Assembly: GCF_030846775.1 (NCBI RefSeq) | Contig: NZ_CP132910.1 | Coordinates: forward strand, 282,001-346,000 | Source of the DNA: Geothrix sp. 21YS21S-2 | GTDB lineage: Bacteria; Acidobacteriota; Holophagae; Holophagales; Holophagaceae | Direction: 5' to 3' | Length of the DNA: 64,000 nt | In this document: piece after piece, positions 1 through 64,000 of the stretch | How the letters are laid out: every line of letters begins with the position of its first letter | Position numbering within the stretch: the stretch's first letter is position 1 | The notes under the pieces: generated by a model | What the model was told of the DNA's origin: nothing | Database searches by the model: none | Seen by the model: the letters and a program-made list of their open reading frames with translations, nothing else | Translations under genes and position numbers: made by a program

Positions 1-58
1 TCACAAATTGACTTAATCTGGGTGAACCGCAAGATCTCTTTGAAATTCAACCCGTTGA

Positions 59-108
59 TTTGTCACAAAAGGCAAAGCGACCGTCCGTGAATTTGTAAAT
101 CTTGTAAA
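59..108 (+). promoter_or_regulatory. putative autoregulatory operator repeats upstream of the ScfR-like gene
   Basis: An inverted repeat TTTG-TCA-CAAA lies at 59-69. A tandem pair TTTGTAAA (92-99) and CTTGTAAA (101-108) follows, ending just before the ATG at 119 and overlapping its AAAGG ribosome site. RamB/ScfR regulators are known to bind TTTGCAAA-like sequences and to control themselves, so autoregulation is a reasonable inference. No -35/-10 pair could be assigned with confidence. Confidence 0.4.
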
Positions 109-118
109 GGCCACCCCG

Positions 119-1564
119 ATGCCCGAAACCTCCGCCCAGAGGCCCGCCCCCAAGCTCGGGGCCAAGGTGCGCGCCCTCCGCCGCCAGGAGGGCCTCAGCC
201 AGGTCCAGATGGCCGAGCGCCTCTCCATCAGCCCCAGCTACCTGAACCTCATCGAGGCCAACAAGCGCCCCCTCACGGCCAACCTGCTCATCCACCTGGC
301 CCACGCCTTCAAGGTGGACCTGAAGAGCTTCGCCCCCCAGGAGGACCAGCGCCTGGCCGAGGACCTCATGGAGGCCTTCGGGGACCCCATGTTCGACACC
401 CTGGACCTGCCGGCCTCGGAGGTGCGCGAACTGGCCCAGGGCTGCCCCGGCCTGGCCCGGGCCGTCTTCTACCTCTACCAGTCCTACCGGGAGGGGCGCC
501 GGCAGATGGACACCCTCTCGGACCAGCTGAGCGACGGCCAGGGCTACGCGCCCCCCGCCACCCTGCCGCCCTCGGAGGCGGCGGGCGACTTCATCCAGCG
601 GTCCATGAACTACTTCCCGGCCCTTGAGGCGGCGGCGGAGGACCTCTGGAGCCGGGCTTCCCTGGACCAGGACCTGCTCTACACCGGGCTGATCGAGGTC
701 TTCAAGGGCTACGGCGTGAAGGTGCGGGTCCACCGCGCCGGGGACGCCCCGGGCATCCTCCGCCGCTACGACCCGGAGACCCGGGTGCTCAGCCTCTCGG
801 AGCTCCTGCCGCCGCGCAGCCGGGCCTTCCAGATGGCCCACCAGTGGGCCCTGCTGGCCCTCCGGGAGGTCCTGGACGAGCTCATCCACGATCCCCTGGT
901 CACGGACGAGACCACGCGGGCCATGGCCCGGGTGGCGCTGGCCAACTACTTCGCGGGGGCCGTGCTCATGCCGTACGGGACCTTCTTCCGGGCGGTGCGC
1001 GCGGGGCGGTACGACATCGAGCTGCTCTCCCGGCGCTTCGAGGCCAGCTTCGAGCAGGTGTGCCACCGCCTCACCACCCTTCGCAGGCCCGGGGAGGAGG
1101 GCGTTCCCTTCCACTTCCTGCGCATCGACATCGCCGGCAACATTTCCAAGAGCTTCTCGGCCTCCGGCATCCGCTTCGCCCGGTACTCCGGGTGCTGCCC
1201 CCGGTGGAACATCCACGCGTCGTTCCTCACCCCGGGCCTCATCCGCACCCAGATCAGCGAGATGCCCGACGGCGTGAAGTACTTCTGCATCGCCCGCACC
1301 CTCCAGAAGGACACCGGCACCTACCGCGGCCAGCACGCCATGCAGGCCCTGGGCCTGGGCTGCGAGATCGCCCACGCCCGCGAGCTGGTGTATTCGGACG
1401 GGCTGATGCTCGAGCAGCCGCCCGTGCCGATCGGGGTCACCTGCCGCCTCTGCGACCGCGCCGACTGCGAGCAGCGGGCCTTCCCGCCCCTGCACCAGGG
1501 GATCCAGGTGGAGGAGCGGGTGAGGCGCAGCAGCTTCTTCGCCCACCTGGGGGATGGATCCTGA
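119..1564 (+). CDS. ScfR/RamB-type short-chain fatty acyl transcriptional regulator (XRE + IrrE-like + DUF2083)
   Basis: A 481-residue regulator. Residues about 13-70 form an XRE helix-turn-helix with the family-typical SPSYLNLIEANKRPLT stretch. The middle matches the ImmA/IrrE-like region, but the metallopeptidase HExxH is not visible; the corresponding stretch reads FQMAHQWALL, so proteolytic activity is unlikely. The C-terminus carries the cysteine-rich DUF2083 signature CRLCDRADC near residue 441. Known relatives (RamB, MsmR/ScfR) sense acyl-CoA state and control acetate, propionate or glyoxylate metabolism. Here the gene stands alone, but the acyl-CoA operon at 16.5-24.2 kb is a plausible target (inference). 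Start ATG 119 has AAAGG eight bases upstream. Confidence 0.88.
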   Translation: MPETSAQRPAPKLGAKVRALRRQEGLSQVQMAERLSISPSYLNLIEANKRPLTANLLIHLAHAFKVDLKSFAPQEDQRLAEDLMEAFGDPMFDTLDLPASEVRELAQGCPGLARAVFYLYQSYREGRRQMDTLSDQLSDGQGYAPPATLPPSEAAGDFIQRSMNYFPALEAAAEDLWSRASLDQDLLYTGLIEVFKGYGVKVRVHRAGDAPGILRRYDPETRVLSLSELLPPRSRAFQMAHQWALLALREVLDELIHDPLVTDETTRAMARVALANYFAGAVLMPYGTFFRAVRAGRYDIELLSRRFEASFEQVCHRLTTLRRPGEEGVPFHFLRIDIAGNISKSFSASGIRFARYSGCCPRWNIHASFLTPGLIRTQISEMPDGVKYFCIARTLQKDTGTYRGQHAMQALGLGCEIAHARELVYSDGLMLEQPPVPIGVTCRLCDRADCEQRAFPPLHQGIQVEERVRRSSFFAHLGDGS

Positions 1565-1628
1565 CTAGGCACCCGGGGAAAGTGCCGTGATAATCAGGTG
1601 CTTTCCCCTACATCTTCCCTGGGTGCCC

Positions 1629-4600
1629 ATGGCCGGATTCCGTTCCAACGTTGCAGCCGCCTTGCGCATGGCCCTGGCGCTGCTCCTGGCCACCGGAGCC
1701 ATCGCGGGGGCGCCCCCGGGGGCCGGTCCGGTGCGCGTGTTCAACGCGGCCGACGGGGTGCCCCAGATGGCCATCTACGCCCTTGCACCGGACCGGGAGG
1801 GCCGCCTTTGGGCGGGCACCCTGGCCGGCGTGGCCCGGTTCGACGGCCAGACCTGGAAGAGCGTGGAGGGCCCCCCCAGCCGCTACGCCCTCCTGGTGAA
1901 CGCCAATTCCATGATGTGCGCCTCCGACGGCAGCATGTGGATCGGGACCCGGTTCCAGGGCTACCTGGAATACCGCCACGGCGCGTGGAAGGCGCATGAC
2001 GACCGGTCCGGGCTGCCCATCAACAACGTCAACGGCATCCTCGAGAGTTCCCGCCAGGACCACTCCGGCCGCCGGATCCTCTACGGCGCCACCCACGGCA
2101 AGGGCATCGTCGCCTACCAGGACGGCGCCTGGCAGCGCGTCGGGGGAGAACTGGCGGAAGAGAGGACCTTCTGCCTCCTGGAGCGGGAGGGCGCCCTCTG
2201 GGTCGGCTCGGCCCGCGGGGTCTGGATCATGGAGCAGGGCCGCTGGCGCCCCTTCGAGGCCAACGGGTCCCTCGCGGACCCGCTGGTGCGCACCCTTGCC
2301 GAGACCACGGAGCCCGACGGCTCCCGCTGCCTCTGGATCGGCACCGAGAAGGGCGGCCTGTACCGGTGGCGCCGCGGCCGGCTCGAGGCGCTCCCCATGA
2401 AGGAGCATATGGGCAACACCAGCGTCCGGGCCCTGCTGGCAGGAGCCGACGGGTCCATGTGGGTGGGCACCTCCGGCGGCGGCATGGCCCAGATCCACGG
2501 CGACCAGTGGCTCGTGCGCGGCACGCACAGCGGCCTCCAGTCCGACTTCATCCGCTGCCTGGCGTTCACGCCGGGGGGCCCCGACGGCTCCGTCCTCTGG
2601 GCGGGGTCGGACGGCAAGGGCATCTTCCGCATCCACTCGGGCGGGTGGCGGCGCGTGACGGTGCCCTGGCCCCACGCGGACCCGCGGGTCCAGGGTTTCG
2701 CCGAGACCCGGAATCCCGCCACGGGCCAGCCTGTGCTCTGGATGGGCAACACCTATCTGGCCAGACTGGAGAAGGGCGTCTACACCATCTTCCGCCCCAA
2801 CCTGGATGCGGCGGGCGAGACCATGCGCAGCCTCTTCGCGTTCCCGGGAGACCAGGACCTATGGTTCGGCTTCGGCGGCAGCCTCGGGCGGTTCTCCGGG
2901 GGCCGGTTCCGGTTCTGGACGGAAAAGGACGGATTCCCCCAGGGCACGGTGCGGGTGCTGGCCGGGACGCGGGACGCCAAGGGGACGCGGATCCTCTGGA
3001 TCGGCACCAGCCGCGGGCTGGTGCGGTGGGACGGCCGGACCTTCCTGGACGTGCCGCCGCCGCCCGGAGACCCCAGGCCCTCGGTGCGCAGCCTGGAGGT
3101 GGACGGCCCGCGGCTCTGGGTGGGCACCGACAAGGGCCTGGCCTGCCTGGAGGGGGATGCGTGGCTGACGCCCGGCGCCCAGGCCTCCTTCCCACCGGTG
3201 GGGGTCCACGCCATGCTCCGCCTGCCGTCGGGAATGATGGTGGGCACCTTCGGATCGGGCGTGCTCCAGTTCGAGAACCCCCGCGGCTCCGCCGGACACC
3301 GTTCCTTCACCACCCGCAACACCCCGGCCCTGCGGCAGGATCTCGTGTACGACCTCGTGCAGGACGCCGCCGGCCGGGTCTACGTGTCCAGTCCCCGGGG
3401 CGTGGCCCGCGTGGACCCCGCCCGGGGCTGGTCCTGGGACAACTTCAGCACCGAGGACGGCCTGCCGGGGATGGAGTGCATCAAGGGGTCGCTCTTCCGG
3501 GACAGCTCCGGGCGCATCTGGGTGGGGACCGAGGACGGTCCGGCCTGGCTCGAGCCCGGGACCGCCGCCCAGGATCTCGTCCCCAAGCCCCTGGTGTGGG
3601 ATTCGGCGGTGGTGCGGGGGCGTTCCGTGGCGCAGGACGCGCAGCTTTCCCACAAGGACCAGGGCATCCGGTTCGAGTACCGCCTCCTGACCGGGCACCG
3701 GGAGCAGGACACGGTCTACCGCACCCAGCTCCAGGGCCTCCAGGACGCCCCCGGGGACTGGTCCGCCCTCTCCTACACCCAGTACCCCAGCCTGCCCGCG
3801 GGCCGCTACACCATGCTGGTGTGGGCCCGGGACTACGCCGGGAACCAGACGGGGCCGCTGGGCTTCGCCTTCCGCATCCTGCCGCCGCCCTGGTTCAGCC
3901 CCCTGGCCTGGGCCGCCTACGCGGTCCTTCTGGGAGGCGGTGTCCTGGCCCTCCTGCGCCTTCGCACCCGGGTCCTGGCCGACCGCAACCGGGAGCTCGT
4001 GGAGCGCATCGGGGAAGCCACCCGGGAGATCGAGCTGCGCCGGGAGGAACAGGAGAAGCTGAACCGGGAACTGGTCCTGCTGAACCTGGAGAAGACCCAG
4101 TTCATGGGCATCGCCGCCCACGACCTGCGCAACCCCCTCAACACGATCATCCTGGTGTCGGACGGGCTCGTCACCGGGGACCTGGAGGACTGCCCGCCGG
4201 AAATCCAGCCCTGGGTCCGCAAGATCGCCACCTCGGCCCACCACATGACCGCCCTCATCGACGAGTTCCTGGACGTCAACGCCATCGAGAGCGGAAGGTC
4301 GAAACCCAGCGTGCGCATCCTGGGCGTCGAGGAGATCCTCGATCCCATGGCCAGCCTCTACAGGCTGCGCCTGGAGGCCAAGGGCCAGACGCTGGTGATG
4401 GAGGGGGCCGGAGGCCCGGGCCGGATCCTGGCCGACCCCAACCACCTGCGGCAGATCCTGGACAACCTCCTGTCCAACGCCTCCAAGTTCTCGCCGCACG
4501 GGGCGGTGCTGCGGATCCGGGTGGTCCCGGGCCCCGCCACGACCCGGCTGGACGTCATCGACCAGGGCCCCGGCGTCCTGGAATCGGAGCGCGGCAATCT

Positions 4601-4808
4601 CTTCCGGCGGTTCTCCAAGCTCTCGGCGCGCCCCACCGGCGGGGAGAGTTCGTCCGGCCTGGGCCTCAGCATCGTCAAGCACCTGGTGGACGCCAACCAC
4701 GGACGGATCTGGGTGGAGAACCAGCCCGGGGGCGGCTGCGCCTTCTGCGTGGAAGTGCCCTCGGCCCTGCCGGCGGGAGACGGTCTCATTCTCGCTGAAA
4801 AAAATTGA
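1629..4808 (+). CDS. sensor histidine kinase with periplasmic Reg_prop propeller and Y_Y_Y domain
   Basis: About 1059 residues. After a signal peptide-like N-terminus come many Reg_prop blades with LWIGT/LWVGT/MWVGT motifs (to about residue 650), then a Y_Y_Y-like beta domain. One membrane segment follows near residues 755-775, then a coiled coil, HisKA (HDLRNPLNT, phospho-His near residue 830) and HATPase_c (N-box NLLSNASKFS, DQGPG, GLGLS). This is the sensor layout of hybrid two-component proteins, but the receiver and AraC output domains of the Bacteroides HTCS type are absent and no cognate regulator is adjacent. The start is uncertain: GTG 1587 has a GGGGAAAG upstream and would add 14 residues; ATG 1629 gives the cleaner signal peptide. 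Confidence 0.9.
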   Translation: MAGFRSNVAAALRMALALLLATGAIAGAPPGAGPVRVFNAADGVPQMAIYALAPDREGRLWAGTLAGVARFDGQTWKSVEGPPSRYALLVNANSMMCASDGSMWIGTRFQGYLEYRHGAWKAHDDRSGLPINNVNGILESSRQDHSGRRILYGATHGKGIVAYQDGAWQRVGGELAEERTFCLLEREGALWVGSARGVWIMEQGRWRPFEANGSLADPLVRTLAETTEPDGSRCLWIGTEKGGLYRWRRGRLEALPMKEHMGNTSVRALLAGADGSMWVGTSGGGMAQIHGDQWLVRGTHSGLQSDFIRCLAFTPGGPDGSVLWAGSDGKGIFRIHSGGWRRVTVPWPHADPRVQGFAETRNPATGQPVLWMGNTYLARLEKGVYTIFRPNLDAAGETMRSLFAFPGDQDLWFGFGGSLGRFSGGRFRFWTEKDGFPQGTVRVLAGTRDAKGTRILWIGTSRGLVRWDGRTFLDVPPPPGDPRPSVRSLEVDGPRLWVGTDKGLACLEGDAWLTPGAQASFPPVGVHAMLRLPSGMMVGTFGSGVLQFENPRGSAGHRSFTTRNTPALRQDLVYDLVQDAAGRVYVSSPRGVARVDPARGWSWDNFSTEDGLPGMECIKGSLFRDSSGRIWVGTEDGPAWLEPGTAAQDLVPKPLVWDSAVVRGRSVAQDAQLSHKDQGIRFEYRLLTGHREQDTVYRTQLQGLQDAPGDWSALSYTQYPSLPAGRYTMLVWARDYAGNQTGPLGFAFRILPPPWFSPLAWAAYAVLLGGGVLALLRLRTRVLADRNRELVERIGEATREIELRREEQEKLNRELVLLNLEKTQFMGIAAHDLRNPLNTIILVSDGLVTGDLEDCPPEIQPWVRKIATSAHHMTALIDEFLDVNAIESGRSKPSVRILGVEEILDPMASLYRLRLEAKGQTLVMEGAGGPGRILADPNHLRQILDNLLSNASKFSPHGAVLRIRVVPGPATTRLDVIDQGPGVLESERGNLFRRFSKLSARPTGGESSSGLGLSIVKHLVDANHGRIWVENQPGGGCAFCVEVPSALPAGDGLILAEKN

Positions 4809-4901
4809 CCGCCCTGAATAAAAATTGAATCAGGACGCGGCTCCTTCCATACTTGGAATTGCCAGCAACACGGGGGTTTCCGCTCCCTTCCGAGGTGTCG
4901 A

Positions 4902-7217
4902 ATGGACCACAACATCGTGGGCAAGAGCGTCAAGAGGCTGGACGCCGTGGCCAAGGTGACAGGGAAGGCCAAGTACACCGACGACTTCTTCGAGCGCGAC
5001 ATGCTGGTGGGCAAGGTGCTGCGCAGCCCCCACGCCCACGCCGTGGTCAAGTCCGTGGACCTGGCCAGGGCCCGGGCCCTGCCGGGCGTGGTGGCCGTGT
5101 TCACCGCCCGGGACCTGCCGAAGATCAAGTTCGCCACCGCCGGGCACCCCTGGTCCCTGGACCCCGGCCACCGGGACGTGGAGGACCGCCTGATCCTCAC
5201 GGACAAGGCCCGCTTCGTGGGCGACGCCGTGGCCGCGGTGGTGGCCGAGGACCTGCTCACCGCCGAGAAGGCCCTCCATCTCATCGACATCGAATACGAG
5301 GTCCTGCCCCACGTCCTCACCGCCGAGGACGCCATGAAGGAGGGCGCGCCCCTCCTCCACGACAACCGCCCCGGCAACATCGTCAGCTCCTTCGGCGTCC
5401 AGTTCGGGGACGTGGAGGCCGGGTTCCGGGAGGCCGACCACGTCATCGAGGGCGACTACGAGACCAGCATCGTCCAGCACTGCCACATCGAGTCCATGAG
5501 CGCCTTCGCCTTCGTGGACACCGACGGCCGGGTGGTGGTCAACTCCTCCACCCAGATCCCCCACATCGTCCGGCGCATCGTGGCCCAGGCCCTGGGCCTG
5601 AAGTGGGGACGGGTCCAGGTCATCAAGCCCTTCATCGGAGGCGGCTTCGGCAACAAGCAGGACGTCGTGGTGGAGCCCCTGACGGCGGCCATGAGCCTGG
5701 CCGCGGGCGGGCGTCCCGTGCGCTACTGCATGACGCGCGAGGAGGTCTTCATCGACACCCGCACCCGCCACGCCATGAAGCTGCATATGAAGACCGCCGT
5801 CAACTCGGACGGCACCCTCAAGGGCATCCACGTGCAGCTCCTGAGCAACACCGGCGCCTACGCCAGCCACGGCCACTCCATCGCCATGTCGGCGGGCGGG
5901 AAGTTCAGGCCCCTCTATGATTTCCCCGCCGTGAAATTCGAGCCGAAGACGGTCTACACCAACCTCCCCGTGGCCGGCGCCATGCGCGGCTACGGCACGC
6001 CCCAGATCTTCTTCGCCCTGGAAAGCCACATGGACGACATCGCCCGCCAACTGGGCATGGACCCCATCGAGCTGCGCCGGAAGAACCTCATCAAGCTGGG
6101 CCACCAGGATCCCCTCACGAAGAACGTGGTGCGCTCCTTCGGCATCCCCCAGTGCATCGAGAAGGGGATGGAGCTCATCCGGTGGGACGAGAAGAAGAAG
6201 GCCCACCTGGACCAGAAGGGCCCGAAGCGCCGCGGCATGGGCATGGCGCTGTTCGCCTACGCCTCGGGCACGCACCCCGTGGCCCTGGAGCTGGCCGGCG
6301 CCCGCATCGTCATGAACCAGGACGGTTCCGTCGCCCTGCAGGTGGGGGCCACCGAGATCGGCCAGGGCAGCGACACAGTCTTCGCGCAGATCACCGCCGA
6401 GGTGCTGGGGCTGCCCATGGACATGGTCCACGTGGTGACCACCCAGGACACGGACATCACGCCCTTCGATTCCGGAGCCTACGCCTCCCGGCAGACCTTC
6501 GTCACCGGCATCGCCGTGCGCAAGGCCGCCCTGGAAGTGCGGGACAAGGTGCTGGAGGTGGCCGCGCGCCGCACGGGCCTGGCCCCCGCCGAGATGGACA
6601 TCCGGGACTGCCGGATCGTGGAGACGGCCCTGGGCCGCGTGGTCTGCTCCCTGGAGGAGGTGGCCATGGACGCCTACTACGACCGCCTCCTGGCCGCCCC
6701 CATCACCAGCGACACCTCCGCCAACGTCCGCATCAACGCCATGTCCTACGGCGCCACCTTCGTTGAGGTGGAGGTGGACATGGAGACCGGCAAGGTGGAG
6801 GTCGCCGAGATCTGGAACATCCACGACTCCGGCACGATCATCAACCCCAGGCTCGCCGAGGGCCAGGTGCACGGCGGTGTGAGCATGGCCCTGGGCGCAG
6901 CGCTCCTGGAGCAGATGCTCTTCGATCCCCAGACCGGCAAGGCCCTCAACAACAACCTCCTGGACTACAAGCTGCCCACCATCCTGGACACGCCCAGGAT
7001 CAACGCCGCCTTCGTGGAGACCTTCGACGCCGCGGGCTCCTTCGGCTCCAAGTCCCTGGGTGAGTGCCCCGTCATCTCCCCCGCCCCGGCCGTGCGCAAC
7101 GCGGTGCTCGACGCCACGGGCGTGGCCTTCCACAAGATCCCCCTCTATCCCCAGGTGGTTTTCGAGAAATTCCGGGAAGCGGGACTGCTGGCCCAGAGGA
7201 GCGCCGAACATGTTTGA
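4902..7217 (+). CDS. xdhA: xanthine dehydrogenase molybdenum-binding subunit XdhA
   Basis: The 771-residue large subunit of the xanthine oxidase family holds the molybdopterin cytosine dinucleotide cofactor where purine hydroxylation occurs. The GGGFGNKQD loop, the MRGYGTPQ motif and the catalytic Glu region (KSLGECPVIS, near the C-terminus) are all visible. The NKQD version of the loop, with Gln where bovine-type enzymes have Glu, is also what I recall for E. coli XdhA, and overall the sequence reads as its close homolog (E. coli 752 aa). ATG 4902 is preceded by GAGGTG. The gene overlaps xdhB by 8 nt and is the first of three genes. Hypoxanthine/xanthine is the likely substrate, but related hydroxylases for other heterocycles cannot be excluded. 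Confidence 0.88.
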   Translation: MDHNIVGKSVKRLDAVAKVTGKAKYTDDFFERDMLVGKVLRSPHAHAVVKSVDLARARALPGVVAVFTARDLPKIKFATAGHPWSLDPGHRDVEDRLILTDKARFVGDAVAAVVAEDLLTAEKALHLIDIEYEVLPHVLTAEDAMKEGAPLLHDNRPGNIVSSFGVQFGDVEAGFREADHVIEGDYETSIVQHCHIESMSAFAFVDTDGRVVVNSSTQIPHIVRRIVAQALGLKWGRVQVIKPFIGGGFGNKQDVVVEPLTAAMSLAAGGRPVRYCMTREEVFIDTRTRHAMKLHMKTAVNSDGTLKGIHVQLLSNTGAYASHGHSIAMSAGGKFRPLYDFPAVKFEPKTVYTNLPVAGAMRGYGTPQIFFALESHMDDIARQLGMDPIELRRKNLIKLGHQDPLTKNVVRSFGIPQCIEKGMELIRWDEKKKAHLDQKGPKRRGMGMALFAYASGTHPVALELAGARIVMNQDGSVALQVGATEIGQGSDTVFAQITAEVLGLPMDMVHVVTTQDTDITPFDSGAYASRQTFVTGIAVRKAALEVRDKVLEVAARRTGLAPAEMDIRDCRIVETALGRVVCSLEEVAMDAYYDRLLAAPITSDTSANVRINAMSYGATFVEVEVDMETGKVEVAEIWNIHDSGTIINPRLAEGQVHGGVSMALGAALLEQMLFDPQTGKALNNNLLDYKLPTILDTPRINAAFVETFDAAGSFGSKSLGECPVISPAPAVRNAVLDATGVAFHKIPLYPQVVFEKFREAGLLAQRSAEHV

Positions 7218-8091
7218 CATCTGCGAACTTCACGAACCCGTGACCCTGGAGGAGGCCAAGGCCGTCTTCGCGGAGAACCCCGGCCTCAAGGTCATCGCCG
7301 GCGGCACCGACGTCCTCATCCGCCTCCAGCACGGCAGCCTCGCGGGCGCCGGGCTGCTCAGCCTCAAGAACCTCCACGCCCTGGAGGAGATCGTCATGCT
7401 GGGCGACGGGACGATCTCGGTGGGGGCCATGGCGCCCTTCACGAAGATCTTCCAGTCCGAGCTGATCCGCAAGCACGTCCCCGTGCTGGGCGAGGCCTCG
7501 GTGTCCATGGGCGGCCCCCAGGTGCGCAACGTGGCCACCATCGGAGGCAACATCTGCAACGGCGCGGTGTCCGCCGACAGCGCCTCGACGCTGTTCGCCC
7601 TGGACGCCCTGCTCAAGCTGGAGACCGCCACGGGCGAGCGCATCATCCCCATGGGCGACTTCTACGCCGGTCCCGGCAAGGTGAACCTGCGCCCCGGAGA
7701 ACTGCTCACCGCCGTCCTGATCCCCCGTGAAGGCTACGAGGGCATGGGCGGACACTACATCAAGTACGCCATGCGCAAGGCCATGGACATCGCCACCCTG
7801 GGCGTGGCGGCGGTCTGCAAGGTGCGGGAGAACCGCTTCGTGGACCTGCGCATCGGCCTGGGCGTGGCCGCGCCGGTGCCCATCCGGTGCTTCGAGGCCG
7901 AGGCCTACGCCAAGGGGAAGGAGATCACCCTGGAGGTCGTGCAGGAGATCGCCCGCCTCGCGGTGAAGCCCGCCAAGGCGCGAACCTCCTGGCGGGCCTC
8001 CAAGGACTACCGGGAGCATCTCATCGAAGTGCTGGCCCAGCGGGCCGTCGCCGAAGCCGTGAAGCGTGGGGGAGGTTGCTGTGCTGACTAA
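7210..8091 (+). CDS. xdhB: xanthine dehydrogenase FAD-binding subunit XdhB
   Basis: The 293-residue FAD subunit takes electrons from the iron-sulfur subunit and passes them to NAD+ or another acceptor. The N-terminal FAD-binding PCMH fold shows AGGTDVLI (about residue 31), and the family motif RNVATIGGNICNG follows near residue 105. The C-terminal CO_deh_flav_C part begins near residue 170. ATG 7210 lies inside the end of xdhA, which implies translational coupling. A longer in-frame reading upstream is only a shadow of xdhA. Start and sequence parallel E. coli XdhB (MFDF versus MFDI). Confidence 0.88.
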   Translation: MFDICELHEPVTLEEAKAVFAENPGLKVIAGGTDVLIRLQHGSLAGAGLLSLKNLHALEEIVMLGDGTISVGAMAPFTKIFQSELIRKHVPVLGEASVSMGGPQVRNVATIGGNICNGAVSADSASTLFALDALLKLETATGERIIPMGDFYAGPGKVNLRPGELLTAVLIPREGYEGMGGHYIKYAMRKAMDIATLGVAAVCKVRENRFVDLRIGLGVAAPVPIRCFEAEAYAKGKEITLEVVQEIARLAVKPAKARTSWRASKDYREHLIEVLAQRAVAEAVKRGGGCCAD

Positions 8092-8581
8092 GAATTCCGC
8101 GGGAGTGGCCGTGCAGAAGAGGATCTCCCTGACCGTCAACGGCCGGCCCCATCAGATCGAGATCGACATCCGGGAGTCCCTCCTGGACGTCCTGCGGGAC
8201 CGCCTCCAGTTCACCGGCGTCAAGCAGGGCTGCTCCGTGGGGGAGTGCGGCGCCTGCACCGTGCTCATCGACGGCACCCCCGTCAACTCCTGCATCTACC
8301 TCGCCGCCTGGGCCCACGGCAAGGCCATCACCACCATCGAGGGCATCGCCCTGGACGGCCACCTGTCCCCGGTGCAGGAGGCCTTCGTGGAGGAGGGCGC
8401 CATCCAGTGCGGGTTCTGCACTCCCGGCCTGGTCCTTTCCACCACCGCCATGGTGGAGAGCGGCAGGCGCTTCACCCACGACGAGGTGCGCCGCGAACTC
8501 TCCGGCCACCTGTGCCGGTGCACCGGCTACCAGAAGATCATCGACGCCGCGGAAAGGGCCTTGCGGGAGGCGGAGGCCTGA
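8081..8581 (+). CDS. xdhC: xanthine dehydrogenase [2Fe-2S] subunit XdhC-type
   Basis: A 166-residue protein with two [2Fe-2S] clusters that relay electrons from the molybdenum centre to FAD. The plant-type cluster motif CSVGECGAC...C is near residues 45-65, and the second, CGFCTPG...CRCTGY, near residues 105-145. I chose GTG 8081, inside the end of xdhB, because GGGGGAGG lies five bases upstream. The GTG at 8066 would add five residues with no better ribosome site. This is the iron-sulfur subunit named XdhC in E. coli, not the XdhC/CoxI maturation factor, which is not present in the window. Confidence 0.88.
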   Translation: MLTKNSAGVAVQKRISLTVNGRPHQIEIDIRESLLDVLRDRLQFTGVKQGCSVGECGACTVLIDGTPVNSCIYLAAWAHGKAITTIEGIALDGHLSPVQEAFVEEGAIQCGFCTPGLVLSTTAMVESGRRFTHDEVRRELSGHLCRCTGYQKIIDAAERALREAEA

Positions 8582-8615
8582 CCATTTACATCCCAACCGC
8601 CTGGGTTTGCCTGCT

Positions 8616-10130
8616 CTAGCGGCGAATGCGGAACCAGAGGTGGGCCACGAAATGGAAAGGCGCCGGCTTCCCCGCGACGGTGACCGGCTTGAATTTCAGG
8701 CCGGCACCGTGGGCCAGGGCCGTGGGTCCCAGGAAGGCCAGAGGATAGCCGGGCAGGGGGCGCACCCACAGCACCTCGCCCCGCGTGCCGACGAGGAACT
8801 CCACGGCGACGTATCCCGTGATCAGTCGTGCGGCTGCCTCCCGCGGGTACGGCACGTCCGCGGCCTTCTGGGCCAGGTGGGCGGGGGAGCCTGACCAGTC
8901 GGGCTCGAGCTCCACCACATCCTGCCTCGGGATCCCGAACGCGGCCTGGAAGGCGGGGGGATCCTCGAGAACGCCCAGGGGAGCCTTTCCCGTTTCGGGA
9001 ACCGCCTGTACCGCTTTCCTCAACTCCTTGAGCGTCGCCTGCCATGCGGAATGGGCGGGCGCCAGGAAGGCGTCCCAGTCCGGCGCCATGCCGTAGGACA
9101 GGAGCCAATTCGCGGCCATCTGATAGACGACGGATTCCGAAGCCGGGCGTTCACGCATCTGGGGCACGAACAGGGTCCACTGGCGGAGGATCCAGTCCCG
9201 GTCCTCCTGGCGCAGGTTCTTGGCCATGATTGCGAACATTCCCCGGCCCAGCACGGGTTTGTCGGCGGAGCGGAGCTGTTGCCGGATGACGGGCAGGACG
9301 GGCGCAAGGGCCGGCAGGTTCCCCGTCTCTCCCAGGGAGGGGGAGGGGGGAGGGGCCGGTCGTTGATTCTTCCGGTAGAGCGGAATCATCTGAAGGGTGT
9401 AGTCCTCGGCGGCCAGTTCGAGGAAAAGAGGGAAGGGCGCGGGTTCGAAGGCCTTCATGGGCGCGTCGGCCTCCACCAGCCTCGTTGCCGCCCAGCCCTT
9501 GAGCGGCTCGGGGCCATTGGAGAGGAGGCCCGCGAGGAAGGTCCGGTGAGGTTCCAGGGCTCCGGCGCCCAGGTTCCCGGACCTGGCCTTGGCGAAGGCC
9601 AGGAAGGGGTCCGGCTTCTGCCCAGGTCCGATCCAGGCCTGCACCGCCTCCCCCGGGAGGAGGCGCGCAAACGGGGGCTGGGCAGCCTGGAATGCGGAAG
9701 CAAGGGGTTCGCATTCCTCCCCACGCCTCACCCACAGGGGCCTGGCTCCCCGCTCATCCAGCACCACCAGCCCTGGCCGGGACCTGATCTGCAGGCGGTC
9801 AAGCATTTCGGCAGCCGCAGGGTCCTCCGGCATGGGAAGCCAGATCGTCATGGACGCGCGGACCTTGGCCCCTTCGCCGGTGTCCAGGAAGGCAACCACC
9901 GCTTCCCGTTGGGCGGCGTCCTTGGCGAAGAAGGCCAGGAGGGGCTTGCGATCACGAAGGGAGGCCTCGGTCGCCTGGCTTCGTTCCACCCAAGGCCCGG
10001 TGGAGGCCAAAGGGGCAGGTTGTTCCAGGACAGGCGGCAGAAACAGCATGGGGGTGAACTCCGGGACGACCAGCTGGGGAATGACCCCAGTCTCCACCAT
10101 GTCGGGGATTGTCGCCACCCACCCCGGCAT
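8616..10130 (-). CDS. protein with thioredoxin-like N-terminal part and TonB-like C-terminal domain
   Basis: About 504 residues. Residues roughly 50-140 read like a thioredoxin-fold segment (RKPLLAFFAKDAAQREAVVAFL; RSRPGLVVLDERG) without a CxxC. A helical middle of unknown function follows. The last 90 residues look like a TonB_C domain (YVAVEFLVGTRGEVLWVRPL ... LKFKPVTVAGKP ... FHFVAHLWFRI). No clear membrane anchor is visible at the N-terminus, which is unusual for a TonB energy transducer. Start ATG 10130 leaves only 21 bp to the divergent RCC1 gene; ATG 10100 is an alternative. Function unknown; the C-terminal assignment is by pattern recognition. Confidence 0.7.
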   Translation of the reverse strand: MPGWVATIPDMVETGVIPQLVVPEFTPMLFLPPVLEQPAPLASTGPWVERSQATEASLRDRKPLLAFFAKDAAQREAVVAFLDTGEGAKVRASMTIWLPMPEDPAAAEMLDRLQIRSRPGLVVLDERGARPLWVRRGEECEPLASAFQAAQPPFARLLPGEAVQAWIGPGQKPDPFLAFAKARSGNLGAGALEPHRTFLAGLLSNGPEPLKGWAATRLVEADAPMKAFEPAPFPLFLELAAEDYTLQMIPLYRKNQRPAPPPSPSLGETGNLPALAPVLPVIRQQLRSADKPVLGRGMFAIMAKNLRQEDRDWILRQWTLFVPQMRERPASESVVYQMAANWLLSYGMAPDWDAFLAPAHSAWQATLKELRKAVQAVPETGKAPLGVLEDPPAFQAAFGIPRQDVVELEPDWSGSPAHLAQKAADVPYPREAAARLITGYVAVEFLVGTRGEVLWVRPLPGYPLAFLGPTALAHGAGLKFKPVTVAGKPAPFHFVAHLWFRIRR

Positions 10131-10151
10131 CGCCGGGAGTATCCTGCAGGG

Positions 10152-11678
10152 ATGCTCCCCCTCATCGCTGGCTGCCTCCTCCTGGCCCCGGCTTCCGTGC
10201 CGGACCTCTTCCCCCGGGAGATCCCGCTCCCCGCCGACGCGCGCGTGGTCCTGGCCCAGGACCATTCCCGGGCCCGGGCCGGGAGCCAGTCCATCCTCCT
10301 CCAGTTCACCACGTCGCTGGCCACGCCCGCCGTCCTGGACCTCTACCGGGGCTTCTTCCGCGAGAAGGGGAAGGTCCTGGTGGACCTGGGGGCCTCGGGC
10401 GTCCCCCTCTGCTCGGGGCAGCTGGGCGGCTACCAGTGCATCGTCTCGGTCATCGGGGACTCCCGGACCGTCAACGTCGTCGTGGAGCCGGAGGGCAAAA
10501 CCTTCACGGCCTTCCACGAGCGGGAGGCCGCGGCGCGCGGGACCTCGGCGCCCATCGACGCGCGGCCCCCGGACACCTCCCGCTGGCGCCTTTCCGGCGC
10601 GCTCTTCCCGGGCGACCACTACCCGGGCGCGCTGGTCATGAGGCGCCGGGACGGCACCCTCCAGGGCCTCGGCCTGGCCCTGGTCCACCCCCGGCCCGCC
10701 CTTGACGCCAACGGCAAGCGATACTGCGACAACGACACGCCCCCCAAGGGGCCCGTGCACCTCCGGGACGGCGCGCGCTTCGCGGTTGCGGCCCCGGGCG
10801 CGCCCCTGGGGGCCTTCTTCGTCATCGACGCGGCCGGCATCCTCTCCAGCTTCGGCGCCGACAGCGGCGGCCGCCTGGGCCAGGGGATCGGCGACGCCAC
10901 CTTCCGCTGGTTCGACCCGGCGCCCATCCTGCGCAACGTCCGGCACGTGGTCGCCGAGCGCGCCAACACCGCGGCCATCACGGACCGGAACGAGCTGTAC
11001 GTGTGGGGCTCCAACCTGTCGGGCCAGGTTCCCGGCCACCCGGACACGTTCGCGCGGTCCCCGGTGAAGGTGATGGAGAACGTGGTGTCCGTGGCCCTGG
11101 CCCGGGACGCGGCCTACGCCGTGAAGACCGACGGGAGCCTGTGGGGATGGGGCGAGGCCTGCGAGGACGGCTTCCTCGACGGCGGGGTGCTGCGCCGGCG
11201 CAAGGTCCCCTACTTCATCATGGACGGGGTGCGCGCCGTCTTCACCGCCGACATTGGTCCGGTGGCCGTCGTCAAGGCCGACGGCAGCCTCTGGACCTGG
11301 GGCGCCAACAACATGGGCCAGTGCGGCCACGGCACCAAGGGCCAGGCCGCCCGGCCCCAGCGCATCGCCCCGGACGTGGAGCGCCTGGCCATGGACGGCC
11401 ACCACGCCGCGCTCCTGCGCAAGGACGGAAGCGTCTGGACCTGGGGCTGGAACCTGTCCTCCCAGACCGGCTTCCCGAAGGCTGAGGGGGCCGTGACCCG
11501 CCCCCGCAAGCTCGCCGAGGGCGCCGTGGACGTGGCCGTCACCAGCGGGGAGACCTACGTGCTCAAGGCGGACGGGTCGCTGTGGGGCTGCGGCCGGAAC
11601 AGCGGCGGCGTCGCCCTCCAGGGCAGAGGCGAGCTGAGGCAGGCCGGACTGGTGGATACTGGACTGAACATCGATTGA
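10152..11678 (+). CDS. exported RCC1-repeat (beta-propeller) protein
   Basis: A 508-residue protein beginning with a short signal-like segment (LIAGCLLLAPAS). Residues about 30-170 form an unrecognised alpha/beta region. From about 260 onward there are repeated RCC1/ATS1 units of the type ADGSLWTWGANNMGQCGHG and DGSVWTWGWNLSSQTG, expected to fold as a seven-bladed propeller. Bacterial RCC1 proteins are usually secreted or surface binding proteins; the ligand here is unknown. It is divergent from the TonB_C-like gene by 21 bp and is followed after 11 bp by the DUF4019 lipoprotein, which probably shares its transcript. Confidence 0.8.
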   Translation: MLPLIAGCLLLAPASVPDLFPREIPLPADARVVLAQDHSRARAGSQSILLQFTTSLATPAVLDLYRGFFREKGKVLVDLGASGVPLCSGQLGGYQCIVSVIGDSRTVNVVVEPEGKTFTAFHEREAAARGTSAPIDARPPDTSRWRLSGALFPGDHYPGALVMRRRDGTLQGLGLALVHPRPALDANGKRYCDNDTPPKGPVHLRDGARFAVAAPGAPLGAFFVIDAAGILSSFGADSGGRLGQGIGDATFRWFDPAPILRNVRHVVAERANTAAITDRNELYVWGSNLSGQVPGHPDTFARSPVKVMENVVSVALARDAAYAVKTDGSLWGWGEACEDGFLDGGVLRRRKVPYFIMDGVRAVFTADIGPVAVVKADGSLWTWGANNMGQCGHGTKGQAARPQRIAPDVERLAMDGHHAALLRKDGSVWTWGWNLSSQTGFPKAEGAVTRPRKLAEGAVDVAVTSGETYVLKADGSLWGCGRNSGGVALQGRGELRQAGLVDTGLNID

Positions 11679-11689
11679 AGGAGGACCCC

Positions 11690-12097
11690 ATGAAATTCGG
11701 CATCCTGGCTCTGGCTCTCGCACTCCCCGCGGCATGCGGCCCCCAGGACACGGCCACGGTCCCGGCGCAGGACGCGGCCAGGGCCTGGCTCGCCCTCACC
11801 GACGGCGGCCGGTACGCCGAGAGCTGGGACGAGGGCGCGGCCTCCTTGCGCCTCGCCATCCCCAGGGCCTCCTGGGAAGCCGCCCTCCGCCCGGTGCGGG
11901 CCCCCCTGGGCCGGACCCTCTCGCGCAAGCTGAAATCCGCCACCGCCACGAAGACCCTGCCCGGCGCCCCCGACGGCGACTACGTGGTGATCCAGTTCGA
12001 GACCAGCTTCGAGAACAAGGCGGCCGCCGTGGAGACCATCACCCCCATGAAGGAGAAGGACGGCGCCTGGAGGGTGTCCGGCTACTTCATAAGGTAG
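11690..12097 (+). CDS. DUF4019-type small lipoprotein
   Basis: A 135-residue protein with signal peptide and lipobox-like LPAAC (Cys near residue 16). The mature part has the DUF4019 pattern: AARAWLALTDGGRYAESWDE, a central SWEAALRPVRAPLG region and a final strand DGAWRVSGYF. DUF4019 proteins are secreted and of unknown function. Start ATG 11690 has a strong GAAGGAGG site that overlaps the stop region of the RCC1 gene, so the two are probably cotranscribed. Confidence 0.8.
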   Translation: MKFGILALALALPAACGPQDTATVPAQDAARAWLALTDGGRYAESWDEGAASLRLAIPRASWEAALRPVRAPLGRTLSRKLKSATATKTLPGAPDGDYVVIQFETSFENKAAAVETITPMKEKDGAWRVSGYFIR

Positions 12098-12162
12098 CGC
12101 TCCGGAACGGCCCCTCCCGGCCGGTGGACGTGACGGCACCTCCGCCTTGCACGTAATTCGTA

Positions 12163-12173
12163 ATTCATTGAAT
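12163..12173. promoter_or_regulatory. palindrome ATTCA-T-TGAAT in the NO reductase promoter region
   Basis: A perfect 11-bp palindrome with 5-bp arms sits in an AT-rich island (TAATTCGTAATTCATTGAATATT) about 90 bp upstream of the NO reductase start. It does not match the FNR (TTGAT-N4-ATCAA) or NsrR consensus exactly. It could be an operator for an NO-responsive regulator or simply part of the promoter. Confidence 0.3.
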
Positions 12174-12258
12174 ATTGGCGGTTGTGTCTCAATCGCAGAA
12201 GGGGTATCGTCGATCGCCTGGGATCCCAAGGGAATCTGCCCAGCCTCCGGAGGTGCCT

Positions 12259-14544
12259 GTGTCCCAGGAAGCCAAGACCCTCTCCCCGTGGTGGAGGATC
12301 GCCGTCCTGCTGGTGATGATCGCGGGCTTCAGCCTGCTGAGCCTCGTCACCGTCAAGACCTACGCGGGGGCTCCGCCCATTCCGGACCGGGTGGTGGACG
12401 CCACGGGACGCGTGCTCTTCACGGGCGACGACATCCGGGCGGGGCAGGGGGTGTTCTTCAAGTACGGCCTCATGGAGCACGGGACGCTGTGGGGCCACGG
12501 GGCCTACCTGGGGCCGGACTACTCGGCGGAGTACCTCCACCGCCTTGCCGAGATCGGCCGGGACACCCTGGCCCAGGAGCGTTTCGGGAAGAACTTCGCC
12601 GAGGTGCCGCCGGACGCCGCCCCCGGCCTGGGGGAGCGCCTGAAGCTCATGCTGCGCCAGAACCGCTACGACGGGGGAACCCTCGTCTTCACGGCTCCGG
12701 AGGCGCGGGCCCACGAGGTCCAGGCCGGGGAATGGCGCGACTACTTCTCGGGCCTGGACCCCGCCCCGGGCCTGCCAGCGGGCTACATCCGGAACGACGC
12801 GGAGCTGCGCCGGCTCAACGACTTCTTCGCCTGGGCCGCCTGGGCCACCGTGGCCACCCGGCCCGGCACGGACTACTCCTACACCAACAACTGGCCCTAC
12901 GAACCCCTGGTGGGCAACCTCCCCACCAGCTCGGCCTACCTGTGGAGCGCCATGAGCCTCGTGACGCTCCTGGGCGGGCTCGGGCTCATCCTCTTCGTCT
13001 TCGGGAAGTTCGACTACCTGGGCTGGGGCGGCGGCGCGGGCAGCCACCGCGGGTCGGCCGGGGCGCTCCAGGGCTGGGTCCCCACGTCCAGCCAGAGGGC
13101 CCTGGGGCTCTACTTCCTGGTGGTGATGCTGCTCTTCCTGGGGCAGGCCGCCCTGGGCGGCGCCATCGCCCACTACCGGGTGGAGCCCGGCGCCTTCTAC
13201 GGCTTCGACCTGGCCAAGTACCTGCCCTACACCCTGGCGCGCACCTGGCACCTGCAGCTGGCCATCTTCTGGATCGCCACCTCGTGGGTGGCCGGAGGCC
13301 TCTTCCTGGCGCCCCTGGTGGGCGGCGCGGAGCCCCGCGGGCAGAAGACGGGCGTCCTGGTCCTGCTGGCGGCCCTGGCCCTGGTGGTCTTCGGCAGCCT
13401 GGGCGGGGAGTACCTGGGCATCAACGACCGGCTGGGAAGCCTCTGGTTCTGGTTCGGCCACCAGGGCAGCGAGTACCTGGACCTGGGGCGCTTCTGGCAG
13501 GTGCTGCTGGCGGCGGGACTCATCTTCTGGCTGTGGCTCATGTTCCGGGCCCTGCGGCCCGCCATGGGCCGGGGGAAGGGGGAGCTGCCCAGCCTCTTCC
13601 TGGTGGCGGCGGTGGCCATCCCCCTCTTCTACGTGCCGGCGCTCTTCTACGGGCCCCACACCAACTTCGCCGTGATCGACAACTGGCGCTTCTGGATCAT
13701 CCATCTCTGGGTGGAGGGCTTCTTCGAACTGTTCGCCACCGTCATGGTCGCGGTGATGTTCGTCCAGATGGGCCTCATCAAGGAGCTGGCCGCCACGCGG
13801 CTGGTGTACCTCGACGGCATCCTGTACCTGGTCGGGGGCATCGTGGGCACCGGGCACCACTGGTACTTCACCGGCCAGGGCACCCTGAACATGGGCCTCG
13901 CGGCATGCTTTTCCGCCCTGGAGGTGGTGCCCCTCACCCTGCTCACCCTGGACGCCTGGGACTTCATCCGGCTCCAGGACACGGTCTGCGACGACTGCGA
14001 CCTGCCCCTGGGCTCGAAGCACGTGTGGCCCATCCGCTTCCTCATCGCCGTGGGCGTTTGGAACTTCGTGGGGGCCGGAGTCTTCGGGTTCCTCATCAAC
14101 CTTCCCATCGTCTCCTACTTCGAGGTGGGCACCACCCTCACGCCCAACCACGGCCACGCGGCCATGTTCGGGGTCTTCGGCATGCTGGCCCTGGCGGTGG
14201 TGTTCTTCTGCCTGCGCTCCCTGCGCTCGGACCGCGCCTGGGCCCGCGTCGAGGGGCTGATCCGGGTGGGCTTCTGGGGGCTGAACGTGGGCCTGGCCCT
14301 CATGATCCTCCTGGACCTGTTCCCCGCAGGCGTGCTGCAGCTGTGGGACTCCCTGGCCAACGGCTACTGGCACGCGCGCAGGCTCACCTACCTCATGTCC
14401 GGCACCTTCCACACCCTGGAATGGGTACGCATCGTCGCGGACATGACCTTCCTGCTGGCGGGCGCGCTGCCCCTGGCCTGGGCCACGCTCAGGCTGGTCC
14501 TGGACCGGGAGCCGGCCTCGCCGCGATCGCCTTCACGGCCATGA
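12259..14544 (+). CDS. norB: quinol-dependent nitric oxide reductase (qNOR, single-subunit NorB/NorZ)
   Basis: A 761-residue membrane enzyme reducing two NO to N2O with electrons from quinol. After the first membrane helix comes the periplasmic extension typical of qNOR (TYAGAPPIPDRVVD...). The heme-copper oxidase-like core follows with about 13 further helices, including TWHLQLAIFW and GIVGTGHHWYF with metal/heme His ligands. GTG 12259 was chosen because GGAGG stands five bases upstream and the length then fits the family; the ATG-less extension to 12175 lacks a ribosome site. No norC or nitrite reductase is nearby, so NO detoxification or partial denitrification is likely. The 3' end overlaps the convergent response regulator by 56 nt. 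Confidence 0.92.
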   Translation: MSQEAKTLSPWWRIAVLLVMIAGFSLLSLVTVKTYAGAPPIPDRVVDATGRVLFTGDDIRAGQGVFFKYGLMEHGTLWGHGAYLGPDYSAEYLHRLAEIGRDTLAQERFGKNFAEVPPDAAPGLGERLKLMLRQNRYDGGTLVFTAPEARAHEVQAGEWRDYFSGLDPAPGLPAGYIRNDAELRRLNDFFAWAAWATVATRPGTDYSYTNNWPYEPLVGNLPTSSAYLWSAMSLVTLLGGLGLILFVFGKFDYLGWGGGAGSHRGSAGALQGWVPTSSQRALGLYFLVVMLLFLGQAALGGAIAHYRVEPGAFYGFDLAKYLPYTLARTWHLQLAIFWIATSWVAGGLFLAPLVGGAEPRGQKTGVLVLLAALALVVFGSLGGEYLGINDRLGSLWFWFGHQGSEYLDLGRFWQVLLAAGLIFWLWLMFRALRPAMGRGKGELPSLFLVAAVAIPLFYVPALFYGPHTNFAVIDNWRFWIIHLWVEGFFELFATVMVAVMFVQMGLIKELAATRLVYLDGILYLVGGIVGTGHHWYFTGQGTLNMGLAACFSALEVVPLTLLTLDAWDFIRLQDTVCDDCDLPLGSKHVWPIRFLIAVGVWNFVGAGVFGFLINLPIVSYFEVGTTLTPNHGHAAMFGVFGMLALAVVFFCLRSLRSDRAWARVEGLIRVGFWGLNVGLALMILLDLFPAGVLQLWDSLANGYWHARRLTYLMSGTFHTLEWVRIVADMTFLLAGALPLAWATLRLVLDREPASPRSPSRP

Positions 14545-14878
14545 CGATATCCTCGCCCTTCATGGGCTTGTGCAGCACCCAGACCGGGTCGAGCGCCTTG
14601 AGGCGGGCCTCCCGCTCCGGATCCCGGCTCGCGGTGAGCACGACCACGGGAAGGGAGGCCGCGTGGCGGCGGATCATGCGGAGCACCTCCATGCCGTCCA
14701 CATGGGGCATGTTGTAGTCCGTGACCACCAGGTCGGGGAGGAAGGCCCTGGCCTTCTCCAGGACCTCCAGCGCCGAGAGGGGCAGGAAGTCCTCGACCTC
14801 GAAGCCGTCCTCCTCGAGGAAGCCGCGCACCACCTTCCGGAAGAAGGAGCTGTCGTCGATCAGCAGCACTTTGGTCAT
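14489..14878 (-). CDS. single-domain response regulator (CheY-like receiver)
   Basis: A 129-residue receiver domain with no output domain. Conserved positions are visible: acidic pair DD (residues 8-9), phospho-acceptor Asp in VVTDYNMPHVDGMEVL, Thr in VVLTAS and Lys in LHKPMKG. Such proteins act in phosphorelays or by protein-protein contact. No histidine kinase is adjacent. Its tail runs 56 nt into the 3' end of the NO reductase gene on the other strand, and its ATG lies 27 bp from the divergent YkgJ gene. Confidence 0.9.
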   Translation of the reverse strand: MTKVLLIDDSSFFRKVVRGFLEEDGFEVEDFLPLSALEVLEKARAFLPDLVVTDYNMPHVDGMEVLRMIRRHAASLPVVVLTASRDPEREARLKALDPVWVLHKPMKGEDIVMAVKAIAARPAPGPGPA

Positions 14879-14905
14879 GAGCGAATTCTATATTACTTTC
14901 ATCCA

Positions 14906-15604
14906 ATGGACGATTCCGCAAAGGCCTGGGAGCATCAGGGGACCATGGACTACCGCACGACCAAAGCCTTCGACCATTTCCTGTCCGGCCTCGGGCAGGA
15001 GGCGCGGGCCGAAGCCCTGCGCGCCCTGGCCAGGGAGGTCGAGGACCTGCGGAGCCTGCCCCCGGGCGCCGGGCGGGCCCGGGAGGTCCACCGGCGCGTG
15101 GACGCGGCCCAGGCCCGCTTCGCGGCCCTGAAGCCGGAGGTCGTCGCCCAGGTGCGCTGCGGCCGGGGCTGCGCCCACTGCTGCCGGCTGTGGGTGGGCG
15201 TCACCCGGGACGAGGCGGAGCTTCTGGCCGCCTCCGGCGCCGGGCCCGATCCCTTCCGGCTGGAAGCCCAGCGGCACTGGACCTCCCCGTCGGACTTCAT
15301 CGGAAGGCCTCGGGAGGAGGCCTCCTGCGTCTTCCTGGGGCCGGACGGCGCCTGCGGCGTCTACCCGGACCGGCCCGCCATCTGCCGGGCCGTCCTCGTG
15401 GCCAGCGATCCGGAGTTCTGCCGCGGCGGCGACCTCGCCACCCGCATCACGGCGGTGATCAACCCCTACGCGGAGGTGGTGGTGTCGGCGGCGCTGACCC
15501 TGGACGCGGAGGGAGACCCGCCGCCGCCGGCGGGCCGGCATCTGGCCCACGCCCTTGAACGCGGTAGGGGGAGCTCTCCTGCACCACCGCCACCAGGCTC
15601 CTGA
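14906..15604 (+). CDS. YkgJ-family cysteine-cluster protein
   Basis: About 232 residues. The CxxxCxxCC-type motif CGRGCAHCC is near residue 93, with further cysteines in ASCVFLG, GACGVYPDRPAICR and FCRG. This is the CxxCxxCC zinc/iron-chelating family (YkgJ). Biochemical role unknown; a metal or Fe-S site is predicted. ATG 14906 lacks a clear ribosome site; ATG 14945 (13 codons later) has AGGGG close upstream and is a real alternative. The Pro-rich last 45 codons overlap the convergent LysR gene by 146 nt. Confidence 0.75.
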   Translation: MDDSAKAWEHQGTMDYRTTKAFDHFLSGLGQEARAEALRALAREVEDLRSLPPGAGRAREVHRRVDAAQARFAALKPEVVAQVRCGRGCAHCCRLWVGVTRDEAELLAASGAGPDPFRLEAQRHWTSPSDFIGRPREEASCVFLGPDGACGVYPDRPAICRAVLVASDPEFCRGGDLATRITAVINPYAEVVVSAALTLDAEGDPPPPAGRHLAHALERGRGSSPAPPPPGS

Positions 15605-16448
15605 GGGCTTCGGACTGGGCGTCCCTGCGGTAGGCGAAGAGCAGGTCCAGCGTTGGCGAGGGGTCCAGGTCGATGGGCCGCGTGACCACGCCCTTTGGCG
15701 CCACTTCGCCCACGTACTCCGAGAAGAAGCAGAACCCCATCCCCGAGGCCACGGCGTTCATGGAGGTCATCAGGCTCTCGGTGACCAGGCCCTTGGCGAA
15801 GGTGACGCCGCCCAGCCGCTCCAGCCGCCCCGTGAGCGCGGCCACCGCGGGGGCGATCTTGTCCGAGATGGACACCAGGGGCATGCGGGTCAGCGCCTCC
15901 AGGGGCACCCGCTCCAGCCTGGCCAGCTCACAGGTCTCGGGGATCACCACGACCACCCGCTCCTGGATGTAGATTTCGGCGACGATGTCGTCGCCCTCGA
16001 TGGGCCCGCGGGTGAAGCCCGCCATGATCTCGCGCCTCTGGAGCGCCAGGACCTGCTCCGGGGCGGTCATGGTGCGCAGCTTGAGGTGGACTTCCGGGGC
16101 CTTGCGCATGAGCCGGGGCAGGAGGTTCGAGAGCACGAGCCCCTCGGGCCCCATGATCATGCCCAGGGCCAGGGTGCCCACCTCGTCCCGGGCGGAGGCG
16201 CGGGCCTCGGCCAGGGCCTCCTCCACGGCGGCCAGGATGTCCCGGGCCGCCGGAAGGAAGGTGCGTCCCGTAGCCGTCAGGGTGAGCCGGTGCTTCTCGC
16301 GCAGGAAAAGCGGGGCTCCGACGATCCCTTCGAGCTGACGGATCTGCTGGCTGAGCGAGGGCTGCGACGTGTGCAACCGCTCGGCGGCCCGGGTCACGTT
16401 CAGCTCCTCTGCGACGGCGACGAAGTAGCGGAGAAGGCGGAATTCCAT
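15459..16448 (-). CDS. LysR-family transcriptional regulator
   Basis: A 329-residue regulator. The N-terminal winged HTH reads MEFRLLRYFVAVAEELNVTRAA...HTSQPSLSQQIRQLE, and an effector-binding LysR_substrate domain follows from about residue 90 (GTLALGMIMGPEGLVLSNLLP). ATG 16448 begins exactly at the conserved helix; the upstream ATG 16517 would add a non-conserved leader. The last 40 residues are Pro/Gly-rich, beyond the usual family end, and overlap the YkgJ gene. It lies just downstream of the acyl-CoA operon on the same strand, so control of that operon is possible but not shown. Confidence 0.88.
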   Translation of the reverse strand: MEFRLLRYFVAVAEELNVTRAAERLHTSQPSLSQQIRQLEGIVGAPLFLREKHRLTLTATGRTFLPAARDILAAVEEALAEARASARDEVGTLALGMIMGPEGLVLSNLLPRLMRKAPEVHLKLRTMTAPEQVLALQRREIMAGFTRGPIEGDDIVAEIYIQERVVVVIPETCELARLERVPLEALTRMPLVSISDKIAPAVAALTGRLERLGGVTFAKGLVTESLMTSMNAVASGMGFCFFSEYVGEVAPKGVVTRPIDLDPSPTLDLLFAYRRDAQSEALRSLVAVVQESSPYRVQGRGPDAGPPAAAGLPPRPGSAPPTPPPPRRG

Positions 16449-16521
16449 GGTCTGTTCCGGGTGGTGCGTTTTCGGAAGGTAACCGGGCAATTCTACCTCA
16501 ACCAGCGTGCCGGACATCCAA

Positions 16522-16965
16522 TTATGAGATCCGGGGCGCCTTGAAGAGCCAGCCGGGGAGCTTCACTTCGGCCACGCCGTCCATGACCACCTCACCGGTC
16601 TGCTTGGTGATGACGGTCGAGATGCGGGCGATGCTCTTGGGCAGGATCTCGATGATGGAGGCGTTCAGGGTGACGGTGTCGCCGATGAAGACGGGCAGCT
16701 TGAAGTTGCAGGTCTGGTTGAGGTACACCGTGCCCACGCCGGGCATGTCCATGCCCAGGACCTTGGAGACGATCCCGAAGAGGATCGCGCCGTGGGCGAT
16801 GCGCTGGCCGAAGCGGCTGGTGGCGGCGACGGCGTCGTCCACGTGGATGGCGTTGTGGTCGCCGCTGAGGTCGGCGAAGGCGCGCACGAGCCTGTCGTCG
16901 ATGACCTGGGAGTAGGTGCAGGCCTGGCCCACTTCAAACACGGGGGCGGCGGTGGTGGTTTCCAT
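16522..16965 (-). CDS. MaoC-like (R)-specific enoyl-CoA hydratase
   Basis: A 147-residue hotdog-fold hydratase. The MaoC motif is clear: FADLSGDHNAIHVDDAVA...FGQRIAHG, with the catalytic Asp and His of the D-x4-H pair, then GIVSKVLGMDMPGVGTVY. Relatives hydrate trans-2-enoyl-CoA to (R)-3-hydroxyacyl-CoA. ATG 16965 has AAGGAG about eight bases upstream; the longer upstream reading is a shadow of fixX. It is the last gene of the acyl-CoA dehydrogenase/FixABCX operon, 29 bp after fixX, consistent with acting on the enoyl-CoA product or substrate of the dehydrogenases. Confidence 0.88.
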   Translation of the reverse strand: METTTAAPVFEVGQACTYSQVIDDRLVRAFADLSGDHNAIHVDDAVAATSRFGQRIAHGAILFGIVSKVLGMDMPGVGTVYLNQTCNFKLPVFIGDTVTLNASIIEILPKSIARISTVITKQTGEVVMDGVAEVKLPGWLFKAPRIS

Positions 16966-16994
16966 GATGTCTCTCCTTGGGAAGTGCGGGGGGT

Positions 16995-17285
16995 TCAACT
17001 GCAGCGGAAGGTGATTCCGAACGATGCCCGCGGGTAGGTCCAGCTGGTGACGCCCTTGTCCTTGCATACTACGCGACAGGTGCCGCATTCCAGGCAGCCC
17101 GCGTAGTCGAAGGCCACCTGCCCGTCCTTGAGCCGGTAGCAGCGCGCGGGACAGACGGTGACGCAGGGCCGCGGTGCGCACACTGCGCACCGGGCCTTCT
17201 CCACGATGATGTGGGGATTGCCCTCGTCCACGTTGAAGCGGTCGAGGCCGAGAAGCTCTTCGGGACTGAGTCGCTTGATGCTCAT
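16995..17285 (-). CDS. fixX: FixX/YdiT ferredoxin-like protein
   Basis: A 96-residue ferredoxin-like subunit. Two cysteine groups are visible, CAVCAPRPCVTVC (residues about 33-45) and CLECGTCRVVC (64-74), enough for two [4Fe-4S] clusters. In FixABCX it partners FixC in carrying electrons toward quinone. ATG 17285 overlaps the fixC stop by four bases (ATGA), so the pair is translationally coupled. Confidence 0.9.
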   Translation of the reverse strand: MSIKRLSPEELLGLDRFNVDEGNPHIIVEKARCAVCAPRPCVTVCPARCYRLKDGQVAFDYAGCLECGTCRVVCKDKGVTSWTYPRASFGITFRCS

Positions 17286-18556
17286 ACGCTGCGATACCCC
17301 TTCCAGGCGTCGGCCGCCAGCTGCCTGAACGTGACGTTCTCCTTCACCACGGAAAGGAGCTTCTTCAGCATCGGCGGCGGCACCTTGCCGTCCACGTTGA
17401 ACAGGAAGCCCAGGGCCTGGTTGGCCAGGGCGGGATACTCCCTGAAGATCCGGGAGATGCCGAAGATGCCGTGGAATTCCGCGTAGGCCCGCATGGTGGG
17501 CAGGAGCGCGAGCTCCTCCAGTTCCGCCATGTAGGCCGGGCCCGTGGGGGTCCCTTCCTTGAGGATGGCCCGGGCCGCGGCGAGGCCGCTGACGATGGCC
17601 AGGTCCATGCCCCGGATCACGAGGCCCGTGTTGATGCCGAACTGGGCCGCGTCGCCGATGACCAGCATCCCCTCGCGGTGGAGCCGCTTGGGGATGCCGT
17701 GGTAGCCGATCTCCGGCACCAGGTGCGCGCCGTACTCGACGCTGGTGCCGCCGTCGATGAGAGCGGCGATTCCGGGCTGTTCCTTGAAGTCCTGGAAGAT
17801 CTCCTGGATCTGGCGGCCGTTGGCGGCGGCCTGCTCCGGGTTGAAGACGATGCCCAGCGACAGGCTGCCCTTGTTGGTGTAGAGGAACCCGCCTCCGGAA
17901 ATGCCCTCGGTGCAGCCGATGGCCACCCGGGCCACGCCCTCCTCGTTCGAGACGCCGAACCGGGCGTTGATGACGGAGTCGGGGAGCTCGATGGTCTCCT
18001 TGACGCCCACGCCCACGGCGCGGGCCTCCACGTCCGGGAAGAGCCCGGCCTGCTGGGCCAGGAGGGAATTGACGCCGTCGGCGGCGACCACCACGCCCGC
18101 GCGCATCTCGTCCTCGCCGACGCGGATGCCCACGATGCGGCCGTTCTCCTCGATGAGGCCGTCCACGCGCATGCCGCTGGCGAACACGGCGCCGGCGCCT
18201 TCGGCCTCGGAGGCGAACCATTCGTCCAGGGACGCGCGCACCACGGAATGGGACTGGGGAACGCCCTCGCCCCAGGCGGGGTCGGCGGCGTCGAGGGTGG
18301 TGGCGCGCCGGCCCTCCACCAGCATCACCTGCTCGCGCACGATCCGGCGCTGCAGGGGCGCCCGCAGGTACATGCCGGGCTCCAGGAGCTCCAGGGCGTA
18401 GGTGTAGAGCCGCCCTCCGCTCACGTTCTTGGCGCCTGCGGAGTCGCCCCGCTCGAGGAGGAGGACGTTCTTCCCCTCCCGGGCCAGGGCGTAGGCGCAG
18501 GCCGAACCCGCGGGGCCGGCGCCCGCCACGATCACGTCAAAGGAGTCGTCGGACAT
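17282..18556 (-). CDS. fixC: FixC/YdiS-type flavoprotein oxidoreductase (ETF-quinone oxidoreductase family)
   Basis: A 424-residue FAD protein. The N-terminal dinucleotide-binding motif is VIVAGAGPAGSACAYALA with LLLERG after it, and the second FAD motif MLVIGDAAQFGINTGLVIRGMD is near residue 300. The family (FixC, and ETF-QO in mitochondria) receives electrons from ETF and delivers them to quinone together with FixX. The order EtfB-EtfA-FixC-FixX in one operon shows a complete FixABCX set. Start ATG 18556 lies three bases from the end of the ETF alpha gene. Confidence 0.92.
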   Translation of the reverse strand: MSDDSFDVIVAGAGPAGSACAYALAREGKNVLLLERGDSAGAKNVSGGRLYTYALELLEPGMYLRAPLQRRIVREQVMLVEGRRATTLDAADPAWGEGVPQSHSVVRASLDEWFASEAEGAGAVFASGMRVDGLIEENGRIVGIRVGEDEMRAGVVVAADGVNSLLAQQAGLFPDVEARAVGVGVKETIELPDSVINARFGVSNEEGVARVAIGCTEGISGGGFLYTNKGSLSLGIVFNPEQAAANGRQIQEIFQDFKEQPGIAALIDGGTSVEYGAHLVPEIGYHGIPKRLHREGMLVIGDAAQFGINTGLVIRGMDLAIVSGLAAARAILKEGTPTGPAYMAELEELALLPTMRAYAEFHGIFGISRIFREYPALANQALGFLFNVDGKVPPPMLKKLLSVVKENVTFRQLAADAWKGYRSV

Positions 18557-18559
18557 GGC

Positions 18560-19477
18560 TCAGGCCTTGAGGGCCGCTGTCAGCAGCGGCAGCACGGTGT
18601 AGAGGTCGCCCACGATGCCGTAGTCCGCGGCCTCGAAGATGGGCGCCCGCTCATCCTTGTTGATGGCGACGATGATCTTGGATTCCCGGCAGCCGACCAT
18701 GTGCTGCACCTGCCCCGAGAGGCCGGCGGCCACGTAGAGCTCGGGCTTCACGGTCTGGCCGCTGATGCCGATGTAGCGCTCCACGGGGAGCCAGTGCTCG
18801 TCCTCGGCGATGCCGCGGGTGCAGGCCAGCTCGGCCTTGAGCGCCCCGGCCAGGTCCACGGCCAGGTCCAGGTCGGCCCGGGCGCCGAAGCCCCGGCCCA
18901 CCGAGACCAGGCGCGTGGCGGCGCCGATGTCCACGCCCTCGCCGGCCACGGGGGTCGAGGAGAGCACTTCGACCCGGGCATCGGCGGCGACGTCGATCGT
19001 CTCCACCGCGGCCGCGGCCCCGGCTGGCGCCGGGGGCAGGAAGGTGCGCTGGGGGACGGTGGCGACGGCGGGAAGCGCCAGGGATTCCTCGCACACCGCC
19101 AGGCCCCCGTAGAGGATGCGGGTGGTCTCCAGCCGGCCGCCTTCGGCGCGCAGCGTCTTGGCGTCGGTGGTGAGCCCGGCCTTGAGGGCCGCGGCCACGT
19201 GCGCGGCGAGGTGCTTGCCGCGCAGGGTGCCGCCCACCAGGACGACGCCTGCCTGGGCCACCAGGGAGGCCACGGCCGGAGCCAGGGCCTCGGGGGTGCC
19301 GGCGCCCTTGAGGACGATGACGCGGTCGGCGCCGAGCCCGGCGAGCGCCTGCGCCTCGGCCGGAGACTGGGTGAGGGCCACGAGGGGCTGCCCCAGGGCC
19401 GCCTTCAGCTCCAGGCCGGGCGTCAGCAGCTGCCGCGCCAGCGCGGGATCTTCCGAGAAAACGAAAATTCCTGCCAT
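18560..19477 (-). CDS. fixB: electron transfer flavoprotein alpha subunit (FixB/EtfA/YdiR)
   Basis: A 305-residue ETF alpha subunit. The C-terminal FAD domain holds LVSVGRGFGARADLDLA, RGIAEDEHWLPVERYIGISGQTVKPELYVAAG and IIVAINKDERAPIFEAADYG, the usual signature. The N-terminal Rossmann-like domain spans about residues 1-170. With FixA it forms the flavoprotein heterodimer that takes electrons from acyl-CoA dehydrogenase or NADH. It starts ten bases after fixA ends. Confidence 0.92.
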   Translation of the reverse strand: MAGIFVFSEDPALARQLLTPGLELKAALGQPLVALTQSPAEAQALAGLGADRVIVLKGAGTPEALAPAVASLVAQAGVVLVGGTLRGKHLAAHVAAALKAGLTTDAKTLRAEGGRLETTRILYGGLAVCEESLALPAVATVPQRTFLPPAPAGAAAAVETIDVAADARVEVLSSTPVAGEGVDIGAATRLVSVGRGFGARADLDLAVDLAGALKAELACTRGIAEDEHWLPVERYIGISGQTVKPELYVAAGLSGQVQHMVGCRESKIIVAINKDERAPIFEAADYGIVGDLYTVLPLLTAALKA

Positions 19478-19487
19478 GGGGGGCTCC

Positions 19488-20264
19488 TTACAGGCCTTCG
19501 GCTTTGAGGCTGGCGACGAGCTGGGCGACGTTGGCCGCCGCGTCGCTCTCTTTGTAGACGATGTTCCGGCGGTTCATCAGGAAGCCCTTGGGGGTCCTGC
19601 GAACGGCCCGGGGCGCCAGGTCCTCGGGGGCGAGGCCGAGGCTGGACATGGGCAGCTCCTCGCTGGGCTTCTTCGAGGCTCCCAGCACCTGCTTGAGGGA
19701 GGGGATGCGCGGCTTGTTCATCTCGCCGAGCACGCTCACCACCGCGGGGCCGGCGACCCGGACCTCCTCGGTGCAGTCGGGGAGCTTGCGGGTGGCCGTG
19801 AGCACCCCGTCCGCCCAGGTCATCTTCTGGACGAAGGTGACGCAGGGCAGGCCGAGCAGGGCCGCGAGGCGGGCCGGAGTCTGCTGGAAGAACATGTCGG
19901 AGCTGCCCTCGCCGCAGAGGATCAGGTCGTAGGGCCCGGTCCTGCGGATGGCGGCGGCCAGGACGTTGGCGACCACGAAGGCGTCGGCGCCCTCCGCCGA
20001 GGCGTCCCCGATCCAGTTGAGCTTGTTGGGCCCGCGGGAGAGGACGTCCTTCACGGACAGCTTGAGGGCCTGGGTGCCGTAGGACAGGGCGTCCACGTTG
20101 CCCCCCTGGGCCTCCACCAGGAGGCTGGCGGCCTCGATGGCGTTGCGGTCGAAATCGCTGATCTTGCCCTTGGCGCGGGAGGTGTCGAGGCTGAGGTCGT
20201 CGGGCCGGACCTTGATGTCCTGCTCGTCGAGGACCCACTTGTAGCAGACGAGAATGTTCGGCAT
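19488..20264 (-). CDS. fixA: electron transfer flavoprotein beta subunit (FixA/EtfB/YdiQ)
   Basis: A 258-residue ETF beta subunit. It shows the conserved N-terminus ILVCYKWVLDEQDIKV, the DRNAIEAASLLVEA stretch and VLGEMNKPRIPSLKQVLGASKKP near residue 175. In bifurcating FixA/EtfB proteins the beta subunit binds the extra FAD that splits electrons from NADH; the residues needed could not be judged by eye. It starts ten bases after the acyl-CoA dehydrogenase gene. Confidence 0.92.
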   Translation of the reverse strand: MPNILVCYKWVLDEQDIKVRPDDLSLDTSRAKGKISDFDRNAIEAASLLVEAQGGNVDALSYGTQALKLSVKDVLSRGPNKLNWIGDASAEGADAFVVANVLAAAIRRTGPYDLILCGEGSSDMFFQQTPARLAALLGLPCVTFVQKMTWADGVLTATRKLPDCTEEVRVAGPAVVSVLGEMNKPRIPSLKQVLGASKKPSEELPMSSLGLAPEDLAPRAVRRTPKGFLMNRRNIVYKESDAAANVAQLVASLKAEGL

Positions 20265-20274
20265 GGCGTTGTCC

Positions 20275-21411
20275 TCAGGCCAGCAGGGCTGCGGCGATGG
20301 TCCCGTCGGGGAACTGGGCGGGGGCTTCCAGCAGGGTGGTGCCGGCGATGTCGCGGAAGAGGCGGGGCAGGGGCATGAACTCGGAGTACCCGAAGCCGCC
20401 TTCCACCTGGACGGTGTCGATCAGGAACCTGTTGCCGAAGCGCGCCAGGAAGGCCTTGACCATGGCGGCCTCGACCAGGAAGGGCTCGCCGGACTCGATG
20501 AGCCCGGCGGCGACCCGCAGGCCCAGGCGGGCCAGGTGGCAATCGGTGGCGGTCTCGGCCAGGAGGGTCTGGATGGCCTGGAGGGCCGCGATGGGCCGGC
20601 CGAACTGGACGCGGGTCTTGGCGTAGGCGGCGGCGTGCTCGACGGCGGCCTGGCCGATGCCCACGGTCTGGGCGGCCTCGGCCACGGAGGCCACGGCCAG
20701 CGTCTCTTCGACCAGGGCCTTGCCGTCGCTGAGCTTGCCCAGCAGGTCGGCGTCCTGGAGGATGACGTTGTCGAAGATCAGGTCGGCCACGGGGCAGCCC
20801 TTCAGGCCCATGGTCTCGGCCGGGACGCCCACGGCCAGGCCGGAGACGCCGGCGGGGACGATGAAGGCGGCCAGGCCCTTGGCTCCCGCGGCGGGATCGA
20901 CGCAGGCCACGACCACGTGGACCTTGGCCACGCCCGCGTTGCGCACGAAGGCCTTGGTGCCCTTGAGCACCCATCCCTCGGGCTGGCGCGTGGCCATGAG
21001 GGCGTCGGGGCCCACGCCGGGGGTGGGGCCGTGCTCGTAGACGGCGAAGGCGCCCAGGGTCTCGCCCGAGGCCAGGGCGGGGAGGTAGGCGCGCTTCTGC
21101 GCGGCGTCGCCCCAGCGGTTGATGGCGTAGGCGGCCACCGCGTGGTTCACGAGGATGGAGGCCGTGGCCGCGCTGGTGCGCGACAGGGTCTCCACCACCT
21201 CCACGAAGCTCACGAAGCCGGCTTCGGCGCCGCCGTGCTCCCCCGGGAGGAAGAGGCCCAGGAAGTCATGGGCGGCCAGCTGCTTCACCGCGTCCGCGGG
21301 GAAGGCGCCGGTGTGGTCCATGTCGACGACGATGGGCTCGAGGTACTCCTTGGCGAACTCGCGGGCGCTCTGCCCGATCAGCTGCTGTTCTTCGGTCAGT
21401 TGGATGCTCAT
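20275..21411 (-). CDS. acyl-CoA dehydrogenase (second of pair)
   Basis: A 378-residue flavoprotein of the acyl-CoA dehydrogenase family, introducing or removing an alpha-beta double bond in acyl-CoA with FAD. The N-terminal helical domain, the middle beta domain and the C-terminal helical domain with EGGFGYSEFMPLPRLFRDI are recognisable. The region where the usual base motif YEGTNQIQ occurs reads differently here (DIAGTTLLEAP), so the catalytic Glu may be displaced or the substrate unusual. Start ATG 21411 shares one base with the stop of the upstream dehydrogenase (TGATG). Two dehydrogenases next to FixABCX suggest a heteromeric complex or different chain lengths. Confidence 0.88.
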   Translation of the reverse strand: MSIQLTEEQQLIGQSAREFAKEYLEPIVVDMDHTGAFPADAVKQLAAHDFLGLFLPGEHGGAEAGFVSFVEVVETLSRTSAATASILVNHAVAAYAINRWGDAAQKRAYLPALASGETLGAFAVYEHGPTPGVGPDALMATRQPEGWVLKGTKAFVRNAGVAKVHVVVACVDPAAGAKGLAAFIVPAGVSGLAVGVPAETMGLKGCPVADLIFDNVILQDADLLGKLSDGKALVEETLAVASVAEAAQTVGIGQAAVEHAAAYAKTRVQFGRPIAALQAIQTLLAETATDCHLARLGLRVAAGLIESGEPFLVEAAMVKAFLARFGNRFLIDTVQVEGGFGYSEFMPLPRLFRDIAGTTLLEAPAQFPDGTIAAALLA

Positions 21412-22568
21412 CAGTTGCCACCTTTCTGGGCCGCGGCGGGTTTGGGGGGCGTCAGGACGGCGCGGGAGATCACGAGGCGCTGGATCTGGTTCGTCCCTTC
21501 GTAGATCTGCATGATCTTGGCGTCGCGCATGAGCTTGGCGATCCCGGAGGTGTAGCCGTAGGCGCCCATGAGCTGCACTGCCTGGGCCGAGATGCGCATG
21601 GCCTTGTCCGCGCAGGAGGTCTTGGTCATGGCGGACTCCACGGAGAAGGGAAGGCCGGCGTCGCGCAGGTTCATGGTGTGGTGAAGCAGCTCGCGGGCTT
21701 CCTCGATCTCGATGCGCATGTCGGCCAGCTTGAACTGCAGGGTCTGGCCGGGCTGGACCTTGGGGTCGGGGAACTTCGCCTGCAGGTGCTTGACGCACTC
21801 GTCCAGGGTGCGCTGGGCGATGCCCAGGGCCAGGGCGGCGATGGCGGGACGGGCCAGGTCCAGGGTCTTCATGGCCACCTTCATGCCTTCGCCTTCCGCG
21901 CCCAGGAGGTTGGCGGCGGGGATGCGCACGTCCTTGAAGAGGAGCTCGACCGTGTTGGAGGAGCGGATGCCCAGCTTGTGGTCCACGGTGCCGATGGTGA
22001 AGCCCGGCAGGCCCTTCTCCACGATGAAGGCGGAGAGGCCCTTCATGCCCTTGGCGGGGTCGGTGAGGGCGTAGATCACGAACACGGTGGCGTAGCCGCC
22101 GTTGGTGATCCAGCACTTGCTGCCGTTGAGGACGTAGCTGTCGCCGTCCTTGATGGCGGTGGTCTTGCCGTTGCCGGCGTCGGAGCCGGCATTGGGCTCG
22201 GTGAGGCCGAAGGAGCCGATCTCGCCGCGCACCATGGGGTCGAAGAACCGCTTCTTCTGCTCCTCGTTGCCGGCCACCAGGACCGAGTCCATGGCCAGGA
22301 CGCTGGCGGCGAGCGTGGTGCCCATGCCAGCGCAGCCGTAGCCCCAGGCTTCCAGGATCAGGGCCTGGGTATGGGCGTCGTAGTCCAGGCCGCCGAACGC
22401 CTTCGGCACGGCCATGGCGAAGATCTTGCTGTCGCGGGCCGACTCCAGGAGGTACGGGTGGAACTCGCCGGTCTTGTCGTACCTGGCGGCGTTGGGGATG
22501 ATCTCCCTGGCGACGAAGGCTTTCGTCTCCTCGAGGATCTGGCGTTTCTCAGGGGTGAGGATGCTCAT
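21411..22568 (-). CDS. acyl-CoA dehydrogenase (first of pair)
   Basis: A 385-residue acyl-CoA dehydrogenase. Visible signatures include FGLTEPNAGSDAGN (FAD/substrate loop, about residue 130), WITNGGYATVFVIYA and, at the C-terminus, LMGAYGYTSG...MQIYEGTNQIQRL, where the Glu is the likely catalytic base. It transfers electrons to the ETF encoded downstream in the same operon. E. coli YdiO is the positional counterpart. ATG 22568 has AAGGTGG upstream. Confidence 0.92.
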   Translation of the reverse strand: MSILTPEKRQILEETKAFVAREIIPNAARYDKTGEFHPYLLESARDSKIFAMAVPKAFGGLDYDAHTQALILEAWGYGCAGMGTTLAASVLAMDSVLVAGNEEQKKRFFDPMVRGEIGSFGLTEPNAGSDAGNGKTTAIKDGDSYVLNGSKCWITNGGYATVFVIYALTDPAKGMKGLSAFIVEKGLPGFTIGTVDHKLGIRSSNTVELLFKDVRIPAANLLGAEGEGMKVAMKTLDLARPAIAALALGIAQRTLDECVKHLQAKFPDPKVQPGQTLQFKLADMRIEIEEARELLHHTMNLRDAGLPFSVESAMTKTSCADKAMRISAQAVQLMGAYGYTSGIAKLMRDAKIMQIYEGTNQIQRLVISRAVLTPPKPAAAQKGGN

Positions 22569-22586
22569 TCTGGATCCACCTTTCCT

Positions 22587-24167
22587 TTATGCGAAGGCCG
22601 GTTCCGGCCGGGTTTCGAGGTGCGCGCGCAGTCCGCCCCACGTTGCGTGGAAGAGCTCGGCTGGCATCAGCTTGAGATTGGGTGATACGTCGGGAGTAAA
22701 GTCCATCTGGCCGAGGATGTCCCGCTCCAGGTCCGCGCCCGGGGCGATCTCCGTGAGGGTGAGCACGCCGCCCACCAGTTCGAAGACGGCGCGCTCGGAG
22801 ACGTAGAGCACGGACTGGCCCGTCGAGGCCGCGTAGGCGCCGCTGAAGGTCACCTGCTCCACGTCCCTCACGAACTTCCGGCTGCGGCCCTCCCGGTGGA
22901 TCACGAGGCGGCCCGCGTCGACGCCCACCTCCAGGCCCCCGGCGGTGAAGCTGCTGCAGAAGACCACCTTCCGGGTCGCCTGGGAGATGTTGATGAACCC
23001 GCCGCAGCCCACGCAGCGCCCGCTGAACTTGCTGACGTTCACGTTGCCGTGGCGGTCCACTTCGCCTGCGCCCAGGAAGGCCTGGTCCAGGCCGCCGCCG
23101 TCGTACCAGTCGAACATCGCCTGGTGCTCGATGAAGACGTCGGCGTTGAAGGACATGGCGAAGTTCCGGCCGCCGGCGGGAACCCCGCCGATGGCGCCGA
23201 GTTCCGTGGTGAGGGTGAGCAGGTCGGAGGCGCCCTCCTGGGCGGCGACGATGGCCACGCCGTCGGGAACGCCGATGCCCAGGTTGACGACGGAGCCGGG
23301 AGTCAGCTCCATGGCCGCGCGGCGGGCGATGACGAGACGCTCGTCCGGGGGCAGCTCGGGGATGGCGTCCAGGGGGATCCGCAGGTCGCCGGAGAAGGCG
23401 GGGTTCCTGTAGGTGCCCGCGGACTGCCAGTGGTGCTCGGGTTGGGCCACCACGAGGTGGTCCACCAGCACCCCCGGCACGCGCACGCTCTTGGGGTGCA
23501 GGGTGCCACGGGGCACCACGCGCTCCACCTGGGCGATCACGATGCCGCCGCTGTTGCGGGCGGCCTGGGCCAGGGGCAGGGCCTCCATGAGGACGCCCTC
23601 GTCCTCCATGGTGAGGTTGCCGTCCTCGTCGGCGGTGGACGCGCGGATGATCGCCACGTCCACGGGGATGGAGGGGTAGAGCAGCCACTCCTCCCCCTCG
23701 AACCGGATGACCTTCACTCGGTCCCGGGTGGTGGCCTTGTTCATCTTCCCGCCCTCCAGGCGGGGATCCACGAACGTGCCCAGGCCGATCTTCGACACGA
23801 CCCCCGGGTGGTGGGCGGCGACCTCCCGCCACAGCTGGCAGAGCACGCCCTGGGGCAGGCAGTGGCCCTCCATCTCGCCGTCGATGATCATGCGGGCCAT
23901 GTCCGGGGAGAGGCCCGTGTGGCCCCCGATCCAGCGCCCGATGAGGCCCTTGTGGGCGAAGTGGTTCGTGCCCTTGTCCTTCCAGTTCCCGATGCCCGTC
24001 GAGTGGACCAGGGTGAGGTCCGCGGGGTGGCCGGAGGCCAGGAAGCTCGCCTCGATGCCCAGGGCCACCGCTTCGGGCCACCCCGACAGGGTGATCGCGC
24101 TGGCGCCCAGGGTCGCGCCATCGCGGATGAGCGCCGCCACTTGATCTGCCTGGATGACCTTGGTCAT
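22587..24167 (-). CDS. acyl-CoA:carboxylate CoA-transferase (YdiF/propionate CoA-transferase-like)
   Basis: A 526-residue fused alpha-beta class I CoA-transferase. The N-terminal half starts MTKVIQADQVAALI and contains GIGNWKDKGTNHFA; the C-terminal half has NLGIGVPDGVA and LTTELGAIGG, where Glu is the expected nucleophile forming the glutamyl-CoA thioester. Family members (YdiF, Pct, acetate/acetoacetate transferases) exchange CoA between short-chain acids. ATG 24167 fits the family start; an upstream in-frame extension to 24350 is not conserved. It is the first gene of the operon and would activate the acid that the dehydrogenases and FixABCX process. Confidence 0.9.
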   Translation of the reverse strand: MTKVIQADQVAALIRDGATLGASAITLSGWPEAVALGIEASFLASGHPADLTLVHSTGIGNWKDKGTNHFAHKGLIGRWIGGHTGLSPDMARMIIDGEMEGHCLPQGVLCQLWREVAAHHPGVVSKIGLGTFVDPRLEGGKMNKATTRDRVKVIRFEGEEWLLYPSIPVDVAIIRASTADEDGNLTMEDEGVLMEALPLAQAARNSGGIVIAQVERVVPRGTLHPKSVRVPGVLVDHLVVAQPEHHWQSAGTYRNPAFSGDLRIPLDAIPELPPDERLVIARRAAMELTPGSVVNLGIGVPDGVAIVAAQEGASDLLTLTTELGAIGGVPAGGRNFAMSFNADVFIEHQAMFDWYDGGGLDQAFLGAGEVDRHGNVNVSKFSGRCVGCGGFINISQATRKVVFCSSFTAGGLEVGVDAGRLVIHREGRSRKFVRDVEQVTFSGAYAASTGQSVLYVSERAVFELVGGVLTLTEIAPGADLERDILGQMDFTPDVSPNLKLMPAELFHATWGGLRAHLETRPEPAFA

Positions 24168-24365
24168 GGGATGGGTTCCTCGGGTCGGGTTTCGGGACAG
24201 GCCCCCGGCGGGCCCTTCACCGCCGGGAATCCCGGTCGCCGTAGGCCCTGAAGGGTGGGGCGGTGAGAAGCGGAGAAGTGAATCGGTTCTCACGGACTGC
24301 ATGTTGAAGTTATATCCTGACCAATAGGTCCTCAAATACTTTGTTTCCATGAAACCAGACGCAAA

Positions 24366-24388
24366 ACGTCTAAGACGTGCAACGTCTT
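24366..24388. promoter_or_regulatory. nested inverted repeats, probable operator between CoA-transferase and flavin reductase genes
   Basis: Three alternating half-sites build two perfect palindromes: ACGTCT-A-AGACGT (24366-24378) and AAGACGT-GCA-ACGTCTT (24372-24388). They sit in the 276-bp divergent intergenic region 24168-24443, in the only AT-rich part, about 200 bp from the CoA-transferase start and 56 bp from the reductase start. The symmetry suggests a dimeric repressor or activator site. The cognate regulator is unknown. Confidence 0.5.
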
Positions 24389-24443
24389 ATTTCAGTGCCG
24401 GGAGAACCACCCCGACCAGGGAAAGATCGGGCAGAATCCTTCC

Positions 24444-24956
24444 ATGAACCTGCTGGCCGTTTCCGGAAGTCTCCGGGACCAATCGAGCAACACGCGCCTG
24501 CTGCGGGCCCTGGCCCTCCTGGCGCCGCCGGGCGTATCGCTGGCCTTCGGCCCGCCCCTGGACGGGCTCCCCTACTTCAACCCGGACGTGGAGGAGGCCG
24601 GCCTCCCCCCCGCCGTCCAGGCCTGGCGCGACCGTGTCGGCGCATGCGACGCGGTCGTCATCTGCAGCCCCGAATATGCCCACGGCGTCTCGGGGATGAT
24701 GAAGAACGCCCTGGACTGGCTCGTGGGCGGGATCGAACTGACCGGCAAGCCCGTGGCCGCGGTGAACGCCCGCCCCGAGGCCACCCTGGCCCACGCCGCC
24801 CTGGCGGAGACCCTGCGGATCATGGGCGCCAACGTGATCCAGGCCGCGGTTCCCCTGACGGGCCGGAACCTGGACGCCGAGGGCATCGCCGCGGACCCCC
24901 AGCTTGCGGCGGCGCTGCGCCGAATCCTGTCCTCCCTGGCGGAGGCGCTGCGGTAG
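24444..24956 (+). CDS. NAD(P)H-dependent FMN reductase
   Basis: A 170-residue flavodoxin-like reductase. The FMN phosphate loop GSLRDQSSNTRLL is at residues 8-20, and the second family motif SPEYAHGVSGMMKNALDWLVGG is near residue 75. Such enzymes reduce FMN or quinones, chromate or arsenicals; substrate not predictable. It is divergent from the acyl-CoA operon across a region with strong palindromes. The next gene follows after 26 bp. Confidence 0.88.
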   Translation: MNLLAVSGSLRDQSSNTRLLRALALLAPPGVSLAFGPPLDGLPYFNPDVEEAGLPPAVQAWRDRVGACDAVVICSPEYAHGVSGMMKNALDWLVGGIELTGKPVAAVNARPEATLAHAALAETLRIMGANVIQAAVPLTGRNLDAEGIAADPQLAAALRRILSSLAEALR

Positions 24957-24982
24957 ACTCCTTCTCCAACCCGAGGCCACCC

Positions 24983-25315
24983 ATGGGCACCCTGTCGATC
25001 CAGAACGCCACGCGGAAACTTGCGAAATCGGTCGACTGGATCCGCAGGGACGGCCAGGAGTGGTCCTTCGTGGGCCTTTCCCTCGAATTCGAGGAGGCCG
25101 CGGTGCAGCGCCAGGTGGACGGGTTCTTCACGGACGAGAAGCTGTACCTGGTCTTCGGCGGGCGCGACTATGCCGAGGTGCCCCGGGCGCAGGCCGCGCA
25201 CCTGGTGAAGGAGCTGCTGATGGTGCGGGAGGTCTCCCTCTGGGATACGGGCCTCCGGCGCACCCTTCAGTTCAACCGCATGGGCCTGTGCAAGGCGGGA
25301 ACCGTCCGGTCATAG
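24983..25315 (+). CDS. hypothetical protein
   Basis: A 110-residue protein that I do not recognise. It is soluble by appearance, with alternating beta-like segments (EWSFVGLSLEFEEAAV; KLYLVFGGRDYAEV) and a single Cys near the end. ATG 24983 follows the flavin reductase by 26 bp without a strong ribosome site. Its 3' end overlaps the convergent TonB-like gene by six bases. Codon use matches its neighbours, so it is likely a real gene. Confidence 0.6.
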   Translation: MGTLSIQNATRKLAKSVDWIRRDGQEWSFVGLSLEFEEAAVQRQVDGFFTDEKLYLVFGGRDYAEVPRAQAAHLVKELLMVREVSLWDTGLRRTLQFNRMGLCKAGTVRS

Positions 25316-25939
25316 GGTCCGGGATTCCGGTTCCGGATGGAGCCTGAATTCGTAATGGACGAGGAACGTGGCAGGCACGGGCCTGCCCGCGCGGGTGGCG
25401 GGGGCGAAGCGGCATTCCGTGGCGGCCTCGAGGGCGGCCTTCTCCAGGATCCGGTTGGCCCCGGACGTGGTAAGCACGGTGGGGACGCCTTCCGGGCCCA
25501 CCGTCAGCGTCACGTCCACGGGGCCCTGCAGTCCGGCCTTCCTGGCGAGGGCCGGGTAGTCGGGCTTGGGCAGCAGCAGGGCCTGGAGGGGCGTGGCCTT
25601 CGGGACCGCCTTGGCCGCGGGTTCGGGCGGCGGGGTGGCGACCCCTTCGATCCGCATGGGGCCGGCGCCGGCCCGCGGCCCGGGGGGCACCGCCCTGAAG
25701 GTGGGAACGGGTTCCATGGCCGCAGGCGTCCCGGTGGGAGCCACGGCGTCCGGGCGATCGTCATGGGGGATGGCCTGCCTCACCGGCAGCATCCCCAGGA
25801 TGCCCACGCCGATGCCTCCGAGGAAGCCGCAGAACACGGCGGTCGTGAGGCTCCAGGCATGGGGCTGCCTGGAATCCGGCGTCGGGGAAGGGTTGCCTGC
25901 CTTGGATCGGTCGGGGGTCTCGCTGGGAAGGTTCGTCAT
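25310..25939 (-). CDS. TonB-family energy transducer-like protein
   Basis: A 209-residue protein. A cytoplasmic N-tail precedes a membrane helix (TTAVFCGFLGGIGVGILGMLP, about residues 32-52) and a Pro-rich periplasmic linker. The C-terminal TonB_C domain reads PDYPALARKAGLQGPVDVTLTVGPEG...LEKAALEAATECRFAPATRAGRPV. TonB proteins couple the proton motive force to outer-membrane receptors, which implies a Gram-negative envelope; no ExbB/ExbD is nearby. ATG 25939 has GGAGG five bases upstream. Many such proteins have roles other than TonB energy transfer. Confidence 0.88.
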   Translation of the reverse strand: MTNLPSETPDRSKAGNPSPTPDSRQPHAWSLTTAVFCGFLGGIGVGILGMLPVRQAIPHDDRPDAVAPTGTPAAMEPVPTFRAVPPGPRAGAGPMRIEGVATPPPEPAAKAVPKATPLQALLLPKPDYPALARKAGLQGPVDVTLTVGPEGVPTVLTTSGANRILEKAALEAATECRFAPATRAGRPVPATFLVHYEFRLHPEPESRTL

Positions 25940-26099
25940 GGCGACCTCCAGGAATGGAGGGAACAGGTGCGCGTCCACCTTGGGAATGCCGGCCCCGGTT
26001 CCCTGGGGTTTGAGACACGACGAACGATAGCCCGCCCGGGGCCGCTGGCAAGGCCGCGGGGCGGAAATTAACCTTGCGATGACAAACCCGGCGGCGCCT

Positions 26100-27254
26100 T
26101 CAATAAAGGAACATCGGCTTGCCTTCCACGTGGCGCACCTTGGGACGGTAGTTGTCCTTGTCGTACAGTTCCGCCACGTCCACGCGCTTGAGGCCCTGGG
26201 TCAGGGTGGACATGGGCACGCTGGTGTAGGTGCCGTTGCGCAGGGCCACCAGGCGGTTGCGCTCCCCGCTCCTGATGATGTTGATGGCGACGTTGGCGAA
26301 GTTCACGGCCACCATGAGGTCGAGGCTGTCCGGGGCGCCGCTGCGCATGAGGTAGGAGACCTGCTGGTTCAGCACGTCCTCGCCGGTGAGCTTCTTGAGG
26401 GCGTCGCCCAGGATGTTGCCGATGCCGCCGAGCTTCTTGTGCCCGTAGGCGTCGGCCTCGCCGAACTCCACCGGGATGCCGCCGATCATGTGGGCCCCCT
26501 CGCTCACGGTGATCATGGCGTAGTTGCTTGGGTTGCTCCGCTTGTCGGACATGATCTTCTCGGCCACCCGGACGGGGTCGAAGGGCACTTCGCTGATGAG
26601 GGCGCGGTCCACGCCGGCCAGGTAGGAGGCCAGGAGCGAGGTCTCGCCCGAATTCCGCCCGAAGAGCTCGACGATGGCGATGCGCTCGTGGGACCCCGCG
26701 GAGGTGCGCAGCTGGTGGATGAACTCCACGCTCCGCGTGACGGCGGTGGAGAAGCCGATGCAGTAGTCGGTCCCGTAGATGTCGTTGTCCATGGTCTTGG
26801 GGATGGCCACGCAGGGCACGCCCTCCTGGTGCATGCGCTCGCCGTAGCTCAGCGTGTCGTCCCCGCCGATGGGGATGAGGATGTCGATTCCCAGCTTCTC
26901 GATGACCTTGAGCACGTGGGGGGTGAAGTCGAAGGGGCCCTCCTGGTCGGGGGTCAGCGTGGGCCTGAGGAAGTCCGGGACGCGGCCCAGGCTCACCTTG
27001 CCGGGGTTGGTGCGGCTGGTGTGGAGGAAGGTGCCGCCGGTGCGGTCCACGGTGCGCGTGTTGAACTTGTCCAGCGGCAGGATGCACCTGGAATGGGTCT
27101 CGGGGTCGTCGAGGTTGTACTCCAGCAGGCCCGCCCAGCCCCGGCGGATGCCCACCACCTCGAAGCCCTCCTCGATGGCCCGGGCCACCAGCATCTTGAT
27201 GCAGGGGTTGAGGCCAGGAACGTCGCCTCCGCCGGTAAGGACGCCGATTCGCAT
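26100..27254 (-). CDS. pfp: phosphofructokinase, residues suggest PPi-dependent type
   Basis: A 384-residue phosphofructokinase. The N-terminus [31 protein letters not shown] near residue 108 and [17 protein letters not shown] near residue 130 are the PFK core. ATP-dependent bacterial enzymes normally have GGDGS and PGTIDND; Asp in GGDD and Lys in PKTMDND are hallmarks of pyrophosphate-dependent enzymes. PPi use would make the step reversible and ATP-saving. ATG 27254 has GGAGG six bases upstream. The gene is alone, with a GC-rich imperfect hairpin at about 26030-26065 downstream that could be a terminator. Confidence 0.88.
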
Positions 27255-27377
27255 GTGTGCCTCCAGGAAAGGTGACGCGCCGTGTTTTTCTGAATGGTAC
27301 CCCAACGGTCTCCGATGCGAACAAAAAGGCGGCCATTAATCCGGTAATGGATACACTGGACCCGCTCGGAGGTTCGC

Positions 27378-27641
27378 ATGAGTCTCGCACGATCCAGGAT
27401 CACGGCCCAGGGCCAGGTGTCCGTCCCTGCGGCCGTCATGAAGAAGTTCGGCATCGGTCCGGGCGACTACATCGACTGGGAGCTCAAGGACGGGAACCTC
27501 CAGGTGCGCCGGGTGGGCAAGTACACGCTGGGCGACGTGGCCACGGCCCTGGACCTCCAGGAGGGCGTGCTGCACAAGACCGGGCCCGAGCTCCTCGAGG
27601 GCGTCAAGGAACGCATGAGGAGGCGCCATGCGGTCCGCTGA
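27378..27641 (+). CDS. AbrB/MazE/SpoVT-type DNA-binding antitoxin
   Basis: An 87-residue protein with the swapped-hairpin AbrB fold: RSRITAQGQVSVPAAVMKKFGIGPGDYIDWELKDG at residues 5-40. The C-terminal half is helical and probably binds the partner toxin. The next gene overlaps it by 14 nt and encodes a PIN-like protein, the standard antitoxin-toxin order. Autorepression by the complex is usual in such pairs. Confidence 0.85.
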   Translation: MSLARSRITAQGQVSVPAAVMKKFGIGPGDYIDWELKDGNLQVRRVGKYTLGDVATALDLQEGVLHKTGPELLEGVKERMRRRHAVR

Positions 27642-27999
27642 CGCTTCGCTGCTGGTGGGCAGCCTCGCCGGGAGCGGGGCCGCCCAGGCCTTCATCCGGG
27701 AGGAGGGGCCGGTGTGGGTCTCCCACCTGGTGCTGGCCGAGACGGTGCGCGCCCTGGAGGGCGTCCACGGCCGTCCCCGGCCCCGGATGGTCGAGGCCCT
27801 GGAGATGATCCTGGACAACAAGGACCTGGTGATGGAGGATCCCGCCGTGCCGCGCGCGGCCCTGGAAGGCTACCGGGGCGGCCTGGACTTCGAGGACGCC
27901 ATGGCCCTGGAGACCGCGCGCAAGGCCGGGCATCTGCCCCTGGGCACGCTGCGGGAGGAACTGCGCGGTATTCCGGGGACGGTATTCCCTGGTGCATAA
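27628..27999 (+). CDS. PIN-domain putative toxin (VapC-like)
   Basis: A 123-residue PIN-like protein. It has an Asp at residue 5 (RSADASLLVG), Glu in HLVLAETVRAL and the GLDFEDAMALETARKAG segment with conserved Asp. In the last motif, where TFD is common, TLRE is read, so the fourth acidic residue seems changed. Family members are Mg-dependent RNases. ATG 27628 has a GAGGAGG site six bases upstream and lies within the antitoxin gene. A toxin-antitoxin role is inferred from the pairing; activity may be weak. Confidence 0.75.
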   Translation: MRSADASLLVGSLAGSGAAQAFIREEGPVWVSHLVLAETVRALEGVHGRPRPRMVEALEMILDNKDLVMEDPAVPRAALEGYRGGLDFEDAMALETARKAGHLPLGTLREELRGIPGTVFPGA

Positions 28000-28021
28000 T
28001 GAGCCCCATCGGAGATCCCCC

Positions 28022-28609
28022 ATGCGCATCCGCACCCTAGCCTTCGCCCTCGCCGCCGTCGCGGCCCTGGCCGCAAACCCCAAGGTCAAGTTCACCACGA
28101 CCCTCGGCAGCTTCACCCTGGAGCTGGATCCCGAGGCCGCCCCGAAGACCGTGGACAACTTCCTGGGCTACGTGAAGAGCGGCCACTACAAGGGCACCAC
28201 CTTCCATCGCGTCATCGCCAAGTTCATGATCCAGGGCGGCGGCATGACCGCCGAAGGCGCCGAGAAGCCCACCAAGGCCCCCATCCAGAACGAGGCCAAG
28301 CTGGCCCAGGAGAAGGGCTGGCGCAACGTGCGCGGCACCGTGGCCATGGCCCGCACCGGCGCCCCCCACAGCGCCACCTCGCAGTTCTTCGTGAACACGG
28401 TGGACAACGCCTTCCTGGACTACCCCGGCCAGGACGGCTGGGGCTACTGCGTGTTCGGCAAGGTGGTGGAGGGGATGGAGACCGTGGACAGGATCCGGGA
28501 GGTGAAGACCCTCCCCGGCGACCGTCCCCAGACCCCCGTGGTCATCACGGGCGCGGTGCTGGAAGGCGCCCCGGCCCCCGTGAAGAAGAAGGCTTCGAAA
28601 AAGAAGTAG
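28022..28609 (+). CDS. periplasmic peptidyl-prolyl cis-trans isomerase (cyclophilin)
   Basis: A 195-residue cyclophilin. A signal peptide ends near AALAANP (residue 20). The core contains FHRVIAKFMIQGGG, GTVAMARTGAPHSATSQFFVNT and GYCVFGKVVEGMETVDRI, with the catalytic Arg of FHRV. It helps fold exported proteins. A Lys-rich tail (KKKASKKK) closes the protein. ATG 28022 rather than the upstream GTG-type start at 27992 gives the proper signal peptide. Confidence 0.92.
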   Translation: MRIRTLAFALAAVAALAANPKVKFTTTLGSFTLELDPEAAPKTVDNFLGYVKSGHYKGTTFHRVIAKFMIQGGGMTAEGAEKPTKAPIQNEAKLAQEKGWRNVRGTVAMARTGAPHSATSQFFVNTVDNAFLDYPGQDGWGYCVFGKVVEGMETVDRIREVKTLPGDRPQTPVVITGAVLEGAPAPVKKKASKKK

Positions 28610-28615
28610 CCGGCC

Positions 28616-28670
28616 GGAGGCGGGCGAACGAGGATCCCTGGGACGGACTTCCGGCCCAGGGAGCGCCTCC
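28616..28670. terminator. nested hairpin downstream of the cyclophilin gene
   Basis: Outer arms GGAGGCG (28616-28622) and CGCCTCC (28664-28670) enclose perfect inner arms TCCCTGGG (28635-28642) and CCCAGGGA (28655-28662). No T-tract follows. It probably serves as transcript end or 3' stabiliser before the TSUP gene. Confidence 0.5.
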
Positions 28671-28688
28671 GCTTGGTAACATGGCGGC

Positions 28689-29438
28689 ATGGACGGATTC
28701 CTCGGGCTGGCAGGTGCGGGACTGGCGGCCGGGGCGATGAACGCCCTGGCGGGGGGCGGCTCCTTCGTGAGCCTGCCCGCCCTGATCGCGGCGGGCGTGC
28801 CTTCCGTCCAGGCGAACGTCACCAGCACCGTGGCCCTGTTCCCGGGGGGGCTGACGAGCGCCTGGGCCTACCGGGAGGGACTGGGCCCGGTGGGACCGGT
28901 TTCCCTGCGCCCCCTGATGGTGGTGACGCTCCTGGGGGGCATGGCCGGCGCGGGCCTGCTCCTCGTGACGCCTGCCGTGACCTTCGACCGGGTCCTGCCG
29001 TGGCTTCTCCTGGTGGCCTTCCTGGCCCTGGCCTTCGGGCGCTCCCTGGGTGAGCGGCTGCGCCGGCGTTGGCGGATCCGGCCCGCCCTGGTGCTGCCCG
29101 TCCAGTTCGCGCTGGGGATCTACGGCGGGTATTTCGGTGGGGCCGTGGGGATCATGATGATGGCCGTCTGGGGCCTTCTGGACGGCCGGGACTTCAAGAG
29201 CCTGAACGCCCCCCGCACCCTGCTGGTGAGCACGGCCAACCTCATGGCCGTGGCGATCTTCGCCTTCGCCCATGCGGTGCGCTGGCCCGAGGCCCTGGTG
29301 GTGCTCGCCGGCGCGGCCGCGGGAGGCTACGGGGGCGCGCAGCTGGGCCGCCGGACGCCGGCGCGCATCATCCGGGCCGTCACGCTCCTGGTGACGGCGG
29401 GCATCACGGCGGCGTTCTTTTTCCGGGCGTACCGCTGA
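28689..29438 (+). CDS. TSUP-family (TauE/SafE) membrane transporter
   Basis: A 249-residue membrane protein with about eight predicted helices and the family's two-fold repeat: GAMNALAGGGSFVSLPALIAAG near residue 17 and GGYFGGAVGIMMMAVWGLL near residue 145. TauE/SafE proteins export sulfite, sulfoacetate or other small organic anions; the substrate cannot be told. It stands alone after a hairpin. Confidence 0.9.
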   Translation: MDGFLGLAGAGLAAGAMNALAGGGSFVSLPALIAAGVPSVQANVTSTVALFPGGLTSAWAYREGLGPVGPVSLRPLMVVTLLGGMAGAGLLLVTPAVTFDRVLPWLLLVAFLALAFGRSLGERLRRRWRIRPALVLPVQFALGIYGGYFGGAVGIMMMAVWGLLDGRDFKSLNAPRTLLVSTANLMAVAIFAFAHAVRWPEALVVLAGAAAGGYGGAQLGRRTPARIIRAVTLLVTAGITAAFFFRAYR

Positions 29439-29530
29439 GAGGGCCTGCCCTTCTGCTGACACATTCCGGGCCCTGGCGGCAAACCCAAGGAAAGGACCGG
29501 CCAAGCCTTATCCTGCCCTTTCCTCTCAAT

Positions 29531-29636
29531 CCTGTTCATCCCGGTTTCAGCAGGGCTAGCCAGTCATGAGATGGCGCGCAAGGTACCTGCTTTCGCCGAC
29601 CCATTCCTGCACTCGCCCTGCTGAACCGGGATGAAT
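29531..29636. repeat. intergenic inverted repeat (about 22-bp arms, about 60-nt loop)
   Basis: Arm 1 at 29531-29554 reads CCTGTTCATCCCGGTTTCAG and continues CAGG; arm 2 at 29617-29636 reads CCTGCTGAACCGGGATGAAT, its reverse complement with one deletion and little mismatch. It fills most of the 284-bp gap between the TSUP gene and the SPOR-NlpC gene, both of which end here. It may be a bidirectional terminator or a member of a dispersed intergenic repeat family. Confidence 0.5.
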
Positions 29637-29722
29637 CGGATTTATGGGATGGATGGGGATCTTCTTGCCTTGAACGCCCCCTTCATCCTGGGTCCAGGAA
29701 GCCCGGGGTTTGCCGGCAGCCT

Positions 29723-30481
29723 TCAGTCCAGGTAAGTCCGGGCTCCAAGGTACCTGTCCCTGAAGTACGGATCCCCCAGCCGCTCCCGGGCGATGCGCCG
29801 CCCGCGGCCAGGGGCGTGGATGAAGACGCCGTCGCCCACGTAGATCCCCACGTGGGACACCTCGCTCCCGCCGCCCGTGGCGAAGAACACCAGGTCGCCG
29901 CGGGACGGCTTGTCCACCTTGGCCCCGGCCTCGAACTGGTCCCTGGAGTTCCGGGGCAGCTGAAGGCCGTTGAGGCGGTACACGGCCATGGCCAGACCGC
30001 TGCAGTCGAAGCCTCTGCCCGTGGTGCCGCCCCAAAGGTAGGGCACGCCCAGGTAGGTTTCCGCCGTGTCCACGAGGTTCGTGCGCAGGCCCGGCTCTCC
30101 CCGGGGCGCGGGCCGCGGCAGGGAGGGCTCCTCCGGCGCCACGAGGTAGAAGGCCTGGATCACGCCGGCGGCCTTGAGGGCCTCGGCCCGCAGCCGCGCG
30201 GCCTCCCGGGTGGGGAAGTCGCCGAAGCGCACCCGGTAGAGTCCCTTCTCCGCCGCGTAGTACACCGCGTCCAGTCCCTTGGCCTGGAGGGATTCCGCCA
30301 GCCGCGAGGCGTTCTCCACCTGCGCGAAGGCTCCGGCCTGGATGGTGAAGCCGACCCGGGCAAGGCGGGCCGGCTTGACGGGCGCGGGTCGTGGCGGCGC
30401 GGGGCGCGGCGGCACGGGGCGCGGCGCGGCACAGCCGGCCAGGAGCAGGCCGGCCAGCAGAATGGCGTAGACGCGACTCAT
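29723..30481 (-). CDS. lipoprotein with SPOR and NlpC/P60 domains (cell-wall endopeptidase)
   Basis: A 252-residue lipoprotein (LLLAGC lipobox, Cys 16), then a Pro-rich linker, then a SPOR domain (about residues 44-115, FTIQAGAFAQVENASRLAESL...YRVRFGDFPTREAARL) that binds denuded glycan. The C-terminal NlpC/P60 peptidase carries catalytic Cys in FDCSGLAM, His in SEVSHVGIYVG and His in FIHAPGRG. It should cleave peptidoglycan stem peptides in the periplasm, likely near division sites. Monocistronic by appearance. Confidence 0.92.
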   Translation of the reverse strand: MSRVYAILLAGLLLAGCAAPRPVPPRPAPPRPAPVKPARLARVGFTIQAGAFAQVENASRLAESLQAKGLDAVYYAAEKGLYRVRFGDFPTREAARLRAEALKAAGVIQAFYLVAPEEPSLPRPAPRGEPGLRTNLVDTAETYLGVPYLWGGTTGRGFDCSGLAMAVYRLNGLQLPRNSRDQFEAGAKVDKPSRGDLVFFATGGGSEVSHVGIYVGDGVFIHAPGRGRRIARERLGDPYFRDRYLGARTYLD

Positions 30482-30526
30482 GCGCTCCCCGGGGATGGAA
30501 CGATTCTAGACTGCCCCGGGGGACCT

Positions 30527-30913
30527 TCAGTCCACCTTCTTCAGGGTCAAGGGGCCCGAGGCCACCGGCGAGGCCCAGGTGCCGGTGAGGGTCTTCCCGT
30601 CCTCCGCGACCTGGACCTCGAAGTCCATGGTCGACTCGGTCACCTGCAGCTTGGCGCCCTTGAACTTCGTCTTCTTGATGGTGTCCTCGAAGTCGCCCAC
30701 TGCGGTGTCGAACCACTTGGTCACGCCCTTGAGGGCGGCCCCGGTGGCCGCTGTGATCTTCAGGGTCGCCTTGCCGCCGGCATCGGCGTAGGTCCAGCGG
30801 CCTTCCCAGGAGCCGACGAGCTTGGCTGCGAGGGCGGCCTCCGCGTCCTGGGCCGCCAGGGGAGCCGCGAAAACGCACATGGCAAGGATGGGAAGCCGGA
30901 AGGACTTCAGCAT
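30527..30913 (-). CDS. exported hypothetical protein
   Basis: A 128-residue protein with a signal peptide (PILAMCVFAAPLAAQD). The mature part is beta-rich and lipocalin-like in rhythm (LVGSWEGRWTYADAGGKATLKIT ... ADGKTLTGTWASP in pattern), resembling small secreted proteins that describe the effect of a ligand-binding barrel. Family not recognised. ATG 30913 has GAGGAGC upstream. The 162 bp beyond it (30914-31075) hold an AT-rich stretch but no gene. Confidence 0.65.
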   Translation of the reverse strand: MLKSFRLPILAMCVFAAPLAAQDAEAALAAKLVGSWEGRWTYADAGGKATLKITAATGAALKGVTKWFDTAVGDFEDTIKKTKFKGAKLQVTESTMDFEVQVAEDGKTLTGTWASPVASGPLTLKKVD

Positions 30914-31075
30914 GGGTGCTCCTCAGAAGAAAAACGGATGATTGGTCGGTCACAATTGTAGCGATTTCAGCGAAATTGCAAACCGATTCCTCCAGGAGTC
31001 GTCGGCCGGCATGCCGCGTTCCCGGGCACCTGCGGGTGGGCGCTGTGGCCAGGCCCAGTCCCTTCGCGAGGCGGA

Positions 31076-32104
31076 TCAGGCCCAGTTGAACTTCTTCACG
31101 GCGACGAGGAAGCACCCCGCGGTCCAGGCCGCCACGATGGCCAGGCCCGCGCCGTGGCCGTCGAGGCCGGCGCCGTCGTTGAAAACGGCGCGCAGGGCCT
31201 TGAGGTAGGGTGAGAGGGGCAGGGCGACGACGGACTGCTGCATCCAGCGCGGCGCGCTGTCGAGAGTGAAGTAGACGCCGGACAGGAACATCATGGGGAA
31301 GAAGAAGACGTTGGAGATGGCGGCGTAGCCCTCCGAGGTCTTCGCGAAGCCGGAGAGGGCGAAGCCCATGGCCATGAAGCACGCGGCGCCCAGGGCCATG
31401 ATCAGGGCCAGCAGGAGGTAGCTGCCCTGGTTCGTGATGCCGAAACCGAAATGGCCCACCAGGAGCATGGCCCCGGCCTGCAGGAACGTGACCGTCAGGC
31501 GGTGCAGGATCTGGCCGGCCAGGAAGACCCACTTGGGAAGGGGCGTCACGGCGAGCCTGCGGAACTTGCCCTTCTCCCGGTACGACACGTTCACCATGCC
31601 CACGCTGAACAGGCCCATGCTCAGAAGGTTCATGCCCAGGAGCCCGGGCAGCAGGAAGGCCGCGTAGTTGGAGGCGTGGCCGCTGCCGGGGCTCTCCATG
31701 GCGACCGGGAGGAACCGGGGGGCGAGGCCGGCCTGGCCGATCTGCACGGAGAGGTTGGCCTGCTGGACGATCTGGGCCGTCATCTGGCCCTGGGCGGCGA
31801 GGTAGGTGTTCACCCGCAGCCGGCCCTCCTCCAGCTGGGCGGCGGTGTCGCCCTTCTTCCAGCGGGCCTGGGCCTCGGCCGCGGTGAGCTGCAGGGGCTT
31901 GACGGGCGTCCTCGCCAGGGCCTGCATCAGGTCCGGGGAGGCGGGACCGGCCACCACGAGGGTCAGGCTGGGCCCCGAACCGGAGCGGAAGATGGTGCCG
32001 AAGCCCACCAGCATGAGGATCGGGAAGGCGAAGGTCCAGAACAGGGCCACGCGGTCGCGGCCGTAGAGCTTCCATTCCATGAGGAATTGTCGGATGAGCA
32101 GCAT
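31076..32104 (-). CDS. ABC-2 type transporter permease
   Basis: A 342-residue permease. One N-terminal helix (ALFWTFAFPILMLVGFGTIF) is followed by a large extracytoplasmic domain and five C-terminal helices with the ABC-2 pattern, including MGFALSGFAKTSEGYAAISNVFFFPMMFLSGVYF. It starts two bases after the ATPase gene, forming an ABC exporter pair of the multidrug/Nod type. Substrate unknown. It is the last gene of the map-ispE-ABC operon. Confidence 0.9.
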   Translation of the reverse strand: MLLIRQFLMEWKLYGRDRVALFWTFAFPILMLVGFGTIFRSGSGPSLTLVVAGPASPDLMQALARTPVKPLQLTAAEAQARWKKGDTAAQLEEGRLRVNTYLAAQGQMTAQIVQQANLSVQIGQAGLAPRFLPVAMESPGSGHASNYAAFLLPGLLGMNLLSMGLFSVGMVNVSYREKGKFRRLAVTPLPKWVFLAGQILHRLTVTFLQAGAMLLVGHFGFGITNQGSYLLLALIMALGAACFMAMGFALSGFAKTSEGYAAISNVFFFPMMFLSGVYFTLDSAPRWMQQSVVALPLSPYLKALRAVFNDGAGLDGHGAGLAIVAAWTAGCFLVAVKKFNWA

Positions 32105-32106
32105 GG

Positions 32107-33021
32107 TCAGTCCCTCAGGCTGCGGCCGGTGAGATGCAGGAAGACGTCTTCGAGGGTCGCCCTGCGCACGTGGATCTGCTGGTAGGGGACGCCCTCGGCG
32201 GCCTCGAGCAGGGACGGCAGCAGGGCCTTGGGATCCTGGGTGGGGATCTCCCAGAGGTCGGCGCGGCCGGTGACGGGCTGGCCCAGCGCCGCGGCGAAGG
32301 CGGAAGGGTCGGGGGCCCCGCCCTGGAAGGTGAGCTCGACCACGCTGGGGATCTCAAGCTGCTGGATGAGGCCCATGGGGGTGCCCGCGGTGAGCACGCG
32401 GCCGTGGTCCATGATGGCCAGCCGGTCGCAGAGCGCCTCGGCCTCGTCCATGTAGTGGGTGGTGAGGATGACGGTGCGGCCCTCGGCCTTGATGCGCCGC
32501 ACCACGTCCCACAGGGAGCGCCGGGCCTGGGGGTCGAGGCCGGTGGTGGGCTCGTCCAGGAAGACCAGCTCCGGGTCGTTCACCAGGGCCAGCGCCAGGG
32601 CCAGGCGCTGCATCTGGCCGCCCGAGAGGGTCACGTGGTAGGCGTCGGCCTTGTCGGTGAGCTGCACCAGCTCCAGGAGATCGGCGGCGCTCCGGCTGCG
32701 GGGGTAGTAGCTGCCGTAGAGGTCGAGGGCCTCCCTGGGGGTGATCTTGTTGAAGAGGCTGGTGCTCTGGAGCTGCACGCCGATGCGGCTGCGGATGGCG
32801 CGGCCGTCGCCCCTCCAGTCCAGGCCGAGGATCTCGATGTCGCCGGAGTCGGCCGGGGTGAGGCCCTCGATCATCTCAAGGGTGGTGGTCTTGCCGGCGC
32901 CGTTGGGCCCCAGGAGGCCGAAGACCTCGCCCCGGGCCACCTCCAGGTCGAGGCCGTCCACGGCCAGGACCTTGGGATACTGCTTCCGGATGCCGCGCAC
33001 GCGCAGCGCCATGTCGCTCAT
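32107..33021 (-). CDS. ABC transporter ATP-binding protein
   Basis: A 304-residue ATPase. Walker A GPNGAGKTTT is near residue 40, the signature LSGGQMQR near 137, Walker B LVFLDEPTTGLDP near 158 and the switch His in ILTTHYMDEAEALCDRL. The C-terminal 80 residues match the extension of DrrA-like exporters. It works with the ABC-2 permease directly downstream. Start ATG 33021 follows ispE by ten bases. Confidence 0.93.
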   Translation of the reverse strand: MSDMALRVRGIRKQYPKVLAVDGLDLEVARGEVFGLLGPNGAGKTTTLEMIEGLTPADSGDIEILGLDWRGDGRAIRSRIGVQLQSTSLFNKITPREALDLYGSYYPRSRSAADLLELVQLTDKADAYHVTLSGGQMQRLALALALVNDPELVFLDEPTTGLDPQARRSLWDVVRRIKAEGRTVILTTHYMDEAEALCDRLAIMDHGRVLTAGTPMGLIQQLEIPSVVELTFQGGAPDPSAFAAALGQPVTGRADLWEIPTQDPKALLPSLLEAAEGVPYQQIHVRRATLEDVFLHLTGRSLRD

Positions 33022-33031
33022 GCCTGCCTCC

Positions 33032-33859
33032 TCACACGGCCCACACGGTCCAGCCGGGCTGGTCCGCCAGTTTGCGCAAGGCGGCGTCCCGTTCCGGGAT
33101 GCATGGATACCGCGCCGCCCAGCAGCTTCCGGAGCCGCACAGGAGCGGCTCGCCGCCGGTGTCCAGCAGGGCCGAGCGCACGTCGCTGAGTGCGGGGCAG
33201 GCATAGATGGCCGCGCCCGTGAGGTCGTTGCGCCAGGGCGGCGCCTCGCCCCCGCCCAGGCTCGGACAGGCCTGCGGGAAGGGGTAGCCCACCTGGGGCA
33301 GGGACTTGTAGACGCTGGGCGTGGCCACGTGGAGGCCGGGGTGCGCGATGAGGATGGGCTCCAGGGGCACGGGCCGCACGGGAAAGACCCGCTCCCCGCG
33401 CCCCAGGCCCAGCACGGTGCCGCCCAGGAGGAAGAGGGGCACGTCGCTGCCCAGTTCCGCGCCCAGGCGCAGCAGGAGGGCGCCGGGAAGGCGCAGGCCG
33501 AAAAGGGCGTCGCCCAGGCGCAGCGCGGCGGCGGCGTCGCTGGAGCCGCCCCCCAGGCCCGCTCCGGCGGGGATGCGCTTGAAGAGCCTGAGCCGCGCGG
33601 GGAGCTCCCGGCGCGCCTCCCGCTCAAGCAGCCTCCATGCCCGCACCACGAGGTTGCCTTCGTCGGCCCTGAGGCCCGCGGCCGTGGGCCCCTCGAGCTC
33701 CAGGGAGAAGGCGCCGGCGGGTTCCCCCTCCAGCGTGTCGGTGAGGCCCTCCACCCCCTCCAGGACGGTGGTGACCAGCTCCAGCTCGTGGAAGCCGTCC
33801 GGGAACCGCCCCAGGACGGCCAGGAAGCGGTTGAGCTTGGCGGGGGCCGGGATGATCAG
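33032..33859 (-). CDS. ispE: 4-diphosphocytidyl-2-C-methyl-D-erythritol kinase
   Basis: A 275-residue GHMP kinase of the non-mevalonate isoprenoid pathway, phosphorylating CDP-ME. The N-terminus PAPAKLNRFLAVLGRFPDGFHELE and the ATP loop PAGAGLGGGSSDAAAAL are typical. No ATG, GTG or TTG lies near the conserved N-terminus. The best start is CTG at 33859, overlapping the map stop (CTGA) with GGAGG seven bases upstream, giving a protein that begins IIPAPAKLN. A coupled non-canonical start is therefore likely. Position after map is conserved coupling here. Confidence 0.85.
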   Translation of the reverse strand: MIIPAPAKLNRFLAVLGRFPDGFHELELVTTVLEGVEGLTDTLEGEPAGAFSLELEGPTAAGLRADEGNLVVRAWRLLEREARRELPARLRLFKRIPAGAGLGGGSSDAAAALRLGDALFGLRLPGALLLRLGAELGSDVPLFLLGGTVLGLGRGERVFPVRPVPLEPILIAHPGLHVATPSVYKSLPQVGYPFPQACPSLGGGEAPPWRNDLTGAAIYACPALSDVRSALLDTGGEPLLCGSGSCWAARYPCIPERDAALRKLADQPGWTVWAV

Positions 33860-34650
33860 AAGCCGTCCTCCAGTTCGAATTCGGGGTCGGGCATGCTGAG
33901 GATCCAGGGCCCGTCCTTGGTGATGGCCACGGCGTGCTCGAACTGCGCGGAGAGGCTGCCGTCGGCGGTGCGCACCGTCCAGCCGTCGGGCTCGACGAGG
34001 CACCGGTGGCTGCCGATGTTGAAGATGGGCTCGATGGTGATGGTCATGCCGGGCTCCATGCGGAAGCCGGTCCCGGGGCGCACGTCGGCGTACACCACCT
34101 GGGGGTCCTCGTGCAGGTCCCGGCCGATGCCGTGGCCGATGTACTCGCGCACGATGCTGTAGCCCAGGCCTTCGCCGAAGGTCTGTACGGCGGTGGCCAT
34201 GTCGCCCAGGCGGTACCCGGCGCGGCAGAACTCGATGCCCTTGAACATGGCCAGCTGGTTGGACTGGAGCAGAAGCCGGGCCTGCTCGCTGATCCCGCCC
34301 ACCCCCACCGACAGGCAGGTGTCGCCGTGGAACCCGTCCAGCTTGGCGCCGCAGTCGATGGCGATGATGTCCCCGTCCCTCAGGACGTAGCTGGTGGGGA
34401 TCCCGTGGACCACCCGGTCGTTCACGGACGTGCACAGGGTGGCGGGGAAGCCGTGGTAGCCCTTGAAGTTGGGGACCCCGCCGTTCTTGCGGATGTAGGT
34501 CTCGGCCAGCTTGTCCAGTTCCAGGAGGGACACGCCGGGCTTGGCGGCCCGGGCGGCCACGCGCAGGGCATTGGCCGCCAATCGCCCGGCCTCCCTTAGC
34601 TTTTCCATCTCTTTTTTGCTTTTGTATCGAATCTGCTCGCGGATGGGCAC
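33856..34650 (-). CDS. map: type I methionine aminopeptidase
   Basis: A 264-residue metallopeptidase removing the initiator Met from new proteins. Metal ligands are visible: two Asp in IDCGAKLDGFHGDTC, His in YIGHGIGRDLHEDP, Glu in MTITIEPIF and Glu in QFEHAVAIT. Start is GTG 34650 with GGAGG about five bases upstream. It heads the operon map-ispE-ABC transporter and overlaps the ispE start by four bases. Confidence 0.94.
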   Translation of the reverse strand: MPIREQIRYKSKKEMEKLREAGRLAANALRVAARAAKPGVSLLELDKLAETYIRKNGGVPNFKGYHGFPATLCTSVNDRVVHGIPTSYVLRDGDIIAIDCGAKLDGFHGDTCLSVGVGGISEQARLLLQSNQLAMFKGIEFCRAGYRLGDMATAVQTFGEGLGYSIVREYIGHGIGRDLHEDPQVVYADVRPGTGFRMEPGMTITIEPIFNIGSHRCLVEPDGWTVRTADGSLSAQFEHAVAITKDGPWILSMPDPEFELEDGF

Positions 34651-34711
34651 CTTCGCCTCCAGTCCACAGTCTATCCGAAGGCGCTAGAATCCATGGAACA
34701 GGGAGCTGGAT

Positions 34712-35035
34712 ATGAGAATACCAATCATTGTTTGCGCACTGGTCCTCACGGCCTGCGGACCGAACATCCCCAAGAAGCCCGCGGGCGTCCCGGCGGAGGC
34801 CTTCTGGGCCGGGGACGACAAGGGCGGGGCCTTCGTGGCCATCGGCGTGCCGGACCACGAGGGCTGGCAGGTGAAGATCCACGACCCGCAGACGGGTGCC
34901 GTGCTGGCCCAGGGCCTCTTCGTCATCCGGCGCGGCGCCGCGCGGCCGGCCTTCCACCAGGAGGACTTCGCCGGCTGGGACGGCCGGGCCGTGCACCTCA
35001 CGGACGGCGGCGTCCTGGAACCCAAGAAGCCCTGA
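34712..35035 (+). CDS. small putative lipoprotein
   Basis: A 107-residue protein with signal peptide and lipobox LTAC (Cys 15). The mature part is beta-rich and unrecognised (GGAFVAIGVPDHEGWQVKIHDPQTGAV). Its stop overlaps the start of the next gene (TGATG), so it is the first of three coupled genes of unknown function. It is divergent from map across 61 bp. Confidence 0.7.
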   Translation: MRIPIIVCALVLTACGPNIPKKPAGVPAEAFWAGDDKGGAFVAIGVPDHEGWQVKIHDPQTGAVLAQGLFVIRRGAARPAFHQEDFAGWDGRAVHLTDGGVLEPKKP

Positions 35036-35640
35036 TGCCGTACACCCGCGAGGAGCTGGACTGGATGGAAGCCGAATGGGCCTTTCATCTCCACGGGCGG
35101 CAGGCGTTCATGAGCCGGGAGGATTTCCTTCAGCTGCAGGCGTGGGATGGGGAGGGCATCGCCGCCGACGCCGTGGTGGGGGCCATGGAGGCGTACTTCG
35201 AGCGCCGGGCCCGGCGGGCCAAGCCCCGCACCTGGGTGGCCCTGTCCCACCTGGCCAAGGACGTGGCCCGGGCCGTCAAGCTGCGGGCCGCCCTGGGCAA
35301 GGTGGAGGCCGAGGACCTGACCGGCTGGGAGGCCGTCAAGGAGCCCCTGCGGTCGGATCCCCGGGCCCGGGCCGCCTTCGAGGCCTGGAAGCGGTTCCAG
35401 GCCGCGGCCCCGCCCCCGGATTCCCCCGGGTTCCTGGACCACTACGACCAGGCCCGCAGGCTCCACAAGGAGCTGCTGGCCCTGGCCGAGGCGGCCCTGG
35501 GGGGCCGGGCGGAACCGCTCAAGGAAGCGCTCATGGCCCGCCTGGCCGAGTCGAAACTGCAGGAGGGGACCCTGGTGTGGAAGCGCGCCTGGGATCATCA
35601 TTGGGGCCGCGCGGTATGCGACGCCTGGGGGATGGAGTGA
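35035..35640 (+). CDS. hypothetical helical protein
   Basis: A 201-residue protein, almost entirely alpha-helical and rich in Glu, Ala and Arg (YTREELDWMEAEWAFHLHG; AYFERRARRAKPRTWVALSH). Not recognised; no membrane segment or cysteine motif. It sits between a lipoprotein and a 433-residue unknown with overlaps on both sides, so the three probably work together. Confidence 0.65.
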   Translation: MPYTREELDWMEAEWAFHLHGRQAFMSREDFLQLQAWDGEGIAADAVVGAMEAYFERRARRAKPRTWVALSHLAKDVARAVKLRAALGKVEAEDLTGWEAVKEPLRSDPRARAAFEAWKRFQAAAPPPDSPGFLDHYDQARRLHKELLALAEAALGGRAEPLKEALMARLAESKLQEGTLVWKRAWDHHWGRAVCDAWGME

Positions 35641-36938
35641 GCGCCGACTGGCTTCGGGAACTTGAGAAACCCACCACGGCCTTCTTCGAGGCCTTCGCCC
35701 AGCGCGCCGCGGGCGCCCAGGGCCCCCGCAACGCCACCCGGGACGCCGTCCAGAACCTCACTCCGCTCGTGGACTGGGCGGCCTACCTCCCCCACATCCC
35801 CCACGGCCTGCTGGGGCTGGGGGCGGCCTTCCGCCTGAAGCCGCTGCTGGCCGAGGCGAGCTTCCTGCGGATCCTCTCCACCCAGCTCCACGCCTTCGCG
35901 GTGGAGGCCCGGGGCAGGGGCCTGGAGGCCCTGGGCTCGGGTTCCTGGGCGAACCTGGACATGGCCATTTCCACCCACCGGCCCTCCATCGCCTGGGGCG
36001 AGGCCATGGGCATCGAGGAGGTGGGCCCCGCGGACTTCCAGCGCCTGGAGAGCCGGGTGGAGCGGGACATGGCCAACGTGGGCCACAAGGCGGTCATGGC
36101 CCGGGACCTGGGGGAGCTCTTCCTGGCCCTGGAGTCGCCCCGGGCCGGGGGACGCGTGCTGCTGGCCCTGGCGGCCTTCCTTTGCGCGTCCGAGCCGTTC
36201 GACACCTTCTGGAACCAGCGCGCCGCCCGGCGCCTGGAAGGGGTTCCGCCCGTGCCCCACCGGGCGCCGGAGGCCGAACCGGCCGCCCACACCGCCGCCG
36301 CCCGGGAGATCTGCGATTCGGGCCTGGTGGATCTGCTGGATTCCTTCTCCCTGCGGGTGCGGGCCGGGGCCGGCAGCGGGGACCTCCTGGCCCCCCTGGT
36401 GCTGGCCGCCTCGGAAAAGCAGCTGGACGCACGGCGGGACCTGGAGGGCAAGACCTCCTGGAACTTCGTGTACCTCGCCCATCTGGCCAAGCGCAGCCTC
36501 GGCGCCGGTCCCCTGGCCCCCGAGACCTGGGTGCAGGGCGCGGCCCTCGTCAACCTGTTCCCCACCGACGAGGAGGAGGACCGCCCCCGGGCCGTCCCGC
36601 CCCGCGTCCCGGCCCCGGACCCCGCCTCGGGCCTCCTGGAGGCCATCCTGGACGCCGAGCCCCAGCAGGCCATGTACCACGCGGCCGAGCTGCTGGCCCA
36701 GGGTAACGAGGGCGCCGTGCTGGGCATCCTGGCCGAGGCGGCCTCCACCAACGACCCCGCGTTCAACCACAGCCACCAGGTGCTGGCCGTGGCCGCCGCG
36801 GCGGACCTTGCCGGCCATCTGCCCGGCCGGGTGCGGTGGGCCATGCTGACGGCCCTGGCCAAATCCTTGGCGAACGGCCAGGGAAGCACGGATCTGGGAC
36901 GCCTCGCGGACAAGGCCCTTGACTTGATTAATAATTAA
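35637..36938 (+). CDS. hypothetical helical protein
   Basis: A 433-residue soluble protein of unknown function, predicted mostly alpha-helical, with repeat-like helical pairs such as QQAMYHAAELLAQGNEGAVL and NHSHQVLAVAAAADLAGH. The many Ala/Leu helices with conserved-looking His are reminiscent of helical-repeat enzymes, but no family is assigned. GTG 35637 overlaps the previous stop by four bases, with GGGG upstream. The gene ends in an AT-rich palindrome-like stretch (TTAATTAA at its core). Confidence 0.6.
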   Translation: MSADWLRELEKPTTAFFEAFAQRAAGAQGPRNATRDAVQNLTPLVDWAAYLPHIPHGLLGLGAAFRLKPLLAEASFLRILSTQLHAFAVEARGRGLEALGSGSWANLDMAISTHRPSIAWGEAMGIEEVGPADFQRLESRVERDMANVGHKAVMARDLGELFLALESPRAGGRVLLALAAFLCASEPFDTFWNQRAARRLEGVPPVPHRAPEAEPAAHTAAAREICDSGLVDLLDSFSLRVRAGAGSGDLLAPLVLAASEKQLDARRDLEGKTSWNFVYLAHLAKRSLGAGPLAPETWVQGAALVNLFPTDEEEDRPRAVPPRVPAPDPASGLLEAILDAEPQQAMYHAAELLAQGNEGAVLGILAEAASTNDPAFNHSHQVLAVAAAADLAGHLPGRVRWAMLTALAKSLANGQGSTDLGRLADKALDLINN

Positions 36939-36983
36939 TTAATATTATCCGGAACCGGACGGCAGGTCCGGCCCGGAGTCTTC

Positions 36984-37586
36984 ATGACCATGCCCATCCT
37001 GGCCCTGGCCCTCCTCCTGGGATTCGAGCCGGAACCCGCGGATCCGGGCCCCATCTGGGAGGCCGCGGGCCGGGACCCCTACCTCCTGGGGAAACGGGGC
37101 TTCCCGAAGGTGTCCCGGGCCGTAGGGCACGCGGTGGCCGAGTTCCACGCCGCCGTGCGCCAGCGGCGGATCGATCCTTCCCGGGACGAGTTCTTCTCGT
37201 ACGTCTACACCTTCCAGCCTCCGGGGGGCGGCCGGCGGCTCTTTTTCCACTCCCAGTGGTGGCAGGCCATGTACGAGAAGACCGAGGCCGGCAGCATGCG
37301 CCACCGGGTCGGGCGGCCCTATGCGGAAAACGGCAGCGTGCGGGTCTACACCTTCATCCACACCCATCCCACCGGGCTGGGCGGCAGCGAGGGACCCTCC
37401 CGGGTGGACGTGGCCACGGCATCCCGGTACCGGCGTCCCGACGGCAGCTTCCGCTACCTGTATCTCATCAACAACCGGGGCACCCTCGTGCGGTTCAAGG
37501 CCCGCAGGGACATCGATCCCCACAACGCCGCCGCGCTGGCGAGGATGCCCGTGCGGCCCCGCGCGGGGGTGGACTGGGTGGACTGA
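36984..37586 (+). CDS. exported protein with JAMM/DUF4329-like HTHP motif
   Basis: A 200-residue protein with a signal peptide (MPILALALLLGF). The central motif FIHTHPTGLGGSEGPSRVDVATA resembles the metal site of JAB/MPN (JAMM) peptidases and DUF4329 domains, H-x-H-P with a later S-x-x-D, but with ten rather than seven residues between His and Ser. A zinc-dependent peptidase or deamidase-like fold is possible. ATG 36984 has GGAG five bases upstream. Monocistronic; activity is inference. Confidence 0.55.
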   Translation: MTMPILALALLLGFEPEPADPGPIWEAAGRDPYLLGKRGFPKVSRAVGHAVAEFHAAVRQRRIDPSRDEFFSYVYTFQPPGGGRRLFFHSQWWQAMYEKTEAGSMRHRVGRPYAENGSVRVYTFIHTHPTGLGGSEGPSRVDVATASRYRRPDGSFRYLYLINNRGTLVRFKARRDIDPHNAAALARMPVRPRAGVDWVD

Positions 37587-38525
37587 TCACTGGTACCCCA
37601 CGTCCCGCAGCATGGCCTTGAGCGCCGCCGCGGACGCCTGAAGCCCGGCCTTCTCCTCCGGGTCGAGGGGCAGTGGCAGGATCTCCCGGATGCCGTCCCG
37701 GCCGACGATGGCCGGCAGGCTGAGGCAGACGTCCTCCACGCCGTGCATGTTCTCGATGAAGGAGGACACGCACAGCAGGCGGTTCTCGTCGTCGGCCACG
37801 GCCCGGATGATCCGGGCGACGCTCATGGAGATGGCGTAGAAGGTGGCGCCCTTGCGCTTGATGACCTCCTGCCCGGCCTGCACCACGTCCGCGCTGATGC
37901 GCGCGCGGTCCTCCGCCGAAAGCCGCGGGTGCTCGGGGGAGGGATAGGCGGAGAGGGGAAGGGGCCCGATGCTGGCCGCGCTCCAGAACGGCACGGCCGA
38001 GTCCCCGTGCTCCCCGATGACCATGGCGTGCAGGTTCCGGGGACTGACCTTGAAGTGGCTGCTCAGCAGGAACTTGAACCGCGAGGAATCCAGCACGGTC
38101 CCCGACCCGAAGATCCGCGCCCGGTCGATGCCCATGCGCTTGTAGCAGACGTACGTGAGGATATCCATCGGGTTCGTCACGACCAGCAGCAGGGACCGGC
38201 CGTTGTAGTGCTTCATCACCCCGCCGATGATGGCCTCGGTGATCCGGATGTTGCCCTTGGCCAGGTCCAGCCGGGATTCCCCGGGCTTGCGGCCCCGGCC
38301 CGCCGCGTGGACGATGAGGTCCGCGTCCGCGAGGCCCTCGTAGCCCTCGGCCCGCAGGTTCACCTGCTCGGAGACGGCGCCCCCGTGGGCGATGTCGAGA
38401 ACCTCGCCGTACGCCTTGTCGGTGTTCAGGTCAATGAGGCTCACATCGGAGGCGATGCCCTGGGTGGCCAGGGTGTAGGCGATGGTGGCGCCGACGTTCC
38501 CTGCGCCGATGATCGCAATTTTCAT
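37587..38525 (-). CDS. malate/L-lactate dehydrogenase family protein (malate-type residue)
   Basis: A 312-residue NAD-dependent 2-hydroxyacid dehydrogenase. NAD motif IIGAGNVGATIAYTLATQG, Asp after strand 2 (LIDLN), catalytic His in VIGEHGDSAVPFWS and substrate Arg in KPGESR are all visible. The specificity residue directly before KPG (position 102 in the classical numbering) is Arg, as in malate dehydrogenases; lactate dehydrogenases have Gln. Overall it still looks LDH-like (GES/GET context). It likely interconverts malate and oxaloacetate. ATG 38525 starts at the conserved N-terminus. Confidence 0.88.
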   Translation of the reverse strand: MKIAIIGAGNVGATIAYTLATQGIASDVSLIDLNTDKAYGEVLDIAHGGAVSEQVNLRAEGYEGLADADLIVHAAGRGRKPGESRLDLAKGNIRITEAIIGGVMKHYNGRSLLLVVTNPMDILTYVCYKRMGIDRARIFGSGTVLDSSRFKFLLSSHFKVSPRNLHAMVIGEHGDSAVPFWSAASIGPLPLSAYPSPEHPRLSAEDRARISADVVQAGQEVIKRKGATFYAISMSVARIIRAVADDENRLLCVSSFIENMHGVEDVCLSLPAIVGRDGIREILPLPLDPEEKAGLQASAAALKAMLRDVGYQ

Positions 38526-38623
38526 GGTGACCCCCAGGTCCATCATGGCAGCGGGGCCCCGCGCTTTCAAACGTGGCGCGACGGCGCCGGCACCCTCCGC
38601 GCGGCGGACTGCTACCCTTGGGA

Positions 38624-40558
38624 ATGGCCGAATTGAAATGCTTCCATCTCCTTGCCCTTTCGGCGTGCCTGACCACGGCGGCCGCCCAGGAGCCCTTCGC
38701 CGCCTTCCCCCCGCTCCCCCGGGGCGTCGGCCCCATCAGCGTCGTGGACAGCCAGGGCCGCTACGTGGGCCGGATCCTGCCCCAGAAGCGCTACTGGGTC
38801 ACCCTCGACCGGATCCCCTGGTTCCTGCAGAAGGCGCTGCTGGCGGTGGAGGACGCGCGGTTCTACGAGCACGGCGGCATCGACGTGCGCAGCATCGCGC
38901 GGGCCTTCGTGAAGGACGTGGCCAAGGGGAGGGCCGCCGAAGGGGGTTCCACCATCACCCAGCAGCTCATCAAGAACAAGTTCCTCACCGCCGAGCCGAC
39001 CCTGGACCGCAAGGTCAAGGAGGCCCGCATGGCCATGGACTTCGAGACGAAGTACACCAAGAACCAGATCCTGGAGATGTACTTCAACGAGATCTACTAC
39101 GGCAACGGCGCCCAGGGCCTCGCCCAGGCCTCCCGCCTCTACTTCGGCAAGAGCCCCGAGGAGCTCAGCGAGGGCGAGTGCGTCACCCTCGCCGGCGTGC
39201 CCAAGAACCCCGGCAAGTACAACCCCCTCGGCAAGGTCGAGGACATCGCGATGCGGCGGGAGGTGGTCCTCAAGCGCATGGAGGAGCTGAAGGTGATCTC
39301 GGCCCAGCAGAGGGCGGCCCTGCGCTCCCAGTGGGGCGCGGTGCAGGGGCCCGGCAAGGCCCCCCACTACCTGGCCCAGATCCGCGCCGCGCTGGTGCGG
39401 CTGTACGGGGCGGACGCGGTGGAGCTGGGCGGGCTGGACATCACGGCGCCACTGGACCTGGACCTCCAGAAGGCCGCGGAGGACGCGCTGAAGGCAGGGG
39501 TCCGGCGCGTGTCGCCGGACCTGCAGGGGGCCCTGGTGTGCCAGGATCCGGCCACGGGCGACGTGCTCGCGGCCGTGGGGGGCCTGGACGGCGGCCAGAA
39601 CTCCCTCAACCGCGCCTTCAATTCCATGCGCCAGCCCGGGTCGGCCATCAAGCCCCTGATCTACGCCGCGGCCCTGGAGGAGGGTCTCACGGCGTCCAGC
39701 ATCTGGAGCGACGAGCCCGTGGCCTACGACCGGGGCGGGGGCGCCACGTGGAAGCCCCTGAACTACGGCCGGGAGCGCCTGGGGGACATCTCCCTGCGCG
39801 AGGCCCTGGCCCACTCCAGCAACGTCGTCACGGTGAAGGTGCTCGAGCAGGTTGGGGTCCCCGATTTCGTGGACTTCGCCGGGCGCATGGGGCTGCCCCT
39901 CAGGGCCCAGAACGGGCTGAGCCTGGCCCTGGGCACGGACGAGGTGACCCTCAAGGACCTGGTGCAGGCCTACACGCCCCTGGCGGCGGCCGGGGTCCGG
40001 GCCGAGGCCCGCGTGATCACCCGCATCCATGACCGCAGGCGCGACGCCTGGACCGAGTTCCCCCCGGCGCTGACCCCGGTGCTCTCCCCCGAGGCCGCCT
40101 TCGTCACCACCAGCATGCTGCGCGACGTGCTGACCTACGGCACCGCCAAGTCGCTCGCGGCCTTCAGCCGGGAGCACCCGTCCGCGGGCAAGACCGGCAC
40201 CACCGACAACTACCAGGACGCGTGGTTCGTGGGCTACACCCCCGGCGTGATCACCGGCGTCTGGGTGGGCTACGACCGGCCGCGGACCCTGGGCCGCGGG
40301 TTCACGGGCGGGGCCGTCGCGGCCCCCATCTGGGCGAAGTTCATGGCCAGGGCCCTGGAGCCCAGGCCCGTCGTGGACTTCCCGAGGCCCGACGACATCG
40401 TCACCGCCACCGTCGACCCCGCCACCGGGTACCTGGCGACGGAGGCCTGCCCGAAGAAGGTGGACGAGGTCTACCTCCCGGGCACGGAGCCCGACCGGCC
40501 CTGTCCCCTCCATGCGCCTGCTCCGGAAAGCCCGAGCCAGGTCCCTGAACAACCTTGA
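38624..40558 (+). CDS. penicillin-binding protein 1A-type transglycosylase/transpeptidase
   Basis: A 644-residue class A PBP building peptidoglycan. The glycosyltransferase 51 domain holds AVEDARFYEHGGID (catalytic Glu) and GGSTITQQLIKN at about residues 70-130. The transpeptidase domain holds the SxxK serine motif PGSAIKP, HSSN and KTGTTD. The N-terminal segment (LLALSACLTTAAAQEP) looks more like a cleavable signal peptide than the usual uncleaved anchor. The 98-bp gap to the divergent dehydrogenase gene should contain both promoters. Confidence 0.92.
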   Translation: MAELKCFHLLALSACLTTAAAQEPFAAFPPLPRGVGPISVVDSQGRYVGRILPQKRYWVTLDRIPWFLQKALLAVEDARFYEHGGIDVRSIARAFVKDVAKGRAAEGGSTITQQLIKNKFLTAEPTLDRKVKEARMAMDFETKYTKNQILEMYFNEIYYGNGAQGLAQASRLYFGKSPEELSEGECVTLAGVPKNPGKYNPLGKVEDIAMRREVVLKRMEELKVISAQQRAALRSQWGAVQGPGKAPHYLAQIRAALVRLYGADAVELGGLDITAPLDLDLQKAAEDALKAGVRRVSPDLQGALVCQDPATGDVLAAVGGLDGGQNSLNRAFNSMRQPGSAIKPLIYAAALEEGLTASSIWSDEPVAYDRGGGATWKPLNYGRERLGDISLREALAHSSNVVTVKVLEQVGVPDFVDFAGRMGLPLRAQNGLSLALGTDEVTLKDLVQAYTPLAAAGVRAEARVITRIHDRRRDAWTEFPPALTPVLSPEAAFVTTSMLRDVLTYGTAKSLAAFSREHPSAGKTGTTDNYQDAWFVGYTPGVITGVWVGYDRPRTLGRGFTGGAVAAPIWAKFMARALEPRPVVDFPRPDDIVTATVDPATGYLATEACPKKVDEVYLPGTEPDRPCPLHAPAPESPSQVPEQP

Positions 40559-40600
40559 ATCCTTGGCGAGAGTAAACAATCCTTCGGTTTCCTGGGCCTC

Positions 40601-41968
40601 TCAGGCTTCCAGGCGAACGCCCTGGGTGCGCATGAGCGCCACGGCGATGAGGAAGGCGATGAGGTCCGCCACCGGCTCGGCGATCCAGACCCCGTCCAGG
40701 CCGAAATGCGCCGGGAGGATCATGAGGAACGGGATCAGGAAGATCACCTGCCGGGAGAAGGCGAGGAACAGGGAGATGCGGGCCCGGCCGATGGACTGGA
40801 AGAAGCTGGAGGTCACCATCTGGAAGCCCACGAAGGGGAAGACGATGAAGGTCAGGCGCAGGCCACGGACGGCCATCGCGGTCAGGCGGGGATCCCGGGT
40901 GAAGGTGCCGGCCACGGCCTGGGGCGCGAGCTCGCACAGCAGGAAGCCCAGGGTCGTGACCCCGGTGGCCAGGACCACGGCCCAACGGAAAACCTCGCGC
41001 ACCCGACCGAAGCGGCGGGCTCCGAAATTGAATCCCGCGATGGGCTGCATGCCCATGTTCACGCCGATGACGATCATGACGAAGAGGCTCGTCATGGCGT
41101 TGATGATGCCGAAGGCCCCGATGGCGTAGTCGCCGCCGTAGCGCTCCAGCCGGATGTTGACCAGGAGGATGACGATGCTCGAGCAGAAGAGCATCACGAA
41201 ACTGGACATGCCGATGGCGAAGATGTCGCGGATGACCGCCGGCCGGGGCCGGAGGCGGGCCAGGGCGAAGCGCAGGGGGCTCGGGCCGGAGGTGAAGTGG
41301 CTGAAGGAGACCCCTGTGCCGGCGATCTGCGCGGCCACCGTGGCCAGGGCGGCGCCCCGGATCCCCCAGCCGAATCCGAAGATGAACAGGGGCGCCAGGA
41401 CCAGGTTCACGCCCACGGTCAGCAGCGTGGTGGCCATGGCCCGGCGGGGGTGCCCGGAGGCCCGCATGATGCCGTTCAGCCCCAGGTAGAGGTGCTGGAA
41501 CACGTTGCCCAGGAGGATGATCCGCATGAATTGCCGGGCGAAGGGCAGGGTCTCCGGGCTGGCGCCCATGGTGGCCAGGACGCGGTCCAGGAAGACCAGG
41601 CCGAGCACGGTGAAGCAGAGTCCAAGCAGCAGGTTCAGGAAGATGGCGTTGCCCAGGACGGCGTCCGCTTCGAGGCGGCGTCCTTCGCCCAGGCGGATGG
41701 ACACCAGCGCCGCCGCGCCCACGCCCACCATGGCGCCGAAGGCCGCCGCCAGGTTCATGAGGGGGAACGTGAGGGCCAGGCCGGAGATGGCCATGGGGCC
41801 CACGCCGTGGCCGATGAAGACGCGGTCGATGATGTTGTACAGCGAGGCCGCCGCGGTGGCGACGATGGCCGGGACGGCGTACCGCACCAGCAGGGCGAGG
41901 ACGGGGCCCTGGCCGAGATCGACGTGGGCCTGGGCGGGCTCCAGGCCAGGTTCAGGGGTGGTCGTCAA
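40601..41968 (-). CDS. MATE-family efflux transporter
   Basis: A 455-residue membrane protein with twelve predicted helices and the MATE halves (IIDRVFIGHGVGPMAISGLALTFPL; GMQPIAGFNFGARRFGRV). Members export drugs or metabolites in exchange for Na+ or H+. The best start is TTG 41968; no ATG is near and the conserved helix 1 begins some 25 residues later. It is 23 bp downstream of the GNAT gene and may be cotranscribed. Confidence 0.9.
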   Translation of the reverse strand: MTTTPEPGLEPAQAHVDLGQGPVLALLVRYAVPAIVATAAASLYNIIDRVFIGHGVGPMAISGLALTFPLMNLAAAFGAMVGVGAAALVSIRLGEGRRLEADAVLGNAIFLNLLLGLCFTVLGLVFLDRVLATMGASPETLPFARQFMRIILLGNVFQHLYLGLNGIMRASGHPRRAMATTLLTVGVNLVLAPLFIFGFGWGIRGAALATVAAQIAGTGVSFSHFTSGPSPLRFALARLRPRPAVIRDIFAIGMSSFVMLFCSSIVILLVNIRLERYGGDYAIGAFGIINAMTSLFVMIVIGVNMGMQPIAGFNFGARRFGRVREVFRWAVVLATGVTTLGFLLCELAPQAVAGTFTRDPRLTAMAVRGLRLTFIVFPFVGFQMVTSSFFQSIGRARISLFLAFSRQVIFLIPFLMILPAHFGLDGVWIAEPVADLIAFLIAVALMRTQGVRLEA

Positions 41969-41991
41969 TGGCGAGGTCCCTGGGTCCGGTC

Positions 41992-42579
41992 CTAGACCGG
42001 CATCTCCAGGTTCATGCTCTCCATTGCAGCCCAGATGAGCGGGATGTCGTTGGCCATCAGGATCAGGTCGTGCTTGGCGCCGCCGAGGTCCATGACGTGG
42101 TGGGGCAGGACCGCGTCCTTGTGGAAGCCCAGCTTCTCGAAGGTCCTGCGGGCGCCCAGCTGGTCCGCGACCACCTGCACGATGATCTTCTCGATGCCCA
42201 GGTCGGTGGCGAGCTTGACCAGGGTGGAGACCAGGGTGGTGCCCAGCCCCTTGCGCCGGTAGTCGGCGTGGCAGGCGATGCGGATCTCCCCCACGTGGCG
42301 GGTCCAGCCGTGGAAGGTGCGGTAGAGGGTCCCCTCGCCGACGATGGCCGCGCCGCTCCGGGCGACGAGGGAGATCACCTCCCCGGTCTCCAGGCGGTGG
42401 CGGAAGCGCCGGGACCACTCCAGGGTGGTGACGTCATCCTTGAGCACCAGGCGGTCCTCGGCCGGGAGGCCCCGGTAGAAGATGTGGAGATCGTCCATAT
42501 CACCTGGTTTCAAGGGTTGGACTTCTACGACCGCGCCGTCCCGCAGGGCGACGTTCTGGGGAAAGGACTCGGGGCCCAC
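41992..42579 (-). CDS. GNAT-family N-acetyltransferase
   Basis: About 195 residues. The acetyl-CoA loop reads RRKGLGTTLVSTLVKLA near residue 120, preceded by EIRIACHADY, with GARRTFEKLGFHKD near the end. Such enzymes acetylate small molecules or proteins; substrate unknown. I chose GTG 42579 because of a GGGGGG run seven bases upstream; ATG 42636 would add 19 residues but lies on the likely promoter and has no ribosome site. Confidence 0.85.
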   Translation of the reverse strand: MGPESFPQNVALRDGAVVEVQPLKPGDMDDLHIFYRGLPAEDRLVLKDDVTTLEWSRRFRHRLETGEVISLVARSGAAIVGEGTLYRTFHGWTRHVGEIRIACHADYRRKGLGTTLVSTLVKLATDLGIEKIIVQVVADQLGARRTFEKLGFHKDAVLPHHVMDLGGAKHDLILMANDIPLIWAAMESMNLEMPV

Positions 42580-42649
42580 GGTCAGGCCCCCCAGCCGATG
42601 CTTAGCTGTTCGTTGCCCATATCCGGCTTCTCCCATGATGTATGAATTG

Positions 42650-42662
42650 AATATGTCATATT
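42650..42662. promoter_or_regulatory. palindrome AATATG-T-CATATT upstream of the GNAT gene
   Basis: A perfect 13-bp palindrome in an AT-rich pocket overlaps the sdaAA stop codon and precedes the GNAT start. Either an operator or part of the GNAT promoter; no regulator is known. Confidence 0.35.
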
Positions 42663-43548
42663 AAGAGCAGAAGTTCCCTTGTCCACAAGATTCGCATCCG
42701 GAAAGCGGCAGCACCGCCAGACCCCCCCGGGCGGTTTCCCGGTATTCCTCGGGAATCCGGCGTCCCACCTTGCCCATGGTCTCGATGACGGCGTCGGCGG
42801 CGAACACGCTCTCCATGCCGGCCAGGGCCATCTCCGCGCAGGCGGCGGCGTTCACCGCCCCCATGGCGTTGCGCTTGACGCAGGGCACCTCCACCAGGCC
42901 CTTCACGGGGTCGCAGATGAGGCCCATGACGTTGGCCAGGGCGAAGGCCACCGCGTGGTCCACCTGGACCGGGGTGCCCCCCATCAGCTCCACCAGGGCG
43001 CCGGCGGCCATGGCCGAGGCCGAGCCCACCTCGGCCTGGCAGCCCCCCTCGGCCCCGCTCAGGGAGGCCAGCTTCTCGATGACCAGGCCGATCCCGCCGG
43101 CCGTGAAGAAGGCCCTGACCAGCGCCTCGTCCCCGCAGCCCTTCTCCTCCGCCACCCGGAACAGCGCCGCCGGGAGCACGCCGCAGGCCCCCGCCGTGGG
43201 GGAGGCCACGATCCGGCCCATGCAGGCGTTCACCTCGGCCACGGAGAGGGCGGCCGCCACGAGGCGGGAGAAGGCCGGGCCCAGAAGGGACCCCCCGCCC
43301 TCGATCCACCGGTCCATGCGGGCCGCATCGCCGCGGATGAGTCCGCTCCGGGAATGCTGGGGCTTCGCCAGGCCCCGGGCCACGGCCTGGCGCATGACGT
43401 TCATGCGGTCCAGCATGAGGGCCTCCAGGACCTCGGGGCGCTTCCCGCTCTGGCGGGCCTCCCCGTCCAGGAAGACCCGGGACAGCGCGACGCCCCGTTC
43501 CTCGGCCTCGGCCCGGTAGGATGCCAGGGTGCCTTGGGCGTGGGTCAT
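42661..43548 (-). CDS. sdaAA: L-serine dehydratase, iron-sulfur-dependent, alpha subunit
   Basis: A 295-residue subunit that deaminates L-serine to pyruvate with a [4Fe-4S] cluster. Family motifs SPTAGACGVLPAALF, GGCQAEVGSASAMAAGALVELMGG and CDPVKGLVEVPCVKRN are present, with the C-terminal CESCGQGNFCS. The cluster cysteines are among those in GACG, CDPV and VPCV. It begins immediately after the sdaAB stop (TGAATG), so two-subunit SdaA is made from one transcript. Confidence 0.92.
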   Translation of the reverse strand: MTHAQGTLASYRAEAEERGVALSRVFLDGEARQSGKRPEVLEALMLDRMNVMRQAVARGLAKPQHSRSGLIRGDAARMDRWIEGGGSLLGPAFSRLVAAALSVAEVNACMGRIVASPTAGACGVLPAALFRVAEEKGCGDEALVRAFFTAGGIGLVIEKLASLSGAEGGCQAEVGSASAMAAGALVELMGGTPVQVDHAVAFALANVMGLICDPVKGLVEVPCVKRNAMGAVNAAACAEMALAGMESVFAADAVIETMGKVGRRIPEEYRETARGGLAVLPLSGCESCGQGNFCS

Positions 43549-44217
43549 TCAGCCTCCGAACCCAAGGCGGGGGACGAACCGCACCTGGTCCATGTGGGGA
43601 AGGTGCCGCAGCGCGTTGAGGACGCCGGCGGTGGGGGTGTGGTCCAGTTCCACCGCCATGAGCGCCTGGCCCCCGCGGGAGGTCCGGTGGGCCTTGAGGG
43701 TCGCGATGTTCATGCCGGCATTGGAGAGGATCGTGGTGACCATCGCCACGGCGCCGGCCCGGTCCGGGTAGGCCAGGAGGACGGTGGGGTACACCCCGTC
43801 CAGGTCGACCTGGAACCCGTCGATGTCGAACACGCGGATGCGCCCGCCCCCCACGGAGCTGGCCGACACGGTCAGTTCCGTGCCGCCCGAGGCCAGCTGG
43901 AGGCGCACCGAGTTGGGGTGCACGTCGCCCAGGTCCACGTCCTCGAACCTGAAGTCCAGGCCCCGCTCCAGGGCGATCTCCCGGGCGGCGGGAATCCCCT
44001 CGTCGTCGGGATCCATGCCCAGGAGGCCCGCGAGCAGCGCCAGGGGCGTGCCGTGGCCCTCCCCGGTGGCGGCGAAGGAGCCGTGGAGCCCGAGGACGGC
44101 CGAGGCCGGCTCCTCCCCCAGGAGCTTGCGGGCGAAGGCCCCGATGCGCACGGCGCCTGCCGTGTGGGAACTGCTGGGACCCACCATGACGGGGCCGATG
44201 ATGTCGAAGATGCCCAA
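43549..44217 (-). CDS. sdaAB: L-serine dehydratase, iron-sulfur-dependent, beta subunit
   Basis: A 222-residue subunit. The N-terminus GIFDIIGPVMVGPSSSHTAGAVRIG is diagnostic. The last 75 residues form an ACT domain (VLLAYPDRAGAVAMVTTILSNAGMNIATLKAHR), as in the Bacillus two-subunit enzymes, which may sense serine. Start TTG 44217 places the initiator right before GIFDII with GGAG upstream; the longer reading to 44337 is not conserved. Cotranscribed with sdaAA. Confidence 0.9.
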   Translation of the reverse strand: MGIFDIIGPVMVGPSSSHTAGAVRIGAFARKLLGEEPASAVLGLHGSFAATGEGHGTPLALLAGLLGMDPDDEGIPAAREIALERGLDFRFEDVDLGDVHPNSVRLQLASGGTELTVSASSVGGGRIRVFDIDGFQVDLDGVYPTVLLAYPDRAGAVAMVTTILSNAGMNIATLKAHRTSRGGQALMAVELDHTPTAGVLNALRHLPHMDQVRFVPRLGFGG

Positions 44218-44416
44218 GGTTCCGGTCTCCAGGCGTGAACCTACGAATGTACCGTACGTCGCCGGGAATGGGCGCTGCGACTGCATCGCAATGGGTTGCG
44301 ACCCTCCGGGCCAGCCCGGACCCACGGTCCTTGACACGGGCGCATCGGTAATAAATATTTAATGGTCCGCTTTCCAGGCCGCGAATCGCCCGGAACGCGG
44401 CCCAAGGAGACCCGCC

Positions 44417-45730
44417 ATGCATTTCCCCATGAAACTTCAACACCTTGGGCTGGTGGCCGGCCTCGCCCTGGCGGCCGGATCGTATGCCCACGCGGCCTGG
44501 GAGCCCCTGGGCCAGGAGATCGCCAACCGGTCCGGGTCCGAATGGATCGTCCGGTTCACCCCCACAGGGCCCGGGGCGCCCTTCGGGGCCGCCGTCACGC
44601 AGGACCATGCCGAGGGCGCGGTCGCCGAAGGCAGGGGGGAGATCCGGCTCCTGCCCCATTCGGTGATGCGGCTCTACGTGGATTCCGCCCGGATCGGCCA
44701 CGGGGACGTGAGCGGGACGTTCAGCCTCGAGCACGGCGCCAAATCCAGGGAGCGCGTCATCTTTAACCTGGAGGTGGCCCGCCTTCCCCGGCTCGCCCGG
44801 TTCAGCGGGGGCTTCCGGGAGGACTTCAGCCGGTCCCCCCGGGCCGACCTGGTGATCATGGCCCCGCATGCCATCTCCATCCTGGATGGGGGCCCCCTGG
44901 CGGAAGAGGCCAAGGAGGAGAAGGCCCCGTCCGGGACCGCCGGGGACCTCGCGCCCCTCGCGGAAAAGGACGTGCAGGCCGGGGTGTCCAACCCCTTCCA
45001 CTTCTACCGGGTTCCCCGGATCCGCAAGGACCTGGTCTACCACACGAGCAGCCATGAGGCCTTCGGGGCCCTCCACCTGAAGGGCAACCTCATGCCCACG
45101 GAAATGCTTGCGGACTACTTCTTCAATACCCTCTTCGTCTACAATCTCCGGGCCTTCACCGGATACGACCCCGGCGTCAACTACGACCAGTGTCCGGCCC
45201 TTGCGCGGCCCTACTTCGACAAGGTGGTGGAGGGCTGGGTGGCGAGCCTCTGCACGCCCGGCGGCGTGAAGGTGGTGACCCCCCCGAAACCGGGAGGGGA
45301 CTTCCGGGAATTCATCGCCTGGAAGGACGCCGTCGAAAGCGCCCAGGTGGCCCTCATGCGCAACCGGGCCTTCGTCTTCCTGGGAACGGCCTACCTGCGC
45401 CAGAAGATCGTCACGGAGAAGCTCGCCACGGCCATGGTCCGGATGGACAAGGGCCGGAAGGACGAGGCCCTCGCCGCCGCCATGAAGCGCGACAAGCTCA
45501 CCGGTGAGTTTCAGCTGTTGATCTACCACTGGATGCATCAGGCCCTGGGCGAATTCGTGGTCCGCTACCTGGCCGCGCCCGCGACCGGCAGGGCCGAGGT
45601 GCCGGCCTTCCTGGAGACCTGGCGCCCCGGTTTCCTGGCCTCGCCCCGCTATGCGGCGATCCTGGCCGCCGCCTACCCGAACTCCGACCCGGAGGACGTG
45701 GCGGAAGGGATCGCGCTGCCGCCCGAATAG
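44417..45730 (+). CDS. exported hypothetical protein
   Basis: A 437-residue protein with a signal peptide ending near SYAHAAWEP. It has a beta-rich N-terminal half (WIVRFTPTGPG; GDVSGTFSLEHG) and a helical C-terminal half (DFREFIAWKDAVESAQVALMRNRAFVFL). Not recognised. ATG 44417 has AAGGAG nine bases upstream; an AT-rich TAATAAATATTTAAT stretch near 44350 may hold the -10. No gene partner; the next gene is convergent, 177 bp away. Confidence 0.7.
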   Translation: MHFPMKLQHLGLVAGLALAAGSYAHAAWEPLGQEIANRSGSEWIVRFTPTGPGAPFGAAVTQDHAEGAVAEGRGEIRLLPHSVMRLYVDSARIGHGDVSGTFSLEHGAKSRERVIFNLEVARLPRLARFSGGFREDFSRSPRADLVIMAPHAISILDGGPLAEEAKEEKAPSGTAGDLAPLAEKDVQAGVSNPFHFYRVPRIRKDLVYHTSSHEAFGALHLKGNLMPTEMLADYFFNTLFVYNLRAFTGYDPGVNYDQCPALARPYFDKVVEGWVASLCTPGGVKVVTPPKPGGDFREFIAWKDAVESAQVALMRNRAFVFLGTAYLRQKIVTEKLATAMVRMDKGRKDEALAAAMKRDKLTGEFQLLIYHWMHQALGEFVVRYLAAPATGRAEVPAFLETWRPGFLASPRYAAILAAAYPNSDPEDVAEGIALPPE

Positions 45731-45907
45731 GGAAGGGGCGGACGAACGCGGACACGTGCCACCCCCTGCCTCGCCCGGCCCGGGTCGAGGCGGAGGCGTC
45801 CGGTCAGGGAGGGGGAACCTCCTTCGCTTCCGAACCACAGATCCTGTCGTGACGGGACCGGAAGGGGCCCGGACGCCAGGAGGATCCCCTTGAAAATCAA
45901 ACTGCCT

Positions 45908-46744
45908 CTAGAGCACCCGCGTCTCGGCCCGCAGCGGCGGCAGTTCCGCGCCGCCGGGATAGTGCACGTGTTCCAGGAAGAGCCCGGCGGAAGGCGCCGC
46001 GGCGGCGCCCCAGAACAGGTTCGCCTCGGGGGTCGGGGCCGCCAGGTCGCGGACGATGCGCTCCACCCGCTCCTTGCCCAGGGCGCAGAGGACCGAGGCC
46101 CCCACCATGCGCCGCACCTGCTTGTGCAGGAAATGGCCCGCGGTCACCCGCAGCAGCACCAGGGCGCCGTCCTGGGCGAAGTCCATCGCGTGGATCTGGC
46201 AGCGGGGATCCTCGCCCTTCACCAGGTCGGCGAAGGCGCTCATGTCCTGGTTGCCCTGGAAGGCCAGCCAGGCCTCCTGGAGCCTCTGGGGGTCCAGGGG
46301 GGCCTTCACCCACCAGACGTAGGGCTTGGCGAAGGCGGTGCGGCGCAGGCTGAGTTGGTACAGGTAGGTGCGGGCGGTGGCTTCGTGGCGGGCATGGAAT
46401 CCGGCGGGGCAGGGGTTCACGGCGCGCACGGCCACGTCCCCGGGCAGGCCCTCGTCCAGGATGCGCTGGAGTTCCCAGAACTTGGGGTTCGTCCCCGAAA
46501 GGTGCAGGTGCGCCACCTGCCCCAGGGCGTGCACGCCCGCGTCGGTGCGGCCCGAGCCGCCCAGGCTGGATACGGTGAGCCCGGCCTCCTGCAGCACGCG
46601 CTCCAGGGTTCCGGCCACGGTGCGCACGCCCTGCGCGGTCTGCTTGGGGCCCTGCTTCTGCCAGCCCTGGAAGCGGGAGCCGTCGTATTCCACCAGCAGC
46701 CGGTAGCCGCCCGTCCTCGGCGCCAGGCCCTTGGGCGGCCTCAT
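45908..46744 (-). CDS. truA: tRNA pseudouridine(38-40) synthase
   Basis: A 278-residue TruA. Catalytic Asp lies in SLGGSGRTDAGVHALGQVAH (about residue 67); FHARHEATARTYLYQL and GHFLHKQVRRMVG are the other family motifs. It modifies the anticodon stem-loop of many tRNAs. ATG 46744 overlaps the stop of the upstream response regulator (ATGA). Confidence 0.94.
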   Translation of the reverse strand: MRPPKGLAPRTGGYRLLVEYDGSRFQGWQKQGPKQTAQGVRTVAGTLERVLQEAGLTVSSLGGSGRTDAGVHALGQVAHLHLSGTNPKFWELQRILDEGLPGDVAVRAVNPCPAGFHARHEATARTYLYQLSLRRTAFAKPYVWWVKAPLDPQRLQEAWLAFQGNQDMSAFADLVKGEDPRCQIHAMDFAQDGALVLLRVTAGHFLHKQVRRMVGASVLCALGKERVERIVRDLAAPTPEANLFWGAAAAPSAGLFLEHVHYPGGAELPPLRAETRVL

Positions 46745-47139
46745 GCCGGGAAGACCTTGTTCACTTCCCGCAGAAAGTGGTCGGGGTCGTGGAGGGGCTT
46801 GGAGAGGTAGTGCTCGGCGCCCGTCTCCGCCAGGAACCGCTCCCGGTCGCCGGTCATGGCGTGGGCGGTGGCCAGGATGACGGGGACCCCCTTGGTGGCC
46901 GGGTCGGCCTTCAGCAGGCGGGTGATGTAGATGCCGTCGACCTTCTGGCCCAGGTGGATGGAGCGGGAGAGGCTGATGTCCATGATGACGGCCGACACGT
47001 CCCCGGCGGCGACGATGGCCAGGATCTCGTCCACGTCCTCGGAGACCACCACGTCGAAGCCGCCCTTGCGGACCAGCACGACCTTCATGAACTTCACGTT
47101 GATGGGGTCGTCCTCGACGATCAGGATCTTCTTGCTCAT
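46741..47139 (-). CDS. single-domain response regulator
   Basis: A 132-residue receiver. It has EDD at residues 8-10, phospho-Asp in AVIMDISLSRS, Thr in VILATAHAM and Lys in YLSKPLHD. The insertion after the phosphorylation site (SIHLGQKVDG) resembles receivers in phosphorelays. It is coupled to truA by a four-base overlap, with no kinase nearby. Confidence 0.9.
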   Translation of the reverse strand: MSKKILIVEDDPINVKFMKVVLVRKGGFDVVVSEDVDEILAIVAAGDVSAVIMDISLSRSIHLGQKVDGIYITRLLKADPATKGVPVILATAHAMTGDRERFLAETGAEHYLSKPLHDPDHFLREVNKVFPA

Positions 47140-47158
47140 TGGAACCTCAGGGGCCAGT

Positions 47159-48007
47159 TTATACCGTTTCCGCGGGGCGGAGTCCCTTGAGGAGATCCAG
47201 GACGCCGTCGGGCACGTTCAGGGAGCCGGTGCCCACGCCCAGGTACTGCCCCGGCTTGTGGCCGCCGTGGTAGTCGCTGCCGCCGCTGGGCACCATTTCC
47301 AGGAGCCGCGCCAGCTCGAGGAAGTACTGGTGCTCCGCGGGGCCGTAGTCGGGATAGTGGGCCTCGAGGCCCTGGATGCCCTGGGCCTTCAGCTCCGCCA
47401 TGGCCGCCTCCCAGCGGAAGCTCCGGTGGCTGAACCGGCCGGGGTGGGCCACCACGGACACCCCTCCGGCCTGGCGGATCCAGGTGGCGGCGTCCTCCGG
47501 GGTGAGCTCCCGCAGGGGCACGAAGGCCGGGCCGTCATCGCCGATGAAGCGGCGGAAGGCGTCCTGGGGGCTGCCCGCGGCGCCATGCTTGACCAGGGCC
47601 CGGGCGAAGTGGGTGCGGGAGATCGCGTCGGTGGGGGCCAGGGCCGCCACCTCCTCCCAGGTGATGGCCACGCCCATGTCCTGGAGCCGCGCCACCATGC
47701 GCCGGTTGCGGTCCACCCGCCGCTCCCGCATGTCCTCGATGCGCGCCCGGAACCGGTCATTGCCGGGGTCGACGAACAGGCCCAGCACGTGCAGCACGCG
47801 CCCCAGGTACCGGCAGCTCAGCTCGATGCCCGGCACCAGCTCGGCGTCGGTGCGGTCCTGGCAGGCCAGGAACCGCCCCAGGCCCTCCAGGGTGTCGTGG
47901 TCGGTGAGCGCCAGGGCCTTCAGGCCCGCGCAGTCCGCGAGGGCCGCCAGGACCTCGGGGGTGTCCGTGCCGTCCGAGAAGATGGAATGGCTGTGGAGGT
48001 CGATCAC
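47159..48007 (-). CDS. PHP-domain phosphoesterase
   Basis: A 282-residue metal-dependent phosphoesterase. PHP motifs: IDLHSHSIFSDGTDTPEVL (residues 2-20), ALTDHDTLEG, PGIELSC, VVAHPGRFSH and SDYHGGHKPG near the end. Relatives hydrolyse 3',5'-nucleoside bisphosphates or RNA ends (RNase AM/YciV). Start overlaps the stop of the FlhB-like gene by four bases. The link to that gene is not understood. Confidence 0.88.
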   Translation of the reverse strand: MIDLHSHSIFSDGTDTPEVLAALADCAGLKALALTDHDTLEGLGRFLACQDRTDAELVPGIELSCRYLGRVLHVLGLFVDPGNDRFRARIEDMRERRVDRNRRMVARLQDMGVAITWEEVAALAPTDAISRTHFARALVKHGAAGSPQDAFRRFIGDDGPAFVPLRELTPEDAATWIRQAGGVSVVAHPGRFSHRSFRWEAAMAELKAQGIQGLEAHYPDYGPAEHQYFLELARLLEMVPSGGSDYHGGHKPGQYLGVGTGSLNVPDGVLDLLKGLRPAETV

Positions 48008-48288
48008 GGAGCGGCTCCTGCGTTGGCGCGGTAGATGGCGGCCAGCATGATGGCCACCGCCTGGAAGAGCTCCGGGGGGACGACCTGGTCCATCTGCAGG
48101 GGCTCGAGGGCGGCCAGCAGGTCCGGGTCCCGCTCCACGGGGATGCCGTGCTGCCGGGCCAGGGCCACGATGCGGTCGGCCAGGAGACCCTCGCCCTTGG
48201 CCACCAGGCGCGGGGCCAGGTCCTTGAAGGGGGCCTCGGGGGCGTAGCGCAGGGCGACGGCGCTGGAGCGGGGCGGGGTTCGTGCCAT
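48004..48288 (-). CDS. stand-alone FlhB C-terminal domain protein (FlhX/EscU-like)
   Basis: A 94-residue homolog of the cytoplasmic domain of FlhB/YscU: AVALRYAPE...APRLVAKGEGLLADRIVALARQHGIPVERDPDLLAAL...VPPELFQAVAIMLAAIYR. The self-cleaving NPTH motif is absent, as usual for stand-alone versions. Such proteins can substitute for the FlhB tail in flagellar export switching. No flagellar gene is in the window. ATG 48288 chosen; the earlier reading is not conserved. Confidence 0.85.
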   Translation of the reverse strand: MARTPPRSSAVALRYAPEAPFKDLAPRLVAKGEGLLADRIVALARQHGIPVERDPDLLAALEPLQMDQVVPPELFQAVAIMLAAIYRANAGAAP

Positions 48289-48317
48289 GTTCCAGCCTAA
48301 CATCCCGGCCCTAAACA

Positions 48318-48350
48318 GGACCGGAACCTGGGAGGCCCAGGTTCCGGTCC
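48318..48350 (-). terminator. strong hairpin terminator after the glycosyltransferase gene
   Basis: Perfect 15-bp arms GGACCGGAACCTGGG (48318-48332) and CCCAGGTTCCGGTCC (48336-48350) with a three-base loop; on the minus strand it is followed by TGTTTAG. It lies 17 bp past the glycosyltransferase stop and separates it from the FlhX-like gene. Confidence 0.8.
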
Positions 48351-48367
48351 GGGTGGAATCTTGCGGC

Positions 48368-49897
48368 CTACTGGATGAGGCTGGATTCCGTCTCGTCGTC
48401 CTCGAGTTCCTCCATGGCCAGCCGGCGGAAGATCTTGACGTCGGCCAGGGACATGAAGCTGATGTAGGCGAACCCGCTGAAGAAGAGCCAGAGGAAGGGC
48501 ACCGAGGCCCACTTCCGGATGTAGACGGCCACGACGACAGCGCCGAAGTAGTAGAAGGCGAAGGCCAGCTCCAGGAACGTGACGAGGCTCTTGGGCACCT
48601 TGTAGGCCCTGGCGGTGGAGGCGGTGGCGCCGTTGCCCTTCTCGTCCACGCCGAGCTTGGGCGTGCGCTTGAATTCGATGTCGTCGGTGAAGAAGCCTTC
48701 CAGGACGGCCTTGGACTGGTTGAGGCAGAGCCCGATGCCCAGGCTCATGAGGCCGGGGACGTATTTGAGGCGGCTGGTCCAGTTCCTGTTGTTGTAGACC
48801 TCCCGCTGGGACAGGCCGAAGTAGAGGCCCACGCTCACGGCGTTGAGGAGGAAGAAGGGGCCGTCGGTGAGCAGCAGGGTCAGGGGGGGCGTGCCGGCGC
48901 GGAAATACATGCTGGGCACCATGATCACGGCCAGGATGACCATGAGCATGTAGTTGCAGTTGGCGGTGAGGTGGAACCAGCACTCGGCCTTGGTGTGCAG
49001 GCTCTCCTTGCTGAACAGGATGGTCTTCATGAGCTTGCGGATGACCTGGGCGTTGCCCTTGGCCCAGCGGTGCTGCTGGCTCTTGAAGGCGTTCACTTCC
49101 ACGGGCAGCTCGGCGGGGACGACCATGTCCTTGAGGTAGACGCCGCGCCAGCCCTTGAGCTGGGCCCGGTAGGACAGGTCGGCGTCCTCGGTGATGGTGT
49201 CGTGCTCCCAGCCCCCGGCATCGGCGATGGCGCTCACGCGCCACATGCCGGCGGTGCCGGAGAAGTTGAAGAAGGCCTTGGAACGGTGGCGGGCGGTGTG
49301 CTCGAAGACGAAATGCCCGTCGAGCAGGATGGCCTGGACCTGGGTGAGCAGCGAGAAGTCGCGGTTCAGGTGGTCCCAGCAGCCCTGCACGAAGGCGATG
49401 TTGTCGTCGGCGAAGTGGGGCACGCCCTGGCGGAGGAAGTCCACGGTGGGCAGGAAGTCGGCGTCGAACATGGCCACGAACTCGCCCTTGGCGGTCTTGA
49501 GGCCGTTGTCCAGGGCGCCGGCCTTGTACCCGGTGCGGTCGGTGCGGTGGATGTAGGAGATGTCCCAGCCGAGGTTGCGGTACTTCTCGCACACGGCCTG
49601 GGCCACCTTGACGGTGTCGTCCGTGGAGTCGTCCAGCATCTGGATCTCGAGCTTCTCCTTGGGCCAGTCCATTCTCACGACATGGTCCATGAGGCGCTCT
49701 ACCACATTGATTTCATTGAAAATGGCCAGCTGCACGGTGACCATGGGCTCGAAGTCCCGGCCGCCCTTGGGCTGCGGGGGATTGCTCTTGTGCCGGAAGT
49801 ACAGAAGGAGCATCCAGAGCCGATGAGCACCATAGATGCTCAGGATGCTGAGGATCGTGAAGTAGGTGACGAGCACCACCGTCTTGAGGACGTCCAT
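48368..49897 (-). CDS. cellulose synthase-like family 2 glycosyltransferase
   Basis: A 509-residue processive membrane GT2. An N-terminal helix precedes the catalytic domain with MLDDSTDDT, FDADFLP, TEDADLSYR and QQHRW, the D,D,D,QxxRW signature; several C-terminal helices follow (about 300-490). Members make beta-glucans, mannans or other exopolysaccharides. ATG 49897 has GGAGAG seven bases upstream. The tail (MEELEDDETESSLIQ) is acidic. It is divergent from the Ser/Thr kinase gene across 147 AT-rich bases. Confidence 0.9.
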   Translation of the reverse strand: MDVLKTVVLVTYFTILSILSIYGAHRLWMLLLYFRHKSNPPQPKGGRDFEPMVTVQLAIFNEINVVERLMDHVVRMDWPKEKLEIQMLDDSTDDTVKVAQAVCEKYRNLGWDISYIHRTDRTGYKAGALDNGLKTAKGEFVAMFDADFLPTVDFLRQGVPHFADDNIAFVQGCWDHLNRDFSLLTQVQAILLDGHFVFEHTARHRSKAFFNFSGTAGMWRVSAIADAGGWEHDTITEDADLSYRAQLKGWRGVYLKDMVVPAELPVEVNAFKSQQHRWAKGNAQVIRKLMKTILFSKESLHTKAECWFHLTANCNYMLMVILAVIMVPSMYFRAGTPPLTLLLTDGPFFLLNAVSVGLYFGLSQREVYNNRNWTSRLKYVPGLMSLGIGLCLNQSKAVLEGFFTDDIEFKRTPKLGVDEKGNGATASTARAYKVPKSLVTFLELAFAFYYFGAVVVAVYIRKWASVPFLWLFFSGFAYISFMSLADVKIFRRLAMEELEDDETESSLIQ

Positions 49898-50044
49898 CGT
49901 TCTGCTCTCCAAGCGTGCTTGCCCTTCAGGCGAGCGTTACTATATCCTCCAAGCTTGTCAGGAATCCTTCGTTTTTCCACATGTTTTTCACCCTTTTTTC
50001 GTCACAACCATGCAACATTAAACGAGAAGGCTGGGCATATCCGC

Positions 50045-51955
50045 ATGGAAGAAGCCGGGAATTTCCCCAAGAACATCGGTCGATACGAGATAAAGGGGCT
50101 CCTCGGGGCCGGAGCCATGGGGTCCGTCTATCTCGCCGAGGATCCCCGCATCAAGCGCAAGCTGGCGGTGAAGGTGGTCCGGCTCAACGCCATCAACAGC
50201 GAGCAGGAGCGCAAGGAGTTCCTGGCGCGGTTCCAGCGCGAGGCCGAGGTCTCCGGCGTCCTGAACGACCCGGGCATCGTCACCATCTACGACGTGGGCG
50301 ACAGCGAGATCGGTCCCTACCTGGCCATGGAGTTCGTCCCGGGCAGGCCCCTGGACGACCTGATCAAGGAGGGCGGCAACCTCACCCTCAAGGAGAAGCT
50401 GGTCATAGCCGCCGGCATCGCCACCGCGCTGGACCACGCCCACGACAAGGGGATCGTCCACCGGGACGTCAAGCCCGGCAACGTCATGATCACGCAGGAC
50501 CGCAGGCCCAAGCTGATGGATTTCGGCATCGCCAAGCGCGAGGACGCCTCCCTCACCCAGACCGGCACCTTCCTGGGCACGCCCAGCTACGCCAGCCCGG
50601 AGCAGATCCGCGAGGGCATCGCCCTGGCCGCCTCCGACCTGTTCAGCCTTGCCGTGCTCACCTTTGAACTTCTCAGTGGAAGCCTCCCCTTCCCAGGTAC
50701 TTCCATCAACACCATCCTGTACCGGATCGTCAACGAGCCCCCCGTCGAGATCAAGCCCCCCGTGGAGGGGCTCCTGCCCGACGCCTGGCAGCGGATCTTC
50801 GCCAAGGCCCTCGCCAAGGACCCCGCGGACCGCCACCCCACGTGCTCGGCCTTCGTGAAGGACCTCCTGGACGGCGCCAAGGACCTGGGCCGCACGGATC
50901 GCATGCAGCTCCTGGGCAACCTGAGGTCCGAGCACGTGGGGGGCACCCATCACGGCCACCACGTGGAGGAACCCGCCCCGGAGATCCGGTCCATGTCCGG
51001 CCCCGCGCGGGGCGGGGGAGGCCGGGGCGCGCTGTACGGCACCGTGGCGGCGCTGGTGATCGCCGCCGGCGCCGGCGGGGTCCTCCTCTTCCGCGGCGGG
51101 TCCGCCCCGGTGCTGCTGGACACCGTGCCCCCCGGGGCCCGGGCCCTCAAGGGCGGCCAGGAGGTGGGCACCACCCCGCTGCCCCTGGCCCTGAAGGCCG
51201 GGGAGGTGCTCCGGTTCGAGAAGAAGGGCTTCAAGCCCCTGGACTTCCGCTTCCAGGGCGGGTCCGCGCCCCCCAGGCTGACGCTGGAGGCCGTGAAGTC
51301 CCTGGAGACCATCCGCACCTTCCCCGACGGGGCCACGGTGGTGCTGGATTCCGTCAAGCTCGACGGCGTCACCCCCCTGGAGGTCAAGGACTGGGACCAG
51401 TCCGTGAAGCACGACCTGACCTGCACCCGGGGAGACCTGCTGGTGGCCACCCGGTTCAACGAGGGGGAGACCCCCGGGACCCAGGTGTTCACCCTCGTCA
51501 CCGCCTCCCAGACCCGGGCGGGCGCCGAACCCAGGGCCGTGGACGTCCACGCCCCCGGCACCCTGAAGTTCACCGCGCCCTATTCCGTCCGCGTGAAGCT
51601 GGACGGCAGGGACGCCGGCGAAGTGCGGGAGGGCGGCACGCTGAGCGCCCCCCCCGGCAGCCACCGGCTCGAGGTGGCCAATCCCAGGGTCTTCCTGCGG
51701 GAGACCCTGACGGTGACCGTGGCCCCGGGCCAGGCGGCGGCGGTGCCGCTGCCGGGCCTCTGCAGCCTCACCGTCAACACCTTCCCCAATTCCGGGACGG
51801 TGGTGGTGGACGGGATCGCCACCCAGGTGGAGAGCGACGGCAACACGCCCATCCAGATGGTCAAGGGCCGCCACGCCGTGAACGTGCACGGGCGCGCGGG
51901 TGCCGCCCAGCCCGTGGACCTCGCCGGAGATTTCAAGTTGAATATGCGCTTCTGA
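50045..51955 (+). CDS. transmembrane serine/threonine protein kinase with PEGA-like repeats
   Basis: A 636-residue eukaryotic-type kinase. The catalytic domain spans residues 12-275 with GAGAMGSVYLA, Lys in LAVKVV, HRDVKPGNV, DFGIAK and GTPSYASPEQI. A membrane helix lies near residues 335-357. The extracytoplasmic part contains PEGA-like units (LDTVPPGARALKGGQEVGTTPLPL; FPDGATVVLDSVKLDGVTPLEV) that probably bind the cell envelope. ATG 50045 follows AT-rich promoter sequence. The adjacent membrane protein may be cotranscribed. Confidence 0.92.
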   Translation: MEEAGNFPKNIGRYEIKGLLGAGAMGSVYLAEDPRIKRKLAVKVVRLNAINSEQERKEFLARFQREAEVSGVLNDPGIVTIYDVGDSEIGPYLAMEFVPGRPLDDLIKEGGNLTLKEKLVIAAGIATALDHAHDKGIVHRDVKPGNVMITQDRRPKLMDFGIAKREDASLTQTGTFLGTPSYASPEQIREGIALAASDLFSLAVLTFELLSGSLPFPGTSINTILYRIVNEPPVEIKPPVEGLLPDAWQRIFAKALAKDPADRHPTCSAFVKDLLDGAKDLGRTDRMQLLGNLRSEHVGGTHHGHHVEEPAPEIRSMSGPARGGGGRGALYGTVAALVIAAGAGGVLLFRGGSAPVLLDTVPPGARALKGGQEVGTTPLPLALKAGEVLRFEKKGFKPLDFRFQGGSAPPRLTLEAVKSLETIRTFPDGATVVLDSVKLDGVTPLEVKDWDQSVKHDLTCTRGDLLVATRFNEGETPGTQVFTLVTASQTRAGAEPRAVDVHAPGTLKFTAPYSVRVKLDGRDAGEVREGGTLSAPPGSHRLEVANPRVFLRETLTVTVAPGQAAAVPLPGLCSLTVNTFPNSGTVVVDGIATQVESDGNTPIQMVKGRHAVNVHGRAGAAQPVDLAGDFKLNMRF

Positions 51956-51971
51956 GTGATAGCGTCTTTGG

Positions 51972-52916
51972 ATGCCCATGCTTGACGAAGCCTCCCACCT
52001 GACAGCGCCCGAACAGGAAACTCCAGCCCCCCGGGGTCCGTGGTCCTTCCTCCGCGCCGCCCTGGCCGGGGGCGGCGGCCGCTGGGGACTCCAGCTCCTG
52101 GGGGGCTGGCTCTGCTTCCATGGGCTCACCAGCACCCTCTGGGCCGTCCACCTCAAGGCCCTCGCCGGGTGGAGCGCCCTGCCTTCCTACTGGGGCGAGC
52201 TGGTCACCGTGCGGGATCTCTGGGACCTGGGGGCCAACGGCGGCCTCAAGGACCACTGGACCGGGCCCTGGGCCCCGCTGGCGGCCCTGGGGGCCATGGT
52301 GTGGTTCCTCTGGGCGGGCTGGAAGGTCCAGGCCCGGGCCGCGGGCGTTCCCGCGAGGCTCGGCGCCTGGCTCTGGGGCTTCGCCGACGCCCTCCTGCTC
52401 GCGGCCCTGCCGCTGGCGGTCCTGGGCACCGCCCTTCTCTGGATCCTCTCGTCCCTGGCGGGCACGGGCATCCAGGGCCTCGGCTGGCTGAACTGGGTGG
52501 GCGGGGTCCTGCTCCGGCTCTCGCTCGTCTCGGTGTTATTCCTCCAGGCCTGGCTCTGCCGCCTGGGCCGGGCCGGCGCCCCCGGCTGGAACCTGGGCGG
52601 CTCCCGGGCCCTGGGACGCCACCTCCGCGCGAGCTTCCTGCGGCTCTGGAGCCATCCCGTCCAGTGGACGGCCCTGGTGGCCGGCGGGGTGGTGGTCCGG
52701 GCCGGCCTGCCGTTCCTGGTGCTCCTCCTGGGCTGGCGCCTGGGGGGGGGCACGCCCCTGCGGGTGGTGTCCCTCCTGGGCCTCCAGGCCCTGGCCGTCC
52801 TGGCCAACGCCTGGCTCATCGGGTGGTTCCTCAGGCTCACGGCCCTGTTCTGGAGGAACGACTCGGCCGTCGAGGCTGTCATCATGGACCTGGAAGCCCA
52901 GGCTTCCGGAAAGTGA
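51972..52916 (+). CDS. hypothetical multi-pass membrane protein
   Basis: A 314-residue protein with about six predicted helices (for example LLLAALPLAVLGTALLWILSS and GLPFLVLLLGWRLGGG). No family recognised. It follows the kinase by 16 bp and is followed three bases later by the CHMI-like gene, so it is within an operon. ATG 51978 is an alternative start. Confidence 0.75.
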   Translation: MPMLDEASHLTAPEQETPAPRGPWSFLRAALAGGGGRWGLQLLGGWLCFHGLTSTLWAVHLKALAGWSALPSYWGELVTVRDLWDLGANGGLKDHWTGPWAPLAALGAMVWFLWAGWKVQARAAGVPARLGAWLWGFADALLLAALPLAVLGTALLWILSSLAGTGIQGLGWLNWVGGVLLRLSLVSVLFLQAWLCRLGRAGAPGWNLGGSRALGRHLRASFLRLWSHPVQWTALVAGGVVVRAGLPFLVLLLGWRLGGGTPLRVVSLLGLQALAVLANAWLIGWFLRLTALFWRNDSAVEAVIMDLEAQASGK

Positions 52917-52919
52917 GCC

Positions 52920-53294
52920 ATGCCCCACACGACCCTCGAATACACCTCAACCATCGCCGAACAGCCTGATTTCCAGGCCTTCTGGGAGCAGCTCCACCAG
53001 TTCCTCTCCGAGGAGTGCCCCTTCAACCTCAAGGACATCAAGAGCCGCGCCTACCGTTGCGAGGAGTTCCGCATGGCCGGCGGCGGCCGGGACCTGGCCT
53101 TCGTCCACCTCACCATCCTCGTGCTGGAGGGCCGGGACCCGGCCGTCCTCGCCAAGGTGGGCAACGGCGCCCTCGATCTCCTCAAGGTCCACTTCGCCCG
53201 GACCCTGGAGACGCAGCAGGCCGATCTCACCGTCGAGGTGCGGGACATGCGCAGGGACGGCTACTTCAAGGCCTCGAGCGTAAAGGCACCGTGA
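52920..53294 (+). CDS. CHMI-like tautomerase (5-carboxymethyl-2-hydroxymuconate isomerase family)
   Basis: A 124-residue protein beginning MPHTTLEYTS, the family pattern in which Pro2 becomes the N-terminal catalytic base after Met removal. The rest shows the CHMI rhythm (FVHLTILVLEGRDPAVLAKVG). In homoprotocatechuate breakdown the enzyme isomerises a muconate, but no other gene of that pathway is nearby, so the true substrate is unknown. It overlaps the dus start by four bases. Confidence 0.75.
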   Translation: MPHTTLEYTSTIAEQPDFQAFWEQLHQFLSEECPFNLKDIKSRAYRCEEFRMAGGGRDLAFVHLTILVLEGRDPAVLAKVGNGALDLLKVHFARTLETQQADLTVEVRDMRRDGYFKASSVKAP

Positions 53295-54283
53295 CGTTCC
53301 CCGATTCCTCCTTCAGCATCGGCCCCATCCGGGTCCAGCCCCCGCTGGTGATGGCGCCCCTCCACGAGATCACGGACCAGCCCTTCCGGCGCATGATCCG
53401 GGGCGTGGGCGGCGTGGGCCTCACCGTCTCCGAGATGATCAGCAGCGAGGCGCTGATCCGCCATGCCCGCAAGGCCGAGCGCATGATGGCCGCCGAGGGC
53501 GAGCATCCCTTCGCCATGCAGCTGGCCGGGAGCGTCCCCGAGCATCTGGCCGACGCGGCGCGCATGGCCCGGGACGCCGGCGCGGACATCATCGACCTGA
53601 ACATGGGCTGCCCCGCCAGCAATGTCACCAAGGGCGGCGCCGGGTCGGCGCTCCTCAGGGACATCCGCCTCGCGGAGGCCTGCGTGACCGCCATGGTCAA
53701 GGCCGTGGACCTGCCCGTCACCGTGAAGATGCGCGCCGGCTGGGACCACAGCCAGAAGGAGAAGGCCGAGTACCTGGACTTCCTCCGCATGTTCGACGCG
53801 GTGGGCGTGAAGGCCCTGGCCATCCATCCCCGCACCCGGGCCCAGCAGTACGAAGGGCACGCCGACTGGTCCCTCATCGCCCGGGCCGTGGAGGCCGGCG
53901 TCGGCTTCCCCATCATCGGCAACGGCGACGTGAACACCCCCGCCGACGCCCTGCGCATGGCCGCCGAGACCGGCTGCCACGGCGTCATGATCGGCCGCGC
54001 GGCCCTCACGAATCCCTGGATCTTCCGCCAGGTGATGGAGCCCGGCCTGGAGGTCACCGAGGCCGAGCGCATCGACCTCTGCATCTCCTTCTTCGGCCTG
54101 CTCCTGGACCTCCTGGAGCCGCGGGAGGCCCTGCACAAGATGAAGAAGATCGGGTCCTGGTTCACCAAGGGCCTCCCCGGCGGCGTCCACTTCCGCCAGG
54201 GCCTCCAGGAGTGCCACGACCACACGACGATCATCGGGGAGCTGGAGAAGCTCAAGCACTACCGGGCCGCGCCGGAGGCCTGA
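53291..54283 (+). CDS. dusB: tRNA-dihydrouridine synthase
   Basis: A 330-residue FMN enzyme reducing uridines in tRNA. Motifs: PLVMAPLHEITDQPFRRM (residue 15), DLNMGCPASNVTKGGAGSALL with catalytic Cys in MGCP, KMRAGWD, AIHPRTRAQQYEG and GVMIGRAALTNPWIF. GTG 53291 overlaps the previous stop (GTGA). DusB is the likely subgroup, not proven. Its stop meets the convergent EamA stop directly (TGATCA). Confidence 0.92.
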   Translation: MTFPDSSFSIGPIRVQPPLVMAPLHEITDQPFRRMIRGVGGVGLTVSEMISSEALIRHARKAERMMAAEGEHPFAMQLAGSVPEHLADAARMARDAGADIIDLNMGCPASNVTKGGAGSALLRDIRLAEACVTAMVKAVDLPVTVKMRAGWDHSQKEKAEYLDFLRMFDAVGVKALAIHPRTRAQQYEGHADWSLIARAVEAGVGFPIIGNGDVNTPADALRMAAETGCHGVMIGRAALTNPWIFRQVMEPGLEVTEAERIDLCISFFGLLLDLLEPREALHKMKKIGSWFTKGLPGGVHFRQGLQECHDHTTIIGELEKLKHYRAAPEA

Positions 54284-55120
54284 TCAACGGCGGCGGTTCC
54301 CGGCCTTCAGGAGGATCAAGGCGAGGCCGCCCAGGATGGCGGCGCTGCCGCCCAGGAGCCTCGCCGTCACCGGCTCGCCCAGGATCGCCACCCCGGCCAG
54401 GGCCGCCAGGACGGGCACGCTGAGCTGCACCGCCGAGGCGGTGGTGGTGCGGAGGCCCCGCATGGCGGCGTACCACACGGCGTAGCCCAGGCCGGAGCCG
54501 AGAGCGCCGGAGGCCACGGCATAGCCTGCGCCGGCGGCGTCGACCCTTGACCAGGGGAGCAGGATGAGGCTCAGCGCCAGGGCCAGCGGCACGGCGCGCA
54601 GGAAGTTGCCGGCGGTGGCCCGGCCCGGATCGCCGGCCTCCCGGCCGCGAAGGGAGTAGACTCCCCAGGCCACGCCCGCGGCCAGCATGAGCAGGGCCGC
54701 GGGAAGGGGCGGGGCGGTCCTGCCGGGCGCGAGGAGGCCGAAGAGGCCGCCCAGGGCCAGGGCCAGCCCGGCCCACTGGGGCGGGCCGAGCCGCTCCCCG
54801 CGCAGGAGGCCGGCCAGGACCATCGTGGCCTGGACCGCGGTGAAGAGGAGGAAGGCGCCCAGGCCCGCCTGCAGGGCCACGTAGGCGAAGGAGAACCCGG
54901 CGGCGTAGACGAAGAGCGCGATGGCCGAAGGCCAGCTGCCGCCCTTTCCCTTGCCCCTGCGCGCGATGGCCCAGGTGGCGGCGGCCCCGGAAAGAAGGCG
55001 CAGGGCGGTGAACGTGGCCGGGTCGGTGGCGGTGTGCGTCAGGGCGGCCCTGCAGAGCAGGGAATTCGCGGCGAAGGCGGCCATGGCCAGGAGGGTGAGG
55101 GGGAGCGCGCGGGGGGGCAT
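54284..55120 (-). CDS. EamA/DMT-family transporter
   Basis: A 278-residue membrane protein with ten predicted helices and two EamA repeats (LLAMAAFAANSLLCRAAL at the start; AVWYAAMRGLRTTTASAVQLSVPVLAALAG later). DMT carriers export amino acids, nucleosides or drugs. ATG 55120 has AGGTGAG upstream; the longer reading to 55177 is not conserved. The stop abuts the dus stop. Confidence 0.88.
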   Translation of the reverse strand: MPPRALPLTLLAMAAFAANSLLCRAALTHTATDPATFTALRLLSGAAATWAIARRGKGKGGSWPSAIALFVYAAGFSFAYVALQAGLGAFLLFTAVQATMVLAGLLRGERLGPPQWAGLALALGGLFGLLAPGRTAPPLPAALLMLAAGVAWGVYSLRGREAGDPGRATAGNFLRAVPLALALSLILLPWSRVDAAGAGYAVASGALGSGLGYAVWYAAMRGLRTTTASAVQLSVPVLAALAGVAILGEPVTARLLGGSAAILGGLALILLKAGNRRR

Positions 55121-55227
55121 CTCACCTGGATTGTTCCACCACGGCCCGGGAATCCCAAACCGGGGATCGGCCCCCAAGTGCTAGGCTCGTCTGAAGCGGT
55201 CCCCGCGAACTCCGGAAGGGCAGGGTC

Positions 55228-55653
55228 ATGGAAAGCCACAAACGTCCCCCCGTGGGTCCCGAGGAAGCCTTCGCCCGGGCCTTCATCCTCCCTGCCAAGA
55301 GGGCCCGGTTCATCCAGTTCCTGGCCAACCCCAGGCGGCGCCAGGAAGTCCTGGACCGGCTGGGCCACGGCCTGCCCGTGATCCCGGAACTCGCCCGGGA
55401 GGTGCCTGGGCCCCAGGACTTTCCCCTCGAACTGGAGAAGCTCCTGCGGGGCCTGGGCGCCGGGGACGGTTGCCACGTCATCGCCTACGGACTGAAGGCC
55501 GACGGCAAGGCGATGCCGTTGCGCGACGCGCTGAACCTGGTGTGCATGAGCGAGCACGGCGCGATCCTGTGCTGCGTTCCGGGCCGCCTCGCCTACTACA
55601 AGCCCGAGTCCCCGGCCCCGGGGGTCCTCCTGGAGCTGCGGCCGGTCACTTGA
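55228..55653 (+). CDS. hypothetical protein
   Basis: A 141-residue protein that I do not recognise. The first half is helical and basic (FARAFILPAKRARFIQFLANPRRRQEVLDRL) and the second mixed, with a Cys pair in GAILCCVPG and a final strand. Its end overlaps the convergent DUF2914 gene by eight bases. ATG 55228 has AGGG upstream. Confidence 0.65.
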   Translation: MESHKRPPVGPEEAFARAFILPAKRARFIQFLANPRRRQEVLDRLGHGLPVIPELAREVPGPQDFPLELEKLLRGLGAGDGCHVIAYGLKADGKAMPLRDALNLVCMSEHGAILCCVPGRLAYYKPESPAPGVLLELRPVT

Positions 55654-56035
55654 CCTCGACGGTGAAGGCGGCGGTCCCCAGCTCCTTGCCGTCCTTGTCC
55701 AGGGCCTTGACGGTCCAGCTCCCGCCGTCGCCGGCGCGGAAGGTGCGGAAGGCGTGGGTGCGGTAGGGGCTGCGGGGCACCTCCAGATCCTTCTGGAACA
55801 CGGCCTTGCCGTCCTTCTGGAAGCTGAGGGTCACGGTCGCGCCCTCCAGGCCGGTGACCTTCGTCCAGGCGTAGAGCTTGGTGTCCGGGGCCACCTTGAA
55901 CGTGTCCGAGGCTTCCGCGATCTCCATCTTGTCGATTCCGAGGCCGACCTTGAGTTCGGCCGAGGGATCCGCGGCCAGGACCGCGGTGGCTGCGAAGGCC
56001 GCCCATCCAAGGGTGCGGAGCAGGGTTGTGCGCAT
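55646..56035 (-). CDS. exported DUF2914-like protein
   Basis: A 129-residue protein with signal peptide (AAFAATAVLAADP). The mature beta-sandwich follows the DUF2914 pattern: YAWTKVTGLEGATVTLSFQKDGK...PRSPYRTHAFRTFRAGDGGSWTVKALDKDGKELG. In this family the fold is secreted and of unknown function. ATG 56035 has AGGAGG upstream. Overlaps a convergent unknown gene. Confidence 0.75.
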   Translation of the reverse strand: MRTTLLRTLGWAAFAATAVLAADPSAELKVGLGIDKMEIAEASDTFKVAPDTKLYAWTKVTGLEGATVTLSFQKDGKAVFQKDLEVPRSPYRTHAFRTFRAGDGGSWTVKALDKDGKELGTAAFTVEVK

Positions 56036-56367
56036 GTTTTTTCCTCCTGTCGGTATTGGATTATAGTCATTTCGGCAGGCTGGGGAAGACCTCGGGGTCC
56101 TGGTGCAGGGTCCGGCAGGTCAGGGTTCGAAAGCGGTATCCAGGTTCCACAAGGAGGTGGCCAGTCTTCATCCTGCCTTTTCCCGAACATCCAATTCCCC
56201 GTTCGAACCCGGTGGCGGAGTGTCGACTCCTGGGGGTTTTGGAGGCACGCCATGCCTATCCAGGACCCGCTCTCACAGCAGATCATCGGCTTCTGCTGCC
56301 GAACTTCGAACGCCCTGGCCTTCTCGGAATCCTATTCCAATGACTTTGCCGGATGCTGCACCAGGCC
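56036..56367. other. 332-bp intergenic region without a convincing gene
   Basis: This gap separates the DUF2914 gene (start at its left edge) from the end of the hydrogenase-linked kinase. It is less GC-rich than its neighbours and holds the promoter of the DUF2914 gene on its left side. Short open frames (for example from 56251) run into the kinase antisense and lack ribosome sites. A small hairpin CGGC-TTCTGCT-GCCG is seen near 56288. No RNA gene was recognised. Confidence 0.5.
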
Positions 56368-57684
56368 TCAGGGGTTCCCCATCCCCTTATCGCCAACCTC
56401 CGGCAGCGGCTGGGGCACCTCGAAGCTGAACTCCGCCCAGGCTCCGGCCTGGCTCACCGCATCCATGCGGCCCCCATGCAGGTGTACGATGCGCCAGGCC
56501 GTGTAGAGCCCGACGCCGGTGCCCTTCTGGGCCCTCAGTTCCGGGGACTGGAGGCGGCTGAACTTCCGGAAGAGCTTGGGCCGGTCCTCGGCCCTGAACC
56601 CCGGGCCTTCGTTCCACACGGCGACCTTGAGGCCCGCCGGTCCGGACTCCACCGTGAGGCGGACGGCGCCGCCCTCCCGGCCGTACTTCACGGCATTGCC
56701 CAGCAGGTTCGCCAGGACGATGCGCAGGAGCCCGGGATCGCACTGCACGGGCGGCAGGTCCGGGGGGAGGCGCCGCTCCAGGGTCATGCCCTTGGCCTTG
56801 GCCTGGCCCAGGGCGAGCTCCATGGAGGGCTCCACCACCTCGGCCTCGAAGGCCGCGGCGATGGGGTGGAGGGCCAGGTTGCCGCCCTCCATGCGCGCCA
56901 GGTCCAGGTATTCGCCGATGAGGTCGAGGAGGTAGCTGCCCTTCGAGATGAGGCGCTCCAGCTTCTGGGTCTGGCGCGCCTCGAGGGGCCCCAGGTAGCC
57001 GTCGGCCAGGACCCGCGCGTCGGTGATCATGCTGGCGATGGGGTTCTTCAGCTCGTGGCTGACGAAGGCGAGCACCTCGGTGTAGGCCTGGTTGGCGGCG
57101 GTGAGCTGCTCGATGCGCCAGGTCTTCTCCACGGCCTGGGAGAGCCGTTCGGCCAGGGCCATCCACAGCTGGACGTGGTAGGGCGTATAGGCGCGCGTCT
57201 CCCGGGAACTCAGGAAGATTACGCCGATGGCCCGGTCCTTCACCGTGAGGGGGCAGGTGAGGGAACTGCGCACCCCCTCCTTCACGAGGATCCGGGTGGA
57301 GCCGCTGCGGGGGTGGTCGGCCAGGTAGCGCGGGAGGTCGTAGATGACCCGGGCGCAGTTGGAGTCCAGCACCCGGCGCAGGGAGCTCCCCGCCAGGTCC
57401 TCGGCATAGCCCTCCTTGAGGAGGATGGGCTCGTAGTTCGCCCTGCTGCGGTGGGCCACGATGCGGCGGCCCTCGTCCTCGATGAAGGCGAGGCCGATGC
57501 GGTCGCAGGGGTACAGCTCCCGGATGCCCTGGAAGAGGAAGTCCAGGATGTCGTCGAGGGAGGACTCCCCGGCGATCTCGCGGTTCACGTGGTCCAGGAC
57601 CTCCTGCTCCTGCGCGTCGAAGGCGCGCACCGCCCCCGCCCCGGTGGGGGCGAGGAAGTGCAGGATGGGATGGACCTCGGCCAT
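56368..57684 (-). CDS. GAF-domain sensor histidine kinase of the hydrogenase operon
   Basis: A 438-residue soluble kinase. The GAF domain (about residues 35-185) contains CDRIGLAFIEDEGRRIVAH and RSSLTCPLTVKDRAIGVIFLSS. HisKA carries FVSHELKNPIASM (phospho-His near residue 210); HATPase_c carries NLLGNAVKYGREGG, NEGPGF and GTGVGLYTAWRIV. No membrane segment, so a cytoplasmic signal is sensed. ATG 57684 has AGGGGC upstream and lies 13 bp after hydA. With the receiver gene at the start of the same operon it probably forms a two-component system for hydrogen or redox state. Confidence 0.9.
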   Translation of the reverse strand: MAEVHPILHFLAPTGAGAVRAFDAQEQEVLDHVNREIAGESSLDDILDFLFQGIRELYPCDRIGLAFIEDEGRRIVAHRSRANYEPILLKEGYAEDLAGSSLRRVLDSNCARVIYDLPRYLADHPRSGSTRILVKEGVRSSLTCPLTVKDRAIGVIFLSSRETRAYTPYHVQLWMALAERLSQAVEKTWRIEQLTAANQAYTEVLAFVSHELKNPIASMITDARVLADGYLGPLEARQTQKLERLISKGSYLLDLIGEYLDLARMEGGNLALHPIAAAFEAEVVEPSMELALGQAKAKGMTLERRLPPDLPPVQCDPGLLRIVLANLLGNAVKYGREGGAVRLTVESGPAGLKVAVWNEGPGFRAEDRPKLFRKFSRLQSPELRAQKGTGVGLYTAWRIVHLHGGRMDAVSQAGAWAEFSFEVPQPLPEVGDKGMGNP

Positions 57685-57697
57685 TTTGCCCCTGGGA

Positions 57698-59620
57698 CTA
57701 CTCGATGTAGCGTCCACGCTCAGTGTAGTGGGTATGGAGGAGCTTGTGGCTCCTGTGCCCGCAGGGGCCTTCGGTGAGGTACTCGGCGTAGATCTTCAGC
57801 ACATCGGGATTCTCGTGGGACTTTCGCACCGCGTAGGCGGCATCCTCGGCGTAGATGGCCTGGGCCCGGGCCTTCCGGATCTCCGGGGAGGTGGGGATGG
57901 GCTGGCCGCCCCCGCCGAGGCACCCGCCGGGGCACCCCATGAACTCGATGAAGTGGCATTGGCTGAACTGGCCGCCTTGCTTGATGTCCTCCATGACCGC
58001 CTTGGCGTTGGCGGTGCCGTGGGCCACGGCCACCTTGAGGGTGGCGCCCTTGAGGAAGTCCCAGCTTGGGAAGAGGGGGGCCAGCATGGCCGGCACCGGA
58101 CCCACCTTGGGGATGGCGAGCTCGACGTACTTGACGCCCTCGAAGCCGCGCACGGGCTTGATGTCCGCGTGCTCGAAGAGGTCCTCCACCTTGACGCCCA
58201 CCACCAGCTCGATGACGGTGCGCAGCGCGGCCTCCATGACGCCTCCCGTGGCGCCGAAGATGACCCCCGATCCCGTGGCCGTGCCGAAGGGCGCGTCGAA
58301 GTCCGACTTGGGCAGGCGGGGCAGGTCCAGGCCGGTCTCGCTGATCATCTTGGCCAGCTCGCGGGTGGTCAGGCCGTAGTCCACGTCCTTGAAGCCGGAG
58401 TCGTCCATCTCGGGCCGGTTGCATTCGAACTTCTTGGCCGAGCACGGCATGAGGGCCACGGTGACGATGTCCTTGGGGTCGATGCCCTGCTTTTCGGCGT
58501 AGTAGGTCTTGATGACCGCGCCGAACATCTGCTGGGGGCTCTTGGCGGTGCTGAGGTTGGGGATGTACTCCGGATAGAAGTGCTCGAGGTACTTCACCCA
58601 GCCCGGGGAGCAGCTGGTGAACTGGGGGAAGGCCGCGGGCTCGCCGTCCACCAGGGCCTTCTTGAGGCGGAGCAGGAGCTCGGTGCCCTCCTCCATGATG
58701 GTGAGGTCGGCGCTGAAGTTGGTGTCGAACACCTGGTCGAAGCCGCACATGCGCAGGGCGGTGTTCAGCTCGAAGGTCAGCGCCTTGCCCGCGGGCTGGC
58801 CGAAGCACTCGCCGATGGCGGCGCGGGGGCTGGGGGCCGTCTGGATGACCACGTGCTTTTTCGGGTCGTGGATGGCCTCCCACACCTCGTCGGTGGGATC
58901 GTTGGCGCGCAGGGCGCCCGTGGGGCAGCGGTTGATGCACTGGCCGCAGTTGATGCACACCACGCTGCCCAGGGGCTTTTCCAGGAAGGTGGAGACGTGG
59001 CTGGTGCGGCCCCGGCCCAGCACCTCGATGGTGCCCACGTCCTGCACGTCGATGCAGGTGCGCACGCAGCGCCGGCACAGCACGCACTTGTTGTTGTCGC
59101 GCACCACGGAGTAGCTGGAATGGTCGATGGCGTGGACCGGCTTCTCGGGGTGGCCGAAGCGGAAGTAGTCGACGCCGTACTCCTTGGCCAGCGTCTGGAG
59201 CTCGCAGTTGTTGTTCCGGCCGCAGGCGTAGCAGTGGCCGTAGTGCTCGCTGAGCATCAGGTCGACGATGTGCCGCCGGGCCATGCGCACCTTGCGGGTG
59301 TGGGTGAACACCTTGATGGGCGAGGTGACGGGGTAGGCGCAGGCGGCCTGGAGGGTCCGCTGGCCTTCGACCTCGACGGAGCAGATGCGGCAGACGCCCG
59401 CCACGCAGAGGTCCGGGTGGTTGCAGAGGGTGGGGATCTTGATGCCGATGCGCTTGGCGGCGTCGAGGATGGTGGTGCCCAGGGGCACCTTCAGGGCCTG
59501 GCCGTCGATGGAGATGCTGACGGTGCCGCCGATGGCCGAGGTGTTCTCGGCCACGGCGAGGTTCTGCCCCAGCTGGCTCGAGGGCGCCCGCTTGGGGGTC
59601 TCTGGGAGTTCGGTGGACAT
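57698..59620 (-). CDS. hydA: [FeFe]-hydrogenase catalytic subunit (HydA/HndD-type)
   Basis: A 640-residue multicluster [FeFe]-hydrogenase. Order: [2Fe-2S] domain (CNHPDLCVAGVCRIC...C, about 68-100), His-Cys3 cluster (HYGHCYACGRNNNC), two [4Fe-4S] (CVLCRRCVRTC; CINCGQCINRCP), then the H-cluster motifs TSCSPGW, MPCSAKKFE and EFMGCPGGCLGGGGQP, then the small-subunit-like tail. The first H-cluster motif has Ser where many enzymes have a second Cys. With HydB and HydC it forms an NADH-linked enzyme, possibly electron-bifurcating. ATG 59620 has GAGG six bases upstream. Confidence 0.95.
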   Translation of the reverse strand: MSTELPETPKRAPSSQLGQNLAVAENTSAIGGTVSISIDGQALKVPLGTTILDAAKRIGIKIPTLCNHPDLCVAGVCRICSVEVEGQRTLQAACAYPVTSPIKVFTHTRKVRMARRHIVDLMLSEHYGHCYACGRNNNCELQTLAKEYGVDYFRFGHPEKPVHAIDHSSYSVVRDNNKCVLCRRCVRTCIDVQDVGTIEVLGRGRTSHVSTFLEKPLGSVVCINCGQCINRCPTGALRANDPTDEVWEAIHDPKKHVVIQTAPSPRAAIGECFGQPAGKALTFELNTALRMCGFDQVFDTNFSADLTIMEEGTELLLRLKKALVDGEPAAFPQFTSCSPGWVKYLEHFYPEYIPNLSTAKSPQQMFGAVIKTYYAEKQGIDPKDIVTVALMPCSAKKFECNRPEMDDSGFKDVDYGLTTRELAKMISETGLDLPRLPKSDFDAPFGTATGSGVIFGATGGVMEAALRTVIELVVGVKVEDLFEHADIKPVRGFEGVKYVELAIPKVGPVPAMLAPLFPSWDFLKGATLKVAVAHGTANAKAVMEDIKQGGQFSQCHFIEFMGCPGGCLGGGGQPIPTSPEIRKARAQAIYAEDAAYAVRKSHENPDVLKIYAEYLTEGPCGHRSHKLLHTHYTERGRYIE

Positions 59621-59638
59621 GGGCAACCTCGTAACAGG

Positions 59639-60814
59639 TCAGGCGTGGGTTGGGATTCGGCCCATCAGCTCCTCGCGGAAGTTCGCCACGACGGAGAGGA
59701 AGGCGTTGGGACTGCTCTGGCCGAGGCCGCACTTGGAGGCGACCTGCATGGTCTCCCCCAGGGAGCACAGCTCCTTGAGATAGGCCATGCTGCAGGTGCC
59801 TTTGCGGAGCATCTCCAGGCCCTCGAGGAGCTTGGTGTTGCCCAGGCGGCACGGCGCGCACTGGCCGCACGACTCGTCCACGAAGAACTCCAGGAAGTTG
59901 TGGAGGACGTCCAGCATGTCCCGCTGCGGACCCAGGACGATGATCGAGCCGCCGGTGGGGATGTCCTCGAAGGCGATGGAGCGCCCGAAGTCCTTGGCGG
60001 GCACGCACTGCCCGGCGGCCCCGCCGATCTGGGCGGCCTTGGCGTCCTCCCCGCCCACCTCGCGCAGCAGTTCGGCCACGGTGAGGCCCATGGGGAACTC
60101 GTAGACACCGGGCCGCTCGCAGTCGCCCGAGACGCTGAAGATCTTGCGCCCGGTGGACTTCTCCGTGCCGTGCCGGCGGAACCACTCGGGGCCCTGGCCC
60201 AGGATGCACGCGGCCCAGGCCAGGGTCTCCACGTTGTTCACGATGGAGGGCCGGCCCAGGAATCCGGTGTTGACGGGGAAGGGGGGCCGGTTGCGGGGCT
60301 CGCCCCGGAAGCCCTCCAGGGCCTCGATGAGGGCGGTCTCCTCGCCGCAGATGTAGGCTCCGGCACCCATGAAGATGCGGATGTCGAAGTCGAGGTTCGA
60401 CCCGAGGATGCCCTTGCCCAGGAGGTTGCGGTCCCGGCGGCCCGCCAGGACCGCCTCCAGGTGGCCCCTCAGGTAGGTGTACTCGCCCCTGAGGAACAGG
60501 ATGCCCTCGTGGGCGCCGATGGCCTTGCCGGCGATGGTCATGCCCTCGAAGACCAGGTCCGCGTGCTCCTGCAGGATCACGCGGTCCTTGAAGGTTCCGG
60601 GCTCTCCCTCGTCGGCGTTGCAGATGACGAACTTCTTGTCGGACTGGGCGGCCGCGGCGAAGTTCCACTTCACGCCGGTGGGGAAGCCCGCGCCCCCGCG
60701 GCCCTTGAGGCCGGAGGCGCTGATGTCGCTGATGATCTGGGGGCGGTCCTTGGCGAGGGCGGCCTTCAGGCCGGCCTCGGGGATCTGTTCGGTGTAGGTG
60801 GGCAGGGAGCTCAT
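59639..60814 (-). CDS. hydB: NuoF-like FMN/NAD(H)-binding hydrogenase subunit HydB
   Basis: A 391-residue diaphorase subunit. NADH/FMN motifs: GLKGRGGAGFPTGVKW (residue 33), CNADEGEPGTFKDRVIL and GAGAYICGEETALIEALEG; the [4Fe-4S] motif ESCGQCAPCRLG...C is near residues 310-355. It oxidises NADH or reduces NAD+. Compared with classical HydB (about 600 aa) it lacks both the N-terminal thioredoxin-like domain and the C-terminal ferredoxin-like clusters. ATG 60814 overlaps the hydC stop by four bases. Confidence 0.93.
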   Translation of the reverse strand: MSSLPTYTEQIPEAGLKAALAKDRPQIISDISASGLKGRGGAGFPTGVKWNFAAAAQSDKKFVICNADEGEPGTFKDRVILQEHADLVFEGMTIAGKAIGAHEGILFLRGEYTYLRGHLEAVLAGRRDRNLLGKGILGSNLDFDIRIFMGAGAYICGEETALIEALEGFRGEPRNRPPFPVNTGFLGRPSIVNNVETLAWAACILGQGPEWFRRHGTEKSTGRKIFSVSGDCERPGVYEFPMGLTVAELLREVGGEDAKAAQIGGAAGQCVPAKDFGRSIAFEDIPTGGSIIVLGPQRDMLDVLHNFLEFFVDESCGQCAPCRLGNTKLLEGLEMLRKGTCSMAYLKELCSLGETMQVASKCGLGQSSPNAFLSVVANFREELMGRIPTHA

Positions 60815-61332
60815 TTGAACACCACCTCCTTCGTTTCGGCGGCGTGGACGCCGAAGACCCGGCGGCACTCCTCCAGGATCTCGTGGACCTTTTCGGGCGT
60901 GACGCGGGTGTAGATCCGGTCGTTGACGAGCATGGCCGGGCCCTGGTCGCACATGCCCATGCAGTTGGCGTATTCCAGGGTGAACTTGCCGTCGGGGGTG
61001 GTCTCCCCGAAGCCGATGCCCAGGTCGTTCTCCAGCTGGCGCTTCACCCGGCTCTTGCCCTGCATGTCGCAGGAGATCGTCCGGCACAGGCGGATGACGA
61101 ACTTGCCCTGGCGGTGGTCGCCCAGGAAGGCGTAGAAGGACACCACGCTGTTGACCTCCACGGGGTGGATGCCCAGGAGGTCGGCGATGACCTGCATCGC
61201 ATAGCTGTCGATGGTGTGGTACTTGCGCTTCACTTCAAGGAGGATGGGAATGAGGGAGGTGCGGTCCTGCCCCAGCCTGGCGGCCAGGGACCGGATCTCC
61301 TCAGCGAGACGGTCGCGTTCGGTCATCAGCAT
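60811..61332 (-). CDS. hydC: NuoE-like [2Fe-2S] hydrogenase subunit HydC
   Basis: A 173-residue thioredoxin-like [2Fe-2S] subunit. Cysteines CRTISC (about residue 82-87) and CMGMCDQGP (about 122-126) form the cluster. The N-terminal helical part (LIPILLEVKRKYHTI...VNSVVSFYAFLG) is typical of NuoE. It passes electrons between HydB and HydA. ATG 61332 has AGGAGG six bases upstream and lies ten bases after the response regulator. Confidence 0.93.
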   Translation of the reverse strand: MLMTERDRLAEEIRSLAARLGQDRTSLIPILLEVKRKYHTIDSYAMQVIADLLGIHPVEVNSVVSFYAFLGDHRQGKFVIRLCRTISCDMQGKSRVKRQLENDLGIGFGETTPDGKFTLEYANCMGMCDQGPAMLVNDRIYTRVTPEKVHEILEECRRVFGVHAAETKEVVFK

Positions 61333-61342
61333 GGGTTGCCTC

Positions 61343-61714
61343 CTACCTTTCCAGAAGGGCGGCGACCTTCCGGACCAGCTCCGCGGGTTCCACGGGCTTG
61401 GCCTGGAAGTCGTCCACCGGCACCATCTCGTCGTCCCGCCCGAAGGCGAGCCCGGAGGCGGAAGCCACGGACGTGAGCATGAGGATGGGCCGCTTCCACC
61501 CCTGGCGCCGCAGCTCCTGCGCCATGGCGAAGCCGTCGTCGGGCTGCTCCATCATCACGTCGAGAATGAGGAGATCGGGTCCGAAAACCTCCACCGCCTT
61601 CATGCCGTCCCTGCGGTTGTAGGCGCTGGAAAGGGTGTGCCCGGCCCTTTCCAGGAAGAGCGTGCTCGCTTCCACGATGTCTGGATCGTCGTCGACGATG
61701 AGGATCTTGGCCAT
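61343..61714 (-). CDS. single-domain response regulator heading the hydrogenase operon
   Basis: A 123-residue receiver. It shows VDDDPD at residues 6-11, phospho-Asp in LLILDVMMEQPDDGFAMAQEL, Thr/Ser in LMLTSVAS and Lys in FQAKPVEP. There is an insertion between strands 4 and 5 (LAFGRDDEMVPVDD). No DNA-binding domain, so it would act by protein contact or phosphorelay. ATG 61714 chosen; an upstream in-frame reading is not conserved. It is the first gene of the operon receiver-hydC-hydB-hydA-kinase. Confidence 0.9.
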   Translation of the reverse strand: MAKILIVDDDPDIVEASTLFLERAGHTLSSAYNRRDGMKAVEVFGPDLLILDVMMEQPDDGFAMAQELRRQGWKRPILMLTSVASASGLAFGRDDEMVPVDDFQAKPVEPAELVRKVAALLER

Positions 61715-61870
61715 GGCTGTTCTCCGGTGGGAATCGGATTGAGTTGTATGGGGATCGGATGCACCCAAGTCTAGGTCGGGTTCAGCCATGAGGGGAGAAA
61801 TAACTGGATCCCGGACAAAAAAACCGAATATCAGATGAAATTAGTCGAGTTTATTCCCATTTCCCCTTTC

Positions 61871-62010
61871 CGCGATCCTCCGCGAGCCCGCAGCGCCTCC
61901 GCGTTTGATTGTTTCTTTAAGTATTCTATTTGCTTGGATTTACACCAGCATTGAGAATCTTTAAGAAAACAATCAAACGCGGAGGCGCTGAGGGCTCGCG
62001 GAGGACCGCT
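61871..62010. repeat. long inverted repeat, 50-bp arms, 40-nt loop
   Basis: Arms 61871-61920 and 61961-62010 are reverse complements at about 45 of 50 positions. The outer part is GC-rich (CCTCCGCGAGCCC, GCGCCTCCGCG) and the inner part AT-rich (TTTGATTGTTT). It lies within the 314-bp gap 61715-62028 between hydG (ending 62029) and the hydrogenase operon; the remaining bases 61715-61870 are AT-rich and should carry the operon promoter. It may be a terminator/attenuator, a dispersed repeat or a non-coding MITE-like element. Confidence 0.75.
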
Positions 62011-62028
62011 GAGAAAAAACGACCTATA

Positions 62029-63450
62029 TCAGAACCGCAGGTCCCTTTCTCCGGCCCGGATCCTTTCCAGGTAGTTGCTGGCGGCCTCCCGGGCCTTCGG
62101 GTTGGGGATCGTGGCCAGCTCCTCCTTGATCCTGTGCTCTCCGAGCTCCCTTAGTTCCGGGTCGCCGTAGTCCTCGATGTATTCCATGAGCGTCAGCAGG
62201 GCGTTGGGCTGGCAGACGTTGGCGATCTGGCCGGTCTTGGCCAGCTTCATGAAGCGGTCCCCGGTCCTGCCTTCCCGGTAGCAGGCGGTGCAGTAGCTGG
62301 GGACGTAGCCGTCGCGCAGGAGGTCCTTCAGCACCTCGGTGGGGCTGCGATGGTCGGCGGGCTCGAACTGGGGGACGGCGTCCTCGAAGCCCAGCTTGGG
62401 GGTCTGGGCGTAGCCGCCCACCCCGGTGCAGGACCCGGCGCTCACCTGGGAGATGCCCAGGGCGATCACTTCCTCCCGGTAGCCCATGGGCTCGCGGGTG
62501 GAGAGGATCATGCCGGCGTAGGGGGTGGCCAGGCGGAGCACGGCCACGACCTTCTTGAAGTCCTCGTCCGAGACCAGGTGGGGGAAGTCGCAGGCGGACA
62601 CGCCGGACGCCGCGCGGATGCGGGGCACGGAGAGGGTGTGGGGACCCACGCCCAGGGCCGCCTCCAGGTGCTCGGCGTGCATGAGCATGCCCACCGTCTC
62701 GTACTTCCAGTCGAAGAGCCCGTAGAGGACGCCGAGGCCCACGTCGTCGATACCGGCCCTCATGGCGCGGTCGTGGGCGCCGGTGTGCCACTCGTAGTTC
62801 CGCTTGGGGCCCTTGTGCACGGCCAGGTAGGTGGGCTTGTGGTAGGTCTCCTGGAAGAGGATGTAGGTGCCGATGCCCGCGTCCTTGAGCCGGCGGTAGT
62901 CGTCCTCCGTGGTGGCCGCGATGTTCACGTTCACCCGGCGGATGGCGCCGTTCTTGAACTTGAGGGAATAGATGGTCGCGATGCACTCCAGCACGTAGTC
63001 CAGGGGGCAGTTCACCGGGTCCTCGCCCACCTCCAGGGCCAGGCGCTTGTGGCCGAGGCCCTCCAGCACCCGGATCTCCTCGGCCAGCTCCGCCTGGCCC
63101 AGCCTGCGCCGCGGCATGGGGTTGTCGTGGTTGTAGCCGCAGTAGCTGCACTGGTTCACGCAGAAGTCGGAGAGGTAGAGGGGCGCGAACATCACGATGC
63201 GCCGGCCGTAGATGTGCTCCTTGATGTGCCGGGCCAGGGTGAAGACCTCGCCCAGGATGGCGGGGTCCTCCACGTTCAGGAGGACGGCGGCCTCCCGGTG
63301 GGTGAGGCCGCCGAAGGTGGCGGCGCGGTCCAGGATGGCGCGGACGGCCTTGGGGTCCCGGGCCTGCAGGACGGCGCCTTCCAGGGTGGACTCGATCTCC
63401 CCATGGTCGATGAAGTCGTTGGGATCGGAGGAACGGGGATCGTAGGACAT
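62029..63450 (-). CDS. hydG: [FeFe]-hydrogenase H-cluster radical SAM maturase HydG
   Basis: A 473-residue radical SAM tyrosine lyase that makes the CO and CN ligands of the H-cluster. The SAM cluster motif CVNQCSYCGY (CX3CX2C) is near residue 96, and the C-terminal auxiliary cluster motif CTACYREGRTGDRFM with a later Cys (NVCQPN) is present near residue 390. The full family length is kept. HydE and HydF are not in the window; they may lie beyond the right edge or elsewhere. The start shares a base with the upstream gene stop (TGATG). Confidence 0.95.
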   Translation of the reverse strand: MSYDPRSSDPNDFIDHGEIESTLEGAVLQARDPKAVRAILDRAATFGGLTHREAAVLLNVEDPAILGEVFTLARHIKEHIYGRRIVMFAPLYLSDFCVNQCSYCGYNHDNPMPRRRLGQAELAEEIRVLEGLGHKRLALEVGEDPVNCPLDYVLECIATIYSLKFKNGAIRRVNVNIAATTEDDYRRLKDAGIGTYILFQETYHKPTYLAVHKGPKRNYEWHTGAHDRAMRAGIDDVGLGVLYGLFDWKYETVGMLMHAEHLEAALGVGPHTLSVPRIRAASGVSACDFPHLVSDEDFKKVVAVLRLATPYAGMILSTREPMGYREEVIALGISQVSAGSCTGVGGYAQTPKLGFEDAVPQFEPADHRSPTEVLKDLLRDGYVPSYCTACYREGRTGDRFMKLAKTGQIANVCQPNALLTLMEYIEDYGDPELRELGEHRIKEELATIPNPKAREAASNYLERIRAGERDLRF

Positions 63451-63725
63451 CAGGACTCCTTGCTTGAAGCGGGGACCTCCCGGGCCAGGGCGGTCTTGAC
63501 GGCGATGCCGGGAACGCGCCCCAGGCGCCCGGTGAGGGCGCTGAGCTCGTCGGTCGTGCCGTCGACGATGAGGGAGACGATGGACACGCCGCGCTCCCGG
63601 TAGGGGATCCCCATGCGCCCCACGATGAGGGAGGCCGAATCATGGAGGATGGCGTTGACCTCCGGCGCCGAGGCGAGGTCCTCGACGACGATTCCCACGA
63701 CCCCGAGGCGCTTCGTCATGCTCAT
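63450..63725 (-). CDS. TM1266-family iron-only hydrogenase system putative regulator
   Basis: A 91-residue ACT/NikR-C-like protein with the recognisable family run RLGVVGIVVEDLASAPEVNA, then SLIVGRMGIPYRERGVSIV and GTTDELSALTGRLGRVPG. Genes of this family occur beside [FeFe]-hydrogenase maturases and are proposed regulators; biochemical role unproven. ATG 63725 (or 63719) was chosen at the conserved N-terminus. It is coupled to hydG by a one-base overlap. Confidence 0.88.
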   Translation of the reverse strand: MSMTKRLGVVGIVVEDLASAPEVNAILHDSASLIVGRMGIPYRERGVSIVSLIVDGTTDELSALTGRLGRVPGIAVKTALAREVPASSKES

Positions 63726-63943
63726 GCCGGCCCTTTCTGGCGGGCCCGGCCCAGGCGTCTCGACGGGATGGACGTGCGGAGTCCCGCGTGTCCTTCCGCT
63801 CGGGGTTGGCCTTGCGGTCGGGGGTGGGGTGGAGGGTGTGACCGGCAACGGAACGGATCCCGCTGCCCGACACTCCAGAGATAGGCCCGCACGGGAAAAG
63901 CGTCAATGAATTGGGACCTATTTGATGACCTTTGGGTCTTCTT

Positions 63944-63959
63944 TGTGACCGGGATCACA
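63944..63959. promoter_or_regulatory. CRP/FNR-family binding site upstream of the TM1266-hydG operon
   Basis: The sequence TGTGA-CCGGGA-TCACA is a perfect match to the CRP core (TGTGA-N6-TCACA). It lies about 219 bp upstream of the TM1266 gene in the leader 63726-64000, which has no gene. The AT-rich sequence on the hydG side (63905-63926) could hold a -10 at a position fitting class II activation. Which Crp/Fnr-family protein binds is unknown. Confidence 0.55.
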
Positions 63960-64000
63960 CAGAAGATCTCCAGGTCTTTTGAGATGAGTCTAAAATATAT

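Follow-up and report, generated by a model that had tools for sequence, protein, structure and literature searches.

An eight-gene operon of Geothrix sp. 21YS21S-2 is a variant of the ydi/cai-type FixABCX module, in which FixABCX appears to be wired to one acyl-CoA dehydrogenase (ACAD) split into two complementary subunits. FixABCX of the E. coli type is known from the ydi and cai operons, but little is firmly established about its donors, its acceptors or the direction in which it works, and the descriptions of split ACADs that we found in the literature concern steroid degradation only. The explanation that we regard as the best overall, and as reasonably probable in its entirety, is a menaquinone-linked module that does not bifurcate and has a heteromeric ACAD; it would convert the acyl-CoA, 2-enoyl-CoA and (R)-3-hydroxyacyl-CoA forms of one short-chain acid into each other and would preferentially run in the reductive direction. 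We take the quinone to be menaquinone from general knowledge of the phylum. A first-pass annotation of this DNA had proposed a short-chain acid module, possibly reversible, and that proposal is supported as such.

The operon and its relatives

The operon occupies positions 24167 to 16522, on the minus strand, of the window (the 64,000-nucleotide stretch of DNA that was analyzed), which comes from a 5.25-Mb genome assembled as a single contig. Genes were named from Pfam, NCBIfam, and PDB searches. From 5′ to 3′, all on the minus strand, they encode a YdiF-type class I CoA-transferase (PF01144; 526 amino acids [aa]; 22587 to 24167), ACAD1 (385 aa; 21411 to 22568), ACAD2 (378 aa; 20275 to 21411), FixA (ETF beta type by Pfam and PDB; 258 aa; 19488 to 20264), FixB (ETF alpha type by Pfam and PDB; 305 aa; 18560 to 19477), FixC (an ETF:quinone oxidoreductase-like flavoprotein by NCBIfam, PDB, and tree; 424 aa; 17282 to 18556), the ferredoxin-like FixX (NCBIfam and PDB; 96 aa; 16995 to 17285), and a MaoC-type (R)-specific enoyl-CoA hydratase-like protein (PF01575; 147 aa; 16522 to 16965). 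The first-pass annotation had listed these eight genes, from CoA-transferase to MaoC, with tiny gaps and with outer coordinates that proved exact; the gaps, in gene order, are 18, −1, 10, 10, 3, −4, and 29 nt. We found no terminator-like sites on the minus strand within the eight genes, and all eight are under purifying selection (dN/dS of 0.11 to 0.29).

The same gene order is present in four of five congeners, the genome of the fifth being 81% complete, and on six metagenome-assembled genome (MAG) contigs, L047 to L052, at 64 to 83% identity. Three of these contigs derive from one bin, and two are truncated by contig ends, so that the transferase is missing from L049 and MaoC is incomplete in L050. 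Conservation of gene order across the congeners and MAG contigs indicates an operon beyond chance. Among named records, a Holophagaceae MAG (L045) comes closest, with a FixC that is 96% identical. Elsewhere among the searched genomes of the family, ACAD2 matched generic ACADs only (33 to 38%). FixC matches occurred in 13 of 396 Acidobacteriota genomes, and the loci examined beyond the genus carry other gene sets. The contig scan relied on two FixC peptide patterns only and probably missed distant operons in other phyla.

That the gene set is ydi-like, as had been suggested, is borne out by identities to E. coli proteins of 43% for YdiF, with which the transferase also shares an aligned catalytic Glu, and of 38 to 46% for FixA, FixB, FixC, and FixX to YdiQ, YdiR, YdiS, and YdiT. 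Like ydiF-ydiO-ydiQRST(-fadK/ydiD) of E. coli and Salmonella, the operon combines a YdiF-type transferase, an ACAD, and homologs of E. coli-type fixABCX in the same order, with a regulator gene nearby. It differs in having two half-degenerate ACADs where ydi has a single YdiO, a MaoC and no ligase where ydi has an acyl-CoA ligase (FadK/YdiD), and a two-cluster FixX. With E. coli caiTABCDE and fixABCX it shares a CoA-transferase, a hydratase, an enoyl-CoA reductase, and FixABCX, together with the lack of a thiolase and a 3-hydroxyacyl-CoA dehydrogenase. Here, however, a class I YdiF-type transferase stands in for CaiB, a MaoC-type hydratase for CaiD (a crotonase), and a putatively heteromeric ACAD for CaiA; CaiT has no counterpart, and the E. 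coli genes are divided between two neighboring operons, cai and fix, that are transcribed in opposite directions.

Downstream of the operon and on the same strand lies a gene for an HcaR/AlsR-like LysR-family regulator (15459 to 16448; NCBIfam and Pfam), which was absent from the first-pass annotation and has a counterpart near most of the related loci. Upstream of the CoA-transferase gene, tandem palindromes (24357 to 24388; AAGACGT-TGC-ACGTCTT and AGACG-TTTTG-CGTCT) form a candidate operator, and palindrome-like sites also precede the operon in four congeners. We rejected the palindrome as a unique regulon mark, since similar sites occur elsewhere in the window genome.

Complementary motif losses in ACAD1 and ACAD2

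In ACAD structures, each FAD site draws on two neighboring subunits: one contributes the motifs that hold the flavin ring and include the catalytic base (LTEP, WIT, and EGT), and the other reaches the FAD diphosphate with a second set (RxQFG and GG). We aligned 11 ACAD1/ACAD2 ortholog pairs and 31 control ACADs from relatives against C. difficile butyryl-CoA dehydrogenase (Bcd) as the reference. Each of the 11 ACAD1 orthologs retains LTEPxAGSD, WITNG, and IYEGTNQ, lacks the R-x-QFG-[RK]-P arm, and has a deletion of 2 to 3 residues following the GG motif. The ACAD2 orthologs show the reverse in 11 of 11 cases: R[VI]QFG[RK]P and QVEGGFG are kept (RVQFGRP and QVEGGFGY in the window protein), LTEP, WIT, and EGT are lost, and Asp occupies the catalytic-Glu position in six. 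Both motif sets are retained, with small variations, in every one of the 31 controls. Given the roles of these motifs, reciprocal loss implies that an ACAD1-ACAD2 dimer would have one complete site and one that is doubly broken. ACAD1 and ACAD2 are thus probably complementary halves of one obligate heteromer with a single intact FAD site per pair, to which ACAD1 would contribute the flavin-ring contacts, the substrate site, and the catalytic Glu, and ACAD2 the arm that reaches the FAD diphosphate.

Heterotetrameric (alpha2beta2) ACADs are known from steroid degradation (PMC6678751), and these provided positive controls. The arm is missing from ChsE4 (4X28_A) and from two actinobacterial proteins of the alpha type, from Tsukamurella and from a Rhodococcus plasmid, and the beta-type proteins encoded beside the two actinobacterial alphas retain it but have no ring motifs; no adjacent beta subunit was seen in the Streptomyces locus L055. 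The operon pair resembles the steroid enzymes (ChsE4-ChsE5, equivalent to FadE26-FadE27, and FadE28-FadE29) in its tandem genes and in the division of ring motifs and diphosphate arm between subunits. It differs from them in its short-chain acid context and FixABCX partner, and ACAD1 is nearer to Bcd (44% identity) than to ChsE4 (24%). The ACAD trees neither unite these two groups nor set them apart, and AU tests rejected neither a split shared with the steroid ACADs by descent nor one that arose independently.

The two proteins could instead be independent homomeric dehydrogenases with different substrates, as might be expected from their mutual identity of only 28% and from the presence of all three ACAD domains in each. 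We consider this improbable, because FAD-site motifs present in 31 of 31 controls are missing from each protein, in a reciprocal pattern that holds for 11 of 11 pairs and matches that of the known heterotetramers. The earlier suggestion that a second dehydrogenase extends the ydi-like set therefore holds in that a second ACAD is present, but not in the sense of an added activity, as the reciprocal motif loss makes this protein likely to be half of one enzyme.

FixABCX and bifurcation

Mutagenesis of the bifurcating Ldh-EtfAB has shown that the DGDTAQVGP (b-FAD) and RxFxG (NAD) motifs matter (PMC9232219). In our alignment, FixA has SSDMFFQQTP in place of DGDTAQVGP and DASAEGAD where the bifurcating type has DRxFxGAD, the segment that includes the NADH motif RxFxG. 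Both motifs are kept in all four of the bifurcating or nif-linked references (S. meliloti FixA, LctB, CarD, and C. difficile EtfB), the b-FAD motif differing at one position at most; the window FixA family lacks both, as do E. coli FixA, YdiQ, and the canonical ETF 1O94. The SPT motif of the FixA C-terminal arm is not conserved as aligned, at a place where the alignment is gapped. In a tree of FixC, the nif and bifurcating references fall apart from the window clade (support, 94/97). Together, the motif loss in FixA and the placement of FixC lead us to read FixABCX as a dedicated ETF plus an ETF:quinone oxidoreductase that would operate without bifurcation.

The first-pass annotation had held that FixABCX can split NADH electrons between quinone and ferredoxin, and this claim is not supported, since FixA lacks the b-FAD and NADH motifs; loss of the bifurcating FAD residues from FixA had been named beforehand as the point on which to judge it. 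A complex that oxidizes NADH and passes one electron to quinone and one to ferredoxin would fit the completeness of FixABCX, and it would fit FixX, which has two [4Fe-4S] cysteine sets: its eight cysteines, enough for two clusters, are arranged as in EtfX of the bifurcating T. maritima complex, the first set being absent from E. coli FixX and YdiT and from the S. meliloti protein. FixB likewise keeps the Arg of RPxFGG near flavin N5 (as RILYGG); this Arg is reported from all ETF groups (PMC10734219) and is thus non-discriminating. The operon accordingly shares four subunits and a two-cluster FixX of the T. maritima EtfX type with the bifurcating FixABCX/EtfABCX systems of Azotobacter and Thermotoga, but its FixA differs from theirs in lacking both motifs. 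With FixC also grouping away from the bifurcating references, and with no nitrogenase match (PF00148) in the genome, we regard bifurcation as very unlikely. The same lack of a PF00148 match led us to reject a link to nif.

On these motif patterns, the combination of a heteromeric ACAD with a non-bifurcating ETF is likely. The sequences themselves show the gene content, the loss of motifs from FixA and the complementary ACAD motifs, and from these we infer how the subunits assemble, the path of the electrons, the direction and the substrate. FixAB would then carry electrons between the ACAD heteromer and a FixC-FixX oxidoreductase that connects to the quinone pool.

Substrate and direction

In the proposed module, the YdiF-type transferase would exchange CoA between incoming and outgoing acids, and MaoC, whose nearest solved structures are (R)-specific enoyl-CoA hydratases (PDB matches 5CPG and 1IQ6), would add or remove water. 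No 3-hydroxyacyl-CoA dehydrogenase or thiolase is encoded within the operon. The direction that we favor is reductive: 3-hydroxybutyrate, crotonate, or another 3-hydroxy or 2-enoic acid would be respired, much as E. coli reduces carnitine through cai-fix. The E0′ of crotonyl-CoA/butyryl-CoA is −10 mV, versus about −70 mV for menaquinone (PMC5861303), which would make menaquinol-driven reduction favorable. Precedents point both ways: E. coli fixAB is required for carnitine reduction (PMC2131755), whereas Salmonella ydiQRSTD, the closest known operon, reportedly functions in the anaerobic oxidation of butyrate (PMC9530198). Our preference for the reductive direction over short-chain acid oxidation is therefore only moderate, and we put the prospect that menaquinol drives respiration of 3-hydroxy or 2-enoic acids at close to even.

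In the oxidative alternative, butyrate or a similar acid would be activated by the transferase and oxidized by the ACAD pair, with electrons flowing from that pair through FixABCX and quinone to Fe(III) or another acceptor. MaoC would then hydrate the product, and enzymes encoded at other loci would complete the pathway. Besides the Salmonella report, Fe(III) reduction by Mesoterricola (PMC13064192) speaks for such a route, as does the presence elsewhere in the genome of genes for a 3-hydroxyacyl-CoA dehydrogenase and a thiolase. The 3-hydroxyacyl-CoA dehydrogenases found, however, belong to PF02737, whose members act on the (S) form, whereas MaoC belongs with the (R)-hydratases. The genome also already holds a full beta-oxidation cluster, fadB-fadA-ACAD-etfBA, with its own ETF and a second YdiF-like transferase, and a separate ETF-QO-like protein is encoded elsewhere as well. 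Oxidation would, in addition, require electrons to climb from a potential near −10 mV to one near −70 mV, and it sits poorly with the 3-hydroxybutyrate-type permease of relatives described below. We see both the oxidative chemistry and the outflow of its electrons to such acceptors as possible but the weaker expectation.

The permease bears on the reductive reading and its substrate. A gene for a GntP permease follows MaoC in five relatives (L047, L048, L049, L051, and L052), and homologs about 70% identical to it adjoin 3-hydroxybutyrate dehydrogenase genes in Azospirillum and Cupriavidus. A search of the window genome at E ≤ 1e−10 did not recover the permease, and the congener loci lack it, so this clue to the substrate comes from relatives. 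(R)-3-Hydroxybutyrate is the monomer of the storage polymer PHB. A narrower and tentative version of the reductive reading is that the operon is dedicated to anaerobic respiration of a short-chain 3-hydroxy acid, for example (R)-3-hydroxybutyrate, with menaquinol as the donor and the saturated acid as the product; CoA transfer would be followed by (R)-specific dehydration and then by reduction on a heteromeric enoyl-CoA reductase that receives electrons from the non-bifurcating FixABCX. If this is true, these soil Acidobacteriota would respire anaerobically with PHB monomers or enoates as electron acceptors.

Two negative results also speak for the reductive direction, the lack of a PhaC and of a close 3-hydroxybutyrate dehydrogenase. 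PHA synthesis as a sink for (R)-3-hydroxyacyl-CoA was rejected, as the genome has no PhaC_N match. The best match in the genome to an annotated 3-hydroxybutyrate dehydrogenase query is 38% identical, and nine SDR proteins match it at 31 to 38%, so that an (R)-dehydrogenase may be encoded.

FixX clusters and the FixA motif

The window FixX (16995-17285) carries two [4Fe-4S] cysteine sets, despite its partner FixA lacking the bifurcating-FAD motif (DGDTAQVGP). S. meliloti displays the opposite pairing, with a single cysteine set in FixX and a FixA that has kept this motif.

Candidate operator and window surroundings

Tandem palindromes, similar to ones in four congeners, are located upstream of the CoA-transferase gene (24357-24388) and represent a candidate operator, possibly bound by the LysR protein. 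Close to the operon, the window also encodes a NorB-type nitric oxide reductase (12175-14544) to which a cytochrome c-like domain is fused (PF22085, PF00115).

Related operons and their neighbors

A single MAG bin, CAILAZ01 (bin-1745), contained three divergent operon copies (L048, L050, and L051), which may be either paralogs differing in substrate or the product of a mixed bin. Another operon contig (L049), with 64-78% identity to the window, is filed as a Telmatospirillum (alphaproteobacterial) MAG, a possible case of mis-binning or transfer. On contig L047, a [NiFe] hydrogenase small subunit gene (1079-2191) is located upstream of both the operon and its LysR gene, an arrangement that would fit H2-driven respiration. 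In the genome represented by L043 and L046, a metabolite/H+ symporter (L043, 14349-15695) occupies the place of the GntP permease of other relatives; its top equivalog match, a shikimate transporter, scored under the cut-off.

Separate beta-oxidation cluster

Apart from the operon, the window genome carries a fadB-fadA-ACAD-etfBA cluster (L040, 1542-12274), which is adjoined by a sigma-54 activator. A second YdiF-like CoA-transferase gene, in convergent orientation, accompanies this cluster; its product shows 52% to the transferase of the operon.
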